DNA of 64,000 bases from Saprospiraceae bacterium. GTDB taxonomy: Bacteria; Bacteroidota; Bacteroidia; Chitinophagales; Saprospiraceae. How positions within the stretch are numbered: the first letter of the stretch is position 1; the number at the start of each line of letters is the position of its first letter. The notes beneath the pieces are model-generated. The model made no database searches, was not told where the DNA came from, and was given only the letters and a program-made list of their open reading frames with translations. Positions 1-64,000 of this stretch are shown piece by piece. The stretch spans positions 248,001 to 312,000 of the forward strand of contig JANQLV010000023.1 of the NCBI GenBank assembly GCA_028280415.1. Reading direction: 5' to 3'. Position numbers and translations under genes: made by a program.

Positions 1-17
1 TTGCGTCATTTGACAAC

Positions 18-25
18 TATATTTG
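18..25 (+). promoter_or_regulatory. Possible -7 promoter element for the prolyl oligopeptidase
   Basis: TATATTTG matches the Bacteroidota -7 consensus TAnnTTTG and lies 31 bases before the ATG. The -33 element would fall at or beyond the window edge. This short motif also occurs by chance in AT-rich DNA. Confidence 0.35.
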
Positions 26-56
26 CGCTCATTCGTTTAATAAAATCATTATTGAT

Positions 57-2132
57 ATGAAGTCAATTTTTAAAACATTTTTAATCCTTTTTATGACTTC
101 CACGATTGTCAGTGCACAAGTCCAGTTTAAACCACCGGCTACGGAAGCAATTCCCGTTGTAGATAACTTACATGGTTTTCAAATAACGGACAACTATCAA
201 TGGTTAGAAGATAAAACGGACCAAAGGGTCGTTGATTGGACCAGGGCCCAACATAATCATACTCTAAATTATCTGAAGCAGACCTCTACTCCGATTGAAG
301 GACTTAAGGAAGAAATCGCTGCCTATATTGACAGAGATATTACCGGCCCGATTTCATTGCAGGGCGATCGCCAGTTTTTCTATGTAAAGAAAAAAGGAGA
401 GCAGCAGTATAAATTGTATACCAGAATTGATGAAGAAGACATTTTGGTATTTGATCCGACGACTATTGATCCGACGGGGCTTTCGGCCATTACAGGTGTT
501 ACTTATACTAAAAAAGGAGATAAAGTAGCTATTGGTATTCAAAGTAAAGGTGCCGAAATCAGTACTTACCGAATCGTTGATACCAAGACCGGAAAAATCC
601 TGGGAGAACCCATCGAAGGGCTTCGCGGCTTTACCTGGACAAAAGATGAAAAGCATGCCTATCTTACCGTGGGTACCAAGGAAATGCTTGAAAAGCAAAT
701 CCCACTTAAGACTTATCTGCATAAAATTGGTTCGGCCCGCACCAAAGATGTATTCCTGGGAGCCCCGAACGATGCAAAAAACTTTCTTTCTTACTATGAT
801 TCAAGATACAGTGATCTTACCTTCATTACAGAAGGGGACTTCTACTCCAATACCGTCCGTGTAAAAGCAGTCGGATCAGACGGAGAAGCACGAGAAATAT
901 ACAGTAGCAAGGAATTCAGAGCCAATCCCTATGCTATCGATGATAAGATTTATTTTTTGACCAATCACGAAGCTCCGAATTTCAAGCTCATGGTTGCTGA
1001 CAAAAGCAAACCGGACTTTAAATACTGGAAGGAACTGATTCCGGAGAAAGAGACCGTTCTTGAAAATTATATTGTCACGGATGATTATTTGATCATACAG
1101 GATAAAAAAGATGTCGTCAGCCGCCTCTCTGCCTATGACCATAATGGCAAGTTTATAAAGGAAATCCAGTTGCCGGAGATTGGAAATGTTGGAGGTCTTT
1201 CCTATCACCGGGAATCCAATACTGCTTATGTCAGCCTGAGTACTTTTACAGCGCCAAGTAAAATATACACCCTGGATGGAAGTACTTTAGAGTGGAAATT
1301 ATATTTTGAAAGAGAAGTCCCGATGGACACCAAAGATATCGAGGCCTCTATCAAGTTTTATACTTCAAAGGACGGAACGAGAGTACCCATTTTTGTAATG
1401 CACAAAAAAGGAGTCAAACTCGATGGTTCCAATCCGGCTTTGCTTTACGGTTATGGCGGATTTAATGTCGGAATGTCTCCCAGTTTCATCGGCCTGGCAG
1501 CAACCTTTGTCAACCGGGGTGGTGTCTATGCAATTGCCTGCCTTCGGGGTGGAGATGAATACGGTGAAAAATGGCATCAGGACGGTATGCTAGAAAACAA
1601 ACAAAATACCTTTGATGATTTTATTGCAGCAGCCGAATACCTGATCGAAGAGGGCTATACGAATAATGAGAAGCTGGCTTGTCGTGGAGGAAGTAATGGC
1701 GGCTTGTTAATCGGAGCAGTTATTACGCAACGTCCGGATTTATTCCAGGCGGCAATTTGTGCTGTGCCTTTGCTGGATATGATCCGCTACCACAAATTTC
1801 TGATTGCCAGATACTGGATACCGGAATATGGTGATCCGGATGTAAAAGCAGATTTTCAAAATATCTTGTCTTACTCTCCTTATCACAATATCAGAATGGG
1901 ACTCAATATACCAACGACTATGGTCATTGCCGGAGAAAACGATACGCGTGTTGATCCTTTACATGCCAAGAAATTCGTGGCAGCTTTACAAAGTAATCCC
2001 GGGCAAATCAACCCGATTATGTTGTACATGGATTATGACAGTGGGCACGGAAGCGGCAAATCTACAGAAAAGCAAATTCAAGATATCGAAGCTCAATATG
2101 GATTTATTATGAATCAGTTGGGCATGAAATAA
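57..2132 (+). CDS. Prolyl oligopeptidase (S9A family), exported
   Basis: This is a 691-residue serine peptidase that cleaves short peptides after proline. Residues 1-20 form a signal peptide ending SAQ, so it probably acts in the periplasm. The N-terminal half (about 25-410) should be the seven-bladed propeller that gates the active site. The C-terminal alpha/beta-hydrolase domain has the S9 nucleophile motif GGSNGG, the acid motif ENDTRVDP and the catalytic histidine in SGHGSG, so the Ser-Asp-His triad is intact. Length is normal for S9A (about 680-720). The gene stands alone, with a strong terminator just after it. The family call is secure; the physiological substrate is unknown. Confidence 0.95.
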   Translation: MKSIFKTFLILFMTSTIVSAQVQFKPPATEAIPVVDNLHGFQITDNYQWLEDKTDQRVVDWTRAQHNHTLNYLKQTSTPIEGLKEEIAAYIDRDITGPISLQGDRQFFYVKKKGEQQYKLYTRIDEEDILVFDPTTIDPTGLSAITGVTYTKKGDKVAIGIQSKGAEISTYRIVDTKTGKILGEPIEGLRGFTWTKDEKHAYLTVGTKEMLEKQIPLKTYLHKIGSARTKDVFLGAPNDAKNFLSYYDSRYSDLTFITEGDFYSNTVRVKAVGSDGEAREIYSSKEFRANPYAIDDKIYFLTNHEAPNFKLMVADKSKPDFKYWKELIPEKETVLENYIVTDDYLIIQDKKDVVSRLSAYDHNGKFIKEIQLPEIGNVGGLSYHRESNTAYVSLSTFTAPSKIYTLDGSTLEWKLYFEREVPMDTKDIEASIKFYTSKDGTRVPIFVMHKKGVKLDGSNPALLYGYGGFNVGMSPSFIGLAATFVNRGGVYAIACLRGGDEYGEKWHQDGMLENKQNTFDDFIAAAEYLIEEGYTNNEKLACRGGSNGGLLIGAVITQRPDLFQAAICAVPLLDMIRYHKFLIARYWIPEYGDPDVKADFQNILSYSPYHNIRMGLNIPTTMVIAGENDTRVDPLHAKKFVAALQSNPGQINPIMLYMDYDSGHGSGKSTEKQIQDIEAQYGFIMNQLGMK

Positions 2133-2152
2133 TTGACCTTTTATATAATAGG

Positions 2153-2197
2153 AAGGCCTCATTAACCGCTCTGGTCAATGAGGCCTTTTGTTTTTCA
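2153..2197 (+). terminator. Rho-independent terminator after the prolyl oligopeptidase
   Basis: An 11-bp perfect stem, AAGGCCTCATT (2153-2163) with AATGAGGCCTT (2177-2187), is followed by a T-rich tail. It lies 20 bases after the stop codon. It also separates this gene from the convergent VCBS gene. Confidence 0.85.
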
Positions 2198-2214
2198 GTT
2201 ATTAAAGATTTAGC

Positions 2215-4350
2215 TTATTTACTAAGCATTATTTTCTCTGTATGATGTATTAATTTTCCTGAAAGTTTGAGGATATACAAACCATTGGGCAATTCATCCA
2301 CTCTAATCGTTTGATTCGTGTTTTTTTGAATGATTCCACTCCGAAGCTGTTTTCCAAATACATCAAACAAAATAAAATCCAGCGCCTCTTCTGCTCCGGT
2401 ATAAGACAGTTCAAAATCCCCCCTGGTGACCGGATTAGGTATTACAGTAACTTTTGTTGCTTCCCCTTCAAAGTTCACTGTTCGAATCGAGCTAAGAGAC
2501 TCCGTTCCGTCGAAGTCTACTTGTTTTAAACGATAATAATTATTACCAACTACTGGGTTTTCATCTGTAAAAGTATAATCGCTGGAAACACTTATTGTTC
2601 CATTACCTGCTACCTGTCCGATTGCCTCAAAAGAACGTCCATCCACGCTACGTTCAATCACAAAACCTTCATTGTTTAATTCTGAAGCAGTAGTCCATTT
2701 CAGGTATACTTCTTTTTCCATTTTATGCGCTTCAAAGTTGATTAAATCTACGGGAAGCCCCAGGTCCGGTTCGATAACTGCGATTCTTTGATCGGCAGAT
2801 ACATCAAGCTCTACTACCCGTGCTCCGGATAAGAAATCAACGATAACACTATCAATAGTCGTTTCTGTTCCAACGCCAAAAAAAGCCCCGATTTCTTCTC
2901 CACCTCCGAGATTAGAACCACTGCGAATCTCAAAAACTTGCCGGATTTCCGGTGTACCATAAACTATAGTCACCTTAGAGCCAATCCCGTCAAAGTTGGA
3001 GTCTCCCGTACCAATCGCTTTAACAACCAGAAAATTATTACTGGCCGAAGGTACATCATTTCTATAAAGGCAAAATTCACCTGCGTAATTAACTAAAAAT
3101 AAATCGAGATCTCCGTCATTATCGTAATCTCCAAAAATACCATTTCTGGATTTTTGTGGATTATCCAAACCAAGAGCGTTTGCCATATCTGTAAATGTGC
3201 CGTCGCCGTTGTTTTTAAACATTTGATTGGGATGGTTGTCCATATCGAAATGATGAAGCTCTCCAAGGGTTACAAAAATATCCTGCCAGCCATCAAGGTC
3301 GTAATCCACAAAGGTACAACCCCAGGAATAATCCAGGTTTCCCTGAGTATTGAGTCCCGATCCCGCAGTGACATCGGAGAACGTTCCTCCGTCATTATCG
3401 AATAAAACGACATGCCCGATATTAGAATAAAATACATCCAGACCTCCATCCCGATCGTAATCTCCAACGGCTATTCCCATCCCGTTCCGGCAATCGTCAA
3501 TTCCTACTGATACCCCAACCTCGGTAAAGGTCCAATCATTAATTGGATCCGTTCCTCCATCATTTCTAAATACTTTCGTTGGAAAGTTAAATTGTGGTGA
3601 AAACTCCTCACAATCGTTTATCAGAATGATATCCAAATCGCCATCTTCATCATAATCGGTCCAACCACCTATAAAGCCCAAACCTATCAGATCGTTTTCC
3701 GCTATAAAACCAGAGACATCCGTAAATGTTTCATCGCCATCATTATGAATAAGAAAATCCTTACGCTTATCTTCGACCAATGAGCCATCCGTCATCATAT
3801 GGTGAGATACGAACAGGTCCAGATAACCATCACTATCATAATCCCCAAAACTGGCCGAAGTACCTCTTCGATCTCCAAGGATCGCTTCCAAACCAGATGA
3901 ATTGGTAATATCTGTAAAAGAAACACCGCCATTATTGCGATACATTTTATTTTCATGGCAATTGTTCAGAAACAAGTCCTGCCAGCCATCATTATTAATA
4001 TCTCCTACTACAACACCCGCTCCATCGCCACTGGCATCTTGTACGCCCATTGATGCTGCCACATCTGTAAACGTTCCATCTCCATTATTGCGGTACAATT
4101 TATTTGCTCCGGTACGCATTGTCAAGTAAAGGTCGAGGTTGCCATCATTATCATAATCCAGCCAGGCTGCTCCCGAACCTACCCCCATTATATCTATAGC
4201 ATCCGCACCATCATGGTTAAGTTTGCTATTATCCGGGTTGGTAATTCCTGCCAAAATGGTTACGTCGGTAAAGGTCTGCCCCCACAGCATCCCATTCCAT
4301 CCAAAGAACAGGACCAGGGTGAATAACTTATATTGTAAACTTTTCTTCAT
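2215..4350 (-). CDS. Secreted VCBS/FG-GAP repeat protein with ASPIC/UnbV domain and T9SS sorting domain
   Basis: This 711-residue protein has a signal peptide (1-25, ending WGQ). About 370 residues follow with repeated acidic motifs such as DYDNDGNLDLYL, DGWQDLFLNN and DYDSDGYLDLF. These are FG-GAP/VCBS propeller blades with DxDxDG-type calcium loops. An ASPIC/UnbV domain (about 450-520, around GSNLGGGEEIGAFFG), a fibronectin-like sandwich (about 530-625) and a type-A T9SS C-terminal domain (about 640-711, with PNPVTRGDFELSY) complete it. It is probably anchored or released at the cell surface and may bind glycans or mediate adhesion. The next gene on the same strand is a paralogue of identical length and domain order. 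Confidence 0.9.
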   Translation of the reverse strand: MKKSLQYKLFTLVLFFGWNGMLWGQTFTDVTILAGITNPDNSKLNHDGADAIDIMGVGSGAAWLDYDNDGNLDLYLTMRTGANKLYRNNGDGTFTDVAASMGVQDASGDGAGVVVGDINNDGWQDLFLNNCHENKMYRNNGGVSFTDITNSSGLEAILGDRRGTSASFGDYDSDGYLDLFVSHHMMTDGSLVEDKRKDFLIHNDGDETFTDVSGFIAENDLIGLGFIGGWTDYDEDGDLDIILINDCEEFSPQFNFPTKVFRNDGGTDPINDWTFTEVGVSVGIDDCRNGMGIAVGDYDRDGGLDVFYSNIGHVVLFDNDGGTFSDVTAGSGLNTQGNLDYSWGCTFVDYDLDGWQDIFVTLGELHHFDMDNHPNQMFKNNGDGTFTDMANALGLDNPQKSRNGIFGDYDNDGDLDLFLVNYAGEFCLYRNDVPSASNNFLVVKAIGTGDSNFDGIGSKVTIVYGTPEIRQVFEIRSGSNLGGGEEIGAFFGVGTETTIDSVIVDFLSGARVVELDVSADQRIAVIEPDLGLPVDLINFEAHKMEKEVYLKWTTASELNNEGFVIERSVDGRSFEAIGQVAGNGTISVSSDYTFTDENPVVGNNYYRLKQVDFDGTESLSSIRTVNFEGEATKVTVIPNPVTRGDFELSYTGAEEALDFILFDVFGKQLRSGIIQKNTNQTIRVDELPNGLYILKLSGKLIHHTEKIMLSK

Positions 4351-4414
4351 TTTTGCTTGGTTTGTCTTTTGTTCAATTGAATTTATCCATTTTGTACAAA
4401 TTCAATAAATCACT

Positions 4415-6550
4415 TTATCTATTGATGATAATTTTTTTCGTTTGATAATAATGATCATCAGAAACATTCAATATATACATCCCATTGGAAAGTTCTGACA
4501 CATTAATCTCATTTGAGTATCCGGCAGTTAAAAGGCCACTATTTACCCTTCTACCAAACAGATCGAAAAGTTCAAAGCTCACTTGCTCCTTATTCCCCAC
4601 ATAGTTGATCGTAAAGGTCCCCTGTGTCACGGGATTAGGATTCAATTCAATCTCCATTTTTTCCGCTTCAAAATTGACGATTTCTACTTCAGTGAAAGAG
4701 GCCGTACCATTCGCATCAGTTTGTCTGATCCGGTAATAATTTTCTCCATTCAGCGGTTGCTTATCAACGAATTTATAATTCAAAAATTCATTTGAATTTC
4801 CTGCGCCCTGAACTCGACCAATTTCACTAAACGATAAACCATTAGGGCTTCTTTGAATAGAATAATAATCATTGTCTTTTTCCGATGACGTTGCCCAGTC
4901 CAGTACAACCGTCTGTTCATCTGCTTTTGCAGAAAAGGATGCAAATTCTACTGGTAGGCTAGTATCTTCGGAAACATATAATATTTGGTCTACAGAAATA
5001 TTCGTTAAAACCTGAGTACCTCCTGCTGGCCAGGTAATCTCCAATTCTGTAATCGAAGTATTAGTCCCAAGGCCGAAGTATGCTTCTAGTGCATCTCCAC
5101 CACCGAGATTAGAGCCACTACGTGTTTCAAAATATTGAATTGTAGCATCTGGTAGGGTAAGTTTAAGTTTTGCACCAATTCCATCCAAATTACTTTCTAC
5201 CCCGGTCAGGTCAACGATCAAATAGTGGTTCCCGTTATCGACATCGTTGCGCATCAACTGTGGCGCTATTCCATAATTAAGCATCAAAAAATCTGGGTCC
5301 CCGTCATTATCATAATCTGAGAAGACCATATTTCTGGTTTTATTGATATCGTCTAATCCCATCGCTGGCGCAACATCAGAAAAGGTACCATCTCCATTGT
5401 TTTTAAACAACATGTTTGGTTGCGGACTTATACTCGGTGATAAATCCAATGAGCCTATTGCCGTAATGATATCTTGATAACCATCAAGGTCATAGTCAAC
5501 AAAGCTGGCTCCCCAGGAGAAATAACTGGGGGGTTGTGTTTCTACTCCGGCAGAAGAGGATACATTCGTAAAAGTACCATCTCCATCATTTTCAAATAAA
5601 ACAACACTACCAATATTGGTATAATAAAAATCCATCCAACCATCTCTGTTGAAATCTCCAACGGCGATTCCCATTCCGTTACGACAATCACTTATCGTTG
5701 GATCTTCGGGATCTATTATCCCTATACTGTGTGCTACTTCTGTAAATGACCAGTTATTGACACCATGAGTTCCTCCATCATTTCTATACACTTTTGTACC
5801 TTCAGTACCTGCCCCTGCTCCATTCTGTAAACAATCATTAATAACAATAAGGTCTAAGTCATTATCATTATCAATATCTGACCAGCCACCAATAAAACCA
5901 TGCCCTTCAAGATTAGAGATGCCCAATAGTGTTGATACATCTGTAAAGGTTTCATCTCCGTTATTATGAAAAAGAAAATCCTGAATTTCCGTATCTAGAT
6001 ATCCTCCAACACCCACCGGCCGGTGGTGAGATACATATAGATCAAGGTAACCATCGCTATCATAGTCTCCCCAAGATGCAGAAGTTCCTCGTCGGTCTCC
6101 CGTAGCATTTAACCCTGACGAAATGGTGATATCCGTAAAGGAAGTTCCACCGTTGTTTTTCAGTAGAGCATCTTCGTTACCATTAGCCAGATAAATATCC
6201 GGCCAGCCATCATTGTTGAAATCGGCAACAACCACCCCGGCTCCGTCTCCGGAACTATCTTCTGCACCAACCGTCCCTGCTACATTAGTAAAAGTGCCGT
6301 CTCCATTATTTTCATAAAGATAATTAGCCCCGGCTCTCATGGTAATATAAAGATCCTGCCAACCATCCTGATTATAGTCGAACCAGGCTACTCCAGAGCC
6401 TACGTCCATAAATTCATTGATTGATTCTCCATCATGTACCATTGTGATCCCTGCGGAGGTGGCCACATTAACGAACTGTGCGTTCATTTGAATGGAACTC
6501 AGCGTTCCTAATAAAATAAATAATTTAATTTTTGTAAAAGGTCTTGACAT
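4415..6550 (-). CDS. Secreted VCBS/FG-GAP repeat protein with ASPIC/UnbV domain and T9SS sorting domain (paralogue)
   Basis: This 711-residue protein has the same architecture as the gene downstream of it. It has a signal peptide (1-25, ending NAQ) and VCBS blades with calcium-loop motifs (DYNQDGWQDLYI, DYDSDGYLDLYV). An ASPIC/UnbV domain around GSNLGGGDALEAYFG, a fibronectin-like segment and a T9SS type-A sorting domain (NPNPVTQGTFTINYV) follow. The two genes lie 64 bp apart, consistent with a tandem duplication and probable co-transcription. The sequences differ throughout, so the duplication is not recent. Its role at the surface (adhesion or polysaccharide binding) is inferred from the family. 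Confidence 0.9.
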   Translation of the reverse strand: MSRPFTKIKLFILLGTLSSIQMNAQFVNVATSAGITMVHDGESINEFMDVGSGVAWFDYNQDGWQDLYITMRAGANYLYENNGDGTFTNVAGTVGAEDSSGDGAGVVVADFNNDGWPDIYLANGNEDALLKNNGGTSFTDITISSGLNATGDRRGTSASWGDYDSDGYLDLYVSHHRPVGVGGYLDTEIQDFLFHNNGDETFTDVSTLLGISNLEGHGFIGGWSDIDNDNDLDLIVINDCLQNGAGAGTEGTKVYRNDGGTHGVNNWSFTEVAHSIGIIDPEDPTISDCRNGMGIAVGDFNRDGWMDFYYTNIGSVVLFENDGDGTFTNVSSSAGVETQPPSYFSWGASFVDYDLDGYQDIITAIGSLDLSPSISPQPNMLFKNNGDGTFSDVAPAMGLDDINKTRNMVFSDYDNDGDPDFLMLNYGIAPQLMRNDVDNGNHYLIVDLTGVESNLDGIGAKLKLTLPDATIQYFETRSGSNLGGGDALEAYFGLGTNTSITELEITWPAGGTQVLTNISVDQILYVSEDTSLPVEFASFSAKADEQTVVLDWATSSEKDNDYYSIQRSPNGLSFSEIGRVQGAGNSNEFLNYKFVDKQPLNGENYYRIRQTDANGTASFTEVEIVNFEAEKMEIELNPNPVTQGTFTINYVGNKEQVSFELFDLFGRRVNSGLLTAGYSNEINVSELSNGMYILNVSDDHYYQTKKIIINR

Positions 6551-7041
6551 GGCATTATCGTTTCTTGTTTTAAATACAATAGTGTGACTACTTATAGATA
6601 GTCCGTACGTTTAATACGTATATAGAAATTTATTTTGCTAGTGAAGCAAAATCAACGGTTAGAATGTAGGAAAAGATCGGTTTTACGAAGATGGGGATAT
6701 TAAATCCATGTAAATATAAGGAATAATGATAAAAAAGGAAAGTTATATTTATAAAAAACAATTATGTTTCTTATTCTAAAGAAAAACAGGAGTCATCCCG
6801 GATTTTACTTAATATCTACCGTGAAATCAAATATTATATCGCTATTTAATGTTTTGAAAAGCAGGTGTTGGGCACTAGGTTTTAGGTATTTGGGTTTGGG
6901 TAATCGCAGAAAGCCTAAGACCCAACACCCGATACCTAAGACCTACTTTCATAAAGTTTTAATATTCTACAAGCCCCTATTGAAGTGCTATTTTGGGGGA
7001 GGACTCATGTTTCCCACCATTTGAAGTATTAAATATTAATT
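6551..7041. other. 490-bp intergenic region with a dispersed hairpin repeat
   Basis: This is AT-rich sequence upstream of the VCBS pair. An 86-codon open frame here (6764-7024) has repeat-like composition and is judged non-coding. The one clear structure is the repeat described at 6864-6943. No tRNA or recognisable regulatory RNA was seen. Confidence 0.6.
6864..6943 (+). repeat. Dispersed intergenic inverted repeat, copy A
   Basis: The left arm begins GGTGTTGGGCACTAGG (6864-6879). The right arm runs from CCTAAGACCCAACACC (6914-6929) through ATACCTA. GGTGTTGGG and CCCAACACC pair perfectly, and TAGGTAT pairs with ATACCTA, so the element folds as a hairpin. A second copy in the opposite orientation lies at 23530-23587 and matches the left arm at 15 of 16 bases. 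Confidence 0.65.
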
Positions 7042-7488
7042 TTAAGATAGTAGTTGCTTTACAACGGTAGAAATGGTTTTACCATCGGCTTTACCTGCTA
7101 ACTGCTTGGAAGCCAGGCCCATAACTTTTCCCATATCTTTCATAGATTCCGCGCCGGTTTGTTCGACAATCTGTCGAATCACTGCTTCCAATTTCTCTGC
7201 GCTCAATTGAGCCGGTAAATATTTCTCAATTACTACTATTTCTTCTCTCTCCTTGGCTGCCAAATCTTCCCGCCCTTCTTTTTCATATATCTCCAAAGAA
7301 TCCTTGCGCTGTTTTACCAGTTTTTGCAACAGTTTTATCTCTTTTGCTTCGTCCAGTTCTTCTCCGCTTCCACTTGTTTTAAATAATAAAATAGCAGATT
7401 TAATTGCCCGAACACCGCGCAGAGCAGCTTGGTCTTTTGCTTTCATAGCCACTTTCAAATCACTGTTGATTTTTGCTTCTAAACTCAT
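7042..7488 (-). CDS. GatB/YqeY domain protein
   Basis: This 148-residue protein matches the YqeY family (about 147-150), which resembles the tail domain of the GatB amidotransferase subunit. It starts MSLEAKINSDLKVAMKAKD. The frame stays open for 21 more codons upstream, but that stretch is unlike the family, so the ATG at 7488 is preferred. The helical core (KSAILLFKTSG, LVKQRKDSLEIYEK, EKYLPAQLS) and the terminal GKADGKTISTVVKQLL are typical. The protein probably binds tRNA or helps tRNA-dependent amidation, but its function is not firmly known. rsmA lies just upstream on the same strand, 120 bp away. Confidence 0.9.
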   Translation of the reverse strand: MSLEAKINSDLKVAMKAKDQAALRGVRAIKSAILLFKTSGSGEELDEAKEIKLLQKLVKQRKDSLEIYEKEGREDLAAKEREEIVVIEKYLPAQLSAEKLEAVIRQIVEQTGAESMKDMGKVMGLASKQLAGKADGKTISTVVKQLLS

Positions 7489-7608
7489 GATAATGGTTTG
7501 ATTATAATTTAAAATGATATTTTTTATACTTATTCCAAAGATAAAAACCAACTACATGTCGGCATTTTTTACATCCCAATAGCTTAATTCTTTTTCTTTA
7601 ATAAAAGT

Positions 7609-8382
7609 TCAATTCATACGTTCTTCAAGCCAATTGGTCAGGATGACGAATTGTTCGACGGTCAACTGTTCCGGGCGCTGCTGAAAGAATTCATCCTTTA
7701 GTAGTTCGTCCCCTTTTATAAATGTCTTCATGGTATTGCGAAGCATTTTTCTCCTTTGACTGAATGCCTGTTTAACCACACGCTTAAAAATTTTAGGATC
7801 GCAATCCATTTCAAGCTTTTGTTTCCGGATCAACCGGATCACTGCCGAATTTACTTTAGGCGGCGGGTCAAACGACTCGGGGCCAACGTGAATAATCAAT
7901 TCTCCTTCATAAAAAGCTTGCGTCAGCACACTGATTACTCCATATACTTTTGAGCCAGGCGGTGCAACTATCCGTTCTGCCACTTCCTTTTGAAACATCC
8001 CTACCATCTCCGGCACTAATTCTTTATAGTCCAGAATCTTGAAAATGATTTGAGAAGATATATTGTAGGGAAAGTTGCCGATAATCGCGAAGGCTTGATT
8101 CTCAAAAACTTCATCCAGTTTTAACTTGAGAAAATCTTTTAGAATCAAGTCATCTTTAGTAATTGAATAGTGCTGAAGTAAATAGTCCACCATGTCCCGA
8201 TCCGCCTCAACGGCTTTAAAAGTATAGCCTTTTTCCAAGAGGTATTTTGTCAACATACCTTTACCTGGTCCTATTTCCAAAACTCTGTTTAGGTTATTCG
8301 CCAGGGTCAGACTATCGGCAATACGGCTTGAAATTCCCTCATCAATAAGGAAATGTTGTCCATATGATTTCTTAGCTCTCAA
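7609..8382 (-). CDS. rsmA: 16S rRNA adenine dimethyltransferase RsmA (KsgA)
   Basis: This 257-residue enzyme dimethylates two adjacent adenines in the terminal hairpin of 16S rRNA, using S-adenosylmethionine, late in 30S assembly. The start (RAKKSYGQHFLID) is the standard KsgA opening. The SAM-binding motif EIGPGKGML is near residue 38, and the catalytic motif NFPYNIS (NLPYNIS in many phyla) near residue 103. The C-terminal helical domain with QAFSQRRKMLRNT is complete. It is divergent from the leucyl aminopeptidase gene, with a 124-bp shared upstream region. Confidence 0.96.
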   Translation of the reverse strand: MRAKKSYGQHFLIDEGISSRIADSLTLANNLNRVLEIGPGKGMLTKYLLEKGYTFKAVEADRDMVDYLLQHYSITKDDLILKDFLKLKLDEVFENQAFAIIGNFPYNISSQIIFKILDYKELVPEMVGMFQKEVAERIVAPPGSKVYGVISVLTQAFYEGELIIHVGPESFDPPPKVNSAVIRLIRKQKLEMDCDPKIFKRVVKQAFSQRRKMLRNTMKTFIKGDELLKDEFFQQRPEQLTVEQFVILTNWLEERMN

Positions 8383-8506
8383 AGTTTCATTTTTTCTACG
8401 TGTTTAAATAATCCCGGCGCTCATCTCATCTCCTTCATTCTGAAAGACTTTTACCATTTATTTCTTTATCTTAGCGGCAATTATTACGGATAAGACTAAA
8501 AATATA

Positions 8507-9946
8507 ATGAATACCAAAGTTACGGTAAGCTCAGCATATAAAGACAGTGATCATCTGATAATTCTCGCTGACAATGATAAAATATCCGGTTTTTCTACTT
8601 TTTTAGATAAGGAGGATATCAACTTTCTTAAAAATATAGCTCAGAAGGAAGTCCCTTATGCGGTTTTTCCAAAAGGGAAACGATTAATTATTGTACATTT
8701 TTTAAAAGAAAATGGAACGGAGTCTATCAGCCGGGAAGATACCCGCCTGGCAGGAAATGAAATGCTCAGTGTCCTTTCTCATTATAAAATCGAAAAGGTC
8801 GCTTTAATAAATCGCAGAAAGATTAACCGCACGCTTGACTATCTGGAAGGAATGGTATTGGGCAATTACCAGTTCTTGAAATACTTCAACGACAAATCTG
8901 ATAAGAAGAATTCTCTTGTTGCTATAAAAGTAGATCCAGAGGCCGCTTCCCGCAGTGAAGTAAATACCGCAAGAGCTGTATTCGAAGCAACCTGTAAAGC
9001 CAGAGACCTGGTCAATGAACCTCAGTCTTACCTTAATGCGCCCCAGTTTAGCAAAGAGATACAGGCTCTTGGAAAAGCTTGTGGTTTTAGTGTAAAAGTA
9101 TTCGATGAAAAGAAAATTAAAGCACTAAAAATGGGGGGCATTATGGCGGTAAATATGGGAAGTGAACTTCCTCCCCGTTTCAATATCTTGGAGTGGAAAC
9201 CTAAAAATGCCAGGAACAAGCAGCCGATCATTTTAGTCGGAAAAGGTATTGTTTACGATACCGGAGGGCTTAGCCTTAAACCCACTGCAGATTCTATGGA
9301 TTTCATGAAATGTGATATGGGCGGGGCGGCTACCGTTATTGGTGCATTCATGGCTTTGAGTAAAGCAAAACTGCCTTTGCATGTAATCGGCCTGATCCCT
9401 TCTACAGATAATCGCCCTGGTAAAAATGCTTATGCTCCGGGGGATGTCATTACCATGTATGATGGTTCTACTGTTGAAGTATTGAATACTGATGCTGAAG
9501 GTAGATTGGTCATGGCGGATGCGCTCCACTATGCCAAGCAATTCAAACCGGAACTTGTTTTGGATTTTGCAACACTAACCGGTTCGGCTTCGCGGGCGAT
9601 CGGTAAAGAGGGGATTTGTTTTATGAGTACCGCCGATCAAAAGGTTAGAGATCAGATTGAAAAAAGTGGCCATGCTGTATACGAACGTCCGGTATATTTA
9701 CCGCTTTGGCGAGAATACGGCGACCAAATCAAATCCAATATTGCAGATATCAAAAACCTTGGTGGACCTACTGCCGGGATGATCACTGCCGGAAAGTTTT
9801 TGGAACATTTTACGGATTATCCCTGGGTGCATTTTGATGTCGCCGGCTCTGCTTATCTCAAGCAAGCCGATGGATATAGAACCAAGGAAGGAACCGGTGT
9901 CGGAGTACGTTTAATGTTTGATTTTTTTAAAAATTATACTTCATAA
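8507..9946 (+). CDS. Leucyl aminopeptidase (M17 family)
   Basis: This 479-residue cytosolic two-metal exopeptidase removes N-terminal residues from peptides. The metal- and substrate-binding signatures are in place: VGKGIVYDTGGLSLKP (metal ligands and active-site lysine), KCDMGGAATV, and the M17 hallmark NTDAEGRL with the catalytic arginine. The N-terminal domain (1-150) is divergent, as usual. pdxA begins 66 bp downstream on the same strand, so the two may be co-transcribed. The family is certain; peptide preference cannot be read from the sequence. Confidence 0.95.
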   Translation: MNTKVTVSSAYKDSDHLIILADNDKISGFSTFLDKEDINFLKNIAQKEVPYAVFPKGKRLIIVHFLKENGTESISREDTRLAGNEMLSVLSHYKIEKVALINRRKINRTLDYLEGMVLGNYQFLKYFNDKSDKKNSLVAIKVDPEAASRSEVNTARAVFEATCKARDLVNEPQSYLNAPQFSKEIQALGKACGFSVKVFDEKKIKALKMGGIMAVNMGSELPPRFNILEWKPKNARNKQPIILVGKGIVYDTGGLSLKPTADSMDFMKCDMGGAATVIGAFMALSKAKLPLHVIGLIPSTDNRPGKNAYAPGDVITMYDGSTVEVLNTDAEGRLVMADALHYAKQFKPELVLDFATLTGSASRAIGKEGICFMSTADQKVRDQIEKSGHAVYERPVYLPLWREYGDQIKSNIADIKNLGGPTAGMITAGKFLEHFTDYPWVHFDVAGSAYLKQADGYRTKEGTGVGVRLMFDFFKNYTS

Positions 9947-10012
9947 GTATTTATTCCGGGGAGAAATTTGAAACTTCGGTACATGATTAACGATTAAAGA
10001 GAAAAAGACAGA

Positions 10013-11077
10013 ATGGATAAAATCAGAATTGGTATTAGTATTGGAGACATCAATGGTATCGGATTAGAAGTCATTATCAAAGGTCTTTATCACAAAAATA
10101 TTCTTAACCTTTGTACACCGGTTATTTATGGCTCATCGAAAGTGCTCTCTTATCATAAGAATATAGTTGGGCTGGAAGACTTCCATTTTTCGAGTGCCAA
10201 AAGTGCAGATCGCATCAAAAAAGGTACAATCAATATCGTAAACTGCTGGCAGGATGATGTCAATATTACTCTTGGAAAGCTTTCTGACTCCAGTGGAAAA
10301 TATGCAAAAATTTCTCTAGAGCAGGCCGTCATTGATCTCAAAAACAATTATATCGATGCACTGGTTACCGCGCCAATTAATAAAAAAGCCATGCAGACGG
10401 CCAATTTCCCTTTTCCGGGACATACCGAATTCCTGACCGATGCTTTCGCGACAAAGGAAAGCCTGATGTTTATGGTTAACGACGATCTGCGGGTTGGCCT
10501 GGTCACTAATCACCTGGCGCTTAAAAATGTTCCGGAAGCGATTACCAAAGAAGCAATCAGTAAAAAACTAAACTTGATCAACGAAAGCTTGAAAATGGAT
10601 TTCGGGATCGATAAGCCTAAAATTGCACTACTTGGCTTAAACCCTCACGCCAGTGATGATGGCCTTTTGGGCAATGAGGAAGAAAGCATAATCCGGCCAG
10701 TAGTTATTGAGGCCAAGAAAAAAGGCTTGATGGTGATGGGACCATTTCCCGCCGATGGTTTTTTTGGCTCCGGGCAATATCGAAAATTCGATGGTATTCT
10801 GGCTATGTACCACGACCAGGGGCTTGTACCATTCAAAGCACTCTCTTTTGGTGAAGGGGTCAACTTTACTGCCGGTCTTCCTATCGTCAGAACGTCCCCC
10901 GATCATGGAACTGCCTATGAAATTGCTGGACAAAACAAAGCCGATGCTTCTTCTTTTAGAAAAGCTGTTTTCTTAGCGATTGAAATTGCCAGAAATCGTC
11001 AGGCCTATAAGGAAATGCACGCCAATCCTATAAAAAAGCGCGAAGTTCCTGTGGATGAAAAAGACGAAAAAGAATAA
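10013..11077 (+). CDS. pdxA: 4-hydroxythreonine-4-phosphate dehydrogenase PdxA
   Basis: This 354-residue enzyme oxidises 4-phosphohydroxy-L-threonine in the DXP-dependent pathway to pyridoxal phosphate. It opens with the family-typical IGISIGDINGIGLEVI. It carries the substrate motif FPGHTEFL and the metal-binding region MYHDQGLVPFK. The C-terminal GLPIVRTSPDHGTAYEIAG block is also complete. Length is normal or slightly long (about 330-360). It ends in a charged tail (KKREVPVDEKDEKE). It converges on the glucosaminidase gene with 6 bp between stops. Confidence 0.96.
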   Translation: MDKIRIGISIGDINGIGLEVIIKGLYHKNILNLCTPVIYGSSKVLSYHKNIVGLEDFHFSSAKSADRIKKGTINIVNCWQDDVNITLGKLSDSSGKYAKISLEQAVIDLKNNYIDALVTAPINKKAMQTANFPFPGHTEFLTDAFATKESLMFMVNDDLRVGLVTNHLALKNVPEAITKEAISKKLNLINESLKMDFGIDKPKIALLGLNPHASDDGLLGNEEESIIRPVVIEAKKKGLMVMGPFPADGFFGSGQYRKFDGILAMYHDQGLVPFKALSFGEGVNFTAGLPIVRTSPDHGTAYEIAGQNKADASSFRKAVFLAIEIARNRQAYKEMHANPIKKREVPVDEKDEKE

Positions 11078-11083
11078 AGTCTT

Positions 11084-12010
11084 TTATCTCGGCCCTCCGG
11101 GCGAACTCATTCGGGGTTTTCTGCTTAGATTTTGTATTTTTTTATCTCCTGACGTTTTATTCGGAATTAGTTCTTCATTATTTTGCATTGTTCTCGTATC
11201 ATGCGATGCCTCGTAAACTACTGTTGAAAAAGCAGTGTACTCTTCTTCATGAAGTGTCGTAGATTGTATTTCATTTTCATAGCCTCCTTCTTCCTGTTCT
11301 GAGCTTACCGAAACCTGATAGTCGAAATTGGATGCTCCCGTAATACTATTGCCTTCATTAGCAAAAGTGTACTTATTTGCAGCTACTTCAGATGGTTCGC
11401 TTACTGCGAAGACCGGCAATTCTGTCTTTTGATTATTCAAAAAATGACCAGGAATATAAAATACAGGCGCTTCCATAACCGGAACCTCTTCTATCAAATC
11501 AAATAAATGAAGTTGATGCGTTTCAATAATGCGGATAAGCTTACTGGCATAATGGGGGTCCGTGGCATAACCACATCGTTTCAAACCTTTTGCCCAATTT
11601 CTATAATCTGTCCGATCATACAAGAATAGCCCCTGATAGCGATCATTTTCTACCAAAAAATCAGTATGATCAATATAGGAATCCTCTACATTATCATAGG
11701 CTCGAAAACAGGATTTTATCAGTTTACCATTAAGGTAATCATCATCTTCAATATAATAGGTCGGCCCTGTCCAGTAGTCCTTGCATTTAATGCCAAAATG
11801 GTTTTGGGAATTCACCGCTAATTCGCCGCGCCCCCAGGAAGATTCATGAATCCCCTGAGCCAGAATAATGCTCGCGGGAATGTTGCTACGTCTCATTTCT
11901 CGTTGTGCAATATCCTTGTAAGTGTTAATATATTTTTCTACGTGATTAGAAAAAGCGGTGAAGCTTAGGCATAAAAAGATTAGGGTAGCATAGCTTGCCT
12001 GTTGTCTCAT
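11084..12010 (-). CDS. Exported glucosaminidase (FlgJ/GH73-like) domain protein
   Basis: This is a 308-residue exported muramidase-type enzyme. After a signal peptide (MRQQASYATLIFLCLSFTAFS), residues of about 25-185 form an endo-beta-N-acetylglucosaminidase domain. The catalytic glutamate lies in GIHESSWGRG, and NSQNHFGIKC and CGYATDPHYASKL follow, so it should cut the peptidoglycan glycan strand. Many Bacteroidota relatives carry a C-terminal LysM domain. Here the tail is an acidic, low-complexity extension ending in basic residues. An ATG at 12037 gives nine more residues; the internal ATG places the signal peptide at the N-terminus, so it is preferred. Confidence 0.85.
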   Translation of the reverse strand: MRQQASYATLIFLCLSFTAFSNHVEKYINTYKDIAQREMRRSNIPASIILAQGIHESSWGRGELAVNSQNHFGIKCKDYWTGPTYYIEDDDYLNGKLIKSCFRAYDNVEDSYIDHTDFLVENDRYQGLFLYDRTDYRNWAKGLKRCGYATDPHYASKLIRIIETHQLHLFDLIEEVPVMEAPVFYIPGHFLNNQKTELPVFAVSEPSEVAANKYTFANEGNSITGASNFDYQVSVSSEQEEGGYENEIQSTTLHEEEYTAFSTVVYEASHDTRTMQNNEELIPNKTSGDKKIQNLSRKPRMSSPGGPR

Positions 12011-12055
12011 AGTCGGTAATTTTAAGTGATTATTCAATCACCAAATAAACTACCA

Positions 12056-12069
12056 TCAAACCGGTTTGA
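12056..12069. promoter_or_regulatory. Perfect 14-bp palindrome upstream of the glucosaminidase gene
   Basis: TCAAACCGGTTTGA is a perfect dyad 46 bases before the preferred start of the glucosaminidase gene. The position suits an operator for a dimeric regulator, but no regulator can be named. Confidence 0.3.
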
Positions 12070-12445
12070 GGATTGGTTGATGTCAGTCGCATTGGTCTTT
12101 TTTACCAATACCGTTGACCTTTCTCATAGTGTTTTCTCACAGCACTTGCAAAAGGGTTTCTGGTATTTACTATTATTTAAAATACATTAAGCAATAGTAT
12201 AATTTGAGAATAGCAAAACACATGCCTGTTTTTATTAATGTTTTGTTTTTGAAGCACGTTGAAATGTATTTTTCTAGTTTCGAAACATTAAAATCTTTTT
12301 ATATGTAAAAATATTTAATGTTTCGTTGTCTTCTTTTTTCAAAATCCAAAAAACGCACCAAGAATGGCAAATTTTTTGCAACAAACACATTAAAAATAAT
12401 CATAATTCGTTTATTCGCGGATTGAATTTTTATAATCTCAACATT
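12070..12445. other. Intergenic region between the glucosaminidase and TPR genes
   Basis: This AT-rich divergent upstream region has no recognisable gene. A weak ATTGGT/ACCAAT inverted repeat lies near 12094. The only strong structure is the long hairpin at 12281-12325. A TTG codon at 12326 would extend the TPR reading frame, but the added residues do not resemble a protein start. Confidence 0.5.
12281..12325. repeat. Long interrupted palindrome in the TPR gene leader
   Basis: The outer arms CGAAACATTAAA (12281-12292) and TTTAATGTTTCG (12314-12325) are perfectly complementary over 12 bp. An inner TTTTTA/TAAAAA stem caps a TATG loop. It lies 121 bases before the TPR gene ATG. It could be an operator, an mRNA leader hairpin or a weak terminator; there is no clear U-tract. 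Confidence 0.55.
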
Positions 12446-14836
12446 ATGAACAACAGCACCTATCGAACACTACTTTTTCTCAGCCTGAACCTTTTTTCAA
12501 TCAATCTTGCTTTTACGCAATCCTACCAGAATACGAATCAGAAAATACCGGCTGAAACTTTTTATGAATACGGGGTAAAATACCATAAGTCCGGTGATCT
12601 GGAAAAAGCGATAGATTATTATACAGAAACCATCCGGCAAAATCCTTTTCACACCAGTGCCATTTACAATCGGGGTCTGGCTTATTATACTCAGGAGAAG
12701 TATAATAAAGCGCTACACGATTTTAATAACCTAATTGAAATCGATCCGCAGGATGTGCAAGCTTTCGAACAAAGAGCAAGGGTCAAAATTTTGTTAAACG
12801 ATGCAGAAGGTGCCTTTTTGGATTATAGCTATGCTATCGAACAATCTCCATCCAGTATATTATTCGTCAATCGAGGAATGGCTTCCAGCATGCTGGAAAA
12901 CTTCACCAGAGCACTACAGGATTATGACGAAGCCCTGGAAAGCGATCCTTTCGACGCCGAAGCGTATATCAACAAAGGTGATATCTTTTTTGCAAGGGGT
13001 GACTATAATACTGCCGTACAATACTATAGTCATGCTTTGAATATCAATCCGCAGGATGAGCGGACCTATAATAACCGAGCCAATGCCTATATCAAACTGG
13101 AGCTTTATGACCTGGCATTGCAGGATTATAATCGAGCCTTACAGATAAAAGAAAACAGCTATACTTATGTCAATCGAGGGTTTTTCTTTCTGGATCAGCT
13201 GAATCCCGAACAGGCCCTTAATGATTTTTTGATTGCTTCAAAAATGGACTATCGAAATGCCGGTGCTTATTATGGTGTCGGCACGGTGAAGTTAGAATCC
13301 GGAATATTGCTTCCGGCACTGGAGAACTTCAACAAAGCTATTGATTTGGACCCAAAGAATGAACTGTATTTCAACCTGAGAGGTGTAACCTATCATGAAT
13401 TAGGCTTTTATGAAGATGCTATACATGACTTCGGACTTGCTTTACAAAATAACCAAAGCTATACAGAAGCATTGAGAAATCGCTCGCTATCGTATTATTT
13501 AACGGGTAATATTAGTGATGCTTTTGCGGACCTGGAAATGGCTCTTGAGATTAATCCTCTCGATACGATCGCAGCCAATCGTCTAGCGCTTTTGCGCAGT
13601 CAAACCGAACAGGAAATCACAGATGCTCCACAAGACGAGCCACTTCTTTCTTCCAGTCTGTACGCCTTAAGTGAAGAAGAACCGGAAGATTATTACGAGT
13701 CAACAGATTACGACCTGTCTGAAGAAGATGAAATGTTGGATTATGTAAGCCCTAGACCTGATGTATTTATTCCCAAAGGGCTTCCTGAAAGACGCATCAA
13801 AACACAGGCAATTGCCGAAGCGAAAGAAGATACCTATTTGGTATTATCTTTAAATACGGAGACCAGTTTCATTGAAAGAGAGGAAGATGAACAGGAGATT
13901 CTGGAGCGGGCCATGACTTATCTGGAGGCCAAACAATATCAAAAGTCTTTGGAAGAATTCGAAAAAATTATCCAAATAAATCCAGAAAATGACCTTGCTT
14001 TCAATGGTCGGGGTGTCGCTCACTATAAACTAAATCAATTTAAAGATGCCGTTATCGATTTTTCGAAAGCCATTGAACTAAACCCGAAACTATCAGAGGC
14101 ATATTACAATCGGGGAAATCTTTATTTTGATCAAAAGAGCATCAACAAAGCCATTTCAGATTTTACAAAAGTTACTCAGTTAAGTGATGACTTCTCCAAT
14201 GCCTATTTCATGCGAGGCATTTGTTTTTCCAAACAAAATAAAATCTCAAAATCACTGAGTGATTTCAACAGGACCATAGACCTGAACCCGAAAAATATAA
14301 AAGCGCTTAATAACAGAGCAACCCTGTTATTTGTAACTGGCAACGTTTTTGAAGCGATTGAAGACTATAATAAGGCCATTGAATTGTCTCCTTTAGAGGG
14401 GACGCTCTATGCCAACCGGGCAAAGGCCCATGAAAAAGTCAAAAACTTTGATCTTGCTTTGAAAGATTGCGAAGCGGCTATAAGATACAATCCTCAAGAT
14501 CCGGAGATGTATTTTTTACAGGCTTTGATTTTTTACAAAACCAATCAATATTCCAAGGCACTCCCCTCCTTTGATGAGGCGATCGAATTATCCATTTATC
14601 CGAATCCTACGTTTTACTATCGTCGTGCGCTTTGCCATCATTTGGCAAACCACCTGGATGAAGCTCTAAAAGATTACGACGAGGCTCTGAAAATTGATCC
14701 TGCTAAAACGGATGCCTATTATAACAGAGCTTTAGTAAAAAAGGCTAAAAACGATCGAATTGGTGCCTGTCAGGACTATTTAAAAGCCCGAAAACTGGGT
14801 TTAACTTTGACGGATAAAACAATTTGTAGTGAGTAA
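12446..14836 (+). CDS. Exported tetratricopeptide-repeat protein
   Basis: This 796-residue protein starts with a signal peptide (MNNSTYRTLLFLSLNLFSINLAFTQ), which fixes the ATG at 12446. It contains two long TPR arrays, about 10 repeats (residues 35-380) and about 9 repeats (450-790). They are separated by an acidic, low-complexity linker of about 70 residues rich in Glu, Asp and Ser (EEEPEDYYES). Repeats follow the 34-residue pattern with hallmark NRG, Y-x-x-A and D-P elements. The protein is probably a periplasmic or outer-membrane scaffold. No enzymatic domain is visible, and the partner is unknown. Confidence 0.88.
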   Translation: MNNSTYRTLLFLSLNLFSINLAFTQSYQNTNQKIPAETFYEYGVKYHKSGDLEKAIDYYTETIRQNPFHTSAIYNRGLAYYTQEKYNKALHDFNNLIEIDPQDVQAFEQRARVKILLNDAEGAFLDYSYAIEQSPSSILFVNRGMASSMLENFTRALQDYDEALESDPFDAEAYINKGDIFFARGDYNTAVQYYSHALNINPQDERTYNNRANAYIKLELYDLALQDYNRALQIKENSYTYVNRGFFFLDQLNPEQALNDFLIASKMDYRNAGAYYGVGTVKLESGILLPALENFNKAIDLDPKNELYFNLRGVTYHELGFYEDAIHDFGLALQNNQSYTEALRNRSLSYYLTGNISDAFADLEMALEINPLDTIAANRLALLRSQTEQEITDAPQDEPLLSSSLYALSEEEPEDYYESTDYDLSEEDEMLDYVSPRPDVFIPKGLPERRIKTQAIAEAKEDTYLVLSLNTETSFIEREEDEQEILERAMTYLEAKQYQKSLEEFEKIIQINPENDLAFNGRGVAHYKLNQFKDAVIDFSKAIELNPKLSEAYYNRGNLYFDQKSINKAISDFTKVTQLSDDFSNAYFMRGICFSKQNKISKSLSDFNRTIDLNPKNIKALNNRATLLFVTGNVFEAIEDYNKAIELSPLEGTLYANRAKAHEKVKNFDLALKDCEAAIRYNPQDPEMYFLQALIFYKTNQYSKALPSFDEAIELSIYPNPTFYYRRALCHHLANHLDEALKDYDEALKIDPAKTDAYYNRALVKKAKNDRIGACQDYLKARKLGLTLTDKTICSE

Positions 14837-14871
14837 AAAAGATTTTTTACCTTTTTTTGACAGAAAATAAT

Positions 14872-14879
14872 TATTTTTG
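14872..14879 (+). promoter_or_regulatory. Possible -7 promoter element of the DksA-like gene
   Basis: TATTTTTG fits TAnnTTTG and is followed by about 100 bases of structured leader before the ATG at 14980. A TTTG 13 bases upstream is too close for a normal -33 element. Confidence 0.4.
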
Positions 14880-14901
14880 CAGCCTGTCAATTTTAATAAA
14901 T

Positions 14902-14954
14902 GATATTATAATATTAGATAAAAAAGGATATTATAATATTGCATTTTATCTAAT
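14902..14954 (+). promoter_or_regulatory. Structured leader of the DksA-like gene
   Basis: A 14-base direct repeat, GATATTATAATATT, occurs at 14902-14915 and 14927-14940. Each copy contains the perfect palindrome ATATTATAATAT. An 11-bp inverted repeat (ATTAGATAAAA, 14913-14923, with TTTTATCTAAT, 14944-14954) encloses the second copy. The layout could be paired operators or a leader hairpin controlling translation of the next gene. Confidence 0.5.
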
Positions 14955-14979
14955 TAGGCAAACATAAATTACTTTAGTT

Positions 14980-15357
14980 ATGAATGAGAAAGCGCCAAAA
15001 ACACGGTATACAGACGAAGAATTGGCTGAATTCGAAGCTCTGATTGACAAAAAACTGGCAACCGCCAAGATGGAGCTCGATTTCTACATGGGTCAATTGT
15101 CTGATATGGCTGACAATCCTGATTCTAAGGTCAAAGGCCTTGACGATGGAATTGGTACAGCCGAAAATGAGCGATTAACAACGCTGGCTGTTCGTTTGCG
15201 AAAGCATATACAACATTTGGAAAATGCCAAAATTCGTATTCAAAACAAAGTATATGGCATTTGCCGTGTTACTGGAAAATTGATTTCGAAACAACGCTTG
15301 CGTGCCGTTCCTCATGCTACATTGAGCATTGAAGCTAAACAGGCAAAATCCAGTTAG
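14980..15357 (+). CDS. DksA/TraR-family regulator without an intact zinc finger
   Basis: This 125-residue protein has a coiled-coil N-terminal part (about 15-85). It ends in the DksA-type block YGICRVTGKLISKQRLRAVP followed by HATLSIEAK. In zinc-bound DksA this block carries two CxxC pairs; here only one cysteine remains and the other positions are Thr or other residues. Zinc binding is therefore unlikely. DksA proteins enter the RNA polymerase secondary channel and adjust transcription with ppGpp. This one may act the same way, but its effect on polymerase cannot be inferred. It is followed by a bidirectional terminator and then lspA. Confidence 0.88.
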   Translation: MNEKAPKTRYTDEELAEFEALIDKKLATAKMELDFYMGQLSDMADNPDSKVKGLDDGIGTAENERLTTLAVRLRKHIQHLENAKIRIQNKVYGICRVTGKLISKQRLRAVPHATLSIEAKQAKSS

Positions 15358-15384
15358 CTATTATAAATCAAGGGAAACAATAAA

Positions 15385-15424
15385 AAAATAGTGATTACGC
15401 TAGTATAAGTGTAATCACTATTTT
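15385..15424 (+). terminator. Terminator after the DksA-like gene
   Basis: A 14-bp perfect stem, AAAATAGTGATTAC (15385-15398) with GTAATCACTATTTT (15411-15424), is followed by ATTTTG and preceded by A residues. lspA therefore probably has its own promoter. Confidence 0.85.
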
Positions 15425-15477
15425 ATTTTGGGGCTTTTTTACGGCCTCTTTCAAAACTTATCCTAAAGGCAGATATT

Positions 15478-16194
15478 TTGAGTAAAACAGCGAAAGTCAT
15501 TCTGGTAGTACTTATAGTTTTGATAATTGATCAAAGCTTGAAAATTTGGGTCAAATTATCCTTTCCCCTGAAATACGAAGAGTTGATATTGGGGTTGAAG
15601 TGGGCTCGGCTAAGGTTTGAAGAAAATCCGGGTATGGCCTTTGGCTGGCAGTTACCCGAGCCTTATGGAAAATTATTTTTGAGCCTTTTCAGAATATTTG
15701 CGGTCTCTTTGCTAATTTATTTTATTCGCCAGCTAATCCGAAGCAATGTAAAAACCGGGCTGCTGATCAGTTTCAGTCTTATCCTTGCCGGAGCCATTGG
15801 TAATATCATTGACAGTGCCTTTTACGGAATAATTTTTTCGGGCTCCTATCATGACGTAGCGACTTTATTTCCGGAAGGCGGAGGATATGCCGGGTTTCTA
15901 CATGGGAAGGTCGTGGATATGTTATACTTTCCAATGTTTAGTGGCACCTTCCCGGAGTGGTTTCCCTTTTGGAGTGGAGAACACTTTTTGTTCTTCAGAC
16001 CCGTTTTCAATATTGCAGATGCAGCAATTACTGTTGGTGTTCTTTCCATTGTCATTTTTTACAGAAGCTTTTTCAGTAGTCCGCCCGTAAAAGAAGAAGA
16101 GAAACCGGATACCGCCGATGCCAAAATTTCGGATACCAATAAATCTGAAACAGCGCCTTCCAAAACAGAACCAACGAATCAGGAAGAAGAATGA
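15478..16194 (+). CDS. lspA: Lipoprotein signal peptidase LspA
   Basis: This 238-residue inner-membrane aspartyl peptidase removes signal peptides from prolipoproteins. Conserved motifs are the substrate-pocket ENPGMAFG (49-56), GNIIDSAFYG with catalytic Asp112, and FNIADAAITVG with catalytic Asp181. The long insert between the two aspartates (about 120-175) is usual in Bacteroidota. It has four hydrophobic segments and a charged 45-residue cytoplasmic tail rich in Glu, Lys and Thr. The start is TTG at 15478, since no in-frame ATG precedes the first membrane segment. Confidence 0.95.
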   Translation: MSKTAKVILVVLIVLIIDQSLKIWVKLSFPLKYEELILGLKWARLRFEENPGMAFGWQLPEPYGKLFLSLFRIFAVSLLIYFIRQLIRSNVKTGLLISFSLILAGAIGNIIDSAFYGIIFSGSYHDVATLFPEGGGYAGFLHGKVVDMLYFPMFSGTFPEWFPFWSGEHFLFFRPVFNIADAAITVGVLSIVIFYRSFFSSPPVKEEEKPDTADAKISDTNKSETAPSKTEPTNQEEE

Positions 16195-16291
16195 AATAGA
16201 AGTAGTACAACGATTCGAAGCATCTCACCGCAAGTCTGAAAATAAATTAATTGGTCTTCATAATTATTTCCTTTTTTTATAGCAAAAAAAT

Positions 16292-16321
16292 AAGGGCGAT
16301 GCTCTTGAGAGCATCGCCCTT
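16292..16321 (-). terminator. Terminator of the downstream ArsR-type gene
   Basis: AAGGGCGATGCTCT (16292-16305) pairs with AGAGCATCGCCCTT (16308-16321) around a tiny loop. On the minus strand the stem is followed by a run of T (complement of the A-run at 16284-16290). It therefore ends transcription of the 16359-16673 gene. Confidence 0.85.
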
Positions 16322-16358
16322 ATAGTGAGGGGTTGGGTAATTAATTATTGTTGTTTGT

Positions 16359-16673
16359 TTAATGTTTGTCAACCTCCAGGAAAGAGTCTACAGCTTTCAG
16401 AACATTCTGGATTTTTGAGTAGTCAATACTGTAATGAATAAATTTGCCTTCGCGATGGGTAATAACTATTCCGGCCAGTCGTAAGATTCGTAAATGCTGT
16501 GAAGTAATAGATTGCTCCAGCTTTAAGGTGTTGTAGATTTTGTTTACGTTTATCGTTTTATGCTTGTCGATAAACTCAAGAATTTTCATTCTTAATGGGT
16601 GGGCGAGAGCACGTAATACCTCCGATGAGACTTGAAGCTTTTCAGTGTTAATGTTAACTTTAGCTTTTCTCAT
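16359..16673 (-). CDS. ArsR-type winged-helix transcriptional regulator
   Basis: This 104-residue protein is built around an ArsR helix-turn-helix. ALAHPLRMKILEFI leads into the first helices, KLEQSITSQHLRILRLAG is the recognition region, and REGKFIHYSID is the wing. No metal-binding ELCVCD-type motif is present, so the signal is not obviously a metal. A paralogue with the same core lies 225 bp upstream, each gene with its own terminator. Targets are unknown; the neighbours (lspA and tsaB) offer no hint. Confidence 0.9.
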   Translation of the reverse strand: MRKAKVNINTEKLQVSSEVLRALAHPLRMKILEFIDKHKTINVNKIYNTLKLEQSITSQHLRILRLAGIVITHREGKFIHYSIDYSKIQNVLKAVDSFLEVDKH

Positions 16674-16756
16674 AGATGCGGTTTTATTATATGAAATAAT
16701 TAAAAATTACTAAGCAAATATGATATTTTTTTTTAGTTCTACAAAAGAAAAACAAA

Positions 16757-16790
16757 AAAAGCTGTAAAACCAGCAGGTTTTACAGCTTTT
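16757..16790. terminator. Bidirectional terminator between the two ArsR-type genes
   Basis: A 15-bp perfect stem, AAAAGCTGTAAAACC (16757-16771) with GGTTTTACAGCTTTT (16776-16790), has a four-base loop. T-rich flanks occur in both directions. It should end the 16899-17237 transcript. Confidence 0.88.
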
Positions 16791-16898
16791 TCTACAAAAA
16801 ACTAAATGTAAACATTTGACGTATATATAATATTTAGATATAAATTAAAACACGACAAACAAACCGTTATTCGAAAATACGTTTTTAAAATTGCTTTT

Positions 16899-17237
16899 TT
16901 AAGCCGCCAATTCTTCTACTAATCGGGAAATCTGAGATAAGCGATCTTTGTCCAAAGAATAATAAATAAACTTCCCTTGACGATCTGTCGCCACTACTCC
17001 GGCTCTCCTCAAAATTGCTAAATGCTGAGAAGCTACTGACTGTTCCAACCTAAGTTTAATGTAAATATCCGTCACTGTCATTTTTTGATTTTCCTCCAAT
17101 AAATCAATAATGCTTTGACGTAATTTGTGATTAACTGCTCTCAATACAAGCACCGCTTTCCGTAACTCAGAGTAATCCAACTGGATGTCGTTTTTACCCT
17201 TTTTCAGAATAACGGTTTCGTTTTTTTGCTTTCTCAT
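16899..17237 (-). CDS. ArsR-type winged-helix transcriptional regulator (paralogue)
   Basis: This 112-residue protein has the same fold and core as the neighbouring regulator: AVNHKLRQSIIDLLEENQ, RLEQSVASQHLAILRRAG and RQGKFIYYSLD. It has a longer basic N-terminal arm. No cysteine pair for metal sensing is visible. A short dyad GCTCC-AAA-GGAGC (17266-17278) lies about 30 bases upstream of the start and could be an operator for either paralogue. The pair probably arose by duplication and may heterodimerise, which is inference. Confidence 0.9.
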   Translation of the reverse strand: MRKQKNETVILKKGKNDIQLDYSELRKAVLVLRAVNHKLRQSIIDLLEENQKMTVTDIYIKLRLEQSVASQHLAILRRAGVVATDRQGKFIYYSLDKDRLSQISRLVEELAA

Positions 17238-17545
17238 ATTTATGTTTTTTTAATTAGTTAATACAGCTCCAAAGGAGCCAAAAACTATACCAAATAAAAA
17301 CATTACAACATGTTTTAAGGCGTAATGATACTGATTATTAGCCAAAAATAAAATTTTTATTTAAACAATCATAAAAAATCAACATGTGTGTTTTTTCCCT
17401 GAAAAACAGCCTTAAATCCTTTTGGCAGCATCAATACAGATTCTGTTTTTTACATCTAAACTTGTAAGAATCAATCAGTTGGCCTTTCTGTCAACACGTT
17501 TATTCCGTGCCTGCACAAATGATCTAAGCCCGGGAAAACCATTAT
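17238..17545. other. 308-bp intergenic region
   Basis: This is AT-rich sequence between the ArsR-type gene and the end of tsaB. Apart from the GCTCC-AAA-GGAGC dyad near 17266, no gene, RNA or clear terminator was recognised. Confidence 0.5.
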
Positions 17546-18232
17546 TTACTTTAGTGTTTTCTTCGAAACGGTAATGTTTGGTGCTTTAAAATACCGGGGA
17601 GTATAGTAGGCTATATCTTCAAACTGCTGCTCTGAAAAAGCTCGCTCGGAAAGGGGAACAAGATGCTGAGCCGAACACAGTATTTCACTGTAGACAGCAT
17701 TTTTATTGATAAAAATATCTTTAGTTTTACCTGCTCCATTTCCACAAAAAGAAAGGCACTTTTCTGCTATAAAATATCTGGAAAAGGATTGTTGGTCGAG
17801 TATGAGATTATGAACGGGTTCAAGCTGTTGGAGTTGCTTGTCAAATACGGCCGTATAGACTTCCATTCTCCGGGCATCAATCATTGGTATATAATAATCC
17901 GCTTGGGGCTGATCCAGTTTGGCAGCATGCGCCAAAGCCGCCAGGGTGTCAACAGCAATCATTGGTTTATCCAAAGCATAGCAAATTCCTTTAGCTGTAG
18001 CTGCGCCTACTCGCAAGGCAGTATAGGATCCCGGCCCTGAACTAATGGCTACTGCATCCAGCTCCGACAATGTGATCCCCGCATCATTCGCGCAGGCTTC
18101 GATCAATAAAGTAATTCGCGACGCGTGGCTGTAAGCCTCTTCGGATTCTTTTAATGATCTAATGCTTGCGCCTTCCGAGATGCATACCGAACAAATATCC
18201 GTAGCGGTCTCTATGTTTAAAATAAGTGCCAT
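17546..18232 (-). CDS. tsaB: tRNA threonylcarbamoyladenosine biosynthesis protein TsaB
   Basis: This 228-residue protein is the dimerisation partner of TsaD in forming t6A37 on ANN-decoding tRNAs. The N-terminal half is typical: LILNIETATDICSVCI, then AISSGPGSYTALRVGAATAKG and AVDTLAALA. Like other TsaB proteins it has the ASKHA fold but no complete catalytic site of its own. The S41 protease gene lies upstream on the same strand, but a terminator sits between them. Confidence 0.94.
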   Translation of the reverse strand: MALILNIETATDICSVCISEGASIRSLKESEEAYSHASRITLLIEACANDAGITLSELDAVAISSGPGSYTALRVGAATAKGICYALDKPMIAVDTLAALAHAAKLDQPQADYYIPMIDARRMEVYTAVFDKQLQQLEPVHNLILDQQSFSRYFIAEKCLSFCGNGAGKTKDIFINKNAVYSEILCSAQHLVPLSERAFSEQQFEDIAYYTPRYFKAPNITVSKKTLK

Positions 18233-18246
18233 GGATCAAAATTAGT

Positions 18247-18283
18247 AAAGCGGCTTAAATACCCAAAGTATCCAAGCCGCTTT
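18247..18283 (-). terminator. Terminator of the S41 protease gene
   Basis: AAAGCGGCTT (18247-18256) pairs with AAGCCGCTTT (18274-18283), extended by an inner ATAC/GTAT pairing. On the minus strand the stem runs into TTTACTAATTTT. It lies 28 bases past the protease stop and just before the tsaB start. Confidence 0.65.
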
Positions 18284-18310
18284 TATGATTGCGAATATTT
18301 ATTTTTGAAA

Positions 18311-19957
18311 TTATTGTCGGGCGAGCAGTGCTCTATACCGGTTTTCATCTTTAAATATCTCCAGTGCTTCTTTAATTTCCTGATCATTCCGCAAACCAAT
18401 CTGGATTCTTCCTTTTTGGAAGTAATATCTACTTGCTATTTCTTTTTCAATTAGACTGATAATAGCTTCTTTATTTTCGTAAAGTTCATTTTTCTTTTCC
18501 TCGTCGATTTTATTCTGAATGGTTTTAAGATCCATTTTGAAAACTTCTGCAAAGCCTTCTTTATCTGCTATTTTACCAAGTTTCTCCAAGGCCTTTTCAC
18601 TCTTCGTTTCGTATTTAAAATTTTTCTTTTGCAGAAAGGATACGAAGTCATCAAAGTCTTCGAATTTGAACAGGTCCACCGAGTCGATCTGCGAATGTTT
18701 TAGAGTATACTCCGTAGCATATTCAAAGATTTTGTGCTTTCGCAGTATATCCTTAATGACTGGAATATCATTATGCTCGGTTACCAGAATATCAGGCTTT
18801 ACTCCTCCGCCGTCCAAAACGGTTCTGCCGCTTCGCGTTTTGAAAACAGTTCTCAACGAGTCCGGAATATCAATGGGTTCTCCATCTTCATAACTTACCC
18901 CCTGGATACATCGCCCACTCGGAATATAATATTTCGCCGTGGTCATTTTTACTTTTGAATTATATCCTACATCCCGTGTATTTTGCACCAGCCCTTTTCC
19001 ATAAGAACGTTGTCCGATCAATACCCCCCGGTCCAAATCCTGGATGACACCGGATACTATCTCTGAAGCAGATGCCGAGCCCTTGTCAATCAATACTACC
19101 AGTGGAACTTGCTCGTCTATTGACTTATTCAAGGTTTTGAAGCTTCTGTCCCAGTCGGCAACTTTTCCTTTAGTTGTAACCACCATTTCGCCTTTTGGAA
19201 TAAAGACATTAGACACATTAACAGCCTCTGTTAATAAACCACCTCCATTGCCACGAAGGTCAAAAATAACCCCCTTCATCTTTGGGTTGTCCGCTTTCAG
19301 TTTTTTGATAGCGTCTCCTACATTTTTACCTGCATTTCGGGTAAAAGTAGTCAAAGCTACATAACCAACTTCATCACTGACCATTCCTGAGTAAGGAACG
19401 TTTGGTACGATAACTTCATCTCTAACCAAGGTGATATCCATATCTTTGGTCTCTCCGGGTCTTCTGATTTTCAGTTGTACTTCCGTTCCCGGAAAACCTT
19501 TCAGGATCGCCCTTACATCATCTGTACTTTTGCCCTCCGCCGATTTACCATCGACTGCCAGAATAATATCCCCGGCTTTTAGGCCCGCTTTCTGAGCCGG
19601 ACAATCATCATATGGTTCGGTAATCGTCACATAATCATCAATTTTGAGGATCATGGCACCGATTCCATTATACTTCCCGTCAGTGATATATCGAAAACCT
19701 TCAATTTCCGTCTCAGAGATATAATTGGTAAAAGGATCAAGATGCTCAAGCATAGCATCCAGACCGATACGCATCAACTTTCCCGGATCGAGATCATCTA
19801 CATAGTACGTATTAATTTCTTTATAGGCGTTTGTAAATATTTCAATATTCTTGGAAATCTCGAAATATTTATTGTGATCAGTTTCTATCGTAGCGATACT
19901 ACTAAAACCAATAAGCAGGAGTGCTACTAATTTTAAGGAGATTTTAAATCGATTCAT
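18311..19957 (-). CDS. S41 family C-terminal processing peptidase
   Basis: This 548-residue tail-specific serine protease has an N-terminal membrane anchor or signal (1-25). A PDZ domain (about 95-175, with AGLKAGDIILAVDG) selects protein C-termini. The peptidase core has FDLRGNGGGLL, a probable catalytic Ser296 in GSASASEIVSG, and the catalytic Lys321 in QRSYGKGLVQ. A charged C-terminal extension (about 400-548) follows. It should process or degrade periplasmic proteins. In this phylum such proteases are common, and T9SS involvement is possible but not shown. Confidence 0.94.
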   Translation of the reverse strand: MNRFKISLKLVALLLIGFSSIATIETDHNKYFEISKNIEIFTNAYKEINTYYVDDLDPGKLMRIGLDAMLEHLDPFTNYISETEIEGFRYITDGKYNGIGAMILKIDDYVTITEPYDDCPAQKAGLKAGDIILAVDGKSAEGKSTDDVRAILKGFPGTEVQLKIRRPGETKDMDITLVRDEVIVPNVPYSGMVSDEVGYVALTTFTRNAGKNVGDAIKKLKADNPKMKGVIFDLRGNGGGLLTEAVNVSNVFIPKGEMVVTTKGKVADWDRSFKTLNKSIDEQVPLVVLIDKGSASASEIVSGVIQDLDRGVLIGQRSYGKGLVQNTRDVGYNSKVKMTTAKYYIPSGRCIQGVSYEDGEPIDIPDSLRTVFKTRSGRTVLDGGGVKPDILVTEHNDIPVIKDILRKHKIFEYATEYTLKHSQIDSVDLFKFEDFDDFVSFLQKKNFKYETKSEKALEKLGKIADKEGFAEVFKMDLKTIQNKIDEEKKNELYENKEAIISLIEKEIASRYYFQKGRIQIGLRNDQEIKEALEIFKDENRYRALLARQ

Positions 19958-20195
19958 ATTCCTTTTTTTACTTTGGTACTTAACGATACAATGCTTCTTT
20001 GTACATATCTAAATGTAATCTTTTAACGATAAAAAATCAAAAGATTCCATCTTTAGGGGGATTTTTAGATATTAAAAGTCATTTTAACACCAATCCTGTT
20101 GTTAATACGGGGGATATTAAAGAAAGGTCTATCGAATACAAATAAAAAATAATGCCAAGTGCCAAGAAAAGTGAATCTTTAAGTATTCCTTACTA

Positions 20196-20957
20196 TTATT
20201 CCAGGAACTGGCGCAGGTTTTTCATCAGAAGGGCCGGCTCATCAGCATGTACCCAGTGCCCTGCCCTGTCAATCGTTTTAATATCCGTATCCGTAAATAG
20301 CTTTTTAATCACATCTGCCTCTCTTTCCATAATGTAATCCGATTTGCCTCCCCGAATAAACAGACTTTCTCCATCGTAGGGATATTCCCCTTCTACTGCC
20401 GCTAAAATATTGTCATAATTATTGGAAATTGCCTCTAAATTCATTTTCCAACGATATCCTCCTTCTTTTTGACGGCTAAGATTTTTTAATAAAAACTGGC
20501 GAACACCATAATCCTTAATTTTTTGTGCTAACTTCTCGTCTGCTTCAATGCGCGTTTCTATTTTCTGCAAATCCACTGAATGAAGTGCATCAAAGATTAA
20601 CCCGTGTCCAGATTCATTAGCTGGAGGAGCAATATCCAATACAACCAGCTTATCCACCATATCAGGGTATTCAAACGCAAACTGCATTGCTGTTTTTCCC
20701 CCCATAGAGTGCCCTATAATATGGGCTTGTGGAATCCAGTGTTGATCCATAAAAGCCTTTAAATCCTGAGCCATCAGGGGGTAGCTCAGTCCATTGACAT
20801 GAGGCGATTTGCCGTGATTACGCTGATCCACTACAAATATCCAGTAATCATTAGCTAATCTCTTGGCAATAGTTTGCCAGTTATCCAGCATTCCAAACAA
20901 ACCATGCAGTATAATGATCGGTTCGCCCTGTCCGAACTCTTTATAATTTAATTCCAT
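20196..20957 (-). CDS. Alpha/beta hydrolase (YbfF-like esterase)
   Basis: This 253-residue cytosolic hydrolase has the nucleophile elbow GHSMGGKTAMQ and the oxyanion region LHGLFGMLDNWQ. The catalytic histidine lies in IDRAGHWVHAD. An NHG motif (DQRNHGKSPH) matches YbfF-type esterases acting on short acyl or acyl-CoA esters. It is monocistronic, and the substrate is unknown. Confidence 0.88.
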   Translation of the reverse strand: MELNYKEFGQGEPIIILHGLFGMLDNWQTIAKRLANDYWIFVVDQRNHGKSPHVNGLSYPLMAQDLKAFMDQHWIPQAHIIGHSMGGKTAMQFAFEYPDMVDKLVVLDIAPPANESGHGLIFDALHSVDLQKIETRIEADEKLAQKIKDYGVRQFLLKNLSRQKEGGYRWKMNLEAISNNYDNILAAVEGEYPYDGESLFIRGGKSDYIMEREADVIKKLFTDTDIKTIDRAGHWVHADEPALLMKNLRQFLE

Positions 20958-21142
20958 GTTTCTTCACCTGTTTTGATATCTGTATATCTCTATAATTAGC
21001 CTTTAGCATTAATAATGCTTTTTCACCCCTTCTTGTTTTAAATGGAAAAGAATACAGCTGTTTCGAGAGCCCATTCCCGGATAAAAATGCTTGCTAGATT
21101 TAAACCTCTAGCCCTCGTAAATTAAGACAATTAAATGCTTCT

Positions 21143-21499
21143 TCACTCAAACAATTTATCGCCGATATACAATATAAAAGTCGAAATGAGCAGACAGGGA
21201 ACAAGTCCACAATTGAAAGAAGAAGGGATACCTGCAAAAATAAAACTAAGAAGAATGAAAAGAATGAAGCCGCTTCCAAATTTTAAAACCCGCTCTTTGG
21301 ACGGCATTTCCAGGGTCCTGGAAGCTATAAAATAAGGAATGAAAAAGCTGAGTAAGTATGCTCCGATTTGGCTATTGGTATTTGCCTCCGAATCAATTGT
21401 CAAATAACCAATAATTATCATTAAAAGCAAGTTGAGTGCTATATATGAGAATACTGTAATTATGGTGTTGAAGATTGGATAAGTACTAACTTTAATCAT
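21143..21499 (-). CDS. Small integral membrane protein of unknown function
   Basis: This 118-residue protein has four hydrophobic segments (about 10-32, 45-60, 70-90 and 95-113) linked by short loops, one with basic residues (MPSKERVLKFG). I do not recognise the family. The opposite strand also has a short open frame here, but the membrane pattern of this frame makes it the more convincing gene. No functional link to its neighbours is apparent. Confidence 0.6.
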   Translation of the reverse strand: MIKVSTYPIFNTIITVFSYIALNLLLMIIIGYLTIDSEANTNSQIGAYLLSFFIPYFIASRTLEMPSKERVLKFGSGFILFILLSFIFAGIPSSFNCGLVPCLLISTFILYIGDKLFE

Positions 21500-21736
21500 A
21501 ATTTAATATTTCATAGTTTTTAAATCCTGGGACAACATCACTGTCGCTCACTCTTATTAACTGATTTTTTGCTCAAAAAATTATTTTTTTAATGATTGGT
21601 TATAAATTTTTGGAGAAAGATTTATGTGATTTCAAAACGCGTAACCTAAGCCTGTTTTGTACAGTTTAACAAAAAGGTTTTCTATAAAAACCAGAGTTTT
21701 TTATATTAAAGAACAATACCATAAGAATAGAGTTCG

Positions 21737-21744
21737 TATTTTTG
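21737..21744 (+). promoter_or_regulatory. Possible -7 promoter element for the adenylate cyclase
   Basis: TATTTTTG matches TAnnTTTG 26 bases before the ATG. No matching -33 element is evident. Confidence 0.35.
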
Positions 21745-21769
21745 AGACACTTATCAGAATCACTTAATA

Positions 21770-23386
21770 ATGAAAGCACCTCTATTATTTATATTGCTAT
21801 GCTGTTTCGGATCAATTAATGGGCAATCTGTTAAAGAATTGGAAGATAGATTGAAAAAAGCTAATTCCGCTCTCGAAAGAATGGATATTCAACTGGATTT
21901 AGCAGAAAAGTTGCTCAACGCAGATGGGAAAAAAGCCGGGGCTTTTGCCCGAAAAGCTTTTGACATTGCCGATGATAAAAAGAACTATGGAATGGCTGCT
22001 CAATCCGCTTATCTGCTTGCTCAATCCTATAAAAAAAGACGGGATAATCGCAATGTTGAAATATGGCTTAAAACGACGCTGAGATACGCTAAGCAAGCTA
22101 AAGATTCGGATCTGATTATCAAAAGTGTTGATGAAAGGAGCAAATTAGCGATCAAAAAAAGGGATTATCGAAAAGCTTATCAAATCAATCAGGAAGCTTT
22201 CGATTATTTTAGTAAAGGCGGGACGAGCCTTAGTCAACTGGAAAGAACCTATAACAAGCAAAAGGTCGTGCTGCAAAGGGAGACAGACGATATGAAAAGT
22301 GATAAAAGAGACCTGGAGGAAGAAATTGCCAGACTGGAACGAGAGCGGAACAGCTTAAGTGCAGATAAAAGTGAACTTACCAAGCAACAGGAGGTTTTGC
22401 TTCAGGAAAAAGAGGAAGCCGACAGTTTGATCACAGAAAGAGAAGAAGCGCTTGCAAACCTTTCCGAAGCAAAAATGGAAGCAGAAGAAAAAGCGAAAAA
22501 AAGAGCCCGGGAAGTAAAAAAACTAAAGCGTAAAGAACTGGAACAAAGAGCCTTGGTCAAAGAAAGAGAGCTGGAACTTGCTCAGGCGGAGCTGGCCCAG
22601 GAAAAAAGTCAGAACTACCTTAAATTAGTCGGATTGGGCGCCTTGTCTATGGTTTTACTTTCGCTGGTTTTTTACTCCCGATACAGAACCAAGAAAAGCG
22701 CCAATAATAAACTGGAAGAAAAGAATAAAATCATTGAGGAAGAAAGAGAACGTTCCGATGAACTATTGCTCAATATTCTTCCCGCTAATATTGCTCAGGA
22801 ACTAAAAGAAAATGGTAAGGCTAAAGCTCAGAAGTTTAATGATGCTTCCGTTTTACTCGCTGATTTCAAAAACTTTACCGCTATCTCCGAACGTCTTACG
22901 CCCGAACAATTGGTAAAAGAACTGGATTATTGTTTCCGTGGTTTTGATTTCATCATTTCCCAATACCCAAACATTGAAAAGATCAAAACCATTGGCGATG
23001 CCTATATGTGCGCATCTGGTTTGGTCAATCGGAAAACGGTCCCAACGGAAATTATCAAAGCAGCTCTAGAGATGCAGGAGTTCCTGGAAGACTATAAAAA
23101 GGATCGTATGAAAAAAGGACTGCGATATTTTGAAGCACGTATCGGTATTCATACCGGACCAGTCGTTGCCGGAGTAGTAGGCGTCAATAAATTTGCTTAT
23201 GATATCTGGGGAGATACGGTCAATATTGCTTCCAGGCTCGAATCCAATTGCGAAGAAGGCAAAGTTAATATTTCAGCTGCTACTTATAATCAGATCAAGT
23301 ATAAATTTGATTGTGAACCCCGGGGTAAAATCACTGCAAAAAATAAAGGACAGATTGATATGTATTATGTAAAAAAGGCTATCTAG
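21770..23386 (+). CDS. Membrane class III adenylate cyclase with TPR and coiled-coil sensor region
   Basis: This 538-residue protein begins with a signal peptide (1-19). TPR-like helices (about 25-150) and a long charged coiled coil (about 160-280) follow, then a single membrane helix (about 284-302). The cytoplasmic CYCc domain (about 350-535) has both metal aspartates (Asp365 in LLADFKNFT, Asp410 in KTIGDAY) and the transition-state pair Asn485/Arg489. The purine-selecting residues are Lys406 and Asp478, the combination known for ATP, so it should make cAMP. The periplasmic part presumably senses a partner or stress. No cAMP effector gene is nearby. Confidence 0.92.
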   Translation: MKAPLLFILLCCFGSINGQSVKELEDRLKKANSALERMDIQLDLAEKLLNADGKKAGAFARKAFDIADDKKNYGMAAQSAYLLAQSYKKRRDNRNVEIWLKTTLRYAKQAKDSDLIIKSVDERSKLAIKKRDYRKAYQINQEAFDYFSKGGTSLSQLERTYNKQKVVLQRETDDMKSDKRDLEEEIARLERERNSLSADKSELTKQQEVLLQEKEEADSLITEREEALANLSEAKMEAEEKAKKRAREVKKLKRKELEQRALVKERELELAQAELAQEKSQNYLKLVGLGALSMVLLSLVFYSRYRTKKSANNKLEEKNKIIEEERERSDELLLNILPANIAQELKENGKAKAQKFNDASVLLADFKNFTAISERLTPEQLVKELDYCFRGFDFIISQYPNIEKIKTIGDAYMCASGLVNRKTVPTEIIKAALEMQEFLEDYKKDRMKKGLRYFEARIGIHTGPVVAGVVGVNKFAYDIWGDTVNIASRLESNCEEGKVNISAATYNQIKYKFDCEPRGKITAKNKGQIDMYYVKKAI

Positions 23387-23529
23387 AGTTTAAATATCCA
23401 ACCTAGATGTCTAGTTACATAGGAATCTCCTGGAAAGAAACGTGGGTCGTCCCGAATTTTAGCATCACTAAAGGGATCTACTGAAGTATTAAATGCTTTA
23501 AAGTTCAGTGAAAAAGGTATTAGGATTTT

Positions 23530-23587
23530 GGTATTGGGGCTTAGGTTTTCCGTTTCCGGGGTCAACAAATGCCTAGTGCCTAACACC
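23530..23587 (-). repeat. Dispersed intergenic inverted repeat, copy B
   Basis: The arms are GGTATTGGGGCTTAGG (23530-23545) and CCTAGTGCCTAACACC (23572-23587). The reverse complement of the second arm, GGTGTTAGGCACTAGG, matches the left arm of copy A (6864-6879) at 15 of 16 bases. Flanking AACAGGTG/AGCAGGTG and TTTA-rich sequences are also shared. Confidence 0.65.
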
Positions 23588-23737
23588 TGTTTTACAAAGC
23601 TATAAATAACAATATAGTATTCAATTTTACAGTGGAGCTTAAGCAAAATTCGGGATAACTCTTGTTTGGTTTAAAAGCATCTAAATCTCCATCGAAGCCT
23701 TCTCTCCATTTCCTCTACTAAGGAAATAACACGTTCA

Positions 23738-23768
23738 ACTCAATAAATCAACCAGGCACTCATCTACC
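23738..23768 (+). repeat. Short dispersed repeat, second family, copy 1
   Basis: This 31-bp segment matches 31386-31416 at 27 of 31 bases. Both contain ACTCAATAAA, CAACCAG, ACTCAT and TACC in the same order and spacing, and both lie in non-coding DNA. Confidence 0.5.
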
Positions 23769-23849
23769 TCATCAGGGTATTTGGTTTAGGCCTACTATTG
23801 TATTAGCGATTTAGCTTTTACATCATTTTACTCCTTAAACCTTTCTATC

Positions 23850-24590
23850 ATGAAAAAAACCGCAGTGTTGATATACGGAATTGTTGTTTACTGCATTTTC
23901 CTCATCTCTTTTCTATACCTTGTCGGATTTATTGGCAATTTCCTTGTGCCTAAAAGTATCGACGGTCCTTTAAATGTTCCGCTTTGGCAAGCAGCCCTGA
24001 CGAACCTTAGTTTGATTCTTTTATTTGGGGTACAACACAGTCTCATGGCCCGGCAGTGGTTTAAAAAATGGTGGGTAAAAATAATCCCCGAGTTTATCGA
24101 GCGAAGTACCTATGTCTTTTTTACAGTACTGGTCTTGATCAGCCTGTTTGTATTTTGGCAACCTATGGGACACAATCTCTGGGTCGTAGAAGAAGGCATG
24201 CTCTACGGTATTCTTATGGCCGTTTTTGCACTAGGTTGGACCATCGTATTGGTTAGCACCTTTATGATCAATCATTTTGACCTTTTTGGTTTGCGACAAG
24301 TATGGTTTTACTTTCGGGCTAAGCCTTACGAGCCATTAAAGTTTCGGCTGAATGTTTTTTACCATTATGTTCGACACCCATTATACCTGGGATTTATTTT
24401 GGCACTCTGGGCCGCTCCGGTGATGTCGATCGCACGTTTGGTTTTAGCTGCCGGACTGAGCATATATATCCTTCTTGCTATCCAGTGGGAAGAAAAAGAC
24501 TTGATTCAACAATTTGGAGAAAAGTACAAAAAGTATAAAACGGCCGTCCCAATGCTTATCCCCATTTTAATGCGTAGAAGAAAAGTCTAG
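23850..24590 (+). CDS. Membrane methyltransferase, possibly methanethiol S-methyltransferase (MddA-like)
   Basis: This 246-residue integral membrane protein has five or six hydrophobic segments. The C-terminal YHYVRHPLYLGFILALWAAP and EEKDLIQQFGEKYKKY resemble the isoprenylcysteine methyltransferase/NnrU superfamily. The HSLMARQWFKKWW motif (about residues 65-77) fits the MddA branch, which methylates methanethiol to dimethyl sulfide using S-adenosylmethionine. The broader family is fairly secure; the MddA assignment is tentative. It could instead be another small-molecule or membrane-lipid methyltransferase. It stands alone. Confidence 0.7.
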   Translation: MKKTAVLIYGIVVYCIFLISFLYLVGFIGNFLVPKSIDGPLNVPLWQAALTNLSLILLFGVQHSLMARQWFKKWWVKIIPEFIERSTYVFFTVLVLISLFVFWQPMGHNLWVVEEGMLYGILMAVFALGWTIVLVSTFMINHFDLFGLRQVWFYFRAKPYEPLKFRLNVFYHYVRHPLYLGFILALWAAPVMSIARLVLAAGLSIYILLAIQWEEKDLIQQFGEKYKKYKTAVPMLIPILMRRRKV

Positions 24591-24757
24591 ACCCCCGAAA
24601 AGGAATAATTTTCTAATTAAAACTTCAAGCCGGGGGATACTATAAAAGCGTCTCTTGGTTTGAAATTTTTATATTTGATAAAGATTATTCAAAAAATTCC
24701 ATTATACAATCAAGTACGTGTTTTTAAAATAACATCAATAAATACAAGATTTAGGAA

Positions 24758-27700
24758 CTGAAAAAACTACTCAAATATCATTTTTCTATCACTAATACTA
24801 ACCTTTGTTTAGTCCGTTTACTTTTTTTTTCAGATTATAAAAAAGTATTTCTTTTCCCGCTCTTTTTTTTAAGCGCCTTATTTTGTACAGCTCAACTGTT
24901 CGAAGAGGTAAAAATTGAACAAAGTATTTTCTTTGATAAAGACGATGGCTTACCGGATAAATCGGTAGGAGCATTTGTAGAAGATTCTATCGGGTTTATC
25001 TGGATGGCTACTGCCTCAGGGTTAACCCGATTCGATGGGACGACTTTTAAAACCTTTCTTCCGGACCCAACTGATTCTACATCCATTTTCACAGAGTTGA
25101 CCTCAAAACTTCTGTTGGCAAAGAATGAAAAGCAACTCTGGGTGGGGACCTTTTATGGTTTGTCCGTAATGGATTTAGAAACTGAAAAGTTTCAAAATTA
25201 TCAATTTGAAAACTACCAACGCAGAGATAGCCTAAGTACCAAAGTTTTGACACGGATATTATGCATCGAAGAAGATAAGCATGGAGGCATCTGGGCGGGA
25301 ACTTATAGCGATGGTTTTTTTCGATACATCCCCGAGCAAGATACTTTTAAAAATTACCATTTTCCTCAAGAAAAGGTGGCACCTCATTTTCCTGTCAAAC
25401 GAAATATTGATCATGGTCTCTCTTTGCTTCAGGATCGTTTTTCTGATACGATTATGTGGGCGGGTACTACCGCCGGTTTACTTAAGATCAATACCCGCAC
25501 CGATAGCATATCCTGGTATCTTTATCCACAAAAAGAAGAGAAAAGGTTTACAGACCAAAATGCCATCCGATCAATTTATCAAGATAAAAAAGGGCTACTG
25601 TATTTATCTTCCTGGTACGCCGGTGTAACTGTTTTTGATCCTAAAACAAAAGTATTCTCTCCTCTGCCAATTCGAAATGAAGATGCAGCAGCGCGCGCAG
25701 AGATCCTGGAGTTTTTGAGCGCGCCTATCGGAGAACTGACGACAAAGAACGATTCAACTTTTTTCATTTCCGGTATCAATGGTTTACTCACTTATGATGT
25801 AGAAAAAAAAATCGGTCTTCGATTACAGAAAAACGATATCAAAAAAAAGATTTTTTACGGCATCAAATATCAAGATCGCCAAAACAGAGTCTGGCATAAA
25901 GCAGGCAATGGCGTTCATGTTTTTAACCCTTTAACTCAGCAATTCATCCAGTATGATTTTGATCATCTAAATGCTGAAAATTTTGGTTATACTTTTCATT
26001 TCCCAATCAAACCAGGTAGTTCCAAACTGAATATCCTCGCGGGTACTTCTACCGGCATTTATTCTATAGATCTTAAAAAAAGACAATGGGAAACATTCTC
26101 CGTGGATAAAAAATATTTTCATCCCGGTGGAGCTTTTCGTCCATCCAGTTACAGTCTGGCCCCCGATGGAACCTGGACAATTTGTGATCGTTTCAATATT
26201 TACCAATACGATGAGCAGTTCAAAAGCTTCACTCCCCTTTATGTTCCGAAGATATATCGTGATAAAGACTACCGCTTTTTATGTTGGGATAAATCGGAAA
26301 GACTTTGGATAGGACTTCATAAAAACGGTCTGCTTAGATGGACACCTAAAACCAATTCATGGAATCATTTCAAAGAAGAACTCACGGATGGACATCCAAC
26401 CGTTTTACCCAACAGAATAACTAAACTATTTGAGGATAGTCAAAACAACCTTTGGATTACACGGCAGGGAGGTTTTAGTATTTATAAAAGTCAACAGGAC
26501 ACTTTCTATAATTTTTTAAACAGTATCAACCCTGATAACTCTTTTGCTCCGATCGCAGAATTTGCCGAAGACCAACAAGGGCGTATGTGGATCAGTTCCT
26601 CCGGAGGGAATCTTGGCTATGCACTGGTCAGTAATCCAGAAAAAGGGATTGTTCGTAAATTTGACCTTCAAGCCTTAGGTGGTATTATTCGTTTTTACAA
26701 AATGAGAGCGGATCAAGCCGGAACGCTTTGGGGGATCAATAAAGATAAATTGATACAAATTGTCGCCACCGGTGATTCGCTTCAGATTAATGCGCACTCT
26801 TTGCTATACGGTATTAAGGATTATGATGATATCTTTGGATTTGAAATATTACCGGATGGTCGAATGGTCTTCGGTGGGTATAACAAATTTTGGCTGGCAG
26901 ACCCAAAATTATTTTTAAAAAACCCCGAAACCGCCAAGCCTTATCTCACCGGAATTTCTGTATTGCAGGAACCGCTAAAAACGAATACGCCTGTACATTT
27001 GGTGCAATCATTATCTCTAGGATATGCCGAAAATTTTTTCTCTTTCGATTTTTCCTCAATAAGTTTTTCCCAGGGGAGAGAAAATCAATTTAGATATCGA
27101 TTAAAAAATTTTGATGACAAATGGGCCGCTCCGCAAAAGCGACGATTTGCTAACTTCACCAATGTCCCTTCGGGTGATTATATCTTCGAACTACAAGTCG
27201 CCAATAACGAAGGTATCTGGAACGAAGCTATTTTTCAGTTACCGGTACACATCGCTACTCCCTGGTGGCGAACGGCCTGGTTCTGGTCTTTTTTTACACT
27301 TGGTGTCCTGGGTATTGCCTATTTGATTTATCAATGGAGAATTGATCAGGTACGAAAAGAAGAACGTTTAAAATCATCTTACGAAAAACAACTTGCCGAT
27401 GTAAAAATGAGCGCACTCCGGGCACAAATGAATCCGCATTTTATTTTCAACTCACTCAATTCTATTGAGTTTTATATTATGAATAATGAGCAGGAAAAAG
27501 CCGTAGATTATCTCGGTCGCTTTTCTCGCCTGATTCGCCTGATTTTACAAAACTCTAAAACCCCACAAATTCCTCTGAAGGATGAACTGGAGGCCCTGAA
27601 AATTTACATGGAGATGGAAAGTATTCGTTTCGGTCATTTGTTTGATTATGAAGTAAAAGCCTCACGGGGTTTATTACAAGAAAATCTCGTCATCCCTCCA

Positions 27701-28051
27701 ATGCTCATACAGCCCTATGTAGAAAATGCTATCTGGCATGGACTTCGACAAAAACAGGAAAAGGCCGGGAAAATTCATTTGGATTTATCAAAAAACAATG
27801 GTCATCTTATTTGCATTATTGAGGATAACGGTATAGGTCGGGAAGCAGCTCGTAAATTAAAATCCAAATCTGCTGCTAAAAGAAAATCATTCGGGATGAA
27901 GATTACCAGTGACCGGTTGAATATGCTCAACAAGCTTAATCATTCAAATGCTTCTGTCAAAGTAATTGATCTCAAAAATGATCAAGGTATTGCCATCGGC
28001 ACCAGAGTAGAATTGACGATCCCTATTCATCTAAACAAATTAGAATCTTAA
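24758..28051 (+). CDS. Two-component propeller sensor histidine kinase (LytS type); start uncertain
   Basis: The sensor has a periplasmic double propeller of ligand-binding repeats (FIWMATASGLTRFDG, GIWAGTYSDGFFRY, RLWIGLHKNGLLRW). A Y_Y_Y domain (RYRLKNFDDKW), a membrane helix and a LytS-type kinase with NPHFIFNSLNS and the ATP-binding EDNGIGR follow. The first ATG is at 25004, but clear coding extends upstream in frame: a first blade (DDGLPDKSVGAFVEDSIGF) and a signal peptide (KKVFLFPLFFLSALFCTAQ). The frame opens at 24755 with no ATG, GTG or TTG; CTG at 24758 is the only candidate I see (1097 residues). The true start is unresolved. The response regulator follows 12 bp downstream. Confidence 0.85.
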   Translation: MKKLLKYHFSITNTNLCLVRLLFFSDYKKVFLFPLFFLSALFCTAQLFEEVKIEQSIFFDKDDGLPDKSVGAFVEDSIGFIWMATASGLTRFDGTTFKTFLPDPTDSTSIFTELTSKLLLAKNEKQLWVGTFYGLSVMDLETEKFQNYQFENYQRRDSLSTKVLTRILCIEEDKHGGIWAGTYSDGFFRYIPEQDTFKNYHFPQEKVAPHFPVKRNIDHGLSLLQDRFSDTIMWAGTTAGLLKINTRTDSISWYLYPQKEEKRFTDQNAIRSIYQDKKGLLYLSSWYAGVTVFDPKTKVFSPLPIRNEDAAARAEILEFLSAPIGELTTKNDSTFFISGINGLLTYDVEKKIGLRLQKNDIKKKIFYGIKYQDRQNRVWHKAGNGVHVFNPLTQQFIQYDFDHLNAENFGYTFHFPIKPGSSKLNILAGTSTGIYSIDLKKRQWETFSVDKKYFHPGGAFRPSSYSLAPDGTWTICDRFNIYQYDEQFKSFTPLYVPKIYRDKDYRFLCWDKSERLWIGLHKNGLLRWTPKTNSWNHFKEELTDGHPTVLPNRITKLFEDSQNNLWITRQGGFSIYKSQQDTFYNFLNSINPDNSFAPIAEFAEDQQGRMWISSSGGNLGYALVSNPEKGIVRKFDLQALGGIIRFYKMRADQAGTLWGINKDKLIQIVATGDSLQINAHSLLYGIKDYDDIFGFEILPDGRMVFGGYNKFWLADPKLFLKNPETAKPYLTGISVLQEPLKTNTPVHLVQSLSLGYAENFFSFDFSSISFSQGRENQFRYRLKNFDDKWAAPQKRRFANFTNVPSGDYIFELQVANNEGIWNEAIFQLPVHIATPWWRTAWFWSFFTLGVLGIAYLIYQWRIDQVRKEERLKSSYEKQLADVKMSALRAQMNPHFIFNSLNSIEFYIMNNEQEKAVDYLGRFSRLIRLILQNSKTPQIPLKDELEALKIYMEMESIRFGHLFDYEVKASRGLLQENLVIPPMLIQPYVENAIWHGLRQKQEKAGKIHLDLSKNNGHLICIIEDNGIGREAARKLKSKSAAKRKSFGMKITSDRLNMLNKLNHSNASVKVIDLKNDQGIAIGTRVELTIPIHLNKLES

Positions 28052-28063
28052 AATAAGCCTATA

Positions 28064-28783
28064 ATGATCAGAGCAATTTTAGTTGACGACGAAAAACATC
28101 CTTTAACCACCTTAGCCTGGAAGATAGAAAAATTTTGTCCGGATGTTCAGATTGTAGGACAATTCACCGATTCCTCCTTGGCGCTCGATCATCTAAGAGA
28201 AAACCCTCCAGATCTTTTGTTTCTGGATATTGAGATGCCACGACTGGATGGCTTCGAGCTTTTAGAAGAACTGGGTGAACTTTCTTTTGAAGTGGTATTT
28301 ACTACTGCCTACGATGAATTTGGTATCCGTGCAGTAAAAGCAAATGCATTGGATTACCTTCTCAAACCAGTACAAAACCAGGAGTTAAAAGCAGCCATTG
28401 AAAAATATAAAAACAAGCATAGAGAAAAATCCGAAGTTTTATTTAATAGTACGACGAAACCTCAAAAACCCAGAATCGCTTTAGCCACCAAGGAAAGTAT
28501 AGAATATGTACTCCCCGAAAATATTATTCTTTGTTCTTCGGATAGTAATTACACCTTAATCTATTTGGCAGATGGCCGTAAAAAAATTATCTCGCGAACC
28601 TTAAAAGATGTAGAAGAATGGCTAGTTCCTTATGGTTTTTATCGAGCCCATCTTTCTCATTTAGTCAACTTACAACATATCAAAGAATACGTCCGGTCAG
28701 AAGGTGGTTATCTCTTATTGTCAAACGGACAAACACTACCGGTAGCAAGAAATCGAAAAGACGAATTACTCAGCAGGCTCTAA
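28064..28783 (+). CDS. LytTR-family response regulator
   Basis: This 239-residue regulator has a receiver domain (1-120) with acidic pocket Asp8/Asp9, phospho-acceptor Asp55 in LLFLDIEMP and Lys in DYLLKPVQ. A LytTR DNA-binding domain (about 145-239, with YRAHLSHLVNLQHIKEYVR) follows. It lies 12 bp after the sensor kinase and is its cognate partner. Such LytS/LytTR pairs usually control a few nearby or surface-related genes; the target here is unknown. It converges with the CotH-like gene with 8 bp between stops. Confidence 0.94.
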   Translation: MIRAILVDDEKHPLTTLAWKIEKFCPDVQIVGQFTDSSLALDHLRENPPDLLFLDIEMPRLDGFELLEELGELSFEVVFTTAYDEFGIRAVKANALDYLLKPVQNQELKAAIEKYKNKHREKSEVLFNSTTKPQKPRIALATKESIEYVLPENIILCSSDSNYTLIYLADGRKKIISRTLKDVEEWLVPYGFYRAHLSHLVNLQHIKEYVRSEGGYLLLSNGQTLPVARNRKDELLSRL

Positions 28784-28791
28784 TAAAGCCT

Positions 28792-29847
28792 TTACCTTAC
28801 CATCTTTTTTTTCAATTCATTGGGATGTTCTAATGAAGTAAAAAATTGTCTTAAAAAGTGCTTATTAGAAGCTATTGTCTTCGGTTTCATATAGGTGGCT
28901 TCATTGCAGAAATTCAAAACCTCTTCTTTTCTGGAGAGGAAAAACGCGCGTGTATTCTGATACAAGGCCGAGTCCATTTTATATCCGGGAAAAAAATAAC
29001 GCTGGCGTACACTTCTAATTGGAAGTGTCGGATTTGGTATCGCATATTTATTATTCACAAAGCCCGAATAATCGAAATCATAAGGTACCACTACTACTTG
29101 CGCCCGATTGGGTAATTTGACCATTTCTATATTATGCCGTTTGGGAATTGAATAATCTGTATTTGCAATCATATATTGAAAAAAGACCACTTTCGCAAAA
29201 GATTCCTGATCGGCAGCAGAAGGAATTAATACACCAGTCTCTATTACTTTGGCCTCGTTTCGTCGCGCATACTCTTCTTCATCCTCTATCAAAAAACCCG
29301 TTAATTGGTATTTTGTTTTTCCTTTAAATCGAATAGAAATATCCACCAGCTTGGTACGGATATAACTGGAATCTAATTGATGGTACAACTGATAAATAAA
29401 AAACTCTTTGTACAATTTTTCCTGATTATTTTGCATTCGATCAGCCGGTAAAACCAGTTTTAAATTATCCAATTTCAGAAAGCCCAACGTATCCAAATCC
29501 GATTTTTTAAAGTCTATTTTGAGTGGAGGCAGGTAGCAAACTTTCTTCCTTGTATTACCTCGAGCCCTTACTTTTCCAGACAAATTAAGTTGTACCTTCC
29601 CTTTTGAATCAAAGAGTCGAAAATCTGTCTCCTGATAGTTCTCTTTTAATTTATCCCGAATCAATTTTTTATAATTTGTCTCAATTTCTATTTTAGGTCG
29701 TCCTTCCATTTGATAGATAAAATCAAAAAGGCTTGTTTTATTTATTACATTCTCTTTTTCGATTAAAGTATCTCTGCACTGAGCATCTGCGTTAATAAAA
29801 TTTACCAGAAATAGAATTATAAAAATGTATTGAGTGATTATGTGCAT
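28792..29847 (-). CDS. Exported CotH-like (atypical kinase fold) protein
   Basis: This 351-residue protein has a signal peptide (1-23, ending ADAQ). Three segments resemble CotH-type atypical kinases: the RGNT entry motif (VRARGNTRKKVCYLPPLKI), a catalytic-loop-like IANTDYSIPKRHNIEMVK, and a metal-binding-like VPYDFDYSG. CotH proteins are secreted or surface protein kinases in spores and other bacteria. The match is short-motif only, so the kinase fold is a hypothesis and activity is unproven. Length and layout are typical of Bacteroidota proteins usually called hypothetical. It is divergent from nothing obvious and sits upstream of the cyclase-globin gene on the same strand order. Confidence 0.55.
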   Translation of the reverse strand: MHIITQYIFIILFLVNFINADAQCRDTLIEKENVINKTSLFDFIYQMEGRPKIEIETNYKKLIRDKLKENYQETDFRLFDSKGKVQLNLSGKVRARGNTRKKVCYLPPLKIDFKKSDLDTLGFLKLDNLKLVLPADRMQNNQEKLYKEFFIYQLYHQLDSSYIRTKLVDISIRFKGKTKYQLTGFLIEDEEEYARRNEAKVIETGVLIPSAADQESFAKVVFFQYMIANTDYSIPKRHNIEMVKLPNRAQVVVVPYDFDYSGFVNNKYAIPNPTLPIRSVRQRYFFPGYKMDSALYQNTRAFFLSRKEEVLNFCNEATYMKPKTIASNKHFLRQFFTSLEHPNELKKKMVR

Positions 29848-29885
29848 ATCTTTCTTTTTTGTTTTTTTAAAAAAATTAACCCTTC

Positions 29886-31205
29886 TTACTCCTCAGCTCC
29901 CTTCTTCATATTGTCAATAATAAAATCAAGCGCCTGATTCCAGGCATCAGCAATTTTTGGTTTGTAATGTTCTCCCAGTACTTCTGGGATGGTTTCCATC
30001 AAGGCTTCTTTGACAACCGGATAATAGTTTTTTTTCACTCCGTATCGTTGGTGATTACTGCCCAGTTTTTTAAGTCCCATAATTAAATGTTCCGGCCGGG
30101 AAAGAGCGTATACAATTCCTCCGAGCATATGAGTCAGTAAGCGGCCTTGATCTTGCATATTATTTTTAAAAAGGGCTTTAACAAAAGGCGCTTTGTCAAA
30201 TACTTTTTTATAAAAAATTTGGGCAAAGCTTTCTTCATCTTGCAGTAACAGATGTAGTGAATCCTGTAGTTCCAGTTGGAGATCCATTTCTTTAAAACCC
30301 AAAAATTCGTACAGGTCGAGTTTATGTTCTTTACCGGCCAAATAACAGCTATACTCCGTACCTATTTCTATATTCTGCTTACCCGCATTTTGATAGATTG
30401 ATTTTGACATCAATATTTGTGCGCCGCTCTCTTTTGTTTTTCCCTGAATGCGACTTGCCATATTTACCGGATCGCCGATTACAGAAAACTGGCGATGGGT
30501 CGGGTGCCCGAGGTAACCAACGTAGGCTAGTCCGAAGTTGAGGCCAATTCCTATTTCGAGTTTAATCTCGAAGTCTTTAAGTTCTATTTTATTTAAGCGC
30601 TCTAATGCGTACTGCATTCCCTTAGCTGCTCGCAAGGCATCGCGGCAATTCTTTTCTCGTGTTCCTCCAGCAGTTCCAAATACCCCGATGATCTCGTCTC
30701 CGACGTATTGATAAATAACTCCGTTATTCATGAGGATCGGATCACCCAGTGCTGTATAAAATCGATTGAGAAAAAAAGCAACATCAAAAGAGGCATTTAC
30801 GGAAGAGAGCTTGGTAAAATTTCGCATATCACAAAATAATATGGCAATGGGTCGTTCTTCTGCACGTCCTTCCGGTGCCAATTCTATTTGCAATTTATTG
30901 ACCTCCGCACTAGACCAGATAAGCCGTTGTATTTTTACATCTCCTTTTACATAGCATTGGCAAGCCAGGCGAATAGATGGATCCCATTTTCTACTCTGTG
31001 CCATAGCGTTTTCTGCAAACGTTTTGGGACTCAGGTTTTTTGCTCCTTCCAAGATGCGTACTCGACAAGTCGAACATTTTCCACTACCTCCGCACTCGTG
31101 TAAATGCGGAATTTTATTTTCAATCGATGCATCGAGGATGGAACCTTGTCCTATCTCACAACGGACATCTTCATTAATTCCTGCGTAGTGAATCCGAGCT
31201 TTCAT
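29886..31205 (-). CDS. Ferredoxin-class III cyclase-globin fusion protein
   Basis: This soluble 439-residue protein has three domains. (1) A plant-type [2Fe-2S] ferredoxin (1-95) has Cys38-x5-Cys44-x2-Cys47 and Cys82 in RLACQC. (2) A class III nucleotide cyclase (about 115-300) has metal ligands Asp126 (FCDMRNFT) and Asp170 (YVGDE) and transition-state residues Asn248 and Arg252. The purine-selecting positions are Gln166 and Ser241, not the Lys/Asp of the other cyclase here, so the substrate is uncertain. (3) A globin (about 312-435) has its proximal histidine at His385 in SNHQRYGV and FHb-like helices. The likely role is cyclic-nucleotide synthesis controlled by redox state and O2 or NO. No effector is adjacent. 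The domain calls are secure; the sensing logic is inferred. Confidence 0.9.
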   Translation of the reverse strand: MKARIHYAGINEDVRCEIGQGSILDASIENKIPHLHECGGSGKCSTCRVRILEGAKNLSPKTFAENAMAQSRKWDPSIRLACQCYVKGDVKIQRLIWSSAEVNKLQIELAPEGRAEERPIAILFCDMRNFTKLSSVNASFDVAFFLNRFYTALGDPILMNNGVIYQYVGDEIIGVFGTAGGTREKNCRDALRAAKGMQYALERLNKIELKDFEIKLEIGIGLNFGLAYVGYLGHPTHRQFSVIGDPVNMASRIQGKTKESGAQILMSKSIYQNAGKQNIEIGTEYSCYLAGKEHKLDLYEFLGFKEMDLQLELQDSLHLLLQDEESFAQIFYKKVFDKAPFVKALFKNNMQDQGRLLTHMLGGIVYALSRPEHLIMGLKKLGSNHQRYGVKKNYYPVVKEALMETIPEVLGEHYKPKIADAWNQALDFIIDNMKKGAEE

Positions 31206-31549
31206 GACTTAACTAGGTTTTAAAGTAATTCAATACTTCAAATATCTACTAAGCCTTATAATAAATAATCTGGAGATGAGTGATTAGAAATGATTTGTGT
31301 TTGGATGGCAGTTATTTTGAGTAGATCCATAAAATGCCCTGGCTACATCTAATTTTCAAGCATCTCCTATAATACCTAACGCTCCACTCAATAAAACAAC
31401 CAGCTACTCATTTACCCACCAATGGATGCACCATTCGAAATAATATTGTGCCGTAAAAATTATTGTTTCATCAAAAGTTTGATTTGATACGAAAAGATAG
31501 CCAAAGCACGCTATCCGTTCGATCAGCATCCTTTATTAATATTTTAATC
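31206..31549. other. Intergenic region upstream of a possible small ORF
   Basis: This is AT-rich sequence with the second-family short repeat (31386-31416) and no recognisable RNA gene. Promoter motifs for the T9SS gene were not clear. Confidence 0.45.
31386..31416 (+). repeat. Short dispersed repeat, second family, copy 2
   Basis: It matches 23738-23768 at 27 of 31 bases. The order ACTCAATAAA, CAACCAG, ACTCAT, TACC is preserved. The surroundings are non-coding in both cases. Confidence 0.5.
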
Positions 31550-31741
31550 ATGTCAACAAATTCAAGAGTCAAAGTCAAGCCGTTTAATCGACAGTCTGAT
31601 TATCCAATAGCCCGTCCTACTGCGGCTATTTTGAAACAGAAAAAAACTACTCCCGATTATTCTAGCATGTACAGGGCTATTCGTGAAATTGGATTTCCAA
31701 TCCATCTTTTCGATTTAAAACAATTTTATAACCTCTATTAG
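31550..31741 (+). CDS. Possible small basic protein
   Basis: This is a 63-residue open frame beginning MSTNSRVKVKPFNRQSDY, rich in Lys/Arg, with no signal peptide or known domain. The frame extends upstream to 31463, but those residues look random. It lies 55 bp before the T9SS adhesin-like gene. It may be a real small protein, but I cannot place it in a family, and chance is a serious alternative. Confidence 0.3.
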   Translation: MSTNSRVKVKPFNRQSDYPIARPTAAILKQKKTTPDYSSMYRAIREIGFPIHLFDLKQFYNLY

Positions 31742-31796
31742 TCACTTCCATCGTGTAGTACAAAAACTATGTTTTGACTTTTAAAAATTTAGTAAA

Positions 31797-34778
31797 ATGA
31801 AATATCTCCCTCATTCTTTAGCAATATTTATTATCCTTTTTTTTATTGTTTTAAATGATGCAAAAGCACAAGCTATCAATGATGCCTGTTCAGATGCTCT
31901 TCCTGTTTCTTGCGGTGTACTTATTGTAGGTACCAACGATGATGCAACTGATGATAATCCACCAGTTTGTGGTGGCCTTAATAATTATTATAACGGTGTC
32001 TGGTATGCCTTCACTGGAACCGGTGAACTTGTAAATTTTTCAACTTGTTCTTCTTCTACAACTTTCGATACCCAAATAGGAGTCTTCACAGGACTTTGCA
32101 ATGAACTGGTTTGTGTTAATGGAATTAACGACAGCCCTATTTGTCAGAGCAATGCTCAAATCACTATCTCTACAGAAGTAGGTGTTGTTTATTATATCTT
32201 AATCAGTGGTGCCTCCGCTAATAATACTGGCGTTTATGAATTAAGAGTGACTTGTCCACCAGATAACGAAGATCCTGATAATCCACAAAGTCTCAGTTGT
32301 AATAATAGCCCTAGTGGTTTTACCCTAGCCGCTAGCCCTCCTCCAATGGGTTTACTCGATTGTGGCTTAACGTATGGTACTGGTGGGGCAGTCTGGTACG
32401 AGCTGGAAGGCAATGGAAGTTGTGTGGAATTAAATACTTGCAGTGTTGAAACCAATTTTAACACACAGATTACTGTATTTAGAATAACGCCCAACGGGCC
32501 TGTCTGTGAAACGTCAAATGATGATGCGAATGATCCTAATTGCAACTATGGACATCCCGGTATTTCATCCGTAGAAATTGCGACCTTACCTGAGGTCACT
32601 TATTTAATCATGGTCCACGGGGTTGGAAGTGCAGAAGGCTTCTTTCGACTAAATATTAACTGTACTACTCCTCCACTGGAGGTCACTTGTCCGCCCGACT
32701 TAACCTTAGAATGTAATCAAGCAATTCCTCCCCCCGCAACTACTGTAGCAGAGTTTGAAACGCAGGGTGGTTCAATTTCAGGTGGAAGTTGTATTATGGC
32801 TGATTCTATTTATACCATCACGCCTGACAGTTTTATAGAATCCGAACCTTGTACTTTTAGTATTTTTACCAGAATTTATACCATCACTAATACATTTACA
32901 GAACAAGAGACGCAGTGTACACAGCTTATTTTAATTCCGCCAGAAATTGAGCTTGTTGTTTCTTGCATGCCCGATGAAACGGTTAGTTGTGAAGAAGATA
33001 TTTCTGTTTCTGAAATGGATTTTGAAGTTGATCTTTTTTGTCCTTATACTGTAGAAATTACTGGTCCTGTTATAGACAACGGTAAGCCCGGATGTCCGGG
33101 TACAACCTATACCTATACCTATACTGCGATCCCGGAATTTTGCGGCGTCCCCCAATCCTGTAACCGGACATTTACCATTGTCAATGATGAATTTCCTACT
33201 ATTACTTGCCCCGCGGACATAACGGTAAACTGCGAAGACGAAGTCAACCTTGACCCTAATGATGCGATCGTCACTACAGCTTGTGATGCAGGTTATACTG
33301 TTTATATTCGAAATCCGGGGTATTGGGGAGTCCCCGGCTGTAGTGGTACAATGTACAAATATGAATATGTAGTCGTTGATGCTTGTGGGCGGAGAGCCTC
33401 TTGTACTCAACTTGTAACTATTGAAAATGATCCTGCAAGTATTGATGTCCCTACGGGCGCTACCGTAGCGTGTTTAGAGGATATTGACATATCGGTAGAA
33501 GACGCTACGGTCAATAATAGCTGTGCGGATTATAACCTGTACTTGACCAGTCCCGAAATAAATGGGCCGGCAGGTTGTCCGGGTACAACCTATACCTATA
33601 CTTATCGCTTAATCGATGCTTGTGGAAATACCGTTGAGGAACCGGTTGTGTATACTTTGGCAAATAATCCGCCACCGAGCATTGAAGCACCAGCTGATCT
33701 TACTTTTAGTTGCTTAGCAGGTATCAATCCAAACCCTAACCAGGCCATCATATCAACAGCTTGTTCTTCCGGTTTCAATGTAAGCGTGGATGGTCCGCAA
33801 ATTATTGGGGCACTGGATTGTCCGGATACGCGATATATCTATACTTACACGGTAACTGATGCCTGCGGGCGTTCTGCTTCGGATACTCAAACGTTTACGG
33901 TACAAAACGATGGCCCGATTTTCATAAATTGTCCAAACGATAACTGGCTACAACTCAACTGTGAAGACTACGGCGGAGAAGATGGCACGATTGCCGTCGT
34001 AGAAGCATGGATTGCTTCAGTCAGCGCAAAAAGTTCCTGCGGTGGGATATTGAACGTTACTAATGATTTTAACCCAAATAATTTTGGTACTTGTATCAAT
34101 AATGGTTTTACAACGGTCACCTTCTTTGCAACCGATGCTTGCGGTAGAACAACTACCTGCCAGGGCATTGTCGTCGTGACGGATACCGAAGGGCCTGTAT
34201 TTTTGGAAGCAGCTCAGGATCACTGGGAGATTTGTAATTATAATTCTCCACAGAATTTTCAGGATTGGGTGGATAATCATGGCGGAGCAGTCGCTTTCGA
34301 TGAATGCGCGGGCGATAATATTTCATGGTCTACCATTCCAGCGAATCCTAGTTTTAGTTGTGATGGTGCCAGTAATTTAACAGAGCTGTCTGTGACCTTT
34401 GTTGCGACGGATAATTGTGGAAATTTTGAAACGACTTCAGCTACATTTTATGCTTTTGTTAATCAAGGGCACATTGCAGATCCATCAAATGAGCACATCC
34501 CACAGATGGATAAAAGTCTTACCGTTTTAGAACAAAATTACCCCAACCCATTTTCAGTATCAACGATTATCCGTTTTTATTTACCAGAAGCGGATCTTGC
34601 TTCTTTAAAAATTTATGACTTTCAAGGCAAGCTTCTAAAAAACATTAGTCAACAATACGAAAAAGGATTTCATGAATTGAGCCTGACCAAAGAAGAATTA
34701 GGCTCCACAGGAATTCTTTATTATCAATTATCTACATCAAATTTGACGACCAGTCGTTCCATGCTAGTTATGGAATAG
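31797..34778 (+). CDS. Large secreted repeat protein with HYR-like domains and T9SS sorting domain
   Basis: This 993-residue protein has a signal peptide (1-25). Two beta-sandwich domains (about 27-150 and 165-295, each with VWYAF or VWYEL and FDTQI- or FNTQI-type motifs) come first. About seven cysteine-containing Ig/HYR-like repeats (about 300-880) follow, with recurring CPxD, C-PGTTYTYTY and DACGR motifs. A type-A T9SS domain (about 905-993, YPNPFSVSTIIRF) ends it. The regularly paired cysteines suggest disulfide-stabilised repeats outside the cell. It is probably an adhesin or surface layer component. At DNA level a 26-base segment is repeated exactly at 33093 and 33576. Confidence 0.88.
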   Translation: MKYLPHSLAIFIILFFIVLNDAKAQAINDACSDALPVSCGVLIVGTNDDATDDNPPVCGGLNNYYNGVWYAFTGTGELVNFSTCSSSTTFDTQIGVFTGLCNELVCVNGINDSPICQSNAQITISTEVGVVYYILISGASANNTGVYELRVTCPPDNEDPDNPQSLSCNNSPSGFTLAASPPPMGLLDCGLTYGTGGAVWYELEGNGSCVELNTCSVETNFNTQITVFRITPNGPVCETSNDDANDPNCNYGHPGISSVEIATLPEVTYLIMVHGVGSAEGFFRLNINCTTPPLEVTCPPDLTLECNQAIPPPATTVAEFETQGGSISGGSCIMADSIYTITPDSFIESEPCTFSIFTRIYTITNTFTEQETQCTQLILIPPEIELVVSCMPDETVSCEEDISVSEMDFEVDLFCPYTVEITGPVIDNGKPGCPGTTYTYTYTAIPEFCGVPQSCNRTFTIVNDEFPTITCPADITVNCEDEVNLDPNDAIVTTACDAGYTVYIRNPGYWGVPGCSGTMYKYEYVVVDACGRRASCTQLVTIENDPASIDVPTGATVACLEDIDISVEDATVNNSCADYNLYLTSPEINGPAGCPGTTYTYTYRLIDACGNTVEEPVVYTLANNPPPSIEAPADLTFSCLAGINPNPNQAIISTACSSGFNVSVDGPQIIGALDCPDTRYIYTYTVTDACGRSASDTQTFTVQNDGPIFINCPNDNWLQLNCEDYGGEDGTIAVVEAWIASVSAKSSCGGILNVTNDFNPNNFGTCINNGFTTVTFFATDACGRTTTCQGIVVVTDTEGPVFLEAAQDHWEICNYNSPQNFQDWVDNHGGAVAFDECAGDNISWSTIPANPSFSCDGASNLTELSVTFVATDNCGNFETTSATFYAFVNQGHIADPSNEHIPQMDKSLTVLEQNYPNPFSVSTIIRFYLPEADLASLKIYDFQGKLLKNISQQYEKGFHELSLTKEELGSTGILYYQLSTSNLTTSRSMLVME

Positions 34779-34802
34779 AGGGGGAGTCTTTTGCATAGAA
34801 GA

Positions 34803-34836
34803 GGAGGTTATCGCTCAGGCGGTAGCCTCCGTTTTT
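34803..34836 (+). terminator. Terminator after the T9SS repeat protein gene
   Basis: GGAGGTTATCGC (34803-34814) pairs with GCGGTAGCCTCC (34819-34830), using two G-U pairs in the RNA, around a TCAG loop. GTTTTT follows. It lies 24 bases past the stop codon. Confidence 0.82.
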
Positions 34837-34923
34837 ATAAAAAGTTAGTTTATAATCAGAAAAGAATTGGCGCGCCAATTTTATTTTTTTGGTCTACTGC
34901 TAAGTACTTTTATTGGGATATTT

Positions 34924-34931
34924 TAACTTTG
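34924..34931 (+). promoter_or_regulatory. Possible -7 promoter element for uvrB
   Basis: TAACTTTG matches TAnnTTTG 107 bases before the uvrB ATG. A well-placed -33 element was not found. Confidence 0.35.
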
Positions 34932-35037
34932 TAGAATATTCAAAACCAATCAGCAGGATCAATTGTTTATCATTTCCGTGGAGTAGATCGTCCATTCTAA
35001 GACTATCCGTATCTACTCCAACCATAACGTTCTGATT

Positions 35038-37062
35038 ATGAGTTTTAACCTTGTTTCTCCTTTCGAACCTACGGGTGATCAGCCACAGGCTATACAACAA
35101 CTGGTAGACGGCATCAACACCGGAGAAAAATCACACTGCTTATTGGGAGTTACCGGTTCTGGTAAAACCTTTACTATGGCTAATGTCATCAAAGAGTTGA
35201 ATCGACCTACTTTGATTCTTACCCATAATAAAACCTTGACGGCTCAATTATATGGAGAGTTTTGCGAATTTTTCCCCAATAATGCTGTCGAGTATTTTGT
35301 TTCTTACTATGATTACTATCAGCCAGAAGCTTATATTTCGGTGACCGATACTTATATTGAAAAGGACCTTTCAATCAATGAAGAAGTCAATAAGCTCCGA
35401 CTACGAACAGCTTCATCTCTATTGTCCGGAAGGCGAGACCTCATCGTAGTCGCTTCTGTTTCCTGTATTTATGGTATGGGAAACCCGGAAGACTATAAGC
35501 TTGGAATTATAAGAATTCATATTGGGCAAACCATTTCCAGAAACGCTTTTTTATACAGTCTGGTAGAAAGCCTTTACTCCAGAACGGAGATCACTTTTGA
35601 TAAAGCAACGTTTAGAGTAAAAGGTGATACCGTCGATATTAATCTTCCTTATGTAGACTATGGTTACCGGGTGATTTTCTTTGGTGATGAAATCGAAGAG
35701 ATCGAGCGAATCGATGTAGAGAGCGGCAAACGAATTGAATCCTTTGATCATGCTGCTATCTTTCCGGCCAATCTCTATTTAGCTCCAAGAGAAAGAATCC
35801 ATGGTATTATCAGGGATATTCAGGACGAGGCTTATAAGCAGGAAAAATACTTTGAATCCGAAGGAAAACCCCAGGAAGCCAAAAGGATCAAAGAGCGGGT
35901 AGCTTTCGATATTGAAATGCTGAAAGAACTCGGATATTGTAATGGCGTCGAGAACTATTCCAGGTTTTTTGATGGACGCCAACCCGGAACACGCCCCTTC
36001 TGTTTACTGGATTATTTCCCGGATGATTATCTAATGATCATCGACGAGAGCCATGTTACTATTCCGCAAATCCGGGGAATGTGGGGCGGTGACCGGGCTC
36101 GTAAACTGAACCTGGTAAATTTTGGTTTCAGGCTGCCTTCGGCAATGGATAATCGGCCTCTAAATTTTGGAGAATTTGAATCGCTGGTCAATCAAATTAT
36201 CTACGTTAGTGCGACCCCGGCGGATTATGAATTGGAGCAAACCGGTGGATTAATTGTAGAGCAGGTTATCCGGCCAACCGGGCTGCTCGATCCACCTATT
36301 GAAGTTCGCCCCAGCCTCAATCAGATTGATGATTTGCTGGAAGAAGTGGATCAGCGAATCAAAGTCGGAGAAAGGGTCCTGGTTACTACACTGACCAAAC
36401 GAATGGCTGAGGAGCTCGCAAAATATATGGCAAAACTGGAAGTAAAATGCCGGTACATTCACTCGGAGGTAGACACTATGGAACGGGTAGAGATACTGCG
36501 CGATTTGCGCCTTGGGGGTTTTGATGTCCTGATTGGAGTTAACCTGCTCCGGGAGGGTCTGGATTTACCGGAGGTTTCTTTGGTAGCAATTATTGACGCG
36601 GATAAAGAAGGCTTCCTGCGAAATGCCCGTTCTTTAACCCAGACTGCCGGTCGAGCCGCCCGTAATTCAAATGGCTTGGTTATTTTTTATGCGGACAAGA
36701 TTACCCAATCCATGCAAATGACCATTGACGAAACCAATCGTCGCCGATCCATTCAGATTGCTTATAATGAAGAACATGGCATTATACCCAGAACAGTATC
36801 AAAAACCAGGGAAGAAATACTCAGTGCAAAGTCTATACTGGATATCCGCGGTGGGGCTTCCAAAGCCTATATTGAGCCAGAAGAGCCGAGCATTGCCGCT
36901 GATCCTGTAATTAGTTATATGTCAAGGGATAAATTGGAAAGACTTGTGGAAGAGACTGAACAAAAAATGAAAAAAGCGGCCAAAGATCTCGATTTTATTA
37001 CGGCCGCTCAATACAGGGATGAATTGTTTGCCCTGAGGAAAAAACTGAAAGACGCTTTTTAA
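35038..37062 (+). CDS. uvrB: Excinuclease ABC subunit UvrB
   Basis: This 674-residue damage-verifying helicase of nucleotide excision repair loads from UvrA onto lesion DNA and recruits UvrC. Visible features are the start FEPTGDQPQAI, Walker A GVTGSGKTFT (about 39-48) and the damage-wedging beta-hairpin region (YYDYYQPEAY). Also present are the DESHVTIPQ motif, GINLLREGLD-type helicase motif VI region and a C-terminal UVR domain (about 630-670). Length is normal. uvrA and uvrC are not in the window. Confidence 0.97.
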   Translation: MSFNLVSPFEPTGDQPQAIQQLVDGINTGEKSHCLLGVTGSGKTFTMANVIKELNRPTLILTHNKTLTAQLYGEFCEFFPNNAVEYFVSYYDYYQPEAYISVTDTYIEKDLSINEEVNKLRLRTASSLLSGRRDLIVVASVSCIYGMGNPEDYKLGIIRIHIGQTISRNAFLYSLVESLYSRTEITFDKATFRVKGDTVDINLPYVDYGYRVIFFGDEIEEIERIDVESGKRIESFDHAAIFPANLYLAPRERIHGIIRDIQDEAYKQEKYFESEGKPQEAKRIKERVAFDIEMLKELGYCNGVENYSRFFDGRQPGTRPFCLLDYFPDDYLMIIDESHVTIPQIRGMWGGDRARKLNLVNFGFRLPSAMDNRPLNFGEFESLVNQIIYVSATPADYELEQTGGLIVEQVIRPTGLLDPPIEVRPSLNQIDDLLEEVDQRIKVGERVLVTTLTKRMAEELAKYMAKLEVKCRYIHSEVDTMERVEILRDLRLGGFDVLIGVNLLREGLDLPEVSLVAIIDADKEGFLRNARSLTQTAGRAARNSNGLVIFYADKITQSMQMTIDETNRRRSIQIAYNEEHGIIPRTVSKTREEILSAKSILDIRGGASKAYIEPEEPSIAADPVISYMSRDKLERLVEETEQKMKKAAKDLDFITAAQYRDELFALRKKLKDAF

Positions 37063-37108
37063 AACATCTCACTTTTTCAAATTTTATTTCTTTACTCAAT
37101 TTTATAAA

Positions 37109-38530
37109 ATGAAAAGGTTTTCTACTCTCTTCGTCTTTTTCTGCTTAAGCAGTATTTGTTACTCATCCGAATTAAAACTCTCCAAGCCTCTTTTATACAC
37201 TGAAAACGGAAAGGCTTATGCTATCTTTAATTTGAGTTGGGATAATTCATGGCACAATAATAAAAATAATGATGCTGTCTGGTTATTCTTTAAAGCGCTA
37301 CCAAATCAAGGAGCCTATCAGCATATTCAGGTCGCTTCCGAAGGACATGTAATGCGTTCAAATTTTTCTGGAAAGAATTTAGATGTTGGATTTGAAGTAG
37401 CTAAAGATGCAAATGGTTTGTTTGTTTTCCCAAAGCAAGTATATCGGGGGAAAGTTGATATTGTTTTAAAAATTGTACTAGACCTTCAAAGTCTTCAAAA
37501 TATTAATCTACACAAAACTACCTTTTCTGTATACGGCATTGAAATGGTAAAAATTCCTTCCGGTGCATTTGAAATCGGAGATCCGGCAGAAAAAGCTATT
37601 CAATACGGCAGTCTTTTTCAACCGGATGAGCAGGGTAATTTTTCAAAATTATTACAGCTTAAATCTGAAGATCAGGAAATTGAAGTTGCTAAGAATGGCG
37701 ATTTATTTTATGAAACTAAAAAAGGATATGAAGGTGATCAAAAAGGAACTATCCCTGGCTCGTTTCCAAAAGGTGTTGATGCTTTCTACATCATGAAATA
37801 CGAGATAAACGAAGAACAATACGTCAATTTTTTAAATACACTCGATAGTACCGCACTTGGCGATCGTATCATTTTCGAAAGTCAAAACTATTATCGTGAC
37901 GGAGGGACCATCACGAAGCAAGAAGAACATTTTTTTACGCCATTTCCGAATAAACCCTGTAAATATCTGAGCTGGGATGATGCAATGGCTTATGCCGATT
38001 GGGCTGCGTTGAGACCGATGACAGAATTTGAATTTACAAAAGCGGCCAGAGGAACTGATAAGGCAAAAGCAGGAGCTTTTCCATGGGGAAATAATAATAA
38101 AGATAATGTCCAGCGATTACCTAATGAAAATGGTGAATTACAAATGATCAATGGCTGGACAGAAGAAAATCTTTCGGATTCGAACCTTGAATACTATGCT
38201 GCTTCTTTTTATTGGGTTATGGATTTGTCCGGAAGTCTCTGGGAAAGAGTCATCACAATTGGTCATCCAAAAGGAAGGGCTTTCAATGGTTCTCATGGAG
38301 ATGGTATTTTATCCTCATCCGGAAGTTCTAATAATGAAAACTGGCCGGTCGAAGCGGAAAACTCCGGAGGAATAGGATTTAGAGGTGGCGGATTTTATGG
38401 CTATGATCGGTCGTATCATGAATATAATCCTTTCAGTCCAATTGCCTACAGGCCCTACGGTGGATGGCACGGAGGTATGCGATCTATTGCTTATGGAAGC
38501 CGATTCGTAAGAACGGCAACTAAAAAATAA
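37109..38530 (+). CDS. Exported SUMF1/FGE-like protein lacking the catalytic cysteines
   Basis: This 473-residue protein has a signal peptide (1-19). Its N-terminal sandwich-like region (about 20-145) precedes a formylglycine-generating-enzyme (SUMF1) fold (about 150-473, from VKIPSGAFEIGDP). Typical FGE-fold motifs are YEINEEQYVNFLN, LSWDDAMAYADWAALRPMTE and GSLWERVI. The C-terminal GGGFYGYDR region lacks the cysteine pair needed for sulfatase activation, so it is probably not an active FGE. In Bacteroidota such proteins occur at the surface, sometimes with gliding/T9SS. The role here is unknown. Confidence 0.86.
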   Translation: MKRFSTLFVFFCLSSICYSSELKLSKPLLYTENGKAYAIFNLSWDNSWHNNKNNDAVWLFFKALPNQGAYQHIQVASEGHVMRSNFSGKNLDVGFEVAKDANGLFVFPKQVYRGKVDIVLKIVLDLQSLQNINLHKTTFSVYGIEMVKIPSGAFEIGDPAEKAIQYGSLFQPDEQGNFSKLLQLKSEDQEIEVAKNGDLFYETKKGYEGDQKGTIPGSFPKGVDAFYIMKYEINEEQYVNFLNTLDSTALGDRIIFESQNYYRDGGTITKQEEHFFTPFPNKPCKYLSWDDAMAYADWAALRPMTEFEFTKAARGTDKAKAGAFPWGNNNKDNVQRLPNENGELQMINGWTEENLSDSNLEYYAASFYWVMDLSGSLWERVITIGHPKGRAFNGSHGDGILSSSGSSNNENWPVEAENSGGIGFRGGGFYGYDRSYHEYNPFSPIAYRPYGGWHGGMRSIAYGSRFVRTATKK

Positions 38531-38564
38531 GCACTTTTTACTCGCATTATTTGTGTTTCCTCTC

Positions 38565-38572
38565 TAACTTTG
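38565..38572 (+). promoter_or_regulatory. Possible -7 promoter element for mtaB
   Basis: TAACTTTG matches TAnnTTTG 89 bases upstream of the mtaB ATG. The nearest TTTG lies too close to serve as a -33 element. Confidence 0.35.
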
Positions 38573-38660
38573 TGCTCCATTTGCGTTTTTTAGTTGCAAG
38601 GTTTTCAGAGGAAACACAGCGCACGCAAATATTTAGTTTTTTTATTTGTAAAAAAGAAAC

Positions 38661-40022
38661 ATGGCAACGCCTCGAACAGTAGCATTTTATACACTGGGTT
38701 GTAAATTGAATTATTCGGAGACTTCTTCAATTGGAAGGCTTTTCGAAGATAATGGTTATACAGAAGTAAAATTTGAAGATAGCGCAAATATTTATGTTAT
38801 TAATACTTGCTCTGTAACTGATTTTGCCGATCGAAAATGCCGGCAGATTGTCCGCCGTGCCCTGAAATTCTCTCCGGAGGCATTTGTGGTGGTCGTTGGT
38901 TGCTACGCTCAGTTAAAACCGGAAGAAATAGCGGAAATCCCGGGTGTCGATCTGGTTTTAGGTGCTGCTGAAAAATTCAAAATCCTCGATTATATAGATG
39001 AGCTCTCCAAAGCACCGGATAAAGGTATGGTACAGGCCGGCGCGATTCAGGAGGCGAATATTTTCACCAATGCTTTTTCGTTTGGAGATCGTACCCGCTC
39101 TTTCCTGAAAGTCCAGGATGGTTGCGATTATAAATGTAGTTTTTGCACTATTCCCCTGGCCAGAGGGAAAAGTCGAAGTGATACCGTGGAAAATGTAGTA
39201 GAGAACGCCAAAAAGATCGCGGAAAAAGGTGTTAAAGAAATTGTACTAACCGGTGTAAATATCGGAGATTTTGGTAATGGTACGGAAGTGATTGAAGGGG
39301 TGAAGCCAAAAAAAGATGCCCTATTTATTGATTTAATCAAAGAACTAGATCAGGTAGAAGGTATTGAAAGGTTTCGGATTTCTTCAATAGAACCCAACCT
39401 TCTCACGGATGAGATTATTGAATTTGTCGCACAGTCTGGTCGTTTTGTTCCTCATTTTCATATCCCGCTACAGTCCGGAAATAATAAGCAACTTAAAATG
39501 ATGCGTCGGCGCTACAAGCGAGAACTATATGCCGATAGAATAAAAAAGATCAAACACCTGATGCCCCACTGTGCCATAGGTGTAGATGTAATTGTAGGTT
39601 TTCCCGGAGAAACAGAGGAAGATTTTTTAGAAACTTACAATTTTATAAAAGACCTGGATATTACCTATCTACACGTCTTTACTTACTCGGAAAGGGCCAA
39701 CACACTCGCCGCAGAGATGGAAGGCATTATCCCCGTGGAGGAAAGGCGTCGTAGAAATGAAATGCTTCGTATTCTTTCTGAAAAGAAAAAACGGGCTTTT
39801 TACAGTCAGTTCCTCGGAAGGCGTCGAGAGGTGCTTTTTGAAGCGCATAAAGACAAAACATTAATGACCGGTTTTACGGATAATTATCTAAAAGTAGAAG
39901 CACCCATCGATCCCGATTTGATAAACAAAATTACTACCGTTCAGCTAATGAATATCAAGGACAATGGTTCCATTGAGGTCATTGTCATGGATATCCCGGA
40001 TACGGTTTTTGATTATGTATAG
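38661..40022 (+). CDS. mtaB: tRNA t6A37 methylthiotransferase MtaB
   Basis: This 453-residue radical-SAM enzyme adds a methylthio group to t6A37, giving ms2t6A. The UPF0004 domain has cysteines in YTLGCKLNYSET, INTCSVTD and VVGCYAQ, which bind the second [4Fe-4S] cluster. The radical-SAM CxxxCxxC is in GCDYKCSFCTIPLARG. A TRAM-like tail (about 385-445) follows. MtaB acts after t6A formation, so it works downstream of the tsaB product encoded at 17.5 kb. It is monocistronic in this window. Confidence 0.95.
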   Translation: MATPRTVAFYTLGCKLNYSETSSIGRLFEDNGYTEVKFEDSANIYVINTCSVTDFADRKCRQIVRRALKFSPEAFVVVVGCYAQLKPEEIAEIPGVDLVLGAAEKFKILDYIDELSKAPDKGMVQAGAIQEANIFTNAFSFGDRTRSFLKVQDGCDYKCSFCTIPLARGKSRSDTVENVVENAKKIAEKGVKEIVLTGVNIGDFGNGTEVIEGVKPKKDALFIDLIKELDQVEGIERFRISSIEPNLLTDEIIEFVAQSGRFVPHFHIPLQSGNNKQLKMMRRRYKRELYADRIKKIKHLMPHCAIGVDVIVGFPGETEEDFLETYNFIKDLDITYLHVFTYSERANTLAAEMEGIIPVEERRRRNEMLRILSEKKKRAFYSQFLGRRREVLFEAHKDKTLMTGFTDNYLKVEAPIDPDLINKITTVQLMNIKDNGSIEVIVMDIPDTVFDYV

Positions 40023-40153
40023 AGAGATTATCCTCTTGTTAGAAGTTCAAATAATGTTTGGTCCGTGTAATTAGCCTGGTCTCCAAGTCTTCCTGAATAG
40101 GCAATTCTTCTAATATCCATTGTTTTTTCATAAACCTTTGTACAAAAAACTAA

Positions 40154-40189
40154 TTTTTTATACATTCAAGACTAAGTATGTATAAAAAA
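40154..40189 (-). repeat. AT-rich inverted repeat between mtaB and recX
   Basis: TTTTTTATACAT (40154-40165) pairs with ATGTATAAAAAA (40178-40189). The stem lies between two convergent genes and may help terminate either transcript, but the stem is weak and there is no clean U-tail. Confidence 0.4.
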
Positions 40190-40218
40190 ACGCGATTTGT
40201 ATACAGAAGCAAAATCTA

Positions 40219-40689
40219 TTACATTGCTTTTACTAAAGGCCATACCAGATTGGATTCGTAGCCTTTTTGGATAAGATATTTAGCCAGTTTTGCCCTTTTC
40301 AGGAAAAGGTTTTCCATCTTAGTCTCTTTCCATTTTTTGTCGATGAGCTGTTGAATTGTATTTTGATATTCCTCCTCATCGATTTCTTCCATTGCTTTAG
40401 CAATACAGTAATCCGACAATTTACGAAGCTTAAGTTCCTGTGTGATTTTCTGCTTTCCCCATTTACGCATACGAAATTTTCCTCTGGCATAAGACCTGGC
40501 AAATCTTTCTTCGTTTAAGAAATTATCCTGAATTAATTCAGAAATGATCTCTTCCAGTACCTCTCCATAAACACCAAGTTCCAGCAATTTACTACGTACC
40601 TCCTGATGACATCTATCCTGATAGGCACAATAGCGTTGAAGTTTTGCCAGTGCTTCTTCCGGGCCAATATATTTTTTTTGTTTTTTCAA
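40219..40689 (-). CDS. recX: Regulatory protein RecX
   Basis: This 156-residue protein is all helical and inhibits or modulates RecA filaments. Family hallmarks are RYCAYQDRCHQEVRSKL, the LIQDNFLNEERFARSYARGKF block and RAKLAKYLIQKGY. No ATG is available; a TTG at 40689 gives the family-like start MKKQKKYIGPEEALAKL. The frame also opens at a TTG at 40719, but that adds ten residues unlike RecX and overlaps the promoter-like element. recA is not in the window. Confidence 0.92.
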   Translation of the reverse strand: MKKQKKYIGPEEALAKLQRYCAYQDRCHQEVRSKLLELGVYGEVLEEIISELIQDNFLNEERFARSYARGKFRMRKWGKQKITQELKLRKLSDYCIAKAMEEIDEEEYQNTIQQLIDKKWKETKMENLFLKRAKLAKYLIQKGYESNLVWPLVKAM

Positions 40690-40696
40690 CAGAATG

Positions 40697-40704
40697 CAAA
40701 GATA
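40697..40704 (-). promoter_or_regulatory. Possible -7 promoter element for recX
   Basis: TATCTTTG on the minus strand matches TAnnTTTG. If used, transcription would begin near 40690, at or next to the TTG start at 40689, giving an almost leaderless mRNA. Confidence 0.4.
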
Positions 40705-40817
40705 AAGGATGAATAACAATTAGGAATAAAAGGTAAACAAGATGTAAACTATTAAAGAAATAATTTTGGAAAATTTGAGAGATTGGCTAATATCGTAAAA
40801 ATAAAAAAATAGTTAAT

Positions 40818-41630
40818 ATGGAAGAACAAACGATTATAGAACAGGTTACCAGCATGGCTGTCGACTTTGCACCTACTTTATTAATGGCCATCATTACGCT
40901 GATTCTCGGTTTCTGGATCATAAAAAAAATAACCGGTGTCCTGAATAAAGCGATGGCGCGTCGAAATTTAGATGCGACTATTCGGCCATTTCTGACTTCC
41001 CTGCTTAGTGTCGGTTTAAAAGTATTATTATTGTTGAGTGTAGCGGGAATGTTTGGTATTGAAACGACTTCATTCATCGCCATTCTTGGAGCAATGGCTT
41101 TTGCCATCGGTATGGCTCTGCAGGGAAGCCTTGGAAATTTTGCCAGTGGTGTAATGATTTTATTATTCAAACCTTATAAAGTCGGAGATTTGGTAGAAGT
41201 GCAGGGACAAACCGGTATCGTGAATGAAATTCAGATTTTTAATACCGTATTACTTACCCTGGATAATAAAAAAATTATTCTTCCTAATAGTATTGTGACT
41301 AGTGGCGCCATCATCAATATTTCCGGTCAGGGAGAAATCAGAGTAGATATGACCTTCGGGATCGGTTACAGTGATGATATAGATAAAGCCCGGGCAATTA
41401 TTCAGAAAGTTGCCGATTCATGCCCTCAGGTTCTGAAAGAAAAACCCGTGGATATTTTCATTTCGGAACTAGCCGACAGCTCTGTCAATTTTGCGGTGCG
41501 CCCCTGGTGTAAAAGTGATTACTACTGGGATGTTTACTTCTATATGCATGAAAACATCAAAAAACAAATGGATCAAAACAATATCAGTATTCCATTTCCA
41601 CAGATGGATGTACACATCCAAAACTCATAG
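40818..41630 (+). CDS. Small-conductance mechanosensitive channel (MscS family)
   Basis: This 270-residue channel releases solutes upon hypo-osmotic shock. Three membrane helices (about 12-37, 55-80, 88-115) include the pore-lining TM3 with the Ala/Gly-rich LGAMAFAIGMALQGSLGNFASG. The cytoplasmic beta domain has the MscS motif KPYKVGDLVEVQG, LPNS and SELADSSVNFAVRPW. Length is close to E. coli MscS (286). It is monocistronic and convergent with the RsbU-type gene. Confidence 0.95.
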   Translation: MEEQTIIEQVTSMAVDFAPTLLMAIITLILGFWIIKKITGVLNKAMARRNLDATIRPFLTSLLSVGLKVLLLLSVAGMFGIETTSFIAILGAMAFAIGMALQGSLGNFASGVMILLFKPYKVGDLVEVQGQTGIVNEIQIFNTVLLTLDNKKIILPNSIVTSGAIINISGQGEIRVDMTFGIGYSDDIDKARAIIQKVADSCPQVLKEKPVDIFISELADSSVNFAVRPWCKSDYYWDVYFYMHENIKKQMDQNNISIPFPQMDVHIQNS

Positions 41631-41679
41631 CTCGAATTTTATTATCCGTCCTTCGAACTATGAATCGGAGGGCGAGTAA

Positions 41680-42936
41680 TTATTTTTTAAAAATTTTGCA
41701 GGTAAGAACAGTGAAATCGTCCGGATAGATTTGATCCCCTTTGAAAGTGTCTATAGTTTGTAAGAGTTTTTCATTAAAAGCTTCGGCGGATTTTGCATAG
41801 TTTTTCAAGGCAAAATCTTTTAAAAGTGATTCATCATAAAAAGCACCGGATTCATTTTGGATGTCTGTAAGACCATCGGTATATGTCAAAACAATTGCTT
41901 CCTCATTTACTTTTTCAAAACCAACTTCTACTTCCGGTAGCCTATTAAATGAACCTAGGATTGTTGAGCCTTTATCCAGTAAAATATTTTGGCCATCCAT
42001 AATCAAAAAAGGCGGATTATGTCCTGCATTAACATATCGCAGTTCATTATTATTGGTGTTAAACTCCGCTACGAAAAAGGTTAGAAATTTTTCCCCGTTT
42101 GTAATCTCAAAAATGGACTCATTGAGCTTTTGTATGAAATGATCTAAGGTCAGACGCTTGTTGATTAAATCATGGAATTTCGACTGAAAATTAGCCATTA
42201 ACAAGGCAGCAGCTATTCCTTTTCCAGAGATATCTGCTACACAGAAAACCAGATTACCATCATCAAAAGCTATGAAATCAAAATAATCTCCTCCCACGCC
42301 CAGATGCGGTTTATAAATGCTGGCCAATTCATACCGGTCATTTTTTGGCAAACTTGAAGGAATTAACAATTGCTGCATTTGGCTGGCTAACTCCATTTCT
42401 CTTTTAAGTCTTTCTTGCTCCAATTGCCTTTTAAACAATCGTTTGTTTTCAATAGCCACTGCTATGATATTGGTGATCGTAGTGATAAACTGTATTTTAT
42501 TATACATATCTTCATCCTTGTCAAAACCACCTATAAAGGTATATGCAATCGGATTTTCTTTGTGTAATACAGGAATTACTACATCGAACTCTTTGATCAG
42601 AGGATGATCGTTTTCTTCATCAATATTTTTTAATCTTTGATAGTTGGCAAGTTTATCCGTGATATCCTGTTGAGCAAGTTGCTGATCGATACCAATTGTA
42701 GAAGCGCAGTACCATTGATTATCTCTGTCTGTTACAAAGAGCGCCATCTTTTTAATCCCCATTTCCCAGCTTAAAAAAGAGTTGTACATTTTATACAGGC
42801 CTTCTTCTTTTACATTATTGTTGATTGCCTGAGTAATATTGAGCAAACGATTTATCTGTAACTGTTTCAGATGCAGTTCACGCTCCAGGTGTTCCAGGCT
42901 GGACAACTCTTTTTTTATATTGGAAAATTTAGACAT
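41680..42936 (-). CDS. GAF-PP2C (RsbU/SpoIIE-type) phosphatase
   Basis: This 418-residue cytosolic serine phosphatase has an N-terminal coiled coil (1-45), a GAF-like sensory domain (about 50-170) and a SpoIIE/PP2C phosphatase domain (about 195-418). The metal-binding aspartates lie in GVGGDYFDF, FCVADISGKG and TYTDGLTD. In partner-switching systems such enzymes dephosphorylate an STAS anti-anti-sigma factor and release a sigma factor or effector. No STAS gene is adjacent. An RsbW-like kinase gene lies at the window end (63664), but a direct link is unproven. Confidence 0.92.
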   Translation of the reverse strand: MSKFSNIKKELSSLEHLERELHLKQLQINRLLNITQAINNNVKEEGLYKMYNSFLSWEMGIKKMALFVTDRDNQWYCASTIGIDQQLAQQDITDKLANYQRLKNIDEENDHPLIKEFDVVIPVLHKENPIAYTFIGGFDKDEDMYNKIQFITTITNIIAVAIENKRLFKRQLEQERLKREMELASQMQQLLIPSSLPKNDRYELASIYKPHLGVGGDYFDFIAFDDGNLVFCVADISGKGIAAALLMANFQSKFHDLINKRLTLDHFIQKLNESIFEITNGEKFLTFFVAEFNTNNNELRYVNAGHNPPFLIMDGQNILLDKGSTILGSFNRLPEVEVGFEKVNEEAIVLTYTDGLTDIQNESGAFYDESLLKDFALKNYAKSAEAFNEKLLQTIDTFKGDQIYPDDFTVLTCKIFKK

Positions 42937-43003
42937 TCTGCTTTATAAATTCTTCGTCAAGATAAGCAATTTTGGTTTGGCACAATGAAATAAAACAGAT
43001 AAT

Positions 43004-44233
43004 TTAATCTTTTGATTTTACATCTAGGGCATCTCTAAAACCATTGCCAATCAGATTGAAAGCCAGAACCAGGAGCATAATTGCCAGTGCAGGAATCAAA
43101 GCCAGCAGAGGTTGTCCTCCGATGGCTAATCCATAGTTTTCATTAAGCATATTCCCCCAAGAAGGAGTCGGAGGCTGAATACCAAAACCAAGATAACTCA
43201 ATCCGGCTTCGATCAAAATTGCAGTAGCAAAATTTGCAGCAGCAATCACCATAACCGGTCCCAGTATATTCGGTAGAATATGTTTACTTATAATTCGCCA
43301 GGTACCAAAGCCCATGCTTTGGGCAGCTTCCACAAACTGTATTTCTCTTAACATTAAAACTTGTCCCCTGACAATTCTCGCTACATCTACCCACATTGTC
43401 AGTCCCACCGCCAAAAAGATAATGTCTACACCTCTTCCCAGCGCCAGCACGATTGCAAAAACCAATAATAAAGTCGGGATCGACCAAACGGTATTGATTA
43501 CCAACATAATCAAATCATCAACTTTTCCACCAAAATACCCGGCAAGAGCTCCCAGTAATACGCCGATCGTCAAGGAAATAATTACAGCTATAAAACCTAC
43601 TATTAAGGATATTCGCACCCCAAGGATCAATCGACTGAGCATATCTCTGCCATACTTATCCGTACCCAAGTAAAATTTTCTTTTTTCAATATGCTCCTGC
43701 TCTATCTTTCGTATAAGCGCTGTCCTTGAAATAGTAATAAGATTGCCGTCCAATGTTCGATAGTGTAAAAAGCCTTTCTCATTGTTTTTATCCTCGGATT
43801 TTGCTCCCAGAGCAAAGGCAATATCTGTAAACCCATATCGAGCCTGATTTCCTTCCATAAATGCTCCTTGATTATCGAGCCCGCGATAAATTTTTACCAA
43901 TAAAGAATCTTCTTCAAAGGTATAATTGTATACAGGTATTTGTTGGTAGGGGCCAGGTGTACCATGCAGTAAATGTTCGACGAAAGAAGTTTTTTCGATG
44001 TAGGCATTTTTGCGCACTTTAAGTATCGGGATTTCAAAACCGGGATCAGCAAGTGCAATCTCCGGAATTTGATCATTGGCATTAGGGGTAGAATCTGGCG
44101 CCAGATAATAAGCAAATAGCGCCATGAACAGAGTCAAAGCAATGATACACAATCCAAAGATTGCCGGTTTATTTCTCAATAACCTTCGAATGGCCTTTTT
44201 ATTAGGAGAAAGTATTTCTGACTGCTTTGACAT
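43004..44233 (-). CDS. ABC transporter permease, OppC/DppC family
   Basis: This 409-residue permease is typical of peptide or nickel importers. It has an OppC N-terminal segment (residues 1-45, NKKAIRRLLRNKPAIFG) and a long periplasmic insert (about 55-190). Five membrane segments follow, with the GTDKYGRDMLSRL entry motif and the EAA-loop EAAQSMGFGTWRIISKHILP. Extra-long first loops are common in this phylum. No ATPase, OppB or binding-protein gene is adjacent, so its partners are encoded elsewhere. Confidence 0.92.
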   Translation of the reverse strand: MSKQSEILSPNKKAIRRLLRNKPAIFGLCIIALTLFMALFAYYLAPDSTPNANDQIPEIALADPGFEIPILKVRKNAYIEKTSFVEHLLHGTPGPYQQIPVYNYTFEEDSLLVKIYRGLDNQGAFMEGNQARYGFTDIAFALGAKSEDKNNEKGFLHYRTLDGNLITISRTALIRKIEQEHIEKRKFYLGTDKYGRDMLSRLILGVRISLIVGFIAVIISLTIGVLLGALAGYFGGKVDDLIMLVINTVWSIPTLLLVFAIVLALGRGVDIIFLAVGLTMWVDVARIVRGQVLMLREIQFVEAAQSMGFGTWRIISKHILPNILGPVMVIAAANFATAILIEAGLSYLGFGIQPPTPSWGNMLNENYGLAIGGQPLLALIPALAIMLLVLAFNLIGNGFRDALDVKSKD

Positions 44234-44309
44234 TTTGGTAAAGATATAATCTTCACAATATTTGTTCTAAACCCTGCTTTATTTTTTGTTTTCTATTTAT
44301 ATTCAAGTC

Positions 44310-45428
44310 ATGAAAATACTGGTCATCGAACCCTTTTTCACCGGTAGTCATAAGCAATGGATCCATAGTTATCAACATAGTTCCCAACATACTGTGGAAA
44401 TCTTGTCGCTGCCTGGAAGATATTGGAAATGGCGCATGTATGGGGCCTCAGTGGCTATTTCGAGGCTTTTTCAGGAATCGGGACCTCGACCTGATCTGAT
44501 TATTGCCAGTGATATGCTGGACTTATCAACATTTGTTGCACTTTGTAGAAAGCAGCTTAAAAATGTTCCGATCGTCCTCTATTTTCACGAAAATCAGATT
44601 ACTTATCCCTGGTCCCCAAAGGATCGGGATATCATATTGAACAGAAACAATCAATATGGTTTTATTAACTATACTTCGGCATTGGTAGCAGATCAGATTT
44701 TTTATAATTCAAAATATCACAAAACATCATTCCTTGGGCAATTGCCCCTTTTTCTAAAACAGTTTCCAGACTATCAGGAATTGCAAAATATTGAAATAAT
44801 CAAAAAGAAGTCCGAGGTTCTCTATTTAGGTATGGATCTGCAAAGGTTTGATCAATATCGAACTTCTGAAAAAAATAAAGTTCCCGCCATTCTATGGAAT
44901 CACCGCTGGGAATACGATAAAAACCCGGAAGATTTTTATAAAGCACTTTGTTTTTTAGAAAAAGAAGCCATTGATTTCGAACTCATTGTACTGGGAGAAC
45001 AATATCAAAAGTATCCTGAGGTGTTTGATAATATAAAAAAGCAGTTTTATGATAAAATCATTCACTTCGGATATGCCACATCATTTTCAACTTATGCAAG
45101 ACTACTTTGGCAGGCGGATATCCTCCCGGTAAGCAGCAAGCAAGATTTTTTTGGTGGAAGTGTAGTGGAAGCGATTTATTGCAATTGTATTCCGCTCCTG
45201 CCTGATAGACTGGCTTACCCCGAACACATCCCCGATGGTTTTAAATCGCAATGTATCTATATAAATCAAAACGATTTTCACCAAAAACTCAAATCTTTAT
45301 TCTTGCATCCGCTCCCAAAAGAGAAGAATAGACTGCTTTCAGATTTTGTAGCCCGCTACGATTGGAGTAATTTAGCCAATCATTATGATACTGTTTTTGC
45401 AGATTTAACCAAGACAAATAAGATATAA
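44310..45428 (+). CDS. DUF3524 glycosyltransferase, tRNA-queuosine mannosyltransferase-like
   Basis: This 372-residue glycosyltransferase has an N-terminal DUF3524 region (about 1-165; MKILVIEPFFTGSHKQWIHS, LPGRYWKWRMYGAS, YFHENQITYPW). A GT-B nucleotide-sugar domain follows (ILWNHRWEYDKNPEDF, PVSSKQDFFGGSVVEA). The eukaryotic homologue GTDC1 is the enzyme that adds mannose to queuosine in tRNA-Asp. The bacterial homologue may modify queuosine or another acceptor. The ATG at 44310 is preferred; an upstream TTG start adds eight residues. The hydrolase and LRR genes follow closely (9 bp, then an overlap). Confidence 0.8.
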   Translation: MKILVIEPFFTGSHKQWIHSYQHSSQHTVEILSLPGRYWKWRMYGASVAISRLFQESGPRPDLIIASDMLDLSTFVALCRKQLKNVPIVLYFHENQITYPWSPKDRDIILNRNNQYGFINYTSALVADQIFYNSKYHKTSFLGQLPLFLKQFPDYQELQNIEIIKKKSEVLYLGMDLQRFDQYRTSEKNKVPAILWNHRWEYDKNPEDFYKALCFLEKEAIDFELIVLGEQYQKYPEVFDNIKKQFYDKIIHFGYATSFSTYARLLWQADILPVSSKQDFFGGSVVEAIYCNCIPLLPDRLAYPEHIPDGFKSQCIYINQNDFHQKLKSLFLHPLPKEKNRLLSDFVARYDWSNLANHYDTVFADLTKTNKI

Positions 45429-45437
45429 TACTTTGAT

Positions 45438-46226
45438 ATGCGGGAAACTACTTTTGAAGGGAAAAAAATTACGAGTTACCGACAAAAAGGTAGCGGCATT
45501 CCTATCCTTTTTTTACATGGCTTTTGTGCAGACAGTAGCATTTGGAATGACTTCATTCTGCGATTTCCGGAACAAAATATATTGAGAATTGATATTCCGG
45601 GTTTTGGTGCCTCCGAACAGATACCGGATTATTCAATCAGTCGATATGCCGATGTAATAAAGGCTGTAATAGATGACTATAAGATAGATCAGTTTGTTTT
45701 CGTAGGCCATTCAATGGGTGGGTATATTGCTTTGGAGTTTGCCAAAAAATATGCTCATTATTTAAAAGGCTTATGCCTATTTCATTCCCATCCTTATAAA
45801 GACTCCCCCGAAAAACTGGAGAACAGAAAAAAGAGTATTGAGTTTATTGAAAAGAATGGATCCATTTACTATGTAAAACAATTATTACCAGCCTTATTTC
45901 CTGCAGGATATGCAAATAGCAATCATCTCGAAATGGCAAAGTTGGTTTTTACTGCCTCAAAATACAGTGCCGAAAATATTATTGCAGGAATAGAAGTCAT
46001 GATGAGAAGACCTGAAAATGTAGAAGTATTAGGAAAGGTAAATTTTCCGATTTTGTTTATTACCGGAAGGGTTGATACGGTAGTTCCGGAATATCAGGAT
46101 GCAATGGCCAAAACTAATATTGCCAGCATACATATTTTGCCTAATGTAGCGCATATGGGAATGATCGAGAAACCTAAAAAATGCGAAAGAATAATCAAGG
46201 CCTATCTTCAACTATTGCAAAAATGA
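45438..46226 (+). CDS. Alpha/beta hydrolase
   Basis: This 262-residue hydrolase has the oxyanion-hole motif FLHGFCADSSIW, the nucleophile elbow GHSMGGYIALE, the acid in RVDTVVP and the histidine in NVAHMGMIEKP. It lies 9 bp after the glycosyltransferase gene and ends in an ATGA overlap with the next gene, so the three are probably one transcript. Substrate is unknown. Its close linkage to the glycosyltransferase may be informative or accidental. Confidence 0.9.
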   Translation: MRETTFEGKKITSYRQKGSGIPILFLHGFCADSSIWNDFILRFPEQNILRIDIPGFGASEQIPDYSISRYADVIKAVIDDYKIDQFVFVGHSMGGYIALEFAKKYAHYLKGLCLFHSHPYKDSPEKLENRKKSIEFIEKNGSIYYVKQLLPALFPAGYANSNHLEMAKLVFTASKYSAENIIAGIEVMMRRPENVEVLGKVNFPILFITGRVDTVVPEYQDAMAKTNIASIHILPNVAHMGMIEKPKKCERIIKAYLQLLQK

Positions 46227-47779
46227 AGACTATCATTATATCATCTATGTTTTTCCTTCTATTCTGGAACAATCTAAGGGCCCAAATAGAAATGGACAGC
46301 ATTGAATTAGTTAAACTATATAATGCTACAAATGGAGAAAACTGGAACAATCCCTGGGATTTGCAAACTCCTGTTAGTGACTGGTACGGGGTTGTTATTG
46401 ATGATGATAGAGTAAGATTCTTAAATTTAGGTGGAAACAATTTGGCAGGTTATATTCCGGATCTGAATTTAGATAAACTTTGGACATTAGGTTTATCAAA
46501 CAACCATCTAATAGACAGCATTCCTGATTTTACCTTTCTCAGCAATTTGAGAAATTTATTTTTAGATGCTAATGCCTTGACCGGTAACATCCCAGATTTT
46601 ACGTCAATGCCATTATTAAGAATATTCTATTGTTCAAATAATGAACTCCAGGGCAGCATCCCTTCTTTTTATAATTGCACTGAATTAAGTACGATTATAT
46701 GTGGCGATAATAATCTAACAGGAGAAATTCCTGAACTTGAACATCTGGGAGATTTATTTCTATACAACATAAATCAGAACCTGCTTTCCGGGGAGTTTCC
46801 CGACTCGCTTCCAAGCTCACTTGAAGTTTTGAATTGTTCCGATAATAATTTAACAGGTGAACTTCCCGACTTTCAACATACTCCCGATATTAAAGTCTTC
46901 GATTGTAACAATAATCAACTTTCAGGGGAAATCCCGGTTTATCAAAATCTTCTGAATTTTGAAATATTTAATTGTGAAAACAATAATTTGAGTGGAGAAA
47001 TTCCAGCATTCGAAAACCTTCCACTTTTAAATCGTTTTTTATGCTCGAACAACAACCTAAGCGGAGAAATGCCTGATCTTTTCGAGGTCCCTGCTTTGAG
47101 TTATTTTTATTGCGGCGGAAATCTCCTTTCGGGAACTATTCCGGACTATTCTTATCTTACGAATCTAAGTTCCTTGCATTGTCAGGACAATCAGCTCTCC
47201 GGAGTGATTCCCGATATTTCCGGATGGTTAAATCTCAAAACGCTTTTGGTTCAGAATAATGATTTACATGGAACGATTCCAACAGAAATCCCCCAGGATT
47301 TCCATCAGTTGAAATGTTCCGACAATAATATAAGTGGTTGCTTTCCAGACTACGTTTGCCAATTATGGATATTTGAAGCTGAGAATAATCCTTTGATGCC
47401 CTGGCTGGGAAATCATGACCTCTTTTGTTTAGGAGAAGCTCAATTGGGAGCGCCATGCGATGATAATAATGTCGAGACAATAAATGACTCAATTAATGAA
47501 GACTGCGAATGCAATGATATTCCACTTTTCTCAGATACACAACAAATCCAAAACTCAATCTCCATTTCACCAAATCCGGTTGACAATGAGTTGCAAATAA
47601 ATGGTGATTTATCTTCTGATTTTATCGTACGAATATCGGATATCAATGGTAAAACTATATTTCAAAAAGTCAATACTAAATTTATAGATCTATCAAATTT
47701 AACACCGGGCATATATTTGGCGACTATAATTCTTGAAAATGAGCGTGTGAATATCACTCAAAAATTTATTGTACACTGA
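46223..47779 (+). CDS. Secreted leucine-rich-repeat protein with T9SS sorting domain
   Basis: This 518-residue protein has a signal peptide (MKTIIISSMFFLLFWNNLRAQ) that fixes the ATG at 46223. Residues of about 75-395 form about 13 irregular LRRs of the plant-type consensus (NNLTGEIPELEHL, NNLSGEIPAFENL). A type-A T9SS domain (about 445-518, ISPNPVDNELQIN) ends it. Its start overlaps the hydrolase stop by 4 bases (ATGA), so translation may be coupled. LRRs of this type bind proteins; its ligand is unknown. Confidence 0.9.
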   Translation: MKTIIISSMFFLLFWNNLRAQIEMDSIELVKLYNATNGENWNNPWDLQTPVSDWYGVVIDDDRVRFLNLGGNNLAGYIPDLNLDKLWTLGLSNNHLIDSIPDFTFLSNLRNLFLDANALTGNIPDFTSMPLLRIFYCSNNELQGSIPSFYNCTELSTIICGDNNLTGEIPELEHLGDLFLYNINQNLLSGEFPDSLPSSLEVLNCSDNNLTGELPDFQHTPDIKVFDCNNNQLSGEIPVYQNLLNFEIFNCENNNLSGEIPAFENLPLLNRFLCSNNNLSGEMPDLFEVPALSYFYCGGNLLSGTIPDYSYLTNLSSLHCQDNQLSGVIPDISGWLNLKTLLVQNNDLHGTIPTEIPQDFHQLKCSDNNISGCFPDYVCQLWIFEAENNPLMPWLGNHDLFCLGEAQLGAPCDDNNVETINDSINEDCECNDIPLFSDTQQIQNSISISPNPVDNELQINGDLSSDFIVRISDINGKTIFQKVNTKFIDLSNLTPGIYLATIILENERVNITQKFIVH

Positions 47780-47852
47780 GAAAAAATATAATCTGCGACT
47801 AGAGCCGTTTTGTACGAGACTTTCTTTCTAATTAGGAAAAGACAAATAAATA

Positions 47853-48546
47853 ATGAAAACAATCCGAATTATCACAATCGCTTTTTTACTACCTTTTTTA
47901 TGCTATAGCCAAAATAAATTTTCAGCTGGAATTAATGCTAATTCCGGAATCAGTTTTTTGCAAATAAAAGAGTCTCAGGCGGCTAGTGGTATCAATGAAA
48001 AAGGAGGACTCAGATTTGGATATTCAGTTGGAGTCCAAGTCCAATATAAATTAAGTGAAAAAACATTTTTAAGAAGTGGAGTAAATTATCAGAGCAGTAG
48101 TAATCGTCATAAAATAGAAGGATTGAGGTTTGGAACAGATATAATAAATGGAACGGAATCGAGTATACAAAATGACATTGCAATTTCGTCAATTGGAATT
48201 CCCTCTAGATTTTGGCTATCTAATCGAATCAAAAAATGAAAAAATAAATTATCTGTTTGGTTTTGGAGGTATAATCAACCTGAACTTAGAAACAACAACA
48301 AAAGCAAAAATTCTGCATGAACAAACTGATGATGAAAATTTAACTCAAGCCGAAAATGAAGTGGATGAATCCATTTATTCGATTGGGATATTTGGTGGAG
48401 TAGAGCTGCAACTAAATGATAAAATAATTTTGGGAATCGAACCAAATCTAAGGTTTACTCCAAATAAATTTACTTTGTATTTGTATGAATCTGAAGCAAG
48501 AACAGCGATTGAAACGGGAATAACTGTGAGAATCAGAATAAAATAA
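47853..48546 (+). pseudogene. Outer-membrane beta-barrel protein gene with a frameshift
   Basis: The first frame (47853-48239) begins MKTIRIITIAFLLPFLCYSQ, a signal peptide, and encodes a PorT/OmpW-like barrel start through SSIGIP. It then hits a stop. The second frame continues the same barrel from about 48201 (PLDFGYLIESKNEK through INLNLETTTK) to 48546. Joining the frames at CCCT near 48201-48205, by skipping one base, gives a continuous protein of about 230 residues. The gene therefore carries a one-base insertion or is a sequencing error. A short ORF starting at 48148 is the remnant of the second half. Function is unknown; the size and strand pattern suggest a small porin or sensor barrel. 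Confidence 0.75.
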
Positions 48547-48578
48547 AAAAGAAAACCAGACCGAATAATGCACATAAA

Positions 48579-49379
48579 ATGAATATTTTTTTAACCATAC
48601 TAGCTATCCTACCGGGACTTATAATTATTTATCTGATTTACCGGTTTGATAAATATGAAAAAGAAGCGACCTTGCCTTTAAGCATCTGTTTTGGTCTGGG
48701 TATTGCCATTGCTTTTCCGGCATTATGGATAGAGCAATGGTACGATTCTATGGGCATCGACGAACACGGTGGCTTTTGGACTTTAATAGTTCTGTGTTTT
48801 ATTTCCATAGCACTTACCGAAGAGTTGGTTAAATTTATCGCTCTGATTGCCTATCCTTTTCAGAAAAAATTTTTCAACGAGCCTCTTGACGGGATTATTT
48901 ATACCGTAATGATCGGAATGGGTTTTGCAACAATTGAGAATATTTTCTATTCGCTTCGCTTCGATACAGGTACTATCCTGGTAAGGGCATTTACAGCTGT
49001 ACCTGCACACGCTGTCTTCGCTATTATGATGGGTTATTTTGCAGGATTGGCAAAGTTTAATAAAAAGAAAAAGATATTATTCCTTTTTTACAGTCTTGGT
49101 CTGGCCGTTATAGTACATGGCGTTTATGATTTTTTCATTTTACAAAAATATTATGACTGGTTAATGCTATTCGCAACCATCACTTTAGTAACCAGTGGTA
49201 TTTTTGCTTATCGCCTGATAAAAATGCATCAACAGATTTCTCCTTTTAAAGATAAATTAGAACAAGCAGATTCAGAAATTCCAGTGACAGCGTCTTCGAC
49301 AGAAAAAATCAAAACCATTCCAAAAACAGATAATGAAATAATGGATTCAATCATTTCGGATTTGCAGGAAGAAGAATGA
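48579..49379 (+). CDS. PrsW-family intramembrane metalloprotease
   Basis: This 266-residue protein has seven or eight membrane segments. The PrsW metal site is visible: Glu-Glu in LTEELVKF, the ENIFYS motif, and histidines in PAHAVFAIMMGYFAG and VHGVYDFF. PrsW cuts anti-sigma factors within or beside the membrane in Bacillus; the substrate here is unknown. The hydrophilic tail (about 220-266) is acidic. It lies 32 bp after the frameshifted barrel gene. Confidence 0.92.
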   Translation: MNIFLTILAILPGLIIIYLIYRFDKYEKEATLPLSICFGLGIAIAFPALWIEQWYDSMGIDEHGGFWTLIVLCFISIALTEELVKFIALIAYPFQKKFFNEPLDGIIYTVMIGMGFATIENIFYSLRFDTGTILVRAFTAVPAHAVFAIMMGYFAGLAKFNKKKKILFLFYSLGLAVIVHGVYDFFILQKYYDWLMLFATITLVTSGIFAYRLIKMHQQISPFKDKLEQADSEIPVTASSTEKIKTIPKTDNEIMDSIISDLQEEE

Positions 49380-49428
49380 ATAAGAGCGAGTATAGTTTTA
49401 TAATAAGTGGTATTCCAATTTTATTTCT

Positions 49429-49767
49429 CTATTGCAACTTTTCATTACCAGCATGACGGTCTTTGTCCCTTTTCGTTTTTTTATCCAGGTTTTTCTTTAG
49501 CGCTTCCGCCAGATCGATTCCGGTTTGATTCGCCAAACAGATCAATACGAATAACACATCCGCCATCTCTTCTGCCAGATCACTTTTTGCTGAAAGTTCT
49601 TTTTCTTTCGTTTTAAAAGATTGTTCTCCATAAATACGAGCCATCAACCGGGCTACTTCTCCAACTTCTTCCGTAAGGATTGCAGTATTGGTCAGTTCGT
49701 TAAAATAACGAATACCAATTGTATTAATCCATTCATCAACAACCTGCTGCGCTTCTTGTATTGTCAT
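49429..49767 (-). CDS. MazG-like nucleotide pyrophosphohydrolase
   Basis: This 112-residue enzyme has the MazG metal-binding pattern, EEVGEVARLM and EEMADVLFVLICLAN. It should hydrolyse nucleoside triphosphates, probably (d)NTP house-cleaning. It is fused to nothing, unlike full-length two-domain MazG. Its start overlaps the dtd stop by one base (TAATG), so the two form an operon with coupled translation. Confidence 0.92.
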   Translation of the reverse strand: MTIQEAQQVVDEWINTIGIRYFNELTNTAILTEEVGEVARLMARIYGEQSFKTKEKELSAKSDLAEEMADVLFVLICLANQTGIDLAEALKKNLDKKTKRDKDRHAGNEKLQ

Positions 49768-50219
49768 TATTCTTTGTTTTTTGAATCCATAATAATAGTA
49801 ACGGGCCCATCATTCAGTAGTTCAACTTTCATATATGCTCCAAATTCACCAGTCCCGACTTCCAGCCCGGAAATCAATTTAAGGTATTCAACGAATTGTT
49901 CGTACATAGGGATAGCAAAATCGGGTTTTGCTGCTTTTATATAAGAAGGTCGATTCCCTTTTTTAGTACTGGCATGCAAGGTAAACTGGCTAATTACCAA
50001 AAATGCCCCTCCGACATCCTGAATAGATAGATTCATCAAGCCCTGTTCATCTCCAAAAATCCGGAGCTTGTTTATTTTATTACAAAGCCATTCAATATCT
50101 TCCTGAGTATCGGCATTTTCAATCCCCAATAGGATCAACAAACCGGAATCGATTTTTGATTTTATATTTCCATTAATTGTAACCGAAGCATGTTTAACTC
50201 TTTGAATTACTACGCGCAT
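49767..50219 (-). CDS. dtd: D-aminoacyl-tRNA deacylase
   Basis: This 150-residue homodimer removes D-amino acids (and glycine from tRNA-Ala) from tRNA. Signature motifs are MRVVIQRVKHASVTI, SQFTLHASTKKGNRPSY and NDGPVTIIMDS. The reading frame extends 16 codons upstream, but the MRVVIQRV start at 50219 matches the family. It is upstream of mazG in a two-gene operon. Confidence 0.95.
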   Translation of the reverse strand: MRVVIQRVKHASVTINGNIKSKIDSGLLILLGIENADTQEDIEWLCNKINKLRIFGDEQGLMNLSIQDVGGAFLVISQFTLHASTKKGNRPSYIKAAKPDFAIPMYEQFVEYLKLISGLEVGTGEFGAYMKVELLNDGPVTIIMDSKNKE

Positions 50220-50541
50220 ATTTTTTATTAATCTTTGATATCGGGATTTATGATAGCTTACCCACAAGTCTATCTTTTTTATTCTTTTGAAAAGTCAAAG
50301 ATAAATTTATTCTCAATTTCTTTTTTGATCCAATTCGTTATGTTTTCGGCGCCAGCCGGAACTCAAGATAATCAGACTCAGAAATCGCCAGTCCCCCTAA
50401 CCGTAAAAAATATAACTCCCTATAATCGTAAAAACATTTCTATAAGTATAGGCCAAACGGTTATTTATCCACCAATACACTGGAAAGAAAGAAGAATTGA
50501 AAACTGATAGAATTGAAAATCATGGAGGCCGATACACTATC
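50220..50541. other. 322-bp intergenic region
   Basis: This is the upstream region of dtd. A 90-codon frame (50235-50507, + strand) has no recognisable features and overlaps the dtd promoter, so it is not called. No repeat or RNA gene is evident. Confidence 0.5.
50296..50303 (-). promoter_or_regulatory. Possible -7 promoter element for the dtd-mazG operon
   Basis: TATCTTTG on the minus strand matches TAnnTTTG about 77 bases upstream of dtd. The spacing of a -33 element could not be confirmed. Confidence 0.35.
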
Positions 50542-51201
50542 TTACTTTATAATATGGTGTAGGCTACCATCATTTTTTTTTATAGAGTCTACTTCTGGAG
50601 AGATTTTATAAAACTGATAAACATCATCAGCATCTTTATGATCAACAATACTCTGCACTTTTGATAAAGGAATTTCCGAAAGCCATTCCTTTTGTTTTTC
50701 CTTATTATGAATGATAACAGGCATTCGGGGTACAATCTGCTTTAAAGGGCCGGTCGTCGGTTTTGTAATGATCGAAAAACTTTTGATGGCATAATCTCCT
50801 TTGTACCATACATCCCAGATACCGGCTAATAACATCAAATTTTCATTTTGCAAGGTCACTCTATACGGCACTTCTTGTAGTCCTTCTTTTTTCCAGCAAT
50901 AAAAACTATCAGCTAAAATCAAACAACGACGGGACCGGATGGGTATCCGGAAAGAGGGACTGACTGCAATTCCTTCTTTTCGGGCATTGATCAAACGACC
51001 TTCATTTTTCCCATCTCTCGAATGGGCAGGTATTAATCCCCAGGTAATATATTGCATCCTTTGTGGAGATTCATTAAGCAAAACATAGGCATGATGAGTC
51101 GGTGCAATGTTATAACTCCACCGTATATTATTAGCTACCCGTATATCCAGCTGCTCTTCGAGTGCCTTCTCCGTAGATTTGAATGAAAATCGCTTGCACA
51201 T
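50542..51201 (-). CDS. SRAP (HMCES/YedK-like) protein with altered active-site residues
   Basis: This 219-residue protein belongs to the SRAP family, which forms covalent links to abasic sites in single-stranded DNA through Cys2. Cys2 (MCKRFS), the Asn of LINARKEG and WGLIP are kept. Two other conserved active-site positions differ: the usual FYEW motif is FYCW (loss of the glutamate) and the usual H-x-RMP is VPRMPVI (loss of the histidine). It might form a stable crosslink but not reverse it, or act non-catalytically. It is upstream of the putative origin region on the left. Confidence 0.88.
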   Translation of the reverse strand: MCKRFSFKSTEKALEEQLDIRVANNIRWSYNIAPTHHAYVLLNESPQRMQYITWGLIPAHSRDGKNEGRLINARKEGIAVSPSFRIPIRSRRCLILADSFYCWKKEGLQEVPYRVTLQNENLMLLAGIWDVWYKGDYAIKSFSIITKPTTGPLKQIVPRMPVIIHNKEKQKEWLSEIPLSKVQSIVDHKDADDVYQFYKISPEVDSIKKNDGSLHHIIK

Positions 51202-51348
51202 GTAGTTATCTCATTATTAGTATGCTTGAATTCCCTTTTCCTAAATTTAAGCATTTTCAACAGGAAATCATTATCAACACCGGTTTTTTGAGCTATTTAT
51301 AAATACTTCATTTACAATGCATTACAAAATGAAGATTTCAACAAAAAT

Positions 51349-51357
51349 TGTGGATAA
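51349..51357 (-). promoter_or_regulatory. Perfect DnaA box
   Basis: TGTGGATAA is the complement of the consensus TTATCCACA. It lies in the intergenic stretch, followed by TGTGGAAAT (two mismatches). Confidence 0.5.
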
Positions 51358-51774
51358 AAATGTGGAAATCACAGGAAGTTTTAAACAGTTACTAATAATT
51401 TACAAAATTGATATATGTGATAGTTTTATAAAGAACAGTATTTGTTGAATTCCACAAGTATTATAGACATCGATTCACAAGTTTTTAAATTAACAGGAAG
51501 GAAAAGTTACAAATAGAATGACTTACCAACGAGATGTGAGTAACGTTGTATAAATCTGATTTTCAAAAGTTTACATTGTTGAATAGATGTTAGTATTGCT
51601 TTACAAAATATTAACTTTGAATTTACATAAAGAATGTTTCATTTTTTATCTACAAATTAACAGTACTGATGATGATAGGGCTTTTAAAAAAAATTATAAT
51701 AAAAATTATTAGTAGGATGTCAGCAATGTGGAGAAAGATTACAATACCTTTACTTTCCAAATAGAGATGAAGCT

Positions 51775-51782
51775 TAACTTTG
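51775..51782 (+). promoter_or_regulatory. Possible -7 promoter element for heme A synthase
   Basis: TAACTTTG matches TAnnTTTG 50 bases before the ATG at 51833. No good -33 element is visible at the expected spacing. Confidence 0.35.
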
Positions 51783-51832
51783 CTCGACTTTGAATGTTAG
51801 ATAGTTAATCTTGGTAAGATTATATTCTATAC

Positions 51833-52948
51833 ATGACAAAAGATGAAAAGTTTTCTATGCAAGCATTATTTATTCCTCATGATATGATTGGCAGAATGGT
51901 CAAGAACTGGTTGATTCTTGGACTGGTGATGATTTTCTTTCAAGTAGTAATAGGAGGGATTACCCGGCTGACGGAGTCTGGCCTTTCTATAACGGAGTGG
52001 GATATTGTCTGGGGAACTTTGCCACCAATGAGCGAAACAGCCTGGGAAGAAGCATTTGATTTGTATAAAGCGACTCCCCAGTATCAAAAGTTGAATCAGG
52101 GGATGGAGATGGGCTCTATTTTTCAGGCCGAGACGTTTAAGTTCATTTATTTCTGGGAGTATATTCATCGTTTATGGGCTCGTTTGATGGGCTTTGTATT
52201 CATGATTCCTTTTTTATTCTTTTTGCTGACCAGACGCTTTTCCAGAAAGCTTTTCCTGCAATTGATTGTGGTTTTCCTTTTAGCAGCTTTTGTCGCTTCT
52301 CTGGGGTGGATTATGGTTGCTAGTGGATTAATTAACAGACCATGGGTGAATGCTTATAAATTGACATTGCATTTATCTGCCGCTTTTATTTTGTATGGCT
52401 ATTTACTCTGGTCAACTTATGGAGTGATTTTTTCAAAAACTAAAGTTATCCACAATTCTATGTTGAAAAGGTGGGGAATTGTACTTACCTGTGTACTTGC
52501 ACTTCAAATTATTTTAGGTGGAATCATGTCTGGGATGAAGGCCGGCTTATCCTATCCAACCTGGCCGGATATGAATGGTGAATTTATACCCTCACTAATT
52601 TTTGACAGTGCCGAGTGGAATGTGGAAAACTTTGTTGATTACGACAAAAACGGCTTTATGCCAACACTTATTCAAGTATTGCACCGTAGTACAGCTTATT
52701 TGTTGATAATCATTGGTTTATGGTATTTCTTTAAAGCGAAAAAATCAAGGATTACCGGATTATTGAACAAGGGTTTAAATATGTGGATAACTATGTTAGT
52801 AATCCAAATTATCCTCGGTATTATCACTGTAATTAATTGTCGGGGAAGTATTCCGGTTGATTGGGGAGTATTTCATCAGGCAGGGGCATTATTGTTATTG
52901 ACTGCAATGTTGTTTGTTAATTATTTAACTGTGAAAAGCACTAATTAA
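51833..52948 (+). CDS. Heme A synthase (COX15/CtaA family)
   Basis: This 371-residue integral membrane enzyme hydroxylates the C8 methyl of heme O to give heme A, used by aa3-type oxidases. Eight membrane helices carry the conserved histidines in WEYIHRLWARLMGF, YKLTLHLSAAF, LHRSTAYLL and FHQAGALLLL. Type-2 (Cox15-like) length and the loop motif TRLTESGLSITEWDIVWG fit. Two perfect DnaA boxes lie inside the gene. The downstream cytochrome c peroxidase is on the opposite strand. Confidence 0.95.
   Translation: MTKDEKFSMQALFIPHDMIGRMVKNWLILGLVMIFFQVVIGGITRLTESGLSITEWDIVWGTLPPMSETAWEEAFDLYKATPQYQKLNQGMEMGSIFQAETFKFIYFWEYIHRLWARLMGFVFMIPFLFFLLTRRFSRKLFLQLIVVFLLAAFVASLGWIMVASGLINRPWVNAYKLTLHLSAAFILYGYLLWSTYGVIFSKTKVIHNSMLKRWGIVLTCVLALQIILGGIMSGMKAGLSYPTWPDMNGEFIPSLIFDSAEWNVENFVDYDKNGFMPTLIQVLHRSTAYLLIIIGLWYFFKAKKSRITGLLNKGLNMWITMLVIQIILGIITVINCRGSIPVDWGVFHQAGALLLLTAMLFVNYLTVKSTN
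52446..52454 (+). promoter_or_regulatory. Perfect DnaA box inside the heme A synthase gene
   Basis: TTATCCACA occurs in coding sequence. It is one of four perfect boxes within 1.63 kb. A fifth, at 25522 inside a kinase gene, is isolated and probably chance. Confidence 0.4.
52792..52800 (-). promoter_or_regulatory. Perfect DnaA box inside the heme A synthase gene
   Basis: TGTGGATAA lies within the 3' part of the gene, 338 bases after the previous perfect box in the opposite orientation. Confidence 0.4.
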
Positions 52949-52952
52949 CAGC

Positions 52953-52973
52953 TGTGGAAAAGTATGTGGATAA
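52953..52973 (-). promoter_or_regulatory. Perfect DnaA box plus a near-match
   Basis: TGTGGATAA (52965-52973) is preceded by TGTGGAAAA (52953-52961, one mismatch). Both follow the heme A synthase stop codon directly. Two tandem boxes in the same orientation 12 bases apart resemble a DnaA-binding array. Confidence 0.5.
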
Positions 52974-53000
52974 TTGATGATAAATAATGGGATTTATCTA

Positions 53001-53032
53001 AAAAAGGAGCATCATTTAAAAAACGATACTCC
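53001..53032 (-). terminator. Terminator of the cytochrome c peroxidase gene
   Basis: On the minus strand GGAGTATCGTTT (complement of 53021-53032) pairs with AAATGATGCTCC (complement of 53006-53017), including two G-U pairs. TTTTTAG follows. On the plus strand two mismatches break the stem, so it is directional. Confidence 0.75.
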
Positions 53033-53062
53033 TCTCCCTAAGTTTGAATTAGCAAACCTTTA

Positions 53063-54289
53063 TTAAAAAGGGTCGCTCCACTTTTCATTCGTATAGATAT
53101 CGCTACCACTCAAGGTTTTGATAAAAGCAATGATAGCATCTTTTTCATCATCGGTCATATTTAGATTTTGTCCTCCGCCTCTGGCCAGTCTTGGATCCAG
53201 ATTATTATTACCGGCAGCCTGAATATCATTATAGTGATCCAGTACTTCTTCAAAAGTCATAAATGATCCGGTATGCATTAATGGCCCGTTAATCTCTCCA
53301 TTATTATCAAAGATATCTCTCAAAGATGGGGAGCGTGTATTGACCAGATCAGTGCTATTGTCAGCACTGTTGAGCGTTTCGATTACACCATTATTAAGTG
53401 AGTTAGGATCGATATCGAATTCGGGGGCTCGATGGCAACCCTGGCATCCAAGACCTCCACCAATCCTGTTACCTGTATTTCCTTGAAATTGAGAAGGTGC
53501 TGTAAATAGGTTTTTCCCCATATTCTCCTGCTGTGTAAAATTCGGGAATGCCTGGTTATTATTATTTACCATAGCTCTGCCCTGATCGTATTTACTATCG
53601 AAGGACTGGATACTTCGGATAAACTGAGCCATTGCATATTGCATTCTGGTTTCTGTAATCGCTGGATCACCAAAAGCGGCTTCGAATAATGTTTTATAAT
53701 AATCCTGAGTCGACAGTTTTTCAATTAGGTCGTCAATATTGGGATCTCCGTTTTGACCACTAAAACCCATTTCCACATGGTCCTGTATTGGCATAGTTGT
53801 TTGCTGTTCCAGGGTACTGGCTCGTTCATCCCAGAAAAAATTGGTCTCCGTACCAAAACGACTATTGATCAATCTCATTGCATGCCTTCCTGTTGTACCA
53901 TCTACTCCAAGACTGGCAACCGCCGGATCTCCAAAAGCGAACTCCTGCTGGTGACATGAAGCACAGGAGATGGTATTATCTACCGAAAGTTTTTTATCAT
54001 AAAAAAGTACCCTGCCAAGTGTTGCTCCGATATCGGTAATTGGATTTCCTGCAGTATTATCCTTATTGATATAATCGGGGATAGACTGATTGGCATAGTT
54101 AGGCAAATTGTTTAAATCTATTCGCCCATCGAATACCGTTTCCAAATCTGTAATTTCTGTTTCCGGATTGGGTTCTTCAATAGTTGGTTCTTCAATACTG
54201 CTGTCATCATCATTTTTACAAGATGAGAGTACTGTTAATCCTGAAAGTACTAAACAGACCATGAGATAATGCTTCATCTTTCTTATCAT
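53063..54289 (-). CDS. Di-heme cytochrome c peroxidase (MauG/CcpA family) lipoprotein
   Basis: This 408-residue exported enzyme has two heme c motifs, CASCH (about residue 106) and CQGCH (about residue 274), in the di-heme peroxidase family. It probably reduces hydrogen peroxide using periplasmic electrons, or oxidises other substrates (MauG type). The N-terminus MKHYLMVCLVLSGLTVLSSC has a lipobox ending at cysteine, followed by an acidic Ser/Glu-rich linker, so it is a lipoprotein. The start could be the upstream ATG (54289) or the ATG four codons in. Confidence 0.94.
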   Translation of the reverse strand: MIRKMKHYLMVCLVLSGLTVLSSCKNDDDSSIEEPTIEEPNPETEITDLETVFDGRIDLNNLPNYANQSIPDYINKDNTAGNPITDIGATLGRVLFYDKKLSVDNTISCASCHQQEFAFGDPAVASLGVDGTTGRHAMRLINSRFGTETNFFWDERASTLEQQTTMPIQDHVEMGFSGQNGDPNIDDLIEKLSTQDYYKTLFEAAFGDPAITETRMQYAMAQFIRSIQSFDSKYDQGRAMVNNNNQAFPNFTQQENMGKNLFTAPSQFQGNTGNRIGGGLGCQGCHRAPEFDIDPNSLNNGVIETLNSADNSTDLVNTRSPSLRDIFDNNGEINGPLMHTGSFMTFEEVLDHYNDIQAAGNNNLDPRLARGGGQNLNMTDDEKDAIIAFIKTLSGSDIYTNEKWSDPF

Positions 54290-54858
54290 TTTAATGAATA
54301 AATAGTAAAACTGCTATTCATATGTTTATCGATTGTTTGATGAATGAGATAACTGCTTAGACGATGAGGATTAGCCAATCCTTCGAGATTTGTAAGATTT
54401 TTTATATTGAATTTTATTGAATATTTAGGCTTGTAGCTTTTTATGATAAAAGGGTAGAATGGATAGAAGTATGAAATGTTTTGAAAAAATTGCCTTTTTG
54501 CCTGAAAACCGGGCTGAGAATAATGTCTGAAAAATCACGCTATAATAGAGCTAATTTGATTTTTTAAATAATTTATTTGATTTTAAAGTATTGATTATCA
54601 GTATTTTATATAGTTGTTTAAGCATTTTGTATTCATTGTTTAATAAAATTCAGGCTTTGTAAATTTTGTCCTTTCGGATAAAGGATCAGAAGCTAATATT
54701 ATGAGCTACTCAACAATAAAGTTACGGATAACGTGTTTTTATTGTTGTAATTTTTATAAGTTCTGAGATATTGAATTAGTTCTATTTTATAATATTGGTG
54801 TAAAGAAAGAAATATGTTAACTTTGCACTTACCTATTTTATAACTATTTCAAAAATTA
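54290..54858. other. 569-bp divergent intergenic region
   Basis: This is AT-rich sequence between the peroxidase gene and the alpha/beta hydrolase gene, and presumably holds both promoters. Only the hydrolase promoter is convincing (54794-54825). No ORF of note or RNA gene was seen. Because of its AT content and proximity to the DnaA-box cluster it could also belong to the origin region, but it has no perfect DnaA box. Confidence 0.45.
54794..54825 (+). promoter_or_regulatory. Bacteroidota-type promoter of the hydrolase gene
   Basis: ATTGG (54794-54798, -33 region) and TAACTTTG (54818-54825, -7) are separated by 19-20 bases. This matches TTTG-N19-TAnnTTTG with one weak -33 position. The start ATG is 33 bases after the -7 element. 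Confidence 0.55.
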
Positions 54859-55644
54859 ATGGATTACGAAATAAAGGAACAAAACGATTTTAAGTATATA
54901 GAGACAGGAGGGGATGGGGAAGTGTTATTACTACTACATGGTTTATTCGGAGCACTAAGTAATTTTCAAGGAATTATTAATTATTTCAGGAAGGACTACA
55001 ATGTTGTGGTTCCAATGCTCCCGATTTTTGAAATGCCGATAAAAGAAGTATCGGTATCTGGCCTGGTTGACCATGTTACACAATTTGTTGAGTTTAAACA
55101 TTTTGATAAAGTGCATGTACTGGGCAACTCTCTTGGGGGGCATATTACACTTTTGTATGCTTTGGGAAATGCTGAAAAGATAGATTCAATTATTCTGACT
55201 GGTAGCTCCGGGCTTTTTGAGAATTCTCTTGGATCCACATTTCCAAAACGGGGAGATTATGAATTTATCAAAACAAAAACCCAGGCTACTTTCTATGACC
55301 CTACAGTAGCTACGAAAGAGTTGATTGACGAAGTCTATGATATCGTTAATGACCGAAATAAAGCAATACGAATTGTAGCTACAGCCAAGACAGCAGTGCG
55401 GCATAATCTTTCTGATAAATTGCATCAAATCAAAGCACCTACGCTTTTGATCTGGGGGCAACAGGATACGGTGACTCCCGCTTTTGTAGGGGAGAAGTTT
55501 AATGAACTAATTGAAGGTTCAAAACTTGTATTCGTTGATGAATGCGGGCATGCACCAATGATGGAAAAACCCAAGACTTTTAATGATATATTGGAAGAGT
55601 TCCTCAAAGAGTTGGCTACCAAAAGAACAGCTACTGCAGAGTAA
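54859..55644 (+). CDS. Alpha/beta hydrolase
   Basis: This 261-residue cytosolic hydrolase has the nucleophile elbow GNSLGGHITLL (Ser), the acid in GQQDTVTP and the histidine in ECGHAPMMEKP. The oxyanion region is LHGLFGALSNFQG. It is related to 2-hydroxymuconate-type or general carboxylesterase families; the substrate is not evident. It is transcribed alone from the promoter just upstream and ends in a bidirectional terminator before the M1 peptidase gene. Confidence 0.9.
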   Translation: MDYEIKEQNDFKYIETGGDGEVLLLLHGLFGALSNFQGIINYFRKDYNVVVPMLPIFEMPIKEVSVSGLVDHVTQFVEFKHFDKVHVLGNSLGGHITLLYALGNAEKIDSIILTGSSGLFENSLGSTFPKRGDYEFIKTKTQATFYDPTVATKELIDEVYDIVNDRNKAIRIVATAKTAVRHNLSDKLHQIKAPTLLIWGQQDTVTPAFVGEKFNELIEGSKLVFVDECGHAPMMEKPKTFNDILEEFLKELATKRTATAE

Positions 55645-55666
55645 TTTTCTTCCTGAGATCAATTAA

Positions 55667-55702
55667 AAAAGCCAAGATAAGACGATCCTTATCTTGGCTT
55701 TT
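55667..55702. terminator. Bidirectional terminator between hydrolase and M1 peptidase genes
   Basis: A 15-bp stem, AAAAGCCAAGATAAG (55667-55681) with CTTATCTTGGCTTTT (55688-55702), has a six-base loop. It has T-rich tails in both directions and sits between convergent genes. Confidence 0.88.
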
Positions 55703-55725
55703 ATGTTTATAGGTATGTGTATAAA

Positions 55726-58068
55726 TTAATTTGTTCCGGAAGATTTTTTTCCGGCTTTTTCTCTGGCTCTTTTATCTCTTTGCATTTCATTCTCTCTACT
55801 TCCTCTTTGGCGGCTTTTATACATCTCAAAGCGGTTTAGTTGCTTTTTCCTGGGGAAGTAGTTATTATTCGTATCAGTATCAGCTGTTTCAAGAAAAGGA
55901 TCGAGAATGATTTGTTTCGCTGGTTTTGAAGTAATAAAAACCTTGCTTACTTCATCGTGTACCTGTCTCCATATTTCGGCAGGTATTCTTTGCACTTCCG
56001 AAGTACCATCTTCAAATTCAAACTTTACGATCAAAGGCATGGTCAAACCGCCCAGGTTTTCAAAAGTGATTTCGTAATAGTTTTCACCAGATTGTAGTAG
56101 CGTTTTTTCCTCCTCAGACAGAGAAGAAATGTATTTTTGATATTCTTCCTCATCTAGGATATTCGGTTCGTATTTATCCTGATCTGTATAAAAATCCCTT
56201 AACGATTGATCCGTCTCATCATAGGTTTTTTCAATAGCTTTTTCATTTCTGATGCTACTAATATTTCGTGGAGCTTTTTCATCTTCTGCTTTTTTTGCAG
56301 CCAGTTCTATGGATGGATTTTGTGTATCGGCTTGGTACCATTTTACTTCCTTTAAAGCAATATCACAATGATCTGTAGTATAAAACCATCCTCTCCAGAA
56401 CCAATCCAGATCAACACCAGATGCGTCTTCCATGGTACGGAAAAAATCAGCAGGAGAGGGGTGTTTGAATTTCCAGCGATTAGAATATTCCTTGAATGCA
56501 TAATCGAATAATTCGCGTCCCATGATTGTTTCTCGAAGAATATTTAGTCCGGTTGCTGGTTTGGTATAGGCATTAGGGCCAAATTCACCCTGATAAATAG
56601 ATTCGGAATTGGTCATGATAGGGGAAATTCGTGATTTATCTCCGCTCATGTACCGAACTATTTTTTGAGCTTCTCCACCTCTTGATGGATAATCCCTTTC
56701 CCACTGCTGTTCGGACAAATATTGGATAAATGTATTGAGACCTTCGTCCATCCAGGTCCATTGCCTCTCATCGGAATTGACAATCATCGGGAAATAATTA
56801 TGTCCAACTTCGTGTATAATTACACTGATCATTCCATATTTGGTCCGCGAAGTATAGGTGCCATCGCTCTCTGGTCGGCCACCATTAAAACAAATCATAG
56901 GATATTCCATACCTATTCTGTTGGTATGAATAGACCAGGCTACAGGATAAGGGTAATCAAAGGTATAATGGGAATACCATTTGAGCGTATGTGCAACAGC
57001 TTTAGTGGAGTACTTTTCCCAAAGTGGATTACCCTCTTTGGGATACATAGACATTGCCATTACTGTACTTCCGTCACTTTGTTTGACGGCCATAGCATCC
57101 CATATGAACTTTCGGGACGAAGCAAAAGCAAAATCCCGAACATTTTCAGCTTTAAATGTCCAGGTTTTTTTCTTCTTGGATTTTGTTTTTTCATTCTCTT
57201 CAGCTTCTGCCTGAGTAACAATTAAAACTGGTTGTTCAAATGATTGCCTGGCTTCTTCCATTCTTTTTATCTCCTTTTTTGAAAGAACGTTTTTTGTATT
57301 TTGCAAAGTACCGGTGGCTGAGACATAATGATCAGAAGGAACGGTGATATTTACTTCATAGTCGCCAAAGGTAAGTGTAAATTCTCCACGACCTAAAAAT
57401 TGTTTATTTTGCCAGCCTTCTATATCATTATAAACACACATTCTGGGGAAAAACTGGGCAATAGTATAAAGATAATTATCTTCTTCTTCAAAATATTCCA
57501 TTCCGGATCGACCACCAATTTTTGCCCGGTCATTAATATTATACCACCATTTGATATTGAACGTAACACTTTCTCCCTTTTTTAATGCTTTTGGTAAATC
57601 AACCCGCATCATAGTTTTATTGATGGTATAGGGAAGGGGTTTATCATTAGCATCTTTTACATATTCTATATTAAAACCACCATCAAAATCATTTTTAAAC
57701 CGCTTTAACTGTCCTGTACTGATTCTATCGTCTAATTTGTTAGTAGATATTTTATAGGTATCGGAATCTTTTGCTCTACGATTTTGATCTAATTGAAGCC
57801 ATAAATAGGTAAGAGGATCAGGAGAATTATTGAAATAGGTGATGGATTCTTCTCCGTATATCTTTTGATGTTCATCATCCAGGATGATATTCATCTTATA
57901 ATCTGCTTTTTGTTGCCAGTATTCGTGTCCAGGTGCGCCAGAAGCTGTTCTATAGGTGTTTGGAGTAGGAAGTTCCTGACCTAGCTGTCTGAATTTGTTA
58001 TTTTGAGCTAAACTTACAAAGGCAAATAATAATACAAGAAGTGAAAGAGTGTATCTTTTCAAAATCAT
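55726..58068 (-). CDS. M1 family zinc aminopeptidase, exported
   Basis: This 780-residue protein has a signal peptide (1-22). An N-terminal beta domain (about 50-290) precedes the M1 catalytic domain. Zinc ligands are HEVGHNYF and the downstream glutamate of MDEGLNTFIQYL; the substrate-binding GMEYP is present (consensus GAMEN, altered here). The C-terminal half ends in a charged tail (GSRENEMQRDKRAREKAGKK). It probably trims peptides in the periplasm. It is monocistronic and convergent with the hydrolase gene. Confidence 0.92.
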   Translation of the reverse strand: MILKRYTLSLLVLLFAFVSLAQNNKFRQLGQELPTPNTYRTASGAPGHEYWQQKADYKMNIILDDEHQKIYGEESITYFNNSPDPLTYLWLQLDQNRRAKDSDTYKISTNKLDDRISTGQLKRFKNDFDGGFNIEYVKDANDKPLPYTINKTMMRVDLPKALKKGESVTFNIKWWYNINDRAKIGGRSGMEYFEEEDNYLYTIAQFFPRMCVYNDIEGWQNKQFLGRGEFTLTFGDYEVNITVPSDHYVSATGTLQNTKNVLSKKEIKRMEEARQSFEQPVLIVTQAEAEENEKTKSKKKKTWTFKAENVRDFAFASSRKFIWDAMAVKQSDGSTVMAMSMYPKEGNPLWEKYSTKAVAHTLKWYSHYTFDYPYPVAWSIHTNRIGMEYPMICFNGGRPESDGTYTSRTKYGMISVIIHEVGHNYFPMIVNSDERQWTWMDEGLNTFIQYLSEQQWERDYPSRGGEAQKIVRYMSGDKSRISPIMTNSESIYQGEFGPNAYTKPATGLNILRETIMGRELFDYAFKEYSNRWKFKHPSPADFFRTMEDASGVDLDWFWRGWFYTTDHCDIALKEVKWYQADTQNPSIELAAKKAEDEKAPRNISSIRNEKAIEKTYDETDQSLRDFYTDQDKYEPNILDEEEYQKYISSLSEEEKTLLQSGENYYEITFENLGGLTMPLIVKFEFEDGTSEVQRIPAEIWRQVHDEVSKVFITSKPAKQIILDPFLETADTDTNNNYFPRKKQLNRFEMYKSRQRGSRENEMQRDKRAREKAGKKSSGTN

Positions 58069-58164
58069 ATTCTAAAGGGTTTTAATTATTCCGGACAAAT
58101 ATAAAAATAAGAAACCACTGAAAAAGAAATTTGTTGAAGCTTAGTCATGAAATAGTCAGCTAAT

Positions 58165-58226
58165 TGTTCCACGTGAAACATACTGGTGACTATAAATATA
58201 AAACGGTTAATGTTTCACGTGGAACA
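58165..58226. other. Two inverted parS-type sites
   Basis: TGTTCCACGTGAAACA (58165-58180) and TGTTTCACGTGGAACA (58211-58226) are reverse complements of each other. Each matches the bacterial parS consensus TGTTNCACGTGAAACA at all or nearly all positions. ParB binds such sites near the origin and spreads to partition the chromosome. The second copy lies inside a larger palindrome. Both lie between the M1 peptidase and thrC genes. Confidence 0.85.
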
Positions 58227-58237
58227 TTAACCGTTTT
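58201..58237 (-). terminator. Palindrome that may double as the thr operon terminator
   Basis: AAACGGTTAATGTT (58201-58214) pairs with AACATTAACCGTTT (58223-58236), and the loop is the parS core. On the minus strand the stem runs into TTATATTTATAG. It lies 26 bases past the thrC stop. It could end thrC transcription, and the parS core in the loop would be double-stranded in DNA only. Confidence 0.55.
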
Positions 58238-58262
58238 ATACTATATCAATAGGGCAGGTAGA

Positions 58263-59561
58263 CTAATAATTATCTATCAACCAATTTTTAAAAGTCTGAT
58301 AATTAGTATTGAGTAAAGTGGCTTGTTTTTCTTTGTGGGCCAGATTGGCAAGTCTTTCAGGAATATCAATAGTTTTATTTAAAACAGGTTCGACAACATC
58401 GAGGAATTTAGCAGGGTGAGCTGTTTCTAGAATAATTCCCAAGCTTTCCGGATGATTATGCAAATAATCTTTAAAAGCTAAATAGGCAACAGCTCCATGC
58501 GGATCTATTATATAATTATACTTTTCAAAAACTTCCACTATCCCTTCTTTAGTTTCCTGATCATTATAACTGAAACCAGAAATACTTTCTTTCATATTGT
58601 TCCACGTGGAACTATAAATATCCAGCATTCGGGCAAAATTAGAAGGATTACCTACATCCATGGCATTAGAAATCGTAGATATTGATGGTTTGGGTTCATA
58701 ATGACCGGTTTCAAGATAGTGGGGAACAATTTTATTGACATTGGTAGCTGCAATAAAATGAGCAATATTCAATCCCATCTTTTTAGCTAAAAGGCCAGCA
58801 GTTAGATTTCCAAAGTTACCACTGGGAACGGCAAATACAATATCTCTAGATTGATCTACTTGCTTATATGCTTCAAAATAATAAAAAGCCTGAGGAATTA
58901 ACCTTGCTATGTTAATGGAATTGGCAGAACTTAATCGGAGTTTGTTGGTTAATGATTTATCCAAAAAAGCTTTTTTCACCAAAGCCTGGCAATCATCGAA
59001 AGTACCCTGAATTTCCAATGCAGAAATATTATTACCTAAAGTAGTTAATTGCTTTTCCTGAAGGTGACTGACTTTTCCGCTAGGGTAGAGGATTACAACT
59101 TTAATGCCCGGTGTATTATAAAAACCTGCGGCAACAGCGCCTCCTGTATCTCCGGAAGTAGCTACCAGAATAATCAAATCCTGATCTTCGTCTTTATTAA
59201 AATAGCTCATAGTCCGAGCCATAAAGCGTGCTCCGAAATCCTTAAATGCCAGGGAAGGTCCATGAAATAATTCCAGTACATGAAAATTGAAGTCCAGAGC
59301 AACAACAGGTGCAGGAAAGTTAATGGCATCGCCGATAATTTTTTCCAAATCCTGTTCCGGAATACTCTCTTTTAAAAGTGTTCCGGAAATCTCCAATGCA
59401 ACATCTTTGAAACTATACTGAGAAAGATTATTCAAAAAATCTTTAGACAATACAGGAATGAATTCCGGCATAAAGAGACCATTATCATCAGGAAGTCCTT
59501 TCAAAACGGCTTCTTTAAAGGAAACCAAGGCCTTTGAATTTTTGGTACTATAGAGCTGCAT
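58263..59561 (-). CDS. thrC: Threonine synthase
   Basis: This 432-residue PLP enzyme converts O-phosphohomoserine to threonine, the last step of the pathway. The PLP lysine is in GPSLAFKDFGARF, and the phosphate-binding ATSGDTGGAVAAGF and SANSINIARL (substrate motif) follow. Length is typical of the short (type 2) class. It is the last gene of thrABC, 37 bp after thrB. A parS-type palindrome lies inside its coding sequence (58598-58613). Confidence 0.97.
   Translation of the reverse strand: MQLYSTKNSKALVSFKEAVLKGLPDDNGLFMPEFIPVLSKDFLNNLSQYSFKDVALEISGTLLKESIPEQDLEKIIGDAINFPAPVVALDFNFHVLELFHGPSLAFKDFGARFMARTMSYFNKDEDQDLIILVATSGDTGGAVAAGFYNTPGIKVVILYPSGKVSHLQEKQLTTLGNNISALEIQGTFDDCQALVKKAFLDKSLTNKLRLSSANSINIARLIPQAFYYFEAYKQVDQSRDIVFAVPSGNFGNLTAGLLAKKMGLNIAHFIAATNVNKIVPHYLETGHYEPKPSISTISNAMDVGNPSNFARMLDIYSSTWNNMKESISGFSYNDQETKEGIVEVFEKYNYIIDPHGAVAYLAFKDYLHNHPESLGIILETAHPAKFLDVVEPVLNKTIDIPERLANLAHKEKQATLLNTNYQTFKNWLIDNY
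58598..58613. other. parS-type site inside thrC
   Basis: TGTTCCACGTGGAACT contains the perfect 14-bp dyad GTTCCACGTGGAAC. It matches parS at all but the last base and lies in-frame in thrC. With the pair at 58165-58226 this makes three sites within 450 bp. Confidence 0.75.
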
Positions 59562-59598
59562 GATATTTCACTAATTTTGAAAAACGATTATTGGCACT

Positions 59599-60531
59599 TT
59601 ATAAAAGCTTTGCCCCTTCTTGATTGATTGGCGAGATAAATAATTCTGATTCAATTTTTGCATTCGTATAAATTGCCTGCATTTTTTGTCCTACATTTTC
59701 AGCAATCAAACTATTGGCACTCAAGGCAAATATAGAAGGCCCGGCACCAGAAATACTGCAACCAAGCGCTCCTTCTTTAAGTGCTGTTTCTTTTACTTCT
59801 GTAAAATGAGGAATAAGCCTGGCTCGCTGAGGTTCAATAATGACATCCTGTAATGAACGACTAATTAAATCAATATCCGAATTAAAAAGCCCAATTAATA
59901 AACCACCCAGATTACCACTTTGCTGAATTACATTTTTTAAACTTACCTGGTCTGACAAAACATCTCTGGAATCCTTTGTCAGGATTTCGATATGCGGATA
60001 AATAACGCTTGCATAAATACCCTTGGGAATAGCAAGCCGGTGTATGTCCAGCGTTTGATTGTCTCTGATGAAAACCATTCCGCCAATAAGGGAAGGTGCG
60101 ACATTATCCGCATGATAGGCGCCGTCTGCGATTTGTTCCCCCTGAACAGCGAAGGGTAATAATTCTCTTTTGCTTAAAGGCCGCCGGAGAATTTCATTGA
60201 CTGCCATTACTCCGGCTACAGCTGATGCTGCACTGGACCCCAAACCGCTCCCAAAAGGCATTTTCTTGTGAATCTCTAATTCTATTCCTCGCCCCGTTTC
60301 ACCTAAATGCTCCAGTAATTTCATTGCAGCAAAACCAGCGGTGTTCTTTTCCAATTCATAAGGTAGCTTTCCCTTTGCCCCGGTAATTTTGGTAATTCTT
60401 AAACCGGGCTTATCCGAAAACCGGGCAATGATCTCATCTCCTGGTTTTTCAAGCGCAAATCCTAAGATATCAAAACCGACTGCGACATTCGCTACGGAAG
60501 CAGGAGCAAAAACTTTAATTCCAGCGTTCAT
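59599..60531 (-). CDS. thrB: Homoserine kinase
   Basis: This 310-residue GHMP kinase phosphorylates homoserine using ATP. Motif 1, FAPASVANVAVGFDILGFA, and the ATP-binding PFGSGLGSSAASAVAG are clear, as is motif 3 (GCSISGAGPSIFAL). It lies 37 bp after thrA and 37 bp before thrC in the thr operon. Confidence 0.97.
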   Translation of the reverse strand: MNAGIKVFAPASVANVAVGFDILGFALEKPGDEIIARFSDKPGLRITKITGAKGKLPYELEKNTAGFAAMKLLEHLGETGRGIELEIHKKMPFGSGLGSSAASAVAGVMAVNEILRRPLSKRELLPFAVQGEQIADGAYHADNVAPSLIGGMVFIRDNQTLDIHRLAIPKGIYASVIYPHIEILTKDSRDVLSDQVSLKNVIQQSGNLGGLLIGLFNSDIDLISRSLQDVIIEPQRARLIPHFTEVKETALKEGALGCSISGAGPSIFALSANSLIAENVGQKMQAIYTNAKIESELFISPINQEGAKLL

Positions 60532-60568
60532 TTATTTTATAAAATATTGATTATCAATTAATTATGAA

Positions 60569-63025
60569 TTAACTTAGATAACTGCCGATTGAAATAATTT
60601 CTGCAAATACACCAGCGGCTGTAACTTCTGCCCCGGCTCCCGGACCTCGGATTACTAATGGTCTTTCTTTATATCGCTCTGTAGTAAAAATGATCATATT
60701 ATCACTTCCACTCAAGCCATAAAAAGGATGATCTGAATCTACTGCCTCTAAAGCAATAGAAGCTTTTCCACTTTCAAGTTTAGCAATCATTCGAAGCATT
60801 TTTCGATTATCCTCGGCTTCTGATCGAAGCTTTTCGAAATCCTCATCTGCTTTTTCCAGTTCCAAAAACAAGTCCTCAACATTGCTGGCTTCCTGACAGG
60901 CTTTTGGAAGTATATTTTTGATTTGAACATCTTCTGCTTCGATTCCGTATCCGGATTCCCTGGCCAGAATAATTAACTTCCTTCTGACATCAATGCCATT
61001 TAAGTCTATTCTTGGATCGGGCTCTGTATATCCTAAATCTTTAGCCTTTTTGACAATATGACTAAAAGCCGTACCTTTTTTAAATGAATTGAAAATAAAA
61101 GATAGTGATCCGGAGAGGACCCCTTCTATTTTCAGAATCTGATCTCCACTATTGATTAAATCATTTAGCGTTGTAATTACTGGCAGACCTGCACCAACAT
61201 TTGTTTCATACATAAACTGTACGCCTCTTTTCTTGGCAATGGTTTTTAATCTTTGGTATTGCAGATAAGAAGAAGAGGTTGCAATCTTGTTAGGTGTGGA
61301 AATAGAAATACTGGCATCCAAAATGGATTCGTAATAATTGGCAATGGTTTTATCAGCAGTATTATCTATAAAAATTGTATTAGATAAATTAAAATTTTTC
61401 ATTTTGTCGATAAAGGCCGGAAGGTCTGATTTCAGTTCAGCATTAGCTAATACCTCCTTCCAGTTATCAAGATTGATTCCTTCTTCATTAAAATACATTT
61501 TTCTACTATTGGCCAGTCCTATAACTTTTATCTCTAGAGAACGGTGCTCTTTAAGGTGATTACTTTGCTGCTTGATTTGACTAATTAATGTGCTACCAAT
61601 AAGCCCCACACCGACCATGAAAAGATGTAGTTCTTTAGTGTCCGACAGGAAGAATGTTTCATGTAGTGCATTAAGTGCTTTACTTTCATCGACTCGATTA
61701 ATAACAACAGAGACGTTGCGCTCTGATGAACCTTGTGCAATGGCAATACAATTAATACCATTTTTTCCGAGCGCCTGAAAAAGTCTTCCGGCGATTCCGG
61801 GCTGGTAGCGCATGTTTTCACCGATAATCGCAACTACTGCCAGGTCATCTTCTAATTTTACAGGGTCAACCAAACCTAAACGAATTTCATATTCAAACTC
61901 ATTTTCTACACGTTTCTTGGCTTTTTGGGCACTGGACGGTTGTACGGCAAAACTTATAGAATGCTCAGAAGAACCCTGGGTAATCAGGATAATATTGATA
62001 TCAGCCTGTGCAAGTGAATTGAAAAGTCTGGCAGCGATTCCAGGAACACCAAACATCCCGCCTCCTTGTAGAGTCAGGAGTGTAATTTCACTAATCGAAG
62101 AGATTCCTTTTACGGGATGACCATCGATATCGGATTTATTGGAGATAAAAGTTCCGGTGAGTTCCGGTTTGAAAGTATTCTTTATATATAATGGAATTCC
62201 TTTCTTCAAAGCAGGTTGCAGAGTAGGCGGATAAATAACCTTTGCTCCAAAATGAGACATTTCCATGGCCTCTCCGTAGGTCATATTTTTGATAGGAAAT
62301 GCTCTACTTACTTTTCTGGGATCAGCTGTGAGAACACCATCTACATCCGTCCATATTTCAATACAATCTGCATCGAGACCAGCGGCAATAATCGAAGCAG
62401 TATAATCCGAGCCACCCCGGCCCAGAGTCGTGGTTAATCCACCTTTCGAAGAAGAAATAAAACCGGTAATGATTTGTATTTCCGGGTTTTGCAAAAAATA
62501 CTCTTTGACGTTTTGAAAAGTCAAATCAAAATTAACTAAAGCTGCTCCGAAACCTTTATCCGTTTTAATAATCTTACGGGCATCCAGATAATTGGCATTA
62601 ATACCACGTTGTTTGAGCGCCTGTGTAATGATATAAGCAGAATTTCGTTCTCCGAAGCTCAATACATAATCCATAGTTCTTGCAGAAGCTTCTCTCACAA
62701 GAAAAATTCCATGAAGCAAACTTTTTAATACATGGTGATTGCCTTCCAGACCAGTTAAAACCAAACTTAGCATTTCTTCGGACAACAGAGCTTTAGCTAC
62801 GTCATAATGACGAGTACTAAATGCTTCGAAGATTTCTTTATAGGATTCATCGCCTTTGGCAGCTAAACGGGCCATTTCTATAAGCGAATCGGTAGTACCC
62901 CCAAAAGCTGAAAAAACAACGGCGAATTTTTCTCCTTTTGAATAATAGCTTTTAAGTATTTCAATAATACCTTCTATTCTTTCCGGCTTAGCTACAGAGG
63001 AACCTCCGAATTTTAAAACCTTCAT
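60569..63025 (-). CDS. thrA: Bifunctional aspartate kinase/homoserine dehydrogenase
   Basis: This 818-residue fusion catalyses the first and third steps from aspartate to threonine/methionine. The kinase part (about 1-460) has KFGGSSVA, GRGGSDYTAS and two ACT domains around GIAARLF and GIAGRLFQALGKNGIN. The dehydrogenase part (about 465-818) has the NAD(P) motif MVGVGLIGSTL, TNVGAGLPVI and GYTEPDPRIDLNGIDVRRKL. ACT domains suggest allosteric control by threonine or lysine. The ATG at 63025 is preferred; the open frame goes on 25 codons upstream without family resemblance. It heads the thrABC operon. Confidence 0.97.
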   Translation of the reverse strand: MKVLKFGGSSVAKPERIEGIIEILKSYYSKGEKFAVVFSAFGGTTDSLIEMARLAAKGDESYKEIFEAFSTRHYDVAKALLSEEMLSLVLTGLEGNHHVLKSLLHGIFLVREASARTMDYVLSFGERNSAYIITQALKQRGINANYLDARKIIKTDKGFGAALVNFDLTFQNVKEYFLQNPEIQIITGFISSSKGGLTTTLGRGGSDYTASIIAAGLDADCIEIWTDVDGVLTADPRKVSRAFPIKNMTYGEAMEMSHFGAKVIYPPTLQPALKKGIPLYIKNTFKPELTGTFISNKSDIDGHPVKGISSISEITLLTLQGGGMFGVPGIAARLFNSLAQADINIILITQGSSEHSISFAVQPSSAQKAKKRVENEFEYEIRLGLVDPVKLEDDLAVVAIIGENMRYQPGIAGRLFQALGKNGINCIAIAQGSSERNVSVVINRVDESKALNALHETFFLSDTKELHLFMVGVGLIGSTLISQIKQQSNHLKEHRSLEIKVIGLANSRKMYFNEEGINLDNWKEVLANAELKSDLPAFIDKMKNFNLSNTIFIDNTADKTIANYYESILDASISISTPNKIATSSSYLQYQRLKTIAKKRGVQFMYETNVGAGLPVITTLNDLINSGDQILKIEGVLSGSLSFIFNSFKKGTAFSHIVKKAKDLGYTEPDPRIDLNGIDVRRKLIILARESGYGIEAEDVQIKNILPKACQEASNVEDLFLELEKADEDFEKLRSEAEDNRKMLRMIAKLESGKASIALEAVDSDHPFYGLSGSDNMIIFTTERYKERPLVIRGPGAGAEVTAAGVFAEIISIGSYLS

Positions 63026-63195
63026 AGTGTTCTTTATTAATTTATTTAAGTTGCGATGTATGAGATAATTAAAAAACCCTACCTTTTTACAGACAGGCAT
63101 TATTTAGAGTACGATTAATATTTTATTGGTTATAATTTGGTTAGTGAAATATCAAGATGGAATCTTAATAAGTATTATCATGGTCAAAATCCATG

Positions 63196-63651
63196 CTATT
63201 CCGTATGAAGAAGGCGAAGATAGAAATTTTCTTTCATGCTCATCTGTTCTTTTTCTTTATTACTCTTGTCTTTATACCCGAGTAAATGCAGAACACCGTG
63301 GATAATTACCCGATTTAATTCGTTTTCAAAAGAAACCTTAAATTTATCTGCATTTTCTTTAATACGATCAATGCTGATATAAATGTCTCCTTCTACAGAA
63401 GAGTCGCTATACGGAAAAGTGATAATATCCGTATAAGTATCGTGATTGAGGTATTCCAGATTGATTTGATGGAGATAAGCATCGGAACAAAAAATAAAGT
63501 TCAGATTACCAAGTTGTTGATTTTCTTGCCGGATAGTGTCTTTTATCCATTGAATGATAAGCATTTGATTCTTTAAAGTGATATCAACTTCTTCGTTAAA
63601 AAAGTTAATGGATGCTTCCGTCTCGGAAGGAAGCTGGATAAAAGCGGCCAT
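63196..63651 (-). CDS. ybeY: Endoribonuclease YbeY
   Basis: This 151-residue rRNA-maturation RNase has the zinc motif VIIHGVLHLLGYKDKSNKEKEQM. In many phyla it reads HGxLHLxGYDH; the Lys-Asp-Lys ending seen here is typical of Bacteroidota. IITFPYSDSSVEGDIYIS (the conserved RNA-binding region) is present. It lies 12 bp after the RsbW-like gene on the same strand, so the two are probably co-transcribed. Confidence 0.95.
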   Translation of the reverse strand: MAAFIQLPSETEASINFFNEEVDITLKNQMLIIQWIKDTIRQENQQLGNLNFIFCSDAYLHQINLEYLNHDTYTDIITFPYSDSSVEGDIYISIDRIKENADKFKVSFENELNRVIIHGVLHLLGYKDKSNKEKEQMSMKENFYLRLLHTE

Positions 63652-63663
63652 GGATTAGTTAAT

Positions 63664-64000
63664 CTATATATTGAATTGTATCTCGACAGTGCTGCCATTT
63701 TCAGAGAAAACAACATCATCAGAAAGTTGTTTCATCAGAAATACGCCTCTTCCACCTAATTTTAATAAGTTCTCCGGAGCAGTTGGATCAGGAAGTCCGT
63801 CAAAATTAAAACCTCTGCCTTCATCGGAAATTTGAAAAGCAATTTTGTCTTTTTTCTTTTTGAGTTTTACAAAGACTCTTTTAGAAGCATCATTGTCATT
63901 TCCATGAATAATAGCATTGGTAACAGCTTCAGTGAGGCTAATAAGAATATTACCATAGATATCGGGGCTGATATGGTATTTGTCGACCAAGCTCTCCACA
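63664..64000 (-). CDS. RsbW-like ATP-binding protein, cut by the window edge
   Basis: The visible 111 residues are a GHKL ATPase of the anti-sigma RsbW/SpoIIAB type. The N box is in LTEAVTNAIIHGN, the DEGRGFNFDGLPDP motif binds Mg-ATP, and GGRGVFLMKQLSDDV closes the lid. RsbW proteins phosphorylate an STAS anti-anti-sigma factor. The true start lies beyond the window, since family members are about 135-145 residues. An RsbU-like phosphatase is encoded at 41.7 kb. Confidence 0.88.
   Translation of the reverse strand, partial: VESLVDKYHISPDIYGNILISLTEAVTNAIIHGNDNDASKRVFVKLKKKKDKIAFQISDEGRGFNFDGLPDPTAPENLLKLGGRGVFLMKQLSDDVVFSENGSTVEIQFNI

Follow-up and report, generated by a model that had tools for sequence, protein, structure and literature searches.

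A stretch of 64,000 nucleotides from the draft genome of a Saprospiraceae bacterium (81 contigs, 7.10 Mb), referred to as the window, contains a dense group of DnaA boxes in front of, inside and just behind ctaA, the gene for heme A synthase (51833-52948, + strand). The initial annotation proposed a candidate replication origin at this site. This raises the question whether the ctaA locus is the chromosomal oriC and which features of its sequence mark it as such.

DnaA boxes at the ctaA locus

A scan of the window allowing one mismatch detects perfect TTATCCACA boxes at 51349-51357 (-), 52446-52454 (+), 52782-52790 (-) and 52965-52973 (-). The initial annotation had listed the same four boxes in 1.63 kb with one wrong coordinate (52792, which should read 52782). 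It had also placed two of them within ctaA, which holds; the box at 52965 sits just beyond the stop codon. The single further perfect box of the window, at 25522, was confirmed by the scan, and the one-mismatch boxes reported at 51271-51279 (+, TTATCAACA), 51646-51654 (+, TTATCTACA), 51727-51735 (-, TTCTCCACA) and 52953-52961 (-, TTTTCCACA, directly after the ctaA stop) are all present. Two additional one-mismatch boxes of the cluster had been overlooked, both inside the gene (TTTTCCACA at 52621-52629 and TTATCAACA at 52701-52709, both -). The entire genome holds 101 perfect boxes in its 7.10 Mb. A cluster of four within 1.63 kb is expected ~0.0002 times genome-wide by chance, placing the ctaA locus far above background.

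Triple clusters of perfect boxes are found inside long reading frames elsewhere in this genome (G000:C27:78567-80727 and G000:C51:103795-105249). Their chance expectation is about 0.05 and 0.02, respectively, they lack a match to the core described below, and they are possibly DnaA-binding loci or a coincidence.

Named relatives assign the organism to Saprospiraceae. The corresponding region was analysed in 79 related loci, which were chosen by CtaA similarity irrespective of their boxes. In the 500 bp upstream of ctaA the density of perfect boxes rises to 1.2/kb, about 60 times the background of ~0.02/kb found elsewhere; the bins that span distal ctaA and the gene end show 0.56/kb and 0.33/kb. 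In a reversed-sequence control of these loci the density stays at background. Moreover, an open search for 9-mers in the 800 bp upstream ranks TTATCCACA first and TTTTCCACA second. It counts against an origin at this place that 36 of the 79 loci show no perfect box near ctaA. Eight genomes from other families of the order have almost no boxes in 4 kb around the gene. A compact triple box (three perfect boxes in 89 bp, G182:C1:297506-297594) lies 2 Mb from both the core and ctaA of that genome, with no core match in the surrounding 20 kb.

A conserved core in the intergenic region

The left neighbour of the cluster is a SRAP gene (YedK/HMCES-type, Pfam PF02586, E 8e-52) at 50542-51201 on the minus strand. 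The intergenic part between this gene and ctaA (51202-51832) consists of 73.9% A+T compared to 61.9% for the whole window. Only 0.16% of 631-bp windows are equally AT-rich, so the earlier description of this region as AT-rich is borne out. A search of the 64 kb for tRNA genes and Rfam families found none.

When the enriched motif is viewed in its context among the relatives, a core with a fixed order emerges: first TTWTCCACA, then a degenerate second box with ACA at its end, a short spacer that is usually C-rich, and CTR-ATR-ATR-A. AT-rich DNA usually comes next. In the family loci it is mostly located 100-260 bp upstream of ctaA. The window carries this core at 51646-51677, starting 187 bp upstream of ctaA, with an AT-rich stretch at 51682-51712 behind it; these decisive elements had not been recognised in the initial annotation. 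Its first element is the one-mismatch box TTATCTACA at 51646-51654 (+), supported by box scan, core matrix and alignment as the first half of a tandem pair. The degenerate partner AAATTAACA follows at 51654-51662 (+) and corresponds to positions 9-17 of the core alignment, in which ACA is nearly invariant. Positions 22, 25 and 28 of the alignment are T in 99, 95 and 89%, respectively. The bottom strand thus reads 3'-NAN-5' every three bases, the first being 3'-GAY-5'. In the window these DnaA-trios are located at 51666-51677 (-) and read 3'-GAC TAC TAC TAT-5' (top strand CTG ATG ATG ATA). According to the rule for the basal unwinding system (BUS), a DnaA box is followed by at least three 3'-NAN-5' trios within 16 bp (PMC8287927), and the window fits it with TTATCTACA, 11 bp and then the four trios. 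The A+T run TTTTAAAAAAAATTATAATAAAAATTATTAG at 51682-51712 is among the AT-richest 40-mers of the intergenic region and represents a candidate DNA unwinding element. On the other side of the balance, the core box of the window contains a mismatch, and the spacer, GTA, is not GC-rich.

The core was evaluated with a matrix trained on named loci excluding the sequences of the window and of the relatives G267 and G044. This held-out matrix scores 37.8 bits at 51646 with a next best of 7.5 in the window, 39.8 bits in G267 (next 8.8 within the sampled sequence) and 33.0 bits in G044 (next 18.0). A model which includes the window finds a single strong match genome-wide (36.3 bits, the next reaching 19.1). 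A weak core-like match of 19-24 bits at G000:C49:106823-106858, 193 kb from the proposed origin, may be due to chance.

Among 37 chosen family genomes, 23 have a core match; the 14 without one at the threshold used count against the oriC reading. CtaA adjoins the core in thirteen of the matching genomes by coordinates and in seven more by Pfam. In G331 just two perfect boxes are found near the core. Family genomes seemingly lacking ctaA (no strong match) proved, in all seven checked, to carry a divergent CtaA next to the core, and hence provide no test of a core without ctaA.

Such cores are found outside the family. In two distant Bacteroidota genomes (L251 and L256) the core model matches directly beside dnaA. 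Some lineages of the phylum thus seem to have kept oriC at dnaA, and others not. A further family of the order has the core with tandem box, trios and AT-rich run in L243, L245, L246, L248, L255 and L263; its neighbours are nadA plus a SurA-like gene in L246, a SurA-like gene in L243 and an S46 peptidase gene in L255. We consider these loci candidate origins of that family. A clear candidate in another class is G443:C1:12671-13086 (genome of 3.6 Mb, L247), where 5 of 12 perfect boxes fall within 415 bp around the core match; a ComEC-like gene is nearby. Since the core occurs beside dnaA, nadA, the S46 peptidase gene and in the G443 box cluster, it apparently goes with the origin and not with ctaA as such.

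Strand asymmetry at the locus

Averaged over 44 loci, the GC skew turns from negative to positive at ctaA, and the right flank exceeds the left in 37 of them. On the 7.31 Mb chromosome of G044, for which skew was calculated from forty 20-kb samples, the arms show +0.092 and -0.090. The switch falls between the samples at 310 and 378 kb, and seven boxes are located at 378.4-379.1 kb beside ctaA; a second switch at ~4.11 Mb lies half a chromosome from the first. The arms of G267 (4.35 Mb, sampled) are weaker (+0.021 and -0.026). Its switch likewise adjoins ctaA, and the skew minimum in the 20 kb around the gene (2,052,643) falls within a cluster of six boxes.

These data bear on the reading that survives best beside an origin, in which the locus is a DnaA titration or regulatory site (datA/DARS-like), or serves DnaA-controlled transcription of ctaA, while replication starts at some other place. 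Promoters regulated by DnaA boxes are known, the core is 187 bp away from ctaA and the genome contains further triple-box clusters. However, the skew switches at the locus and not merely nearby, trios and an AT-rich element come after the box, and in other families the core is found without ctaA as its neighbour, beside dnaA or between nadA and other genes. We therefore regard this reading as improbable.

For the window and its own contig, raw GC skew is ambiguous before gene strand and codon position are controlled for. The raw cumulative minimum of the contig is at 376,207, 76 kb from the locus, which counts against an origin at ctaA and which the initial annotation, naming a distant skew minimum as grounds for refutation, would have taken as such. 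This holds on the surface only. Between 300 and 376 kb of the contig, the minus strand carries 91% of the coding, with very long frames, and the raw minimum is displaced because this stretch is coded almost wholly on one strand. The cumulative minimum of the third codon positions is at 299,172 (51,172 of the window), i.e. at the left edge of the intergenic region and less than 500 bp from the core. When the contig is split at 300 kb, third-position skew is -0.055 on the left and +0.096 on the right. The breakpoint fit, which uses third-position skew with gene strand as covariate on this one contig of the 81, is broad (296-328 kb), a point against the locus, and clearly worse at 376 kb.

The stretch coded on the minus strand extends from window positions 51700-64000 onward to G000:C49:376000, with frames of up to about 2,700 codons. 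Its coding runs opposite to the leading strand of that arm.

An origin near 376 kb, at the raw minimum, or at dnaA, where many bacteria have their oriC, is very unlikely. Between 300 and 376 kb, genes of either strand already show a positive third-position skew, and neither place has a core or a box cluster. The dnaA gene is located on a separate contig (C32:96180-96665), consistent with the earlier remark that it is not nearby, and the 3.5 kb around it contain no perfect box and one near-match.

Box clustering at ctaA in relatives, the skew switch (in two relatives and at the third codon positions of the own contig) and the held-out matrix of the unwinding core agree independently. Hence the locus next to ctaA is, with high confidence, the chromosomal oriC of this Saprospiraceae bacterium, as the initial annotation had suggested.

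Boxes within ctaA and comparison with known origins

The distal two thirds of ctaA take part in the box cluster. The middle and last thirds of 78 ctaA genes contain 26 perfect boxes vs 2.6 under synonymous-codon shuffling (300 shuffles, maximum 5 boxes per third). Owing to this roughly tenfold excess the in-gene boxes are not coding accidents, which settles the caution voiced earlier that they might be, and selection acts on DnaA boxes within ctaA. Among relatives they recur at codons 205, 263 and 317, and each of these codons has a box in the window (52446, 52621 and 52782). That chance and coding coincidence made the cluster, with some boxes forced by the CtaA protein sequence and others being AT-rich noise, is practically negligible as an explanation: two of the four perfect boxes do lie in coding DNA, but this is opposed by the expectation of ~0.0002 such clusters, the conservation across the family and the shuffle excess. 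The two density peaks and the in-gene excess reveal two separated box groups around the gene, and the in-gene boxes are most simply read as a putative flanking DnaA-binding group.

From the core anatomy and the BUS work cited above, we infer how an origin at ctaA would open. DnaA-ATP would bind the box at 51646 together with the degenerate box in tandem to it, and a DnaA filament would load onto the trios at 51666-51677 on the bottom strand, 3' to 5', toward ctaA. The AT-rich stretch at 51682-51712 would then open and take up the helicase, and two forks would start from there. The remaining boxes, namely the others upstream, those in the distal two thirds of the gene and the pair behind its stop, would act as flanking sub-clusters, which may raise local DnaA or regulate initiation. 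As the origin would span a working respiratory gene, DnaA loading and ctaA transcription might affect each other and tie initiation to aerobic respiration; we offer this as a speculative and rather unlikely extension. It draws, equally tentatively, on codons 205, 263 and 317 being repeatedly kept as boxes.

An oriC is a known kind of element. As far as the literature searched shows, three things are new, namely the location at ctaA retained throughout the family, the core by which it is found and the selected in-gene boxes; no description of a ctaA-linked origin was found in that literature, a partial collection of papers. Skew is the usual means of placing oriC in Bacteroidota, since oriC is commonly distant from dnaA there (PMC4755523). 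With a core motif that marks a single site in each genome, drafts included, origins in this phylum become easier to place. Moreover, in a family with few genetic tools the locus offers a direct starting point for replicating plasmids and for marker-frequency tests. Selection for DnaA boxes within a metabolic gene is unusual and can be tested.

Bipartite origins have a gene between two box clusters. As in those of Helicobacter pylori and Bacillus subtilis (PMC8235120), two box groups flank a gene at the locus analysed here, where they also lie partly within it. In contrast to them, the gene is ctaA and not dnaA, and many boxes of the second group are within coding sequence. Predicted Bacteroidota origins such as that of Prevotella intermedia OMA14 resemble the locus in that boxes cluster at a skew transition and away from dnaA; the passages considered mention neither the core motif nor a conserved ctaA neighbour (PMC4755523).

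The closest counterpart of the core is the BUS of B. subtilis oriC (boxes 6/7 and DnaA-trios; PMC6669920, PMC8287927). Unlike there, the locus adjoins ctaA far from dnaA, the core box has one mismatch, the spacer ends in GTA and is not GC-rich, and the element is known here from its sequence. Both share a box, a degenerate tandem box and a short spacer, followed by trinucleotide repeats whose conserved adenine lies on the strand that runs 3'-5' from the box outward, and then AT-rich DNA. The distance from the conserved box to the first trio is 11 bp at ctaA, within the published BUS peak of 10-13.
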